From positions 1 through 22,131 of the IMG/VR virus record IMGVR_UViG_3300005338_000036: 22,131 nt of DNA, one strand, 5' to 3'. This document shows positions 1-22,131 of the stretch, one piece after another. The notes below the pieces were generated by a model that worked only from the letters and a program-made list of their open reading frames with translations, was not told the DNA's origin and did not search any database. The DNA comes from a virus. Numbering within the stretch: the stretch's first letter is position 1; the number at the start of each line of letters is the position of its first letter. Both the position numbers and the translations under genes were made by a program.

Positions 1-138
1 ACGCGGTTCCCACTGCATCATCTCCACTTGGCCGACCCACGCGTCGTCGATAGGCCACCAATCACGTTCCACGCGGGCGTCCCAATGGGGAGTTCTGTCG
101 AATAAGTAATCAAAAAAAGCTGAACATTGCCAAGGCAT
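1..138 (-). CDS. Partial hypothetical protein, N-terminal 46 residues, runs off the left edge
   Basis: An open frame starts at an ATG (136-138) and continues to base 1 without a stop, so the gene is cut by the window edge. The first residues read MPWQCSAFFDYLFDRTPHWD, and the visible part is strikingly rich in Trp and Asp. A TGA in frame six bases before the ATG fixes this as the first possible ATG. No Shine-Dalgarno is obvious. It lies on the same strand as, and downstream of, the glycosyltransferase block and the GIY-YIG gene, so it may belong to the same late transcript. I do not recognise a family from so short a piece. Confidence 0.5.
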   Translation of the reverse strand, partial: MPWQCSAFFDYLFDRTPHWDARVERDWWPIDDAWVGQVEMMQWEPR

Positions 139-309
139 TGTATATCAAGTAGTTACGCATGATTCTCAAACTAAACTACAAACTAGAATCACGCAGATTT
201 GCTAACTTGGGATGCCGTCTCCACCAGCGTTCGCTGGTTTAGCGGTTAAGAAAACCGCAGGCTTGGAAGTGTCTCAGCGTTCCGTCCGTCTCACCGACCG
301 GGAGAACTG
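139..309. other. Non-coding gap with several hairpins
   Basis: No convincing gene on either strand. The segment contains inverted repeats: 223-229 with 232-238 (ACCAGCG/CGCTGGT) and 242-247 with 253-258 (GCGGTT/AACCGC). A further hairpin, 294-299 with 313-318 (CCGACC/GGTCGG), straddles the stop codon of the GIY-YIG gene. None is followed by a T-run on the minus strand, so they are not typical intrinsic terminators. The rest (about 139-220) is AT-richer and featureless. Confidence 0.4.
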
Positions 310-1065
310 CTAGGTCGGGTTTGAAGCTGGTTGAACCAGCGACGGGGTTAAGGAAGCACTGTTTTGAAGTGAAGTCAACCGTTGCCTTTCGCACCGAGCC
401 TTGGCAGCGATACTCATTTTGCGTCGAGCCTCATCAGATTTCGGCTTTCCTCTGAGAGCCGCGCCGATTTTTGCGCTGTGCTCGGCGGTAAATTTCTTCC
501 CCAACTTGGCAGCGCGACACTTGGCAATGTGATCTGCCGATTGCTTTTTCCCTTTGAGATGTTTGCCGCCGGACGCGCTCATCTTGGCGCGAGTTTCTTC
601 TGATTTCTTTCGGCCCTTCAACGCAAGACTCAATGCGGCTTTCGTCTCAGGCGATAAATGCTTGCCTTTATTTGGATGTCCAAACTTTGCGTACTTGTCG
701 CGCAAGTATTGTTTGTAAGCCTCCGACTTTGGCTTACCGCGATTGGCGGCTGAGATTTTAGCACGTATCTCAGGAGTCATCTCAATGGCACCGCCATCGC
801 CGCCATTGGCGATGTTAACGACCTGCCAGCCCAGAACTCGGTACCAATGAATGTAGGTGCGCTCCCACTGTTCCCATTCATCAAATGGAACTTCTTGGAT
901 CACCTCCAACACTGGTTCGAGTCCGAGATCAATAAGCTGTCGCCACCAATTCGCTTTATGAGTCTGCTCGAACTGTATGGAATAGCGATGCTCATTGACG
1001 CGCGTGTAAGGGTTATCCGCCTTACCGATATATACGTGAGTATCGCCCGGTCTCGGGTCTCTCAA
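310..1065 (-). CDS. GIY-YIG homing endonuclease with NUMOD3-type repeats; start codon uncertain
   Basis: The N-terminal part is a GIY-YIG nuclease domain: VYIGKADNPYTRVNEHR supplies the YIG and the conserved Arg, WEQWERTYIHW the likely catalytic Glu, and NIANGG the closing Asn. From about residue 95 onward come repeated NUMOD3-like modules (GKPKSEAYK, GKHLSPETKAAL, GRKKSEETRAKM, GKKFTAEHSAKI, GKPKSDEARRKM), known DNA-binding motifs of phage homing nucleases. The only usable start is a TTG at 1063-1065, but the first half of the motif (CYIYCL, 1063-1080) lies immediately upstream in the same frame, which is open back to 1197 with no ATG, GTG or TTG. So either an unusual start, a +1 frameshift from the preceding gene, or an N-terminally damaged gene. 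It acts on DNA as a mobile-element nuclease and follows the glycosyltransferase at 1124. Confidence 0.85.
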   Translation of the reverse strand: MRDPRPGDTHVYIGKADNPYTRVNEHRYSIQFEQTHKANWWRQLIDLGLEPVLEVIQEVPFDEWEQWERTYIHWYRVLGWQVVNIANGGDGGAIEMTPEIRAKISAANRGKPKSEAYKQYLRDKYAKFGHPNKGKHLSPETKAALSLALKGRKKSEETRAKMSASGGKHLKGKKQSADHIAKCRAAKLGKKFTAEHSAKIGAALRGKPKSDEARRKMSIAAKARCERQRLTSLQNSASLTPSLVQPASNPT

Positions 1066-1123
1066 ACAGTAGATGTAGCAGCTTCTTGCGATGCCTCGAT
1101 TGAAACAAAACCGCGCGGGAAAA

Positions 1124-1705
1124 TCAAGGCTGGAGTGGGGCGTGCGTGCGTTTTTCTCTGAATTTGTGGTTCGGATGGAACACGAGTTTTTGCGCGCTCA
1201 GGTCTGCGTAACCGACGCCAAGTTGGTCGCGCAACCACGCATTGAGCCAGCTATCCCAGCAAGGGTGGCCGATGCGAAAATGGTTCGGAACGATTGGCCA
1301 GCAACGCTGCCACACGGCGGGATGCGCGATGAACGCATCGAGTCCATTGTCAACCCTGCGGGCTTGGCGCGTGTCGCTGTTAAATTCCAAACGAAACGAA
1401 GTAGCGGCTTGGTATCGGCGCATCGTGTTGTAAAATGCGGTGTGGGCCTTTGGATCAAGCACGATGTCGGCGTTAATGATGCAGGCAGGTTCGGAAACGA
1501 TAGCGGCCATCTGCATGAGCAATTTGATGGAAGGGAAATCCGGTGAGGCCACAAACACGGTCTTGGGAGAACTTAGACGACGTTCCGGTGCTCCGAAGTA
1601 AAACACGCGATCAAACACAGGAAGCCACGACTGAAAGGCGCGCATCTGGTTGAACGCGATTTGAGATGCTTCCGAGAAAGCCCGAAACGACGATACGGCA
1701 ATCAC
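1124..1705 (-). CDS. Putative glycosyltransferase (GT-A-like), 193 aa
   Basis: The start is GTG at 1703-1705, overlapping the TGA of the upstream methyltransferase gene (GTGA), which supports coupled translation. ACIINADIVL carries a DxD-like acidic motif (residues about 73-82). Later NGLDAFIAHPAVW and IGHPCWDSWLNAWL follow a pattern seen in small phage-encoded sugar transferases, where a conserved Trp-Asp/Trp region closes the active site. It is short for a full GT-A enzyme. The stop codon TGA (1124-1126) follows a CCT Pro codon, and the GIY-YIG frame overlaps its last 24 codons. Likely role: transfer of a sugar onto a virion or host-surface target together with the neighbouring transferases. 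Acceptor and donor cannot be told from sequence. Confidence 0.6.
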   Translation of the reverse strand: MIAVSSFRAFSEASQIAFNQMRAFQSWLPVFDRVFYFGAPERRLSSPKTVFVASPDFPSIKLLMQMAAIVSEPACIINADIVLDPKAHTAFYNTMRRYQAATSFRLEFNSDTRQARRVDNGLDAFIAHPAVWQRCWPIVPNHFRIGHPCWDSWLNAWLRDQLGVGYADLSAQKLVFHPNHKFREKRTHAPLQP

Positions 1706-2394
1706 CGCTTTGGTCGCATAATTACGTCAAGCTGGCTTTCCTTGAGCGTGTGCCGCGCATCCACGAACTGCATTTCGTATCCGACACTCTCTAAGAGGTC
1801 CAGCACCGTTGCCTTCGTGTAACCATAATGACGTAGGGCGCTGTCGTTGAGTTCGACGAACAGAGTTGGCTTGAACTTTGCAATCGTATCCAACGCGCCG
1901 CGAATCACATCCGGCTCGCATCCTTCAGCGTCAATTTTGATGAATCGGCACGAGGCCAGCGCAATGTCGTCCAATCGGCGCATGAGCGTGTTCCCTGGAC
2001 GATCTTTTTCAACGCACACAGTCCCCATGTTTGTGTCAGTTGGAGTGCGTAGCGCAACCGTCATGTAAGCATTGCCAAGGGCGCAGTTGTGCAACTCAAC
2101 TTGCGGCAGGTCGCGGCAGTTTACGGCGAGACAAACAAACGACGGCAAGTATGGCTCGAACGCCAACACCCGGCCCGATCCCCCGACCTTCTTGGCGTAG
2201 GAAACCGTGTGCGTGCCGATGTTCGCGCCGACATCAACCACGGTGTCGCCCTCGTTGAACAATGGCAGGATGTGCAAAGGCACCGTCTGGTCGGTGACGA
2301 TTGTCTTTGCCTGCTCAACCCATGTGCTCATGTGGCTGTCGTTTGGCAGCACGGCGAGCGTGTAGCTCTCTGCGTCTTGGATCAGCTTAATCAT
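1702..2394 (-). CDS. FkbM-family SAM-dependent methyltransferase, 230 aa
   Basis: The chosen start is the ATG at 2392-2394, overlapping the TGA of the upstream gene (ATGA). A longer frame exists to 2487 but its extra 31 residues overlap the preceding gene in another frame. Motif I for SAM binding is VVDVGANIGTHTVSYA, followed by VLAFEPYLPSF (acidic end of strand 2) and the FkbM hallmark FIKIDAEGCEPDVIRGA, with FVELND near the C-terminus. FkbM enzymes O-methylate sugars and polyketide-type hydroxyls. Placed between glycosyltransferases, it probably caps or decorates a glycan. The C-terminus overlaps the next gene by four bases. Confidence 0.88.
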   Translation of the reverse strand: MIKLIQDAESYTLAVLPNDSHMSTWVEQAKTIVTDQTVPLHILPLFNEGDTVVDVGANIGTHTVSYAKKVGGSGRVLAFEPYLPSFVCLAVNCRDLPQVELHNCALGNAYMTVALRTPTDTNMGTVCVEKDRPGNTLMRRLDDIALASCRFIKIDAEGCEPDVIRGALDTIAKFKPTLFVELNDSALRHYGYTKATVLDLLESVGYEMQFVDARHTLKESQLDVIMRPKR

Positions 2395-2945
2395 TTTATG
2401 TAGAACCAGGACGAGCACGGCGTCACGGTGAACGTGATATTGCGCTCTTGGCACCATCTCAAAACCGCAGTATCCACATCGCAACAAGCCCCGCCTTCAT
2501 GGTCGTTCTTGAAATCGTGCCCGCCGATCAATCCTCCTGGTCGGATTTTTGCAGTCCACGCGTCGAGGTCCGATAACACATTCCGATAATCGTGTGCGCC
2601 ATCCAGATAAACGCCGTCCAATTGACGATTGCTGAACTGCTTTGCCGCAGTCAGCGACAACATGCGAACCAAAGTTGCCCTGGAATCCTGTTCGGCCAAT
2701 TGCCTGCATTGCTCGTACCAATCATCGAACGGAGCGTTTTGATTGGTCGCTTCAAGATAGTCTGATGGGTCTTGCCGCGCCCAAGGGTCCACCAGATACA
2801 ATCGGCGACCTTTCCATGTGCTCAGAATCTTGGCGGCAAACCGCCCTTCGGCAGATCCAACCTCAACAAACTCGCCGAGCAAACCGCGCTCGTTTAGCCA
2901 ATAGCCAAGCATGTCCCGGTGCGTGAGAGGTGCGACCGTGTTCAT
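2391..2945 (-). CDS. Class I SAM-dependent methyltransferase (Methyltransf_24-like), 184 aa
   Basis: Motif I is FVEVGSAEGRFAAKI (residues about 26-40), followed by LYLVDPW, where the acidic residue would bind the SAM ribose. The segment LDGVYLDGAHDYRNVLSDL and the following PGGLIGGHDF are characteristic of Methyltransf_24-type enzymes often found in polysaccharide biosynthesis clusters. The ATG start overlaps the stop of the upstream glycosyltransferase (ATGA), and its own stop overlaps the FkbM gene the same way. Likely role: methylation of a sugar during glycan modification. The substrate is not deducible. Confidence 0.8.
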   Translation of the reverse strand: MNTVAPLTHRDMLGYWLNERGLLGEFVEVGSAEGRFAAKILSTWKGRRLYLVDPWARQDPSDYLEATNQNAPFDDWYEQCRQLAEQDSRATLVRMLSLTAAKQFSNRQLDGVYLDGAHDYRNVLSDLDAWTAKIRPGGLIGGHDFKNDHEGGACCDVDTAVLRWCQERNITFTVTPCSSWFYIK

Positions 2946-3703
2946 AGGCCAAGTTCGCTGAACACCTTTCGCGGTGTAAGGTTCAAGCCGAATGGCGTGC
3001 TCTGCGGCTTGTCGATTGGACTGTGCGACCAGAACTGAATCAACTTGTCTGCCGGGCGTGGATCCTTCGCCACATCAATCCAATGATAGGCGTCGTGGTG
3101 CTCGAACCACGCATAAGCGCCGATAACATTGTGCTCGCTGAATCCCCACGGGAAGTCGGCTTTTCTCGACAGCACATAATCGTCAAACGATTGGCTGTGC
3201 AGTTCTCTGATGCGCTCTCGCAGTCCTGGGTAAACCGCGATGGGATTGACCTGCGGATGGCGGCGCATGAACTCATGTGAAATGAGTCGCTTCAGTGTGT
3301 TCTGCGTCGGCACCTGCCACGGGTTGTTGGTCAGCCGCGCATAAGACTCCATTAACATCACCGGCTTACCATCCACGAAGTAATCTTCGGGCGCGACTGG
3401 TTTGCTAAACACACAATCGCTATCGGTGTGCAACACAAAGTCCGATCCCTTACACCACAGGTCGGCATGGCACTTCATTACCTGATGGTGCAGGTGCCAT
3501 TTGGCTTTGTCTGAGTCGCGCGCGTAGGTCGCTAAATGACATCCGGCTGGCAGTGCCAAATATCGGAATCCGTTGACTTCCTGCTCCGGTACAAGGACGA
3601 CGGTCTCGTGGAAGCCGGTCGCGAACTTGGTTATGCTTCGCAGACAATACTCAAGCCACGGTAGGTCTTGCATCCAACTTACGATCAAGATTGAGACTTT
3701 CAT
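2942..3703 (-). CDS. Putative GT-A glycosyltransferase, 253 aa
   Basis: It begins with a Rossmann-like strand (MKVSILIVSWMQDLPWLEYC) typical of family-2-like transferases. The motif FVLHTDSDCVF (about residues 89-99) is a clear D-x-D metal/nucleotide-sugar site. Downstream, FPWGFSEHNVIGAYAWFEHH resembles the acceptor-side region of DUF6492-like transferases that act on surface glycans. The ATG at 3701-3703 lies inside the end of the upstream transferase gene (53-base overlap), and its TGA overlaps the next ATG. The long overlap argues for tight co-evolution of the two transferase genes. Donor and acceptor unknown. Confidence 0.75.
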   Translation of the reverse strand: MKVSILIVSWMQDLPWLEYCLRSITKFATGFHETVVLVPEQEVNGFRYLALPAGCHLATYARDSDKAKWHLHHQVMKCHADLWCKGSDFVLHTDSDCVFSKPVAPEDYFVDGKPVMLMESYARLTNNPWQVPTQNTLKRLISHEFMRRHPQVNPIAVYPGLRERIRELHSQSFDDYVLSRKADFPWGFSEHNVIGAYAWFEHHDAYHWIDVAKDPRPADKLIQFWSHSPIDKPQSTPFGLNLTPRKVFSELGL

Positions 3704-4394
3704 TGAGGCGCTTTATCAAACTGCCATCTTTGCATCGGTGCATCAGGACGGTGCTATCGGGTATCCAACGCTTAACATCTGCGATTGATTTGAAATGCGG
3801 CGGGTTGCCTGTTGTGGCGTGTGGCCGATCATTAATCAAACCCCAGAAATGAAAAATCAGGTCGCTAGCATCGTGACAATCCGCAATCATCTCGTCGCGC
3901 ATCACGTAATCCCATGCTTGATTGGTCGCAACCATCGCTTTTGGGCAACGACTCGCGGTATCAGGCGGGTAAATGGCGACTCCGTTGCAATGCCCCATGT
4001 GCGGAACGATAGCCCCCATGAATGCTTTGCCGCACTGCGCGTAAGCTACGTCAAGTTGTTTCAACCAATCAGATTTCAGAGGTATTGCGTCGGCTTCAAG
4101 CCATAACCACGACGACGCACCAGCCAACATGCGCCGCGCTGTCGATTGCCATGCGAGATTTGGACCAAGGGGCCACCCTGAATTCGCTGGACATGGATAC
4201 GAAAACTTTTCGACGTGAGCAAATACAACACGGGCGATATTATCAATCGCTTCAACAAACCTGTGTTGCAAAGAGGATGGGAAAACCAAAACAGCGTTGA
4301 AGTCAATCGAGCCATGCAATGCGCCCATCCACTTCAGCGTGTCGAGCATCGAGACGGCGTCTTTGGCGCAAAATGGTAGCGCAACACAAAGCAC
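3651..4394 (-). CDS. Putative glycosyltransferase, 247 aa
   Basis: The start is a GTG (4392-4394) preceded at 7 bases by a strong Shine-Dalgarno GGAGGG (complement of 4402-4407), which is embedded in the last codons of the upstream gene. SSWLWLEADAIPLKSDWL (about residues 93-110) supplies the acidic DxD-like centre. Similar phrases occur in phage-encoded transferases, with a short N-terminal Rossmann strand (LCVALPFCAKD). VPHMGHCNGVAIYPP would be near the acceptor site. It opens the run of five glycan-modifying genes. The family assignment is from motif pattern only. Confidence 0.65.
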   Translation of the reverse strand: MLCVALPFCAKDAVSMLDTLKWMGALHGSIDFNAVLVFPSSLQHRFVEAIDNIARVVFAHVEKFSYPCPANSGWPLGPNLAWQSTARRMLAGASSWLWLEADAIPLKSDWLKQLDVAYAQCGKAFMGAIVPHMGHCNGVAIYPPDTASRCPKAMVATNQAWDYVMRDEMIADCHDASDLIFHFWGLINDRPHATTGNPPHFKSIADVKRWIPDSTVLMHRCKDGSLIKRLNESLNLDRKLDARPTVA

Positions 4395-4397
4395 GCG

Positions 4398-4679
4398 CTA
4401 ACCCTCCATCGGGTTTGAAACGATACTCCAGTGATAGCGTTTGGACTCTTCTATGACAGATTTCCACTCGCGATCAACTTCTTCTTTAGACATGCGTTCC
4501 ACTTCGTTTATAGCGCGAGTTGCGGCTTTTAACGCACGCCATTTAGCCAAATTTTGATGCGCGTCGCTCATGCCAAAGTCGAAAGTTTCCAGTTCGATGA
4601 CGAGTTTGTCAGTATCGGCGCGAACGGAATTTCGTGAATTGCCCCAGCCAATTCCTTCTAACTTAATTCCTTCTGGCAT
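4398..4679 (-). CDS. Hypothetical protein, 93 aa
   Basis: I prefer the ATG at 4677-4679 over a TTG two codons upstream because GGAGGG (complement of 4686-4691) sits 6 bases before it. The protein starts MPEGIKLEGIGWGNSRN and continues as charged, probably helical sequence (KAATRAINEVERMSKEEVDREW). No known family is recognised. It sits between the scaffold-like gene and the first glycosyltransferase. Its last residues, PMEG, are the same as those of the upstream gene and come from a repeated 13-base sequence carrying the Shine-Dalgarno. Confidence 0.7.
   Translation of the reverse strand: MPEGIKLEGIGWGNSRNSVRADTDKLVIELETFDFGMSDAHQNLAKWRALKAATRAINEVERMSKEEVDREWKSVIEESKRYHWSIVSNPMEG
4400..4412 (-). 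promoter_or_regulatory. Shine-Dalgarno embedded in a repeated gene-end sequence (copy 2)
   Basis: The minus strand reads CCGATGGAGGGTT, encoding the terminal PMEG of the 93-aa protein and providing GGAGGG 7 bases before the GTG of the glycosyltransferase. An identical 13-mer lies at 4684-4696. Confidence 0.6.
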
Positions 4680-4681
4680 AA

Positions 4682-5968
4682 TCAACCCTCCATCGGATAC
4701 GCGGCCATTTCTTCAGCGAGGTCTTTGTAGTCGCCCACAGGCACAGCATCTGACTTCGGCTTCGGCTTACCCGGCTTGCTACCGCGCAATTCCTCGACAT
4801 CTTTTAGAGCGGCGGCGAGTTCGGCCTTTGCCGCGAGCAGTTGTTTTCGCGTGACGCCGAATAGCGCGGCCCGGTGCAGCACGCTTGCTTGTAATCCAAC
4901 CTTCTCCGCGAGCGTCATGTTGCCGTTGCCAGAAAATAGCTTCTGAACCGGACCATAACCCTTGGCCAGCGTCTCTTTCATCTCCGCGTCGTCCGGGTCA
5001 ATGCCCAAGTCGCGGTAGTATTTCGCCTGCGTCTCTTGGTTTGCGATGCGCCACATACGGTCGGCGGCTTCGCGTTCCTGCGCGGTGTGGGCTTGTGTCT
5101 TCTTTTCTTCCTCCGCGCCACGGTTGCGATACTCGGCGATGGCCTCCTTCATGTCCTCCTGCTGGCGATGTAGGTCGTGATAATGGTTCATCACGAGTTG
5201 AAAGGAATCACCGAAGGCTCGCTTAGCCGCGCCGTACGCTTTGCCCGCTGGAAGATTGTAGATTTCTATGAAGTCCTCGACGGTCGCCGGGCGCGTGCGC
5301 GGTTGCTGAGTGTCTTCGTCAACGCCTTCGATGTATTCCAACTGGCGCACATCATTGAAAGCGCGTGCTTCCGTGCGCTTGAATGGAGCGAGATGCTTCG
5401 TCTTGAACTCGTCGCTTTCCTCGTACGCCTTGAGACGCAATCGACCTTCGTATTCTTCGATGCGCTTGTTTGCGGCGGCGAGTTGTTCAGCGAGAGGTCC
5501 AGTATCCGATTTAGCAGTTGAAGCAATTCCATCAAGCTCAGCGATTCGAGCTTCAAGCTCCTGAGCGCGCGCAGTAAGTTGCTTGTTCTCCTTTTTCGTC
5601 GATTCATACGCCTTCTTGAGTTCGCGATTCGTTCGGAACACCGGCTCGGGCGGGTCGTCGCCGGGCTTGGGCGCGGCAGGTTCCTTGTCGTCGGCTTTCG
5701 CAGGCGGTGCGTCGTCTTTGAGAGGTGCGTCATCGTCGTCTTTCTTCTCCGGCGCGGGCGTCGGGTCTGCGTCCACGGCGGCAGGTAAAGCGTCCTCGTC
5801 CTCGAAGAAGTTGCTGCGCTCTCCGGCGCGACCGGGCGCAGGGACTGGCGCGGGCCTCGGAGCGGGTGCTTGCGGGGCTGGCTTCGGTGCTGGCGTGACT
5901 GGTGCTATCGCTGGCGCAGGAGCGGGTGCGGCGGCGACGGGTGCGGGAGGTGCGGCGGCGACGGGCAT
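4682..5968 (-). CDS. Putative scaffolding-like protein, 428 aa
   Basis: Residues 1-50 are a Pro/Ala-rich tail, and 51-115 are acidic and disordered (FFEDEDALPAA, KKDDDDAPLKDD). A predicted coiled coil follows (about 118-185: NRELKKAYESTKKENKQLTA, EQLAAANKRIEEYEGRLRLK), then a helical, charged body (EDFIEIYNLPAGKAYGAAKR, QEDMKEAIAEYRNRG) and a Lys-rich end. Acidic, coiled-coil, low-complexity proteins of this size in a virion gene train are typical of capsid scaffolds, but the adjacent capsid gene needed to prove this is not recognised in the window. The ATG start (5966-5968) lies 3 bases after the upstream stop. It ends in PMEG with a Shine-Dalgarno for the next gene. A tail or internal protein is possible. 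Confidence 0.55.
   Translation of the reverse strand: MPVAAAPPAPVAAAPAPAPAIAPVTPAPKPAPQAPAPRPAPVPAPGRAGERSNFFEDEDALPAAVDADPTPAPEKKDDDDAPLKDDAPPAKADDKEPAAPKPGDDPPEPVFRTNRELKKAYESTKKENKQLTARAQELEARIAELDGIASTAKSDTGPLAEQLAAANKRIEEYEGRLRLKAYEESDEFKTKHLAPFKRTEARAFNDVRQLEYIEGVDEDTQQPRTRPATVEDFIEIYNLPAGKAYGAAKRAFGDSFQLVMNHYHDLHRQQEDMKEAIAEYRNRGAEEEKKTQAHTAQEREAADRMWRIANQETQAKYYRDLGIDPDDAEMKETLAKGYGPVQKLFSGNGNMTLAEKVGLQASVLHRAALFGVTRKQLLAAKAELAAALKDVEELRGSKPGKPKPKSDAVPVGDYKDLAEEMAAYPMEG
4684..4696 (-). promoter_or_regulatory. Shine-Dalgarno embedded in a repeated gene-end sequence (copy 1)
   Basis: The minus strand reads CCGATGGAGGGTT, identical to 4400-4412. It ends the scaffold-like gene (PMEG, then TGA) and places GGAGGG 6 bases before the ATG at 4677-4679, which decides that start over the upstream TTG. 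Confidence 0.6.
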
Positions 5969-5971
5969 AGG

Positions 5972-6256
5972 TCAATCTTTCTTCATGTTGCGTTCGGCGA
6001 TCTTGCGTTCAACGTCGTAATCGAGGCGCGGCGGACTCGCAACGCTTATCGCTTCGACCGGCTCGGCGCAATTCATAAAGATTTGCAGGAACTTCTTCGC
6101 GCCAGCCAGTTGATCGGCGTTCGCGCCGTCCATCGCCATCTTCGCCAGCGAAAAAACAGCGGCTTCGTGGAAGGTTCGCTTGCGGACTTCATCGCGCCAA
6201 GTGCGGGACAGCGCCTCATCCTGACGAAACAGTTCAGTGGCTTGCAGGGCGATCAT
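5972..6256 (-). CDS. Hypothetical protein, 94 aa
   Basis: The ATG at 6254-6256 shares one base with the TGA of the upstream 49-aa gene (TGATG), a classical coupled start. The protein is charged and mostly helical (FRQDEALSRTWRDEVRKRTF, LAGAKKFLQIFMNCAEPVEA) and ends ERKIAERNMKKD. No family is recognised. Its stop is followed by the short junction CCT and the ATG of the scaffold-like gene. It is probably a small virion-assembly or accessory protein. Confidence 0.7.
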   Translation of the reverse strand: MIALQATELFRQDEALSRTWRDEVRKRTFHEAAVFSLAKMAMDGANADQLAGAKKFLQIFMNCAEPVEAISVASPPRLDYDVERKIAERNMKKD

Positions 6257-6405
6257 CAGTATTTGCTGTTACGCTTTGCGCGAGCCGCGTCAGCGCGGGC
6301 GAATTCCTTCGAGACGTTGCGCGGCGGGCATTTCTTATACGCCTTCGACGGCGCGTAAGCGCATATTCTCATCAGGCCAGCTTGTTTTTTAGAGACCGAT
6401 GGCAT
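6256..6405 (-). CDS. Small basic phage protein, 49 aa (DUF3008-like)
   Basis: A short gene easily missed by length cut-offs. It starts MPSVSKKQAGLMRICAYAPS, continues with KAYKKCPPRNVSKEFARADA and ends with a basic tail. The opening MPSVSKKQ-G-M and the VSKEFARAD segment match the pattern of short phage proteins of the DUF3008 type (MPxxSKKQxxFM followed by a Lys/Asp helix). Its ATG is 3 bases after the stop of the 1304-aa gene and its TGA overlaps the next ATG. This fills an otherwise unexplained 150-base gap exactly. The function of such proteins is unknown. Confidence 0.78.
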   Translation of the reverse strand: MPSVSKKQAGLMRICAYAPSKAYKKCPPRNVSKEFARADAARAKRNSKY

Positions 6406-6408
6406 AGG

Positions 6409-9400
6409 TCATTTGTATTTGTAAACTCCAGATTCGCCAATCTCGCGTTTCGTTTTATTCCGTTCAGCGGGCGACATCTTAAGCCGTTGCATTTCGGTTT
6501 CAATGTATCGGCGACGGTCGTTTATCGGCATCTGGCGAGCACGCTTGATCCAGTATTCAATGTAAGTGTTGATTTCGCGAGCACGTTTTACCCGTTCTTC
6601 ATTCGTCTTATAAGGCTCAATTTTGAATCCCAACGATCCAGCGCCTTGCCGAACGAGTTCGCCTGGACGCGGTTCTCTCATGCCAGGAACTCCAAGTTCT
6701 TTGCCGAGTGCTCGTGCGGCAGGCTGGACGCCGATGGGCGCGGGAACAAGTTGCAGACCTGCTTCCTGAGCGCGATCCCATGTGGTCGGAAGTTTCGTTC
6801 CGATAGCATCCTCACCTGTTCTCAGTATTTCGAGAGCGCGACCCACCGGACCGAGTTTGTTGGAAACGATTCGCTCTACAACATCGCCTGCGGTCGGTTC
6901 GGTGTGCGAATAACGAATCAGATCGTGCGTTATTTCACCAAACACTGATAACGGCGAGAACCAAAAGCCTTGACTCTGGCCAGTCGGATCAGGAATGAAG
7001 GCGTCGAGCTTGTGATTGCCTTCCTCATTGTCCAGCGTCGAATGGCCGCGAGACAAGTAATTGAGCAGTTGCGTAAGTGCCACGTAAGCGGCGAGTCCGG
7101 TGCCGACTGTCTTGGCCACGGTGCCAACGTGCAATCCTTTACCGACTGCAACATCGGCAACGGTTTTTCCGGCTTGACCAACAGCGCGGAGTTCGCGCCG
7201 GGCCAGCGATTCAACCCATTGCGGAGCCAGAAACGCCATCTGCATCAAATCGCGTATCGCCGGATTTTTGATGATGCTCTGGCGTTGAAGATTTCCGAAC
7301 AACACGTTGATGTCTCGCGCCACTTGCCGCGCAACTTGAGTTTCGTTCAGGTTCGGATTGGACTTAGCCACGCGCTCAAACTCAGTCAAGAACGTCTCGA
7401 CCATCGCCCCTCGAGTCAGTTTCTCGAACAGCCATTTCGTGAATCGGCCAGTGCCCAACAGACCTTTTGCTTCGGTGTAGAGCGCGTCGGCGAATCGACC
7501 GACGTTCAATCCGTTGCGTTGCCCAAGCTGCGCCAGTTCACGCGGCGTCATCTGTACCGTTTTCCCGTTCACTTCCAAGGCTTGTGGCTCTCGAACCCAT
7601 GACACCATCTCAGGCGTGATAAGGTTTCTGTCCACCGCATCCGTCAAAGCTCGGTCGGACAGTTCCAACAGGCTCAATCCTTTGTCATAAGAGAAACTTC
7701 CGCGAGCGGCCAAGCTGGTCTGCATGGTTCGACTGGCATGGAAACTATCGAGCAAAAGCAATCGGTGCTTCAACCAGCCTGCACTCGCCATTCCAGCTCG
7801 ACCAATACCGGACTCTCGGAGTTGGCTCGTGCCAGTGAGCGCATTGAACAAATGCGAGTATCCTTGGCGCACGGCGATGCGGACGCCGGGAATGATTTCC
7901 TTCGGAACATAACCTTGAGGTGCTGAGAATTGCGTATCCACGGTGCCGTCTGGACGCGGAATCTTTCGAGCCACCATGTCCGTCATTATCGGATCACCTG
8001 AATATGGATCGGCAATGCCCTTGAATCCTTCAGCCCACAACTTGCGATTCACGAGCCGTTGGCCGGTGCGAACACGGTGTTCAACAAGGTCTGCGATGTC
8101 GAGATTCTTTGGCTTGTACCCGGCTTCGATGGCGCTGGCGTAATCTGGAAACACTTTTGCCTTTTTGAATCCAGTGCTGCCAGGTCGCCCGCCAACTTCA
8201 CCGAACAAGACGCCGCGATCAGTCAGGATATTTTCGTGGCGTTGGGGCACATAATGATTCTCATACGCCACGTCTATTCCATTGGAACCTTCGTATGACA
8301 TTTGTTCGTCCAGCAACAATCGTGTGCGTTGCGCCAACGGTTGCAGGTCATCCCAATTCTCTTGTGCGTAACGAATGGCAGCTTCGGCGTCGGGATTTCC
8401 TTCGACCTTGGCCAAATCCGTGTCGAGCTTTGCACGATTGCCTTTGGCTTGAATGACGAACACGGCGGCTTTACGAGCGAGCGAATTATCGACCAGTTTG
8501 CCGCTGCGTTTGTCCTGCGTAAGAACGCGCAATTCGCGACCAGCCTCGCGCCCTTTATTGGCCGGAATCGTGTCAATCATTGCGTCGGCTAGTTGCGACA
8601 TATCATGCTTCACCGGACGCCGTTGATTGGTCGCTTTGATGTCTTCCCAAAGATTCGACATTGCAGTGCGGAATCGGCTTTGCGATGTGGTCGGTCTAGT
8701 TCCTGTCGGCTGTGTCGGCACTGCTGCTGTTCTACCAACATTGGCGGGTTGACTTTGTGGCGCTGCGCTCTGCGAAGCTCGGAAGATTGCCTCGCGAGTT
8801 TGCTCGGCTTGTGCTCGGATGTTCTTCAAGTACGGCCGAATCTGTGGACCGTATTCTTTGACCATTTCTGCCGTCCACTTGGCGATGTCTGTGATGCCAC
8901 GTTCCAACAACGCCGCGCCTTTAACGATGTAAGCGGCCAGCAATTCTGGCGGAAGACCAAGGATTGTTGAATACGTGCCTTTGCGCGATTCCTTAATCGT
9001 GGCGTCAGCCCATTTCTCCAAGCCTGTGCCGGAAATGATGCCTGGACGTTCTTCGCTAAGACGATTCTCCGTGATGGCCTTTGTCAGCGCATCGTAAGTG
9101 ATCTTGACCTGATTCGCCGTGAGCGGTTTGTCGGGATGCACCATCGCCTTCACGCCTTCGGCGATCTGTTGCGCGATTTTCTCAGCGGCGGCACGCGGAT
9201 AATCCTTCACACGCCTGATGGCATCTCCAAGCGACTCGACTAATTGCGTTGCCGCACCGCGTTCGATGCCTCGACGCAAAAGCTCGTTGATGGCCAGTTC
9301 TTCGACCTTGGCGGCGGGTAGCAGGTCGAGCGTCGGTTCAGCGGTCGCCAACCCGCCTTTGGCTTCGGCAACGGCATCCTCGACGGCCATGCGAAGGCCG

Positions 9401-10323
9401 GATGGCTGCAATGGCAACGTCTCTGGCGCTGGCAGATTTCCAATCGGCACTTCGCCTTGTTCAGCAGGCTTCGGCAATGCCTCTCCGGTGCGCTCAACAG
9501 CTTTGCCTTCTTCGGCGACGAGCCGCGCCATCTCGCCTTCGGCGCTGCGCGTCAGTTCATTGACGGCAAGTTCCTCGACGGTCGGCTTTGGAAGTGTTTC
9601 CAGCATCTCAGCATTGGCCGGAATCCCTCCTTGTGGCGCTGGTTTTGGTTGCTCTTGAGGAACAACACGCAATCCAGACGGTTCCTGAACCAATGTCTCT
9701 GGCGCAGGCAAATTAGCTGACACTATCGGAGCACGTTCGACAACCGGAGCAACTGGAACAGTCGGCGGTTTGGCTACCGTTGGAGTTGGGGCTATTGGTG
9801 CTGGACGGCGCAATCCTTGTCGCAGCAATCCAGTTCCAAGCAACGCAGTGCCCGTGCCGCGACCCGCAGTCTCCGGCTCTCCGCGTTCAAAGCCAACGGA
9901 CGCCTCACCCGCACCGCTGCCCAAAGCGCCTGCACCGAAATAAAGCGCCATCAGGCGACCGGCGATTGGATTGGCCGCGATTGGCACGAGCGGCAAATTC
10001 TCTGGCAATCCTGCACTGCGAACGCCTTCCTCAATGGCGCGACCAGCCGACGAAATGCCCTTAACTCTCGCTTCACGCAACGCCTCATCGCCACCAGCGC
10101 CCAACGGCAATTTGCGAAGCACGTTCTCCAGAGAACCGGGGGCTTCGGGAGGCAACAACAACGAAGGAATCAGCGAACTGCCTAAAGGGTCGAGCGAAAG
10201 ACGCCGCACTTCGTTTTCCAACAGGCTACGGTCGTCAGAATCCGGCACGAAAGTCTTTGGAACATTCGTGTCATCGTCCGGGATGAAAGTGGCCGGAACT
10301 TCTATTGTGTCTGAAGCTGCCAT
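6409..10323 (-). CDS. Very large putative internal/ejection protein (large polyvalent-protein-like), 1304 aa
   Basis: The start is an ATG (10321-10323) inside the end of the upstream gene (22-base overlap). Residues 1-35 hold two related IPDDDTNVPKTF/VPDSDD-like segments. Around 115-140 is a Gly/Ala hydrophobic stretch, 170-240 is Pro-rich, and 205-259 and 297-350 are an internal duplication. Residues 385-520 are helical; 550-700 contain a segment ending YENHYVPQRHEN; 845-875 read LKHRLLLLDSFHASR, a pattern I associate with large phage ejection/polyvalent proteins; about 1065-1090 is hydrophobic (VGTGLAAYVALTQLLNYL), a possible membrane insertion. No catalytic motif (lysozyme, protease) is recognised. 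Such proteins are usually packaged inside podovirus heads and delivered with the DNA. The role here is inferred from size, position and composition. Confidence 0.6.
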   Translation of the reverse strand: MAASDTIEVPATFIPDDDTNVPKTFVPDSDDRSLLENEVRRLSLDPLGSSLIPSLLLPPEAPGSLENVLRKLPLGAGGDEALREARVKGISSAGRAIEEGVRSAGLPENLPLVPIAANPIAGRLMALYFGAGALGSGAGEASVGFERGEPETAGRGTGTALLGTGLLRQGLRRPAPIAPTPTVAKPPTVPVAPVVERAPIVSANLPAPETLVQEPSGLRVVPQEQPKPAPQGGIPANAEMLETLPKPTVEELAVNELTRSAEGEMARLVAEEGKAVERTGEALPKPAEQGEVPIGNLPAPETLPLQPSGLRMAVEDAVAEAKGGLATAEPTLDLLPAAKVEELAINELLRRGIERGAATQLVESLGDAIRRVKDYPRAAAEKIAQQIAEGVKAMVHPDKPLTANQVKITYDALTKAITENRLSEERPGIISGTGLEKWADATIKESRKGTYSTILGLPPELLAAYIVKGAALLERGITDIAKWTAEMVKEYGPQIRPYLKNIRAQAEQTREAIFRASQSAAPQSQPANVGRTAAVPTQPTGTRPTTSQSRFRTAMSNLWEDIKATNQRRPVKHDMSQLADAMIDTIPANKGREAGRELRVLTQDKRSGKLVDNSLARKAAVFVIQAKGNRAKLDTDLAKVEGNPDAEAAIRYAQENWDDLQPLAQRTRLLLDEQMSYEGSNGIDVAYENHYVPQRHENILTDRGVLFGEVGGRPGSTGFKKAKVFPDYASAIEAGYKPKNLDIADLVEHRVRTGQRLVNRKLWAEGFKGIADPYSGDPIMTDMVARKIPRPDGTVDTQFSAPQGYVPKEIIPGVRIAVRQGYSHLFNALTGTSQLRESGIGRAGMASAGWLKHRLLLLDSFHASRTMQTSLAARGSFSYDKGLSLLELSDRALTDAVDRNLITPEMVSWVREPQALEVNGKTVQMTPRELAQLGQRNGLNVGRFADALYTEAKGLLGTGRFTKWLFEKLTRGAMVETFLTEFERVAKSNPNLNETQVARQVARDINVLFGNLQRQSIIKNPAIRDLMQMAFLAPQWVESLARRELRAVGQAGKTVADVAVGKGLHVGTVAKTVGTGLAAYVALTQLLNYLSRGHSTLDNEEGNHKLDAFIPDPTGQSQGFWFSPLSVFGEITHDLIRYSHTEPTAGDVVERIVSNKLGPVGRALEILRTGEDAIGTKLPTTWDRAQEAGLQLVPAPIGVQPAARALGKELGVPGMREPRPGELVRQGAGSLGFKIEPYKTNEERVKRAREINTYIEYWIKRARQMPINDRRRYIETEMQRLKMSPAERNKTKREIGESGVYKYK
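9235..9711 (-). repeat. Internal duplication within the 1304-aa gene
   Basis: Two units of about 65 residues (codons 205-269 at 9517-9711 and 297-363 at 9235-9435) share LPAPETL-x-x-x-PSGLR followed, after a spacer, by LP-x-x-x-VEELA-x-NEL. The similarity is visible at protein level and partly in DNA. Confidence 0.7.
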
Positions 10324-11171
10324 CCGCTTGGAAGGGTATCGCCTTCTTCAATGGTTCCAGTTCGTCCGTTTGGACCAACTACGCGCACTCGTCGCTTAGT
10401 CGATTTTCCAATCTTTCGTGCGCCAGAAGACAGGTCAAGCAACTTGCTGTTCACATCCTGAAGGGCTTCCATACGTGACTGAATGAATTGCTTCTGTTCG
10501 TCCTCTTTCATGCCAAGACGGTCCACGTTCTCCAACTCAGCATTGATAACGCTCATTCGAGCGCGTTCGACTTGCACCTGTTGCGGTGCCGTCAGCGTGA
10601 TTCCTTCGGCCTTCTGGAAGTGTCCCGTGTTCGGACCTGTCGCAATTACGGAACCAAGCACTTCTTTTGTGATCGGATCATTAACCGTGAAAACTTCACC
10701 AAGTTTATGCTGTGTTCCGGTTGCTGAAAATGGCGGGAAACTGAGGCTCTTGCCGTGAACAACAGCTTTGCCAACGCCTGGACCAAAATCCTGCACTGTG
10801 AACGCTGTCGGTGTTTCCTCGAAATCCTGTTTGCGTTTCTCCAAAGCAAGTCGCCCTGTATCGTAACCAAGCAATCGCGATTCTTGTTCGGCCTGGTGCT
10901 TCTGTAGCTGCTGCAACTGCGCGGCGTCCTGCGCGATCTTCTGCACGTTGAGCAGGCGTGTCTCCTCGAACTCGCGTTGGCGCTCTGCCGCGCGTTCAGC
11001 ACGTTCTTGCGCTTCTGCCTGTCTCTGGGCCTGCGCTTGGGCCAACGCCTGCGCTCGGATGCTCTGGTCGGTCAGCTCTAAGCCGACACGAGCGCCAGCT
11101 TGGAGCGCCTGTGAGAACAGGTTCGGCGTGATGCCTGCGATCCACGGAGGTAAAGAATCAATTGCGGCCAT
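10302..11171 (-). CDS. Putative virion protein with long coiled coil, 289 aa
   Basis: The ATG at 11169-11171 overlaps the last 14 bases of the HNH gene; an earlier in-frame GTG lies at 11199-11201. It starts MAAIDSLPPWIAGITPNLFS. Residues about 35-115 are an uninterrupted Ala/Gln/Glu/Arg coiled coil (ALAQAQAQRQAEAQERAERA). The middle (120-190) looks beta-rich (TAFTVQDFGPGVGKAVVHGK), followed by another helical stretch and a C-terminal KRRVRVVGPNGRTGTIEEGD small beta unit. In podovirus-type gene trains, an Ala/Gln-rich helical protein just before the giant internal protein is often a second ejection protein. This is by position only, with no family match. Confidence 0.6.
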   Translation of the reverse strand: MAAIDSLPPWIAGITPNLFSQALQAGARVGLELTDQSIRAQALAQAQAQRQAEAQERAERAAERQREFEETRLLNVQKIAQDAAQLQQLQKHQAEQESRLLGYDTGRLALEKRKQDFEETPTAFTVQDFGPGVGKAVVHGKSLSFPPFSATGTQHKLGEVFTVNDPITKEVLGSVIATGPNTGHFQKAEGITLTAPQQVQVERARMSVINAELENVDRLGMKEDEQKQFIQSRMEALQDVNSKLLDLSSGARKIGKSTKRRVRVVGPNGRTGTIEEGDTLPSGWQLQTQ

Positions 11172-11697
11172 GCGTTCGTTTATAGGCGCGCTGCCTAGCA
11201 CAATTACACTGTTTGCACTGTCCAGTAAGGCCGTCCCAATTCGCTCTGGTTTTATGAAAATCCTGCAACGGTTTTACCGACTTGCAGTTCGAGCATCGCT
11301 TAATGGAAAAGCTACCCACATCGTCTAAGTGCCGCTTTCGAGCGTGTAGCAGCTTATGATATTTTCCATTTTCACAGATCACCAAGTTGTCGTTGCGGTT
11401 ATTGTGCTTGTTGCCATCCACATGATGCACCTCAGCCTTGGCTGGCAGGTAATGGCCCAAGGCGCGTTCAGCTACTACAATATGAATTCCAACGTGATTG
11501 CGCTGTGCGCGTGGATTTCCCACATCACGAGTAACAAGATAGCCTTTAGCAGATTCCCCTTTGAACCCGGCACGATTTTCGCCCACGTTATGAGACGAGT
11601 AACAAGCGTGAGAACAAAATCGCTTTGGCTTACCGTTGTCAGTTCGTTGCCGTCGAAAAAAAGTCATCCCACAATGCTGACATTTCAATTCGATCAT
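11158..11697 (-). CDS. HNH homing endonuclease flanked by zinc-binding modules, 179 aa
   Basis: The core is EVHHVDGNKHNNRNDNLVIC followed by KYHKLLHARK, giving the His-His/Asn/His pattern of HNH nucleases. The N-terminal CQHCGMTF with FCSHAC (about 6-33) and the C-terminal CSNCKS with CKQCN (about 136-167) form probable zinc ribbons. The start ATG overlaps the stop of the upstream virion gene (ATGA; an earlier GTG at 11704-11706 would lie inside that gene). Its stop overlaps the next gene by 14 bases, so it is spliced into the virion operon without breaking either neighbour. It cuts DNA and is a free-standing homing nuclease, most likely non-essential to the phage. Confidence 0.88.
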   Translation of the reverse strand: MIELKCQHCGMTFFRRQRTDNGKPKRFCSHACYSSHNVGENRAGFKGESAKGYLVTRDVGNPRAQRNHVGIHIVVAERALGHYLPAKAEVHHVDGNKHNNRNDNLVICENGKYHKLLHARKRHLDDVGSFSIKRCSNCKSVKPLQDFHKTRANWDGLTGQCKQCNCARQRAYKRTHGRN

Positions 11698-12683
11698 AAA
11701 TCCCACTCAGGAAATTCTGGATAGACCGGCTGTTGCTGCGCCTCATTATCCCAATTAAACCAATCATTCCAATAATTTGTACTATTTGTATTTCCGGGAC
11801 CGATGCCGAACATTCCACCGCCACCACCGATGAATGGGTCCGATAGCCAATCAGTGAACCCACCGCCTCCGGGAGTCGCAACAGAACCGCCTTCAGGTCC
11901 GGGGAAACCGCCGCGTGTGCTGGACCACACATCGCGTGGCGCACCGCCTTGCGTGCCCCAATTGATGCCGGTGCCCGCATAATATGGCGTGACAGGCACG
12001 TTGCCCCATACGCTCTCTCCTGAGAACGGTGCCCACGGGCCAGCGTTGAAGTTGCCCGGCGCATTGAGATTGCGCGGAGCACCGCCACCACCGCCACCGC
12101 CAAAACTCACGCCACCGCCGCCAGTGCGCTGCACCTTGGCCAAGTACGCGTTGAACAATCGCTCTGCTTCGCGTGCCGCCGCCTGCGGGTCAGGCGCAGC
12201 CGCGAGTGTCGCGTTGCGATTAGCGACTTCAAGCTGCGTCTCAGGCGATACCGTCAGCGTCTTCGCCACCGTCGGCAACGCGGCAAGAAGGTCAGCCGCG
12301 CCCTTGGATTTCTGCGCCTCGGCTGTTAGCCCGAGCTGGCGCAGCCCCTTGGCACCCACGAACGGGCTGAGCGGGACGCCTGCACCGATGCCGAACTGCG
12401 CGGCGGTGTTCTGGAGCATTGCAATGGTTTCCGGGTCGAGTTCGCCCGCGAGTTCGCTGCCGATGTTCGACGATAACGCGCCGAGGTTTTGCTGAAGCAT
12501 CGGGAATGCGCCGGCCACGTCCTGATAAATCGATGGCAAGCCGATAGGGCCTGGAATTAAGCCCCAAGGCCCCTGCCCGGTGCGCGGTGCTGACGTGTTC
12601 GGACCAAACGGCGGCGTGCCTCCGACAAATGGTCCCGGCGTGAAATCAAATGTTCCGGTGCGGCTTGAGGATGATCGTGGCAT
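11694..12683 (-). CDS. Gly-rich putative virion protein, 329 aa
   Basis: The ATG at 12681-12683 begins two bases after the upstream TAG; the longer TTG-started frame (12698) would overlap that gene. The N-terminal third is Pro/Gly-rich (FVGGTPPFGPNTSAP), then comes a helical part (QNLGALSSNIGSELAGELDP, AREAERLFNAYLAKVQ), then poly-Gly linkers (VSFGGGGGGGAPRN, GGGGGMFGIG) and an aromatic/acidic tail (NYWNDWFNWDNEAQQQ). No family is recognised. Low-complexity glycine linkers and a flexible tail suit a virion or internal protein. It lies between the 330-aa protein and the HNH insertion. Confidence 0.65.
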   Translation of the reverse strand: MPRSSSSRTGTFDFTPGPFVGGTPPFGPNTSAPRTGQGPWGLIPGPIGLPSIYQDVAGAFPMLQQNLGALSSNIGSELAGELDPETIAMLQNTAAQFGIGAGVPLSPFVGAKGLRQLGLTAEAQKSKGAADLLAALPTVAKTLTVSPETQLEVANRNATLAAAPDPQAAAREAERLFNAYLAKVQRTGGGGVSFGGGGGGGAPRNLNAPGNFNAGPWAPFSGESVWGNVPVTPYYAGTGINWGTQGGAPRDVWSSTRGGFPGPEGGSVATPGGGGFTDWLSDPFIGGGGGMFGIGPGNTNSTNYWNDWFNWDNEAQQQPVYPEFPEWDL

Positions 12684-12685
12684 AG

Positions 12686-13678
12686 CTATGTGATACAACC
12701 GACGCCCAGCGAGCGGGGTGTTGCGGTGCCGAAGACTTCAATGCTGACGGGAATCTGGTCTTCGGGAATGTGAGACCTAATTTCTCGGTTTAATTCTCGC
12801 ACCGCTTTCTGCTGAAATACTTCGGCACTTGCGTTGTCGCCCGAGTTCTCATCTCGTATCGCAAGAATCATCAGCTTAATCGCAACCCAATTATCGATGA
12901 GCATTTGGTCTTCGTCCGTTTCGACTGCAATGAACCGAAGTTTCACCAGCGCCTCAAGGCTCGTGAGGCCGTTGCAGTTTCCGCTTTGGCGCAATCCTCG
13001 AATCGTCGAGTGCATGAAAGACGGACTGCGCTCGCTGGGCGTGTAGTACGCGCAATCTTCCATCACGTCAGCCACTGGGTCATAGGCATAAAGTCTGACC
13101 GGACCCATTGTGGCGTCTTTTAACACCCTCGAAATGTGTCGCACGAGAAACGGCGTGCCAACGAACGGAATTGCCAAAGTCAAAACGACGCCTTCCTGCC
13201 AAGTGCCGTCATCACGTTTGGTCATTATGGTCTGTCCGTTCGCGTCGATGCCGTAAATCGTGATGGTTTTTCCCACGTCAGCTTGATAAGCGGGAAAAGC
13301 TCGAATGTATCGCTCCGCCCCACAACGCAACTGAGCTTGGACTGGAACGGTGCCGTCATTTTGGATGACGACATTACCGCAGCGCGATGCAGCGCACTGG
13401 TAGTCGGCACCATTCATTGGGAGGAAAGGCCACCAATAATCGCTGACGACCATTTGGCGTCCGCACAGATTCACGGCCAGCGGAGTTTCAACGTAGCGGG
13501 GCCAAGTTATGGTGTTACATCTCACGCACGCAGCGAACTTTTTCACGGTTCCCCAAAACCCACCACGTACCATGAGCCGTTGCACGGCCTCGTTCGTCCA
13601 CGCCTTGAACGTGACTTTGTTTGAGCACACGCCCGCAACGTCTGATGCCTGCGTTTCTTTGAATTCACCCCAAGTCAT
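12686..13678 (-). CDS. Putative virion protein, Cys-rich, 330 aa
   Basis: The start is the ATG at 13676-13678, overlapping the upstream TGA (ATGA). A longer open frame to 13999 is only a shadow of the preceding gene. The N-terminal region FKAWTNEAVQRLMVRGGFWG then ITWPRYVETPLAVNLCGR, and SDYWWPFLPMNG, resembles a recurrent but unnamed protein type I associate with environmental phages. The middle (RAFPAYQADVGKTITIYGID) is beta-rich and the end is helical (AVRELNREIRSHIPEDQ). It probably belongs to the tail or neck. Function is inferred from the gene train, not from a domain. Confidence 0.6.
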   Translation of the reverse strand: MTWGEFKETQASDVAGVCSNKVTFKAWTNEAVQRLMVRGGFWGTVKKFAACVRCNTITWPRYVETPLAVNLCGRQMVVSDYWWPFLPMNGADYQCAASRCGNVVIQNDGTVPVQAQLRCGAERYIRAFPAYQADVGKTITIYGIDANGQTIMTKRDDGTWQEGVVLTLAIPFVGTPFLVRHISRVLKDATMGPVRLYAYDPVADVMEDCAYYTPSERSPSFMHSTIRGLRQSGNCNGLTSLEALVKLRFIAVETDEDQMLIDNWVAIKLMILAIRDENSGDNASAEVFQQKAVRELNREIRSHIPEDQIPVSIEVFGTATPRSLGVGCIT

Positions 13679-14229
13679 ATAGCACGATCCCACAGGCGCG
13701 TCGTGGGCTTGATGAAATAGACTCCGATTGCATTCGGCACACCGGGCGTGGCATCGTCGAATACGGCGAACGTGCCAAGCGGCGCGGCGATGAGCGTTCC
13801 GACGCCGAGTGGCCACAAATCGGAGAAAGCGGTATCGCGTTGCCAGAACGGGCCGGTCGATTGCGAAACCGTACCCGCCTCGCCGCCATCGTATGTTTCG
13901 AGCTGCGTAAGCGTGCCGACGAAGATTCGTCGCTCGTAAGTCGGCACAACACCTCCATTCCAGTGGTTTTTTGTCCATGCCCCCACGACCAGATTCCACG
14001 TAAAGAATCCCACGATGACGCCAGTGCTCGCGTCAGTCTTCGCCCAGATGCGCCCGCGCTGCTCAACCGTCGGCTGATTCGGCCCCATGATTGCGAACGC
14101 GAACTCGTTCGGCAGAAATACTTCGATGCTCTCGGCGATGGCGTTTGCCAACTCTTGATTGTTTGCTGGGCAAAATCCAGGTGGGAACGGCGAAACTTCG
14201 GTGCGTAAAATGATGTCGTCGGTGGGCAT
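13675..14229 (-). CDS. Putative virion protein, 184 aa
   Basis: I choose the ATG at 14227-14229 (MPTDDIILRTEVSPFPPGFC); an in-frame TTG lies at 14263-14265. The middle QPTVEQRGRIWAKTDASTGV and FFTWNLVVGAW suggest a compact beta domain of the kind found in fibre and tail proteins, ending IGVYFIKPTTRLWDRAI. No family is assigned. The TGA overlaps the ATG of the next gene. The upstream 53-base gap (14230-14282) is one of the few breaks in this gene train. Confidence 0.6.
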   Translation of the reverse strand: MPTDDIILRTEVSPFPPGFCPANNQELANAIAESIEVFLPNEFAFAIMGPNQPTVEQRGRIWAKTDASTGVIVGFFTWNLVVGAWTKNHWNGGVVPTYERRIFVGTLTQLETYDGGEAGTVSQSTGPFWQRDTAFSDLWPLGVGTLIAAPLGTFAVFDDATPGVPNAIGVYFIKPTTRLWDRAI

Positions 14230-14264
14230 CGCACAACCAATGCGCCTATTCTGCGCGATTAGCA

Positions 14265-14279
14265 ATAGCGAAAAGCTAT
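14265..14279 (-). other. Small hairpin in the intergenic gap
   Basis: ATAGC (14265-14269) and GCTAT (14275-14279) can form a 5-bp stem with an AAAA-containing loop between the intein-bearing gene and the 184-aa gene. It is too weak to call a terminator. Confidence 0.25.
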
Positions 14280-14282
14280 CGG

Positions 14283-17240
14283 TCAGAACAACTCAACATC
14301 AATCGTGGTCGCAATCGCCGTGAACGAGAGCGGCGTGACATTGAGCGTGATGACACCGTTGGTGACGAGGCGGAAGTGCAATCCGGCATTTGTGTTGCCA
14401 TCAGTGACAATGGCGAAGATGCCGCGCAACATCTCGGCGCTCGTATCCAAATCGGTCGAGCGCGTGAGCACCCACGGCGTCCCGCCAGAACCAAGCGACG
14501 TGACGGTATTGCCTGTAATAAAAACGCGACCGTCTTTCCGCGCCACCCATGTCGAGTTTTCTGTCTTGGGGCACCACAGCACGCCCGTATAAAGATCGCG
14601 GTGCTTGGACGGAACCGTCCTGCTCACCTTGTTCAAATAGAGTGTGTGTTGGCCGGCCACCGTACCTCCCAAAGTGCTTGGGATGCCCGCTAAAACACAT
14701 GCGAACTGAATTGGATGCAATCTCGCTATGTCTTTTTGGCCCAAACTTCGCTGTCCTGATTTAGAAATGTGCCCGTCAGCTGACAACGCCGTGTCAATAA
14801 ACAAATGCAATTGGGCTTTCGTTAAAGCCCGCAAGAAGTCAATGCGCACAATTCGGTTCGGCGCTAAGAAGGTCAGCCGTGATCCAGCAGCCGCGTTAAG
14901 GTCAAACTCTATTAGACCTTTTCGCGTAGATGTTTCACGCCATTTCGGGACATCGGTCTTCCACCCGCCTTTGGCACGCGGAGGTGACGCATCGCCAAAC
15001 AAACCTCGCAGGCAACTCCTAATGCGACCCACCAAATCAGGATTTACGCGAGAGGATTGCGAAATGCGCACGCAATTAGAGTGAGTACCAGAATTGTTCT
15101 TCCTGACATGCCCCTCCGTAAAGAACCATGCCACCAGCTCTACAAGGTCATCAGTGTACTTCGCCTTGAAGGGCAATTCTCCACACGGCGCGGCTTTCAA
15201 CAATGCTGTGTTTTTCGTCAATTGAGACGACAGTGTAATGCGTTGTTTGCCGCTGTTTATATTTTCCGTTGGCCACCGATGATTCAGTGATGAGATGGAA
15301 AAGTGCCCTTTGTTACGCATCACCAGGACGGGTTCATTGACAACATTAAACTCGTGAATGGACTGCACGGGCTGCCATTCTGTTACCCCTTTCGCTTGGT
15401 TGTAAGTAAGCACCAATTCACCCGTCGCCAAATCGCGTCTATGCTTCCACCCTTCGTAAGTGAGAATCTCGGTGTTGCCATCCAAGCAGTAGCTGCCATT
15501 GTTCTGTCCAAGAGCCTCGTTCTTGACCAGCACACGGTCGGCAACCGAAATCGCGATGCCGTCAATGGCGGGCAGAGCACCGTTGACGTTAGCCGTGAGC
15601 ACGTTCAGGACGCGCGTGTTTGCGGGCAGCGCAGCGGTTGTAGCAACGCGCCACGCGGTTTTCTTGCCGAACATCGTCCAGCCCACGACATCGGATGAGA
15701 AAACGAAAGTGCCCTGCGGTGCATATCCAGCACCGCCGAGGCCCACCCACGACACGACATTGCCTTGGATGGGATGCTGATAGGTAAAGGCAAGAATCCA
15801 CGCGCATCCAGTCGGCGTGTCTTGGCCAGCGGTATCGTGGTAAATCTTGGTGGCAGCAGGTGCGTCCATCAACGTCGAGTTGAGTTGCGGCACACCACCG
15901 CTGATGTCGATGAGGTAAGCGTAATTGACGAAATTTGGCTGCGGATCAAAAACCGTGAATGTGCCGTTCCACACCGGAGCACCACCGCCTGCGGTGCAAG
16001 CATTGAATGGCGTCAGGCTTGGCAGGAGCGACGCCAAGTTGACGATACGAAGCTGTAGCGTCTGATAGTTGATAGCGGGCTTTTTGACGCGGGTAAGTCG
16101 GAACGTGGGCAAAGATGAACCCACCGCATTCAGCGTCCAACCGCTATCGTGAACATCCACGTCGATGTTTCCGAGAGCGTGCTGAAAATGAAGTGTCTCG
16201 CGCCCTTGAGGGCCGGCGAAAAGTGCAGCGTCCGGGCAACACACAAGAGTTGTGGTGTCGAAGTTTGCCTCGGCATCGGCGGCATTGGATTCCGCGCAGA
16301 AAGAATATGGCAACTTGTTTCGGAACGGCGTGCCGAAAGAGTTGTAAACATATTGCGCCTCACCAGCCACAGGTCCAACGGTAGTGGGCGGATTAACAAA
16401 CCAATTCGGAGGCAACCCCGTGGATGTTTGCACAGAACCGCCAACATACCCGATCTTGTACTCGCCAAGCGGAACGGATGCCCATTGGCCGGTGTCAGTC
16501 ACTTCCATCGTGTTGATGGCCACGTCAGGCGAGATGACGGTGCTGTCGGTGACGCCAAGGTCGCACGGCACATCGCTGGAAACGGTGAGTCGGAACACGC
16601 GCTTGCAGATCAGCCGCGTCCGCGTGGCGGGATTGATTGCGCCCGTGGCTTGCGCGACGAACGTGAACAGGCCCGACACCATTGGGATACCGGAAATGAC
16701 GCCATCAGCGGATAGGCTCAAGCCTCCCGGCAACGCGCCGCCAACAAGCGTCCACACGACGGGTGCGAGTGCGCCGGACTGTTCCAGCATCGCCAAGTAG
16801 TCGGTGCCGGAGAAGGCTTCGGGCAACGTGCCCGGCGTCGAGATTGTGCAGTTCTGATTCTGGCGGGCGTTCTGCGCATTGTAAGCCTGCGCTTCACAGA
16901 GCGCCAAGTGTTCGGCAGCGGCGTCGGCGATTTCTTGCGCTGCGGTGTTAAATTGCGCTTGCGTGAAGTTCGCGGGAAGATACCTCGTTAAAATTACACC
17001 ATCACAACAAGTAAATCGCAATGGATTTCCGCCTGTCGGCGGTGTGTAAGGAATCGCGCCATCGGGAATGATTATTGGGTGTGGATAGGCCCCAGGTGAA
17101 CACGAGAATCCTTGTGGACAGTTTAAGATGAAACCCGTCTGCGCCGACAAAAATGTCAAACCCTGAGTGTAGAATGGAGGCGCTGGAACTGGACAGCATT
17201 CCACTGGCGGTTCACAAATCACTGACACTGGCAAGCTCAC
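14283..17240 (-). CDS. Large Ig-like/fibre virion protein interrupted by an intein, 985 aa precursor
   Basis: The start is GTG at 17238-17240, with TCCTCCT on the plus strand at 17247-17253 giving AGGAGG 7 bases upstream and overlapping the previous stop (GTGA). The TTG 24 bases further up is less likely. The N-terminus is Cys/Pro-rich (VICEPPVECCPVPAPPF). Near residues 130-205 lies a putative Ig (He_PIG-like) unit ending LPGGLSLSADGVISGIP with SGLFTFVAQATG. The C-terminal extein carries ADRVLVKNEALGQNNGSY joined after splicing to TVTSLGSGG and STDLDTSAEMLRG, a repeat unit known from phage tail fibres (RVLVK-x-NG-Y-W-R-x-TD-D). The intein splits that unit. Removal leaves a 658-aa protein, probably a tail fibre or neck component. 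Confidence 0.8.
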   Translation of the reverse strand: MSLPVSVICEPPVECCPVPAPPFYTQGLTFLSAQTGFILNCPQGFSCSPGAYPHPIIIPDGAIPYTPPTGGNPLRFTCCDGVILTRYLPANFTQAQFNTAAQEIADAAAEHLALCEAQAYNAQNARQNQNCTISTPGTLPEAFSGTDYLAMLEQSGALAPVVWTLVGGALPGGLSLSADGVISGIPMVSGLFTFVAQATGAINPATRTRLICKRVFRLTVSSDVPCDLGVTDSTVISPDVAINTMEVTDTGQWASVPLGEYKIGYVGGSVQTSTGLPPNWFVNPPTTVGPVAGEAQYVYNSFGTPFRNKLPYSFCAESNAADAEANFDTTTLVCCPDAALFAGPQGRETLHFQHALGNIDVDVHDSGWTLNAVGSSLPTFRLTRVKKPAINYQTLQLRIVNLASLLPSLTPFNACTAGGGAPVWNGTFTVFDPQPNFVNYAYLIDISGGVPQLNSTLMDAPAATKIYHDTAGQDTPTGCAWILAFTYQHPIQGNVVSWVGLGGAGYAPQGTFVFSSDVVGWTMFGKKTAWRVATTAALPANTRVLNVLTANVNGALPAIDGIAISVADRVLVKNEALGQNNGSYCLDGNTEILTYEGWKHRRDLATGELVLTYNQAKGVTEWQPVQSIHEFNVVNEPVLVMRNKGHFSISSLNHRWPTENINSGKQRITLSSQLTKNTALLKAAPCGELPFKAKYTDDLVELVAWFFTEGHVRKNNSGTHSNCVRISQSSRVNPDLVGRIRSCLRGLFGDASPPRAKGGWKTDVPKWRETSTRKGLIEFDLNAAAGSRLTFLAPNRIVRIDFLRALTKAQLHLFIDTALSADGHISKSGQRSLGQKDIARLHPIQFACVLAGIPSTLGGTVAGQHTLYLNKVSRTVPSKHRDLYTGVLWCPKTENSTWVARKDGRVFITGNTVTSLGSGGTPWVLTRSTDLDTSAEMLRGIFAIVTDGNTNAGLHFRLVTNGVITLNVTPLSFTAIATTIDVELF
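14508..15488 (-). mobile_element. LAGLIDADG-type intein (327 aa) in the fibre protein
   Basis: Intein Cys1 is the TGC at 15486-15488 (CLDGNTEILTYEGW, block A), block B reads GHFSISSLNHRW, and the end is RVFITGN with Asn at 14508-14510 followed by a +1 Thr. The penultimate residue is Gly rather than the usual His, a tolerated variant. Two LAGLIDADG-like motifs are visible: LVELVAWFFTEGHV and LFIDTALSADGHI, both keeping an acidic residue, so the nuclease is probably active. The frame is continuous with both exteins. It excises itself from the protein, and the nuclease spreads the coding DNA to intein-less alleles. Confidence 0.9.
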
Positions 17241-19246
17241 GACACATCCTCCTGCAAAGTGCAAAGTGGCTTCGCGAATTTCGGTTCCGGTACAATACTG
17301 GACATAAACCTCGAACCGAAATATTTCATATGCCCCTGAATCACAAACCGGAATTGAATGCGTTTTCCATCCGTCAGCGGTCGGTCGTTGATTTCATCGC
17401 AACTACCTTCAGGTTTTCCGAAGCCTATGGGGTCTCGAATCTGCGGCGGCACATTGTTGATTCTGCTGCATCCGGTGAGCGGATCAATTCCACATGATGC
17501 GAGTGCGGCACAGAGCGAGAACCGCGTCCATAAATTCCAACACGGATATTCGTCTGCTCGCCAATACACTGTCACGTCCACACGCCCTTTCACGTCGTAA
17601 AAGTAGCCTTCGCCATCTTCGAGCCGGTTCAATCCTAACCGATTTTGGTCAGCGTTACGGAAATCCAACGCAGCAGTCTCAATCGACCAAATGATCGGCG
17701 TCTGGTCATTGTCCTCGATGACATCGGTTTCGCTATTAAGAATTTCCCAAAACTCAATCTCCTGCGCGGCGTTCAGGACGAACGCGAAGCACCGCTCCAC
17801 GTCGTTGAATCGGCCTTTGACGAATTGCAGAACGCTGATGCCAGTCCCCACGCTCTCCCACACTGTCGGCGCTTTGCCTCGAAGCGAGCTGATCAGATCA
17901 AAGTTGAGTGCGACCCAGCCGCGATGCAAGACACCGTGTTGGGTGAACACAGGAGATACAGTCATCAACAAACGATTGTCGAACACAACTGCGCTGGAAT
18001 ATTGGAGCAAAGCTGTATCGTCCTTTTTGAGCACATCGGAGACTTCGCGGCTCATGGGCACGTTGCCCCACGTTGCGAAATCTCGCCGACCAAGGATGAG
18101 CGACCAAATGCCGACCGTGCCGCGATACCACAAATCACCTTTAGCAACGACAGTGCTATATTGTGACAAACCTCCGCTCTCGACCTGCGATACGGTCACG
18201 ATTGGATTTGTGACAGTCGCCCAGTCAGCGGTCGTGGTCGGCGCATTGCACGAGAAAACGATTTCAGGAGTGAGAATTTGCACCGGCCCTTGGCCAAGTG
18301 AAGCGTCGAGCGTCGGCACGCCGCGAATGGCGGTGATTTCGCCAACACTGCCGGGAACCCGGAACCGCTTGTTGCTCGCCAGATAAAGATTTTCGCTGAT
18401 ATGCAGGACGGCATCTCGAAATTCCTCAGCAAGCGTACCTGAAGCACCTCCAACCGCGTCGCCAGCAAGGAATGTGACGCCATCTGGTCCGGCCTGCCAC
18501 ACACGTCCAAGCCAATACGTGCCCATGCGTGCGATTGGCAATTCAGGATTCGCACCGACGAGCACCGAACGCCGGGACGTGGCACCGTCAAAAAAGATCG
18601 GCACCGATTGGCCGTCGTTAATAATCATCCATTTCTCAGCTTGCCAGAGCCACGCTTGCGTGCGCGATGCCGGGTTCACGTCCCAGAACGTCAGCACTGC
18701 ACCAGCGGCGACGAGCGGGCCGGGATCGTCGATGTTTTCGACAGTCAGGACAGTTGGCGAGTCCACGGAGACAATAATGTAGTTGTGATTGCCTACGCGA
18801 ATCTCGAAGTTTGCGCCGAGGTTTACGGTCGAGAGCACCGTGATCGTCACCGTCGCGCCGATGGCTGGCACCGCGAATCCCACGTCAACGATGGTGTTGT
18901 GTGCGATGGTGATTTCGCGCACCGAAGCTGTCCTCGCTCCTGGCGTGAACTGGAACAGCCGACCGCCGATGGATGCGATGATTGAACCGATGCCGGAATC
19001 ACTTCGATAGTACGCGCTGCCTTGGAATCGACCGTCCTGTTGACGCGAAGCCAACACACCGTCGCCGCCATAATCCAGTGTGAGCCGGCGATTCGGTGCG
19101 CGAGGCGAAGCATATCCTCCTCGTACGCTCGTGTTGGTGAGGTAAGCCGCCTGAGTGCGCTGGAGCTGCGATGGGAGAACGCCGCTGTTCATCCCGTCGA
19201 TCAGCGGGCCGATGCTATCGTAGAGGTAGTGGGGCTTATCAGCCAT
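17237..19246 (-). CDS. Large beta-rich putative virion protein, 669 aa
   Basis: The ATG start (19244-19246) lies within the last 8 bases of the upstream gene. The N-terminus YLYDSIGPLIDGMNSGVLPS and NTSVRGGYASPRAPNRRL follow a layout I associate with tail-nozzle or stabilisation proteins (a Gly-rich start, an Asn, then an Arg-rich loop). The rest alternates short beta strands with aromatic/Asp turns (TQAWLWQAEKWMIINDGQSV, YWLGRVWQAGPDGVTF), suggesting a beta-propeller. The C-terminal ~120 residues are Cys-richer (PCWNLWTRFSLCAALASC). No family is firmly recognised; the nozzle idea is inference from size and position. Confidence 0.65.
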   Translation of the reverse strand: MADKPHYLYDSIGPLIDGMNSGVLPSQLQRTQAAYLTNTSVRGGYASPRAPNRRLTLDYGGDGVLASRQQDGRFQGSAYYRSDSGIGSIIASIGGRLFQFTPGARTASVREITIAHNTIVDVGFAVPAIGATVTITVLSTVNLGANFEIRVGNHNYIIVSVDSPTVLTVENIDDPGPLVAAGAVLTFWDVNPASRTQAWLWQAEKWMIINDGQSVPIFFDGATSRRSVLVGANPELPIARMGTYWLGRVWQAGPDGVTFLAGDAVGGASGTLAEEFRDAVLHISENLYLASNKRFRVPGSVGEITAIRGVPTLDASLGQGPVQILTPEIVFSCNAPTTTADWATVTNPIVTVSQVESGGLSQYSTVVAKGDLWYRGTVGIWSLILGRRDFATWGNVPMSREVSDVLKKDDTALLQYSSAVVFDNRLLMTVSPVFTQHGVLHRGWVALNFDLISSLRGKAPTVWESVGTGISVLQFVKGRFNDVERCFAFVLNAAQEIEFWEILNSETDVIEDNDQTPIIWSIETAALDFRNADQNRLGLNRLEDGEGYFYDVKGRVDVTVYWRADEYPCWNLWTRFSLCAALASCGIDPLTGCSRINNVPPQIRDPIGFGKPEGSCDEINDRPLTDGKRIQFRFVIQGHMKYFGSRFMSSIVPEPKFAKPLCTLQEDVS

Positions 19247-19460
19247 TTAATGGAATAACCCGATTCTTAGGCTTTTTGTAGCAGTGAAGAACTCCTTCTT
19301 TCGTATTGCAGGACACGCCAATTTCTGGGTCCATGTAAAATCCGTGTCGAAATTGTACATGGAATTTCATCCACTGTACTTGCAAATCGAGTCGCCGTTC
19401 TTTTTCCTCTGGCGTCTCATCATAGAACACATCAAGTGGAAATCCCGGAAGTTCGTTCAT
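19239..19460 (-). CDS. Hypothetical protein, 73 aa
   Basis: It starts MNELPGFPLDVFYDETPEEK, is charged and helical in the middle (ERRLDLQVQWMKFHVQF), and has a short MDPEIGVSCNTKEGVL segment. The ATG (19458-19460) follows the upstream stop by 11 bases; its stop overlaps the 669-aa gene by 8 bases. No family is recognised. Tight packing between two virion genes supports it being real. Confidence 0.7.
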   Translation of the reverse strand: MNELPGFPLDVFYDETPEEKERRLDLQVQWMKFHVQFRHGFYMDPEIGVSCNTKEGVLHCYKKPKNRVIPLNG

Positions 19461-19471
19461 GGCAATTCATC

Positions 19472-20311
19472 TTAAGCATGGAGATAAGTCGCGATTATTT
19501 CCGCTTCGACAACGTGCAAGAATCCCGCCGTTGGCGGAACATCAATCGCGGCCATCATACGAATGATGTCAGTAGTCAACGCCGTCGTGTAAGCGACCAC
19601 CGGCCACACAACGATGAGCGCGGTGTAAGTCAGCGTTGTGATTATCTCCGTTTTGAAACCGTTGGGGGTGTTGGTAATGGTGCCCGGAGTGTTGTTCTGG
19701 CGATTGAGTAAAAAGCTCACGTTGCGTACGGCCGCGAATGTCGCGCCCGTATAATCAATGCGAGCACGCGCTTGTAAGAGCCAAGTGCCCGCTGTTGTCA
19801 GCGTAATGCGTTGCGTGCCGCTGGTTCCAAAGTTGATTTCAGCAGCATCGAGCGTGATGTCTGTCTGGTCGATGACGTATGGCGCTCCGACACCGTACTT
19901 GGAAACTGGCGCTATGGCCGGGAGTGTGGTCACTGCTGGTTGCCACCCCGATGGGGTCACGATTGTGCCAGCAGAGATGGTGTTGCCTGCATTGACGTTG
20001 GCCTCCCAGTCGGGGTAAACGACGCTGACGTGCGTGCTATCCACGATGGCGGTGACGAGGAAGAATAATCCGTCGGGCATGAATAGCGGCTCGCCTACGG
20101 CCATCCATGACGTGTTCTCGACTTCAACCGTGACGGGCGTGGCTCCATCAGCAGGTGGGATTACGAAATCGTCGGTGGTGAAGCTGAAGGCGCTGACTCC
20201 GTTTTCGCCCGCAGCTCCCGGTGCTCCATCTTCGCCCGGAGGCCCCGGAATATTTTGGACGACTTCTTCGGAGCAACAACTTGGTTGGCAGCAATCGACG
20301 ATTCCGAGCAT
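19472..20311 (-). CDS. Collagen-like fibre protein with C1q/TNF-like head, 279 aa
   Basis: The start is the ATG at 20309-20311; the TTG five codons earlier is weaker, and AAAGG sits 5 bases before the ATG. After a Cys-rich N-terminus (DCCQPSCCSEE), residues about 23-37 form a short Gly-X-Y run (GPPGEDGAPGAAGENG), a triple-helix-forming collagen-like stalk. From about 150 on, GTQRITLTTAGTWLLQARAR, FAAVRNVSFLLNRQ and ending VEAEIIATYLHA fit a C1q/TNF-like jelly roll. Such trimeric fibres stud phage heads or tails and can bind cell surfaces. This is the first gene of the leftward train, divergent from the terminase. Confidence 0.72.
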   Translation of the reverse strand: MLGIVDCCQPSCCSEEVVQNIPGPPGEDGAPGAAGENGVSAFSFTTDDFVIPPADGATPVTVEVENTSWMAVGEPLFMPDGLFFLVTAIVDSTHVSVVYPDWEANVNAGNTISAGTIVTPSGWQPAVTTLPAIAPVSKYGVGAPYVIDQTDITLDAAEINFGTSGTQRITLTTAGTWLLQARARIDYTGATFAAVRNVSFLLNRQNNTPGTITNTPNGFKTEIITTLTYTALIVVWPVVAYTTALTTDIIRMMAAIDVPPTAGFLHVVEAEIIATYLHA

Positions 20312-20314
20312 AAG
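20285..20314 (+). promoter_or_regulatory. Candidate sigma70-type promoter for the terminase
   Basis: TTGGCA (20285-20290) and CATAAG (20309-20314) are separated by 18 bases, 5/6 and 4/6 matches to -35 and -10 consensus, about 64 bases before the terminase ATG. It lies within the start of the divergent fibre gene. The host sigma factor is unknown, so this is only suggestive. Confidence 0.22.
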
Positions 20315-20377
20315 AGCCTTTCTCAATCCCGCTGTTCGGGTGTTGTCTCAGATTGCGCCTTCGCGTAGCGTCCGTCA

Positions 20378-22131
20378 ATGGCTTCCGCTGCATTTGAGAA
20401 ATACGACCTCGACTGGCCCGCTGGCACGACGGCGCTTGAAATCGAGACGTACATGATCCGGCAGGGAAAGAATCTGTTCACGCATTTCCGCGCCTTGCAC
20501 TCGTTGCTTTGGGAAGACGAGCACAACAAGTGGAGCGACCTCGCGTTGAAAGAATTCACGGACTGCATGGAGTTCCGAAAGCGCGGCATGGTCGGGCTGC
20601 TCGGCCCCGGCAGCAGCGGCAAGACGTATTATGCGAGCAAGTTCGTGTTGAGCCACTATTACGTTTATCCACAGGAAACAACAATCTTACTAACCACCAC
20701 GACGGTTCAGAAATTGGACTTGGGAATCTTCGGAGAGGTGAAAAAATTGCATAAGCAGGCGAAAGAACGATGGGAAGAATTACCGGGGGTCACACTCGAC
20801 TATAAACGTTGCATTATCACGGATCGAGCCGAGGAAGGAGAGCCAAGAGATTTCAGGAACGGAATTATTGGCATAGCCTGTATGCGCGGGGAACAATGGG
20901 TCGGCATCGGTTGCTTTCCCGGTGAACAGCTTGTTGATACCCCAACCGGGCAAATCCCCATTGAAACGATAAAGGAAGGTGATTCAGTAATTTCCGCCTT
21001 CGGGTCGGCGAGGGTAAAGGCAACCTCAACGCGAACGGCTGACACGCTGATACGAGTCACGCTCGAAGATAGCAGAAAATTCGATTGCACGCCTGAGCAT
21101 CCAATTTTAACTTCAACGGGATGGGTAAAAGCTATTGACCTAAACAGCCAAATCCGAGTAATATCGCCACATGAGACCATGCGAATCATGCGGGAAGCTG
21201 ATCGCCAGGAAAGGGCGACTCGCGTTTTGCAGTCAGGCGTGTTTGGACAAGCAGTGGACACGGATTTGTCCTATGTGCAAAACCGAGTTCGTTTTGAAAG
21301 ATCACAGGAGCGAACATTGCTCGAAATCCTGTGCGATGAAATCGAGGATGTCAGACCCGGATTATGCAAAGCACATTGCGAAACTTACGCATACGGAGGA
21401 GGCTCGCCTAAAAAGTCAGCTAACCCATCTGGCCAACTTGGAGAATCGGAAGCGCATGGCGATATGGTCGAAATCGAGAGCAGGCGGCATACAGTCAGCT
21501 TTGGTAAAGAAAAGCTGGGAAGCACGCCGCAAGAACGGCGAGAAGGCTTTCAAGGGACACGGCAACGGTTTTCCGCCGAGCCAAGCCGAGCGGATTATGA
21601 TGGCTTTATTTCCAGAAGCGCAATTCGAGCCGATAATCCTGAGCCATCGAGGATTGAAAAGCACGGCACTCAAAACCGGCTATCAACATTACGTCAAACC
21701 GGACTTCGGCTGGTTGGACATCAAGTTGGCGGTGGAAGTGGACGGAGAAACGCATTCTCGACCTCGCCAGAAAGTGCGGGACGCTCGCAAGGAAAAGATA
21801 CTCTCGGAACAAGGGTGGTCAGTGTTAAGATTCTCGAACGAACAAGTGATAAACGATACGTCGAAAGTGAAGGCGGCTATCGAGTCCACAATCTTGAGGT
21901 TGAAGGCCACCCGTCCTACTCCATAAACGGCACCGTCGCTCATAATTCTTTCGTCGGAATCAAGAACAAATGGGTGTTCCTCGTCGCCGACGAATGCAGC
22001 CTCATGGACATCTCGTATCTTCGCGCCACGTCGAACCTGGACAAGAACGAGCGGTTTTTCTTCATCCCGATTGCAAATCCTGTGAACGGTGAGCATTCGC
22101 CAATGGGCCAGTCATGCGAGCCTGAGCTTGG
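20378..22131 (+). CDS. terL: Large terminase subunit (TerL) with an intein, partial at right edge
   Basis: The ATG at 20378-20380 is the first start after a TAG at 20366. The Walker A motif is LLGPGSSGKTYYAS (residues about 74-87), and the Walker B motif is VFLVADE, at D538/E539 of the precursor (193/194 after splicing), followed by CSLMDISYLRATSNLDKN, typical of phage packaging ATPases. The intein lies between them (residues 179-523) and splits MRGEQWVGIG from SFVGIKNKW. The frame is open to the end of the window, so the nuclease domain and C-terminus are beyond it. The enzyme translocates DNA into the capsid. It is divergent from the virion genes and shows no clear Shine-Dalgarno. Confidence 0.88.
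   Translation, partial: MASAAFEKYDLDWPAGTTALEIETYMIRQGKNLFTHFRALHSLLWEDEHNKWSDLALKEFTDCMEFRKRGMVGLLGPGSSGKTYYASKFVLSHYYVYPQETTILLTTTTVQKLDLGIFGEVKKLHKQAKERWEELPGVTLDYKRCIITDRAEEGEPRDFRNGIIGIACMRGEQWVGIGCFPGEQLVDTPTGQIPIETIKEGDSVISAFGSARVKATSTRTADTLIRVTLEDSRKFDCTPEHPILTSTGWVKAIDLNSQIRVISPHETMRIMREADRQERATRVLQSGVFGQAVDTDLSYVQNRVRFERSQERTLLEILCDEIEDVRPGLCKAHCETYAYGGGSPKKSANPSGQLGESEAHGDMVEIESRRHTVSFGKEKLGSTPQERREGFQGTRQRFSAEPSRADYDGFISRSAIRADNPEPSRIEKHGTQNRLSTLRQTGLRLVGHQVGGGSGRRNAFSTSPESAGRSQGKDTLGTRVVSVKILERTSDKRYVESEGGYRVHNLEVEGHPSYSINGTVAHNSFVGIKNKWVFLVADECSLMDISYLRATSNLDKNERFFFIPIANPVNGEHSPMGQSCEPEL
21135..21164 (+). promoter_or_regulatory. Candidate promoter for the nested endonuclease
   Basis: TTGACC (21135-21140), 18-base spacer, TAATAT (21159-21164): 5/6 and 4/6 consensus matches. 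A start site about 7 bases downstream would fall at or next to the ATG at 21171, giving a nearly leaderless transcript. It lies inside intein coding sequence, and no Shine-Dalgarno precedes the ATG. Confidence 0.3.
21171..21926 (+). CDS. EDxHD/Vsr-like homing endonuclease with zinc ribbons, nested in the TerL intein in the +1 frame, 251 aa
   Basis: Two Cys4 modules at the N-terminus (CESCGK with FCSQAC; CPMCKTEF with HCSKSC, residues about 4-55) are followed by a basic helical segment (KHIAKLTHTEEARLKSQ, SALVKKSWEARRKNGEKAF). The nuclease core is SQAERIM, then YVKPDFGWLDIKLAVEVDGE, then TH, VRDARKEKILSEQGWSVLRF, with SNEQV: the E, D, ExDG, H and D...R pattern of Vsr/DUF559-type EDxHD nucleases, a known homing family. 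The frame is closed upstream by TAA at 21159-21161, so the ATG is the only canonical start. The stop TAA (21924-21926) lies inside the intein C-terminal splicing block. Expression would need internal initiation or a +1 shift between 21162 and 21171. Confidence 0.85.
   Translation: MRPCESCGKLIARKGRLAFCSQACLDKQWTRICPMCKTEFVLKDHRSEHCSKSCAMKSRMSDPDYAKHIAKLTHTEEARLKSQLTHLANLENRKRMAIWSKSRAGGIQSALVKKSWEARRKNGEKAFKGHGNGFPPSQAERIMMALFPEAQFEPIILSHRGLKSTALKTGYQHYVKPDFGWLDIKLAVEVDGETHSRPRQKVRDARKEKILSEQGWSVLRFSNEQVINDTSKVKAAIESTILRLKATRPTP

What the first reader, a model, noticed from the sequence alone, without database searches (positions are those of the whole stretch)
20912..21946. Homing endonuclease gene nested out of frame inside an uninterrupted intein
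I read the terminase frame codon by codon: it has no stop from 20378 to 22131 and shows complete intein splicing blocks (Cys1 at 20912; HN/S at 21941-21949). A 251-aa EDxHD nuclease with zinc ribbons sits entirely within it (21171-21926) in the +1 frame. Inteins normally carry the nuclease in frame, and EDxHD nucleases are also known free-standing between halves of split inteins. Here the intein is continuous, while the nuclease overlaps it. The third frame has several stops (for example TAA at 21421, TGA at 21598), so two open frames together are not a generic property of the stretch. With equal base use, about 200 codons free of stops would occur by chance with probability of the order of 1 in 10,000 or less. 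This may be a separate evolutionary route from mini-intein to nuclease-bearing intein.
Basis: partly seen in the sequence, partly recalled or inferred. Interest (0 to 1): 0.93.

Follow-up and report, generated by a model that had tools for sequence, protein, structure and literature searches.

The report
Out-of-frame nuclease gene inside inteins
A phage DNA-packaging gene carries a self-splicing protein insert (an intein) whose DNA also encodes, in a shifted reading frame, the cutting enzyme that probably spreads it, and the same two-genes-in-one layout recurs in at least 188 distinct phage inteins, including cultured phages, where no one appears to have annotated it.

Summary
The terminase frame is open from 20378 to the window end, with an intein at 20912-21946 (Cys1; His344-Asn345, Ser+1). 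A 251-aa nuclease ORF (21171-21926) lies wholly inside it in the +1 frame. It is not a one-off. Layout-blind searches with the nuclease recovered 188 distinct loci in which both intein ends sit in one uninterrupted ORF with a DUF559/EDxHD-like nuclease in the +1 frame. None was in frame with the intein or in the +2 frame. One is a true 'fractured' (split) version and one has a single stop. Hosts are terminases, DExH/SNF2 helicases, clamp loaders and a few others, mostly at the Walker-B 'DE^C' site. Cultured Vibrio, Pseudomonas and Corynebacterium phages have it, unannotated. Selection is visible: about 2,000 stops expected in the intein frame, 16 found; substitution pattern switches from intein frame to nuclease frame and back. 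The intein frame folds as a HINT domain with a disordered linker; the nuclease resembles I-Bth0305I. Phage backbones identical except around the insertion support homing. I found no published description; the nearest is the 2025 ShiLan out-of-frame HNH element, which has no intein. Splicing, translation and cleavage remain untested.

The parts
20378..20911 (+). N-extein: N-terminal part of the terminase large subunit (Walker A GPGSSGKT)
   Evidence: aligned with intein-less homologues L007-L016
20912..21145 (+). Intein N-terminal splicing region: Cys1 at 20912-20914, block B Thr60 21089-21091 and His63 21098-21100
   Evidence: N-block HMM hit L002:3535-3768 = window 20912-21145; TIGR01445; pLDDT >95 for residues 1-90; C1 and H63 invariant
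21171..21926 (+). Homing-endonuclease ORF, 251 aa, +1 frame relative to the intein (ATG 21171, TAA 21924-21926)
   Evidence: mean pLDDT 87
21171..21332 (+). N-terminal zinc-ribbon region of the nuclease (C4/C7/C20/C24 and C33/C36/C50/C54)
   Evidence: cysteines conserved in alignment A1; C33, C36, C50 nearly invariant in 38 homologues
21588..21890 (+). DUF559/EDxHD-type catalytic domain, about residues 140-240; invariant D178, E189, D191, H195, D204
   Evidence: PF04480; 3R3P and 3HRL by sequence and by fold; invariant columns
21350..21811 (+). Intein-frame translation of the nuclease DNA: predicted disordered linker, intein residues 147-300
   Evidence: pLDDT mostly about 41-52; no domain found there in the intein frame
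21878..21949 (+). Intein C-terminal splicing region (blocks F/G) with the +1 residue, overlapping the last codons of the nuclease; His344 21941-21943, Asn345 21944-21946, Ser+1 21947-21949
   Evidence: C-block HMM hit L002:4501-4572; pLDDT about 94-98
21947..22131 (+). C-extein: Walker-B half of the terminase (VFLVADE), continues beyond the window
   Evidence: L002 extends the ORF to 938 codons
20352..22131 (.). Recombinant patch around the insertion: the backbone is 100% identical to phage L003 upstream of about -560 nt and again from about +300 nt, 58-96% identical inside

Best explanation
The element is a contiguous, cis-splicing intein whose central linker DNA is dual-coding. Read in the terminase frame it gives IntN, a disordered linker of about 150-200 residues, and IntC. 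The two ends form a HINT domain that should excise itself (Cys1, His63, Asn345, Ser+1) and restore the terminase. Read one base on, the same DNA encodes a separately initiated zinc-ribbon plus DUF559/EDxHD nuclease that cuts intein-less alleles, so that repair copies the whole element. Layout, selection on both frames and the mobility signature are shown by sequence; splicing, internal initiation and cleavage are inferred. The uniform +1 phase and the homologous inteins and nucleases point to one origin followed by spread to about 30 insertion contexts.
For: Layout conserved in 188 distinct loci, 0 in frame and 0 in +2; non-intein homologues have stops in that frame. Over the 188 cores, 0 stops against 1,986 expected; those loci were defined by an open frame, and adding L254 and L335 gives 16. 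Free-standing homologues show 205 against 230, so openness is not a by-product of the nuclease sequence. Substitution rates by codon position: N-block fastest at intein position 3 (0.307), core fastest at nuclease position 3 (0.394) and slowest at nuclease position 2 (0.192), C-block fastest at intein position 3 (0.363). Curated models: PF14890 in 42/43 intein frames, PF04480 in 39/39 nuclease frames. Structure: HINT with disordered linker, best match gp41-1 intein; nuclease best match I-Bth0305I 3R3P, TMt 0.75. Internal start: Shine-Dalgarno-like energy <= -6 kcal/mol in 40% of nuclease starts against 10% of control ATGs, p=8e-11. Mobility: intein-less close relatives, and different inteins at neighbouring sites on otherwise identical backbones.
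Against: No expression, splicing or cleavage data. The window's own nuclease start has no clear Shine-Dalgarno (-2.5 kcal/mol). Phages here are mosaic elsewhere too (divergence beyond +900 nt), so the patch is suggestive, not proof, of homing. The N/C block HMMs were built from the same loci, although curated models agree. L254 and L335 show that the open frame can be lost.
Confidence: 0.86

Rival explanations
1. Fractured gene: the intein is really split, with terminase and intein halves made separately and trans-splicing, and the nuclease is a free-standing gene between them.
For: The splicing domain's best structural match is gp41-1, an intein of fractured genes. One member of this nuclease family, L335, is truly fractured with 15 intein-frame stops.
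Against: No stop in the window or in 188 relatives; the gp41-1 loci inspected instead carry a GIY-YIG-like ORF and an intein frame full of stops.
Confidence: 0.03
2. The nuclease frame is a decayed or unexpressed relic; the open double frame is neutral leftover.
For: The window start lacks a good Shine-Dalgarno; homing endonucleases commonly decay after fixation (own knowledge).
Against: In the core, nuclease codon position 2 is the slowest and position 3 the fastest to change; D178, E189, D191, H195 and D204 are invariant in 38 homologues including the window.
Confidence: 0.04
3. The nuclease is made as an IntN-nuclease fusion by programmed +1 ribosomal frameshifting rather than by internal initiation.
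For: The nuclease is always in the +1 frame, which a single +1 slip would reach.
Against: In the window the nuclease frame has a stop just upstream of the ATG (frame opens 9 nt before it); a Met with enriched Shine-Dalgarno usually sits just after the N block.
Confidence: 0.05
4. The host frame is only an unspliced insertion, as in the ShiLan element, tolerated by the host protein.
For: A published precedent of an out-of-frame nuclease in an open, apparently unspliced insertion (PMC11855218).
Against: Here intein splicing residues and the HINT fold are present and conserved, and insertion is mostly in Walker B of ATPases.
Confidence: 0.02

Closest known systems
ShiLan domain and Pacc40 gp60 insertion (Arsenault, Gosselin, Gogarten 2025, PMC11855218)
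   Same: Nuclease with zinc fingers encoded out of frame within an insertion that stays open in the host phage gene; disjunct, homing-like distribution.
   Different: HNH nuclease; no intein or intron splicing domain detected; host is a dispensable methylase. Here a true intein carries a DUF559/EDxHD-like nuclease in many ATPase genes.
Fractured genes with split inteins and EDxHD endonucleases (Dassa et al. 2009; own knowledge, text not held)
   Same: EDxHD/Vsr-type nuclease located between intein N and C parts in phage genes.
   Different: There the gene and intein are broken into separate ORFs; here the intein frame is uninterrupted and overlaps the nuclease. L335 shows that both layouts occur in one nuclease family.
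Conventional inteins with in-frame LAGLIDADG or HNH endonuclease domains
   Same: Splicing blocks flank the nuclease at the usual position between blocks B and F.
   Different: The nuclease is not part of the intein polypeptide.
I-Bth0305I (PDB 3R3P), intron-encoded EDxHD endonuclease
   Same: Best fold match of the nuclease catalytic domain.
   Different: Intron-encoded; different genetic setting.

Membership tests
Intein (class 1) | Cys/Ser at position 1, block B TxxH, C-terminal Asn, Cys/Ser/Thr at +1 | tested here: met
   C1, T60, H63, H344, N345, Ser+1 in the window; 186/188 start with Cys at the HMM boundary, 173 Cys and 15 Ser at +1
Intein (class 1) | HINT fold | tested here: met
   AlphaFold pLDDT about 94-98 for both ends; Foldseek best hits are inteins; predicted, not solved
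Intein (class 1) | Protein splicing activity | not testable with these tools
   Needs expression
Intein with in-frame endonuclease domain | Nuclease in the intein reading frame | tested here: not met
   +1 frame in the window and in 188/188 distinct nested loci; no nuclease domain in the intein frame
Fractured gene / split intein | Host gene and intein interrupted by stops into separate ORFs | tested here: not met
   no stop 20378-22131; contrast L335 and gp41-1 loci
EDxHD / Vsr-like homing endonuclease | Vsr/DUF559-type catalytic domain related to I-Bth0305I | tested here: met
   PF04480 49.5 bits; 3R3P E=1.7e-4 by profile, fold TMt 0.75 though E=3.4e-3
EDxHD / Vsr-like homing endonuclease | Invariant E, D, H, D residues | tested here: met
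   D178, E189, D191, H195, D204 invariant in 38 homologues; residue-by-residue mapping to the I-Bth0305I active site was not done
EDxHD / Vsr-like homing endonuclease | Cuts the empty allele | not testable with these tools
   Needs biochemistry
ShiLan-type out-of-frame element | HNH nuclease and no splicing domain | tested here: not met
   DUF559 nuclease and intein blocks present

The most novel reading that the evidence does not exclude
Out-of-frame nested nucleases are a stable and dominant architecture of one phage intein lineage and are the missing link between contiguous inteins and natural split inteins: once nuclease and intein occupy different frames, stop codons in the linker can yield a fractured gene, as seen incipiently in L254 and fully in L335.
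Probability: 0.35. Interest if true: 0.93.

Novelty: new variant of a known kind. Interest (0 to 1): 0.86.

Why it matters
It adds an architecture of mobile intein: two proteins with separate jobs, overprinted on one stretch of essential-gene DNA, in which the linker of the splicing protein need only avoid stops. It is widespread but overlooked by one-frame annotation, offers a natural supply of contiguous inteins with very long disordered linkers, suggests how split inteins could arise, and gives overlapping-gene research an unusually clear, replicated case. Cultured phages make splicing and homing directly testable.

Tried and rejected
Sequencing indel or assembly error: rejected, identical sequence in another record and the layout in 188 loci. 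Chance double openness: rejected by synonymous shuffles. Nuclease sequence naturally free of stops in that frame: rejected, free-standing homologues have them. Mycobacterium phage Techage as a nested case: rejected, the nuclease is a free-standing ORF on the strand opposite to the annotated genes with no intein blocks, although a shifted frame is open at 65% GC. Hypothesis that fractured gp41-1 loci carry the same nuclease: rejected, no hit to the catalytic HMM in 50 loci; those inspected carry a GIY-YIG-like ORF. Plasmid search: no match. Dassa 2009 full text is not held. Ten literature searches found no description of this layout; subscription papers and most preprints were not searched, so prior publication cannot be excluded.

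Full report
Observation. The terminase frame runs from ATG 20378 to the window end without a stop, and a 251-aa ORF at 21171-21926 lies entirely within it one base out of phase. The intein begins at Cys 20912 and ends at Asn 21944-21946, followed by Ser. A separate virus record of 60.8 kb carries the identical sequence. With the nuclease protein held fixed, synonymous shuffles of the window core give 8.5 stops on average in the intein frame and none in only 1 of 20,000.

Relatives. A search with the terminase protein found intein-less homologues (L007-L016) and three further intein-bearing types, L003/L004, L005/L006 and L018, each with the same nested layout. Their inteins sit at different points of the terminase: GIA^C in L003 and L005, RKGII^C in L018, and VGIG^S in the window. 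Four scans of viral contigs with nuclease alignments plus one of bacterial and archaeal genomes, none of which look at layout, brought the set to 377 loci. After removing near-duplicates by catalytic-domain sequence, 188 have intein N and C blocks in one ORF with the nuclease in the +1 frame; none has it in frame or in +2; 2 have both blocks with stops between; 8 have only one block, being cut by contig ends; 36, mostly free-standing DUF559 genes from genomes and four of them near a contig end, have no intein blocks. Of the two exceptions, L254 has a single TAG, whereas L335 has fifteen stops and a separate IntC ORF, a true fractured gene.

The two frames are independently recognised by curated models: PF14890 Intein_splicing in 42 of 43 intein frames, TIGR01443 in 36 and TIGR01445 in 31; PF04480 DUF559 in 39 of 39 nuclease frames. 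For the window intein PF14890 is below its gathering score and TIGR01445 just above it.

Selection. In 68 distinct loci from the first round the host frame held 0 stops against 592 expected from synonymous shuffles; 32 non-nested homologues held 178 against 216. One of the 68, Techage L140, was later rejected because it has no intein blocks. Restricted to the core between the intein blocks of 188 loci, 0 against 1,986. Because those 188 were defined by an open frame, the fair count adds L254 and L335, 16 stops in all. Between related pairs, substitutions concentrate at intein third positions in the N block (0.307 against 0.122 at position 2), at nuclease third positions in the core (0.394 against 0.192 at nuclease position 2), and at intein third positions again in the C block (0.363 against 0.113 at position 2). 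The pairs are not phylogenetically independent, but the hand-over is what two functional, partly overlapping proteins predict. In the core the intein frame seems constrained mainly to stay open.

Structure. AlphaFold of the window intein frame gives pLDDT about 94-98 at residues 1-90 and 301-346, and mostly 41-52 for 147-300, the part overlapping the nuclease; the best PDB match is the gp41-1 intein. The nuclease frame gives mean pLDDT 87; the best match is the I-Bth0305I catalytic domain 3R3P (Foldseek E=3.4e-3, TM-score 0.75 by target), in line with the sequence match.

Expression. The nuclease ATG usually lies shortly after the N block (median 23 nt), in many loci behind a Shine-Dalgarno-like sequence that is itself intein coding sequence; 40% of starts reach -6 kcal/mol against 10% of control ATGs. 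The window start has a weak one, so initiation there is inferred.

Mobility. The window phage and the L003 phage are identical for 3 kb upstream, then 58-96% identical from about -560 to +300 nt around the insertion, then identical again over stretches of several hundred bases, with different inteins in the patch. Intein-less relatives L007-L010 are 93-100% identical just downstream but 65-80% just upstream. These are expected traces of homing with co-conversion, although these phages are mosaic elsewhere as well. About 160 of 188 insertions follow 'DE' of a Walker B motif, in helicases and clamp loaders among others, with terminases at more varied sites.

Cultured phages. Forty GenBank phage records match at E<=1e-8 (37 Vibrio, 2 Corynebacterium phi673, 1 Pseudomonas MR14); the seven loci inspected are nested, in genes labelled helicase, P-loop NTPase or hypothetical protein, with no separate nuclease annotated.

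Evolution. On a tree of catalytic domains L335 falls within nested members (support 0.93 for its clade of four) and L254 beside a nested one (0.93), so fractured forms look derived from nested ones. L025 and L029 carry close free-standing relatives directly upstream of an intein-less terminase, and L349 and L372 carry family members upstream of intein-less helicases, a possible source or product of the nested form. The single phase in all 188 favours one origin. This is inference.

Known and new. The closest described element is the ShiLan domain, an out-of-frame HNH nuclease without a splicing domain. Fractured genes with EDxHD nucleases (Dassa 2009, own knowledge) differ in being broken; gp41-1 loci checked here have a GIY-YIG-like ORF and many stops. 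No description of an out-of-frame nuclease in a contiguous intein was found in ten library searches, which do not cover subscription papers.

Noticed in passing
window 14508-15488 (-), within ORF 14283-17264: A 993-aa structural-protein-like ORF seems to hold a second, conventional intein: Hint-like N block at Cys593, weak LAGLIDADG_3 at 712-753, GN^T near residue 919.
   Followed up: partly
window 310-1065 (-): Free-standing GIY-YIG/NUMOD3 homing endonuclease; with the two inteins this one phage carries three endonuclease types.
   Followed up: no
L140 (Mycobacterium phage Techage) 4001-4666 +: A zinc-ribbon Vsr-like nuclease ORF lies on the strand opposite to annotated gene 59, between two 'DNA methylase' genes; probably a missed gene.
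   Followed up: partly
L025 2992-3672 and L029 1649-2347: Free-standing members of the same nuclease family directly upstream of, and overlapping, an intein-less terminase gene.
   Followed up: partly
L349, L372: Free-standing family members upstream of helicase genes that have no intein.
   Followed up: partly
L254 2949-2951: A single TAG in the otherwise open clamp-loader/intein frame: incipient fractured gene, recoded stop or error.
   Followed up: partly
L382-L431: Fractured gp41-1-type loci; those inspected carry a GIY-YIG-like ORF between the intein halves.
   Followed up: partly

Follow-up and report, generated by a model that had tools for sequence, protein, structure and literature searches.

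A separate endonuclease gene probably nested in the +1 frame of a phage intein, with its last codons lying over the intein's C-terminal splicing region

We report a viral element that we read, with a probability of about 0.88, as a mobile intein with a homing endonuclease encoded not as an in-frame fusion but by a complete gene of its own, lying in the +1 frame between intein blocks B and G. The window analyzed here is a stretch of 22,131 nt from virus record IMGVR_UViG_3300005338_000036, and the element lies in its last 1.8 kb (Table 1). The host frame that opens at 20378 has no stop up to the window end, and the intein forms residues 179-523 of it, with Cys1 at 20912 and both exteins in one unbroken frame. 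Dual coding had initially been noted for the last 127 bases of the nuclease gene (21800-21926); it is indeed found there, but the real overlap is the entire 756-base gene, which ends inside block F. Within this terminal stretch the nuclease frame, taken from 21804, reads SEQGWSVLRFSNEQVINDTSKVKAAIESTILRLKATRPTP up to the stop at 21924-21926, while the intein frame, taken from 21803, reads LGTRVVSVKILERTSDKRYVESEGGYRVHNLEVEGHPSYS and then runs on to the HN at 21941-21946. We take the window's motifs to be those usually named blocks B and F.

Table 1. Features of the nested element, in window coordinates
Feature	Position	Strand	Evidence
N-extein, P-loop ATPase resembling a terminase large subunit (GPGSSGKT)	20378..20911	+	Pfam Terminase_6N only at E=0.17
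Intein, 345 codons, Cys1 to C-terminal Asn	20912..21946	+	Intein_splicing, intein_Nterm, HINT model, empty alleles
Intein block B, CTPEHP	21086..21103	+	No change at T60 or H63 among 41 aligned inteins
Nested nuclease ORF, 251 aa, +1 frame, all within the intein	21171..21926	+	DUF559, PDB matches, model
Zinc-ribbon-like CxxC / CSxxC segment at the nuclease N-terminus, putatively DNA binding	21180..21350	+	Conserved Cys
Nuclease D178, E189, D191, H195 and D204, putatively catalytic	21702..21782	+	Conservation in 43 nucleases
Dual-coded strand, nuclease GWSVLRFSN over intein VVSVKIL	21813..21839	+	Register in 109/109 elements
Dual-coded block F VHNLEVEGHPSYS over nuclease tail STILRLKATRPTP	about 21884..21923	+	Reached in 103/109
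Nuclease stop TAA, within the intein C-terminal region	21924..21926	+	
Intein block G, GTVAHN	21929..21946	+	H344 and N345 invariant in 8 inteins
Ser at +1 after the intein	21947-21949	+	
C-extein, cut by the window end	21947..22131	+	tblastn to homologous genes, 88-100% identity

We propose that translation of the long frame would give a host protein carrying a HINT domain interrupted by a disordered linker of ~135 residues, and that the intein would then excise itself and restore the host protein. Translation of the same mRNA from a start codon soon after block B would yield a free nuclease with a zinc ribbon and an EDxHD/Vsr-like (DUF559) domain, which would cut the intein-free allele, and repair of the break would bring in a complete copy of the element. 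Both proteins would draw on the last ~40 codons, in a fixed register.

All the splicing motifs are present in the intein frame, which matches Pfam Intein_splicing (4e-6), PT-HINT and NCBIfam intein_Nterm below their curated cut-offs: Cys at position 1, where Cys, Ser or Ala is expected, TxxH in block B, and a C-terminal HN followed at +1 by Ser, one of the expected Ser, Thr or Cys. Across 41 aligned inteins C1, T60, H63 and N345 are invariant and H344 is at least 90% conserved. Insertion is precise when compared with empty alleles, found in six aligned contigs that carry a homologous host gene without the intein; they join at the same codon, and all six have Pro where the window has Ser at +1. 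Related elements (L003-L006) sit ~10 codons upstream in the same host gene. This gene is tentatively terminase large subunit-like, on account of its Walker-type GPGSSGKT motif; it matched no family at threshold, its uninterrupted homologue had no PHROG or Pfam match, and no relative was found in the PDB. Among nine further host ORFs, six carry a helicase N domain (SNF2 or ResIII) with Helicase_C, one Helicase_C alone, and the remaining two match inteins only.

The C-terminal part of the nuclease is a DUF559 domain (Pfam, E=4e-13, residues 173-239), and its N-terminal part is Cys-rich and zinc-ribbon-like. In 43 aligned nucleases D178, E189, G192, H195 and D204 are invariant, while D191 and the cysteines C33, C36, C50 and C54 are at least 90% conserved; the letters of the EDxHD motif would correspond to D178/E189/D191/H195/D204. 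A profile search of the PDB returned 3hrl (2e-10) and 3r3p (1e-3). We then modeled both frames with AlphaFold2; the input alignments, drawn from the 109 elements described below, contained 43 nuclease and 41 intein sequences. The nuclease model has a mean pLDDT of 86, rising to 96-98 over residues 211-240, a stretch that takes in the shared strand (217-222). Its best fold match, a modest one (E=1.7e-3, TM 0.69 on the target), is I-Bth0305I (3r3p), which we take to be known from a group I intron, followed by 3hrl, with Vsr itself (1vsr) in sixth place; the acidic and His residues thus stand in a Vsr-like fold. In the intein model residues 1-90 and 301-346 reach pLDDT 93-98 and the linker (150-284) stays below 50; it adopts the HINT fold, matching gp41-1, MchDnaB and other inteins (Foldseek 6qaz, E=3e-6; 24 matches at E<=0.001). 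Since each model has a pLDDT-supported strand there (nuclease 217-222, intein 300-307), the shared bases are predicted to code for a strand in both proteins.

Two frames on one stretch can be mimicked by a frameshift error in sequencing or assembly, and self-splicing RNA introns commonly carry nuclease genes of this kind. Either origin is extremely improbable here: both frames are open where they overlap, over 756 bases, a 60.8-kb viral contig holds a second copy of the element that is 100% identical over the 5754 bases it has in common with the window, cultured phages have the same layout, and the intein has both HINT motifs and a HINT fold. The initial annotation had already judged an assembly error unlikely, and these observations bear it out. 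Rfam gave no match at the gathering threshold anywhere in the window, and so no sign of a group I or group II intron.

Searching with the single nuclease protein retrieved the identical contig only, and profiles were needed to reach a wider set. In cultured phages, tblastn places the intein and nuclease matches on the same bases one frame apart, as in Vibrio phages 1.194.O, 1.088.O and CP-T1 and Corynebacterium phage phi673. The nuclease matches 43 phage records, 40 of which annotate only the host gene, as a helicase, P-loop NTPase, coil-containing or hypothetical protein; all eight of these that we inspected have a single CDS, an unannotated nested nuclease and the same frames as the window. 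Two more records are Cronobacter phage GAP32, matched by the zinc-ribbon part only and in a gene of its own, and the last is unannotated, with 11 stops in the intein-phase frame.

Viral contigs were scanned with a nuclease profile (best 80 of 256) and an intein profile (best 80 of 151), which, with the earlier loci, gave a total of 178. Nuclease and intein N and C parts are all present at 152 of them, which represent 109 distinct elements at 97% identity; a further 15 loci are incomplete, seven being nested with an N part that is weak or cut off and eight lacking this nuclease type. All full elements have the N and C parts of the intein in one ORF and the nuclease in +1, never in frame. The 109 elements pool the loci of both scans, of which the intein scan favors open intein frames and the nuclease scan does not. 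When the nuclease scan, blind to the intein, is taken alone, an intein C-part lies in the right frame at all of the best 80 of 256 loci, 73 having both intein parts above threshold and seven an N-part that is weak or cut off. The loci with such an N-part (L017, L062, L072, L076-L078, L096) include five that were re-examined.

Bacterial genomes scanned with the nuclease alone yielded 50 loci, of which 18 are nested, one is partial and 31 are free-standing. The classes do not mix: the nested and partial loci have no stop in the intein phase, whereas the free-standing genes have 1-14 each. Assemblies with nested elements are labelled Pseudomonadota, Planctomycetota, Verrucomicrobiota and others, labels that are indicative, with many metagenome bins among them. 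A nuclease tree of 60 nested and 31 free-standing sequences, built on 87 columns only and with one long free-standing branch (L220) that is unreliable, implies two changes between the classes and may be compatible with a single origin of the nested nucleases. Intein-N and nuclease distances are correlated (r=0.53, null maximum 0.12, n=106), which supports the two having traveled together.

Openness of the intein frame was compared with a null in which synonymous codons were permuted within each nuclease, keeping protein and codon usage. Inside the nuclease ORFs of the 109 elements the intein frame has no stop, against 992 expected, and all 109 are open where chance would leave 0.08 open; the window's own element was open in 0 of 2000 permutations. 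The remaining forward frame has 7-59 stops per element. These counts, with the substitution periodicity below, contradict a spurious ORF.

The two proteins are also locked in register. All 109 elements place the nuclease GWxVLRF strand over an intein VxSVEVL strand, and the Trp codon of GW falls on an intein Val in 95 of them and on a Leu in 14. The proposal, made from the window alone, that the same bases encode the C-terminal ends of both nuclease and intein therefore holds across the set. Codon choice within GWxVLRFSN departs sharply from that elsewhere in the same ORFs: Leu is TTN rather than CTN at 82:1 (572:788 elsewhere), Ser is TCN rather than AGY at 67:0 (1018:390), the Gly before Trp is GGG in 94/108 (539/1518) and Arg is AGR in 67/106 (608/1810). 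The 31 free-standing DUF559 genes show the reverse, with Leu TTN:CTN at 1:30 and Arg as CGN in 31/31. Judging by these counts, synonymous choice in the shared strand is set by the intein, the favored codons being those that yield its hydrophobic and charged strand residues.

To follow substitutions by codon position, we hand-picked 11 close pairs from 136 pairs below 97% identity; each sequence enters one pair only, but a single subfamily (L114-L151) supplies eight of the pairs, which limits their independence. Nuclease starts were set at the first ATG, an uncertain choice in cases such as L121/L145, where it leaves the border between intein-only part and linker rough. Before the nuclease, changes at intein positions 1/2/3 number 92/55/236 over 1075 codons (0.086/0.051/0.220). 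The pattern turns over in the linker overlap, with 482/182/165 over 1882 codons (0.256/0.097/0.088), intein position 1 being the nuclease third codon position. The shared end has 45/29/57 over 386 codons (0.117/0.075/0.148), and the intein C end after the nuclease 0/0/8 over 54 codons (0/0/0.148). Nuclease-silent positions therefore change less at the shared end than in the linker (0.117 vs 0.256; Fisher p=5e-10), and intein-silent positions less than in the intein-only part (0.148 vs 0.220; Fisher p=0.002). Taken together, the counts and tests indicate that constraint is on the intein frame at both ends of the element, on the nuclease frame in the linker and on both over the shared end. The depressed variation in both frames for which the initial annotation had called is present, although constraint on every codon position, which it also foresaw, is not what the 45/29/57 changes describe.

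Could only one frame matter over the shared end, the nuclease C-terminus simply following the intein, or the nuclease being a relic? Its STILRLK tail is the +1 reading of block F, and nucleases stop before block F in 6 of the 109 elements (L049, L063, L064, L070, L074 and L086, 3-6 nt short). Such a reading is nonetheless very unlikely: motifs like GWxVLRF also occur in the 31 free-standing DUF559 genes that have no intein, which implies that the motif is conserved independently of the intein; in the linker it is the nuclease frame that is under constraint; and across 43 sequences the putative catalytic residues vary little or not at all. From this periodicity and residue conservation, the nuclease is judged to be current rather than a relic; one element of the 109 has a shortened nuclease with the catalytic part missing. 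Entry into block F, seen in 103/109, concerns the tail, whose STI(S/L)(K/R)LK is the +1 reading of VYN(L/I)EVE and is probably an echo of it. The piece conserved independently in both superfamilies would therefore be the strand just upstream, GWxVLRFSN over VxSVEVL, and the original view that both sequences are family-conserved stands for this strand and probably not for the tail. Nucleases ending before block F had been named as a possible refutation; the six that do so still overlap the preceding strand. Functional parts of two proteins thus appear to be encoded by the last ~40 codons.

How the nuclease would be translated bears on a further alternative, in which it has no start codon of its own and is made as a fusion to the N-terminal half of the intein by programmed +1 ribosomal frameshifting. 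Its frame is always +1, and in many elements no stop interrupts this frame for a good distance before the likely start. Still, a start codon falls 240-275 nt after Cys1 in 87/109 elements (145-320 nt in 104/109), with an ATG at exactly 259 nt in 24, and in the terminase group Met1 directly precedes the zinc-ribbon cysteines. Ribosome-binding words of at least five bases precede the first ATG in 17/107 elements, against ~4% of 795 control ATGs, an enrichment of ~4-fold that is suggestive only. Frameshifting is accordingly unlikely, and the placement of the start codon and the enriched words favor internal initiation of a separate nuclease gene as the more plausible route. Before the nuclease start of the window's own element no Shine-Dalgarno-like motif was found. 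Some subgroups have GAGGT within conserved intein codons, which may be coincidence.

Dassa reportedly described, in 2009, fractured genes that combine split inteins with EDxHD endonucleases; like our elements, their loci bring together intein parts and a nuclease of this superfamily. In those loci the gene is split and the nuclease is free-standing, whereas here the gene is unsplit and the nuclease overlaps the intein. An arrangement of that kind, with split-intein halves around a free-standing endonuclease and protein trans-splicing, is highly improbable for our elements: the nuclease superfamily is the one reported there, going by the relevant passage of PMC12350094, but the intein frame is unbroken in 109/109 and no host ORF is broken. 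The same passage describes an EDxHD/Vsr-like outgroup in phage group II introns and cites the fractured-genes paper for the family.

Bifunctional LAGLIDADG/HNH inteins resemble our elements in having a HINT domain, in being mobile elements in a conserved host gene and in placing the nuclease between blocks B and F. Their endonuclease is translated in fusion with the intein, in frame, as set out in a section of a 2014 review (PMC3943268), and an excerpt of a mycobacteriophage survey lists canonical LAGLIDADG blocks in TerL inteins (PMC5050341). Here, in contrast, the nuclease has a gene of its own in a different frame, and the end of this gene lies over the C-terminal splicing block. I-Bth0305I, an EDxHD homing endonuclease (PDB 3r3p) and our best fold match, has a similar catalytic core by profile and fold comparison and also appears in that review (PMC3943268). 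Its gene is not known to overlap a protein-splicing element, as the nuclease gene here does. Free-standing DUF559/Vsr-like nucleases (PDB 3hrl, the 31 bacterial genes, and two plasmid genes that align across nearly the whole nuclease) have the same core domain; in these genes stops break the intein-phase frame, and the 31 bacterial ones make the opposite codon choice. A comparable layout is that of the ShiLan domain, presented as an out-of-frame HNH endonuclease hidden in a phage methylase insertion that is kept open in the host frame, without intein motifs, and thought to stay in the protein, the HNH lying in the third frame (PMC11855218). Only the out-of-frame layout is common to the two: our elements have a recognizable intein and an EDxHD/Vsr-like nuclease in +1. 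In the open-licence literature, a scope that leaves preprints and most subscription papers outside, we found no described case of a recognizable intein that carries an endonuclease gene in a different frame; one preprint (10.1101/2025.01.02.630785), whose title refers to actinobacteriophage inteins of non-canonical architecture, may contain similar examples.

We consider it probable that these elements belong to a general, so far unrecognized class of phage inteins whose homing endonuclease is an overlapping gene, with more than one origin and with a co-adapted register in the EDxHD type. The class would comprise EDxHD/Vsr-like nucleases in +1 and HNH nucleases mostly in +2, dispersed among helicase and terminase-like phage genes and reaching bacterial assemblies, and in its EDxHD lineage one stretch of DNA would encode a core beta-strand of two unrelated folds. 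If so, many inteins in the databases may conceal such genes in their linkers, because annotation keeps the long frame only, and phage-intein linkers of conserved length but meaningless look would be explained. The usual rule that an intein endonuclease is fused would be broken, splicing protein and nuclease being encoded separately, so that dosage, timing and decay of the two could be uncoupled though their genes are inseparable. A homing gene could also have its last codons in common with a splicing site, and because of this loss of the nuclease end would also threaten splicing. With more than 100 homologues, free-standing controls and intein-free alleles, the elements offer a natural system for long same-strand overlapping genes, and they bring to light unannotated nucleases in cultured phages.

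The intein scan also brought up inteins without the DUF559 nuclease. Five of these loci (L139, L143, L164, L165, L169) carry an HNH endonuclease with zinc-ribbon Cys in the +2 frame (HNH_3, E=1e-15 in L143). Four of them served as seeds for an HNH scan, and its best 80 of 204 loci were classified together with the seeds, 84 in all: 53 have the HNH gene in +2 with the intein C-part in the same ORF, two in +1 and two in frame; for five more in +2 the ORF showed no C-part, and 22 lack an intein N-part. With the seeds omitted, 51 out-of-frame loci represent 39 distinct elements (37 in +2, two in +1), which have no stop against 62 expected, where 10 would be open by chance, figures that are descriptive, as membership required an open frame. 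Since these HNH genes form a second type, out-of-frame intein endonucleases probably arose more than once. They mostly stop near the start of the intein C-part, with little overlap with it.

Judged from their sequences, intein-nested HNH genes are another kind of concealed homing gene, beside the DUF559 nuclease type that occupies the +1 frame of the nested intein (window 20912-21946). Among the best 80 of 204 matches of a profile scan seeded with four HNH-bearing loci, we count 39 distinct out-of-frame HNH elements in inteins, only two of which (2/39) lie in +1. Zinc-ribbon cysteines are present in the +2-nested HNH endonucleases, both at the homologous loci L139, L143, L165 and L169 and at the loci of the scan.

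Homing-type genes and inteins of the window phage, intein-nested HNH genes and free-standing plasmid nucleases (L-numbers, homologous loci in their own coordinates; plasmids of L229 and L230 given in that order)
Feature	Coordinates	Frame	Detail
Homing-type gene, NUMOD3	window 310-1065 (-)		Pfam
Homing-type gene, HNH_3	window 11158-11706 (-)		Pfam
Second intein, in tail-type protein	window 14283-17264 (-)		CLDGNTEIL ... VFITGN
HNH endonuclease gene, intein-nested	L139 590-1231	+2	
HNH endonuclease gene, intein-nested	L143 2183-2815	+2	
HNH endonuclease gene, intein-nested	L165 4267-4902	+2	
HNH endonuclease gene, intein-nested	L169 2067-2699	+2	
Free-standing nuclease gene	L229 2920-3798		Kitasatospora plasmid
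Free-standing nuclease gene	L230 2521-3765		Streptomyces plasmid

The window's NUMOD3 and HNH_3 genes indicate several selfish nucleases in the same phage, whose second intein looks like a conventional counterpart of the nested one. By eye, this intein appears to have a LAGLIDADG-type domain in frame; the family search returned no LAGLIDADG-type match for it. In the helicase-type host protein of L033 (2038-5673), LAGLIDADG/Hom_end_hint matches begin at about residue 55 and a nested-frame intein lies close to residue 493; the protein thus apparently carries inteins of two kinds.

At the +1 position (window 21947-21949), the invaded gene encodes Ser, whereas Pro is found there in six host-gene alleles that lack the intein, suggesting that the splicing-competent residue may arrive together with the element during homing. 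This contrast resembles the Pro to Thr/Ser difference reported for ShiLan, an out-of-frame HNH in a phage methylase insertion (PMC11855218). Two related nested inteins occupy sites ~10 codons apart in one host gene, near 4505 in L003-L006 and at window 20912.

Alignments of the two plasmid genes span almost the entire nested nuclease, making them possible relatives outside the nested-nuclease lineage. In L171 (2578-3006), the nuclease is shortened, lacking its catalytic part and retaining the GW-like strand and tail, while both frames remain open; this may reflect nuclease decay under persisting intein constraint. Finally, in the L114-L147 group a TTG recurs at one position, 151 nt past Cys1 of the intein and just downstream of a GAGGT or GGAGGT. 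The nuclease may alternatively start here, in overlap with block B.
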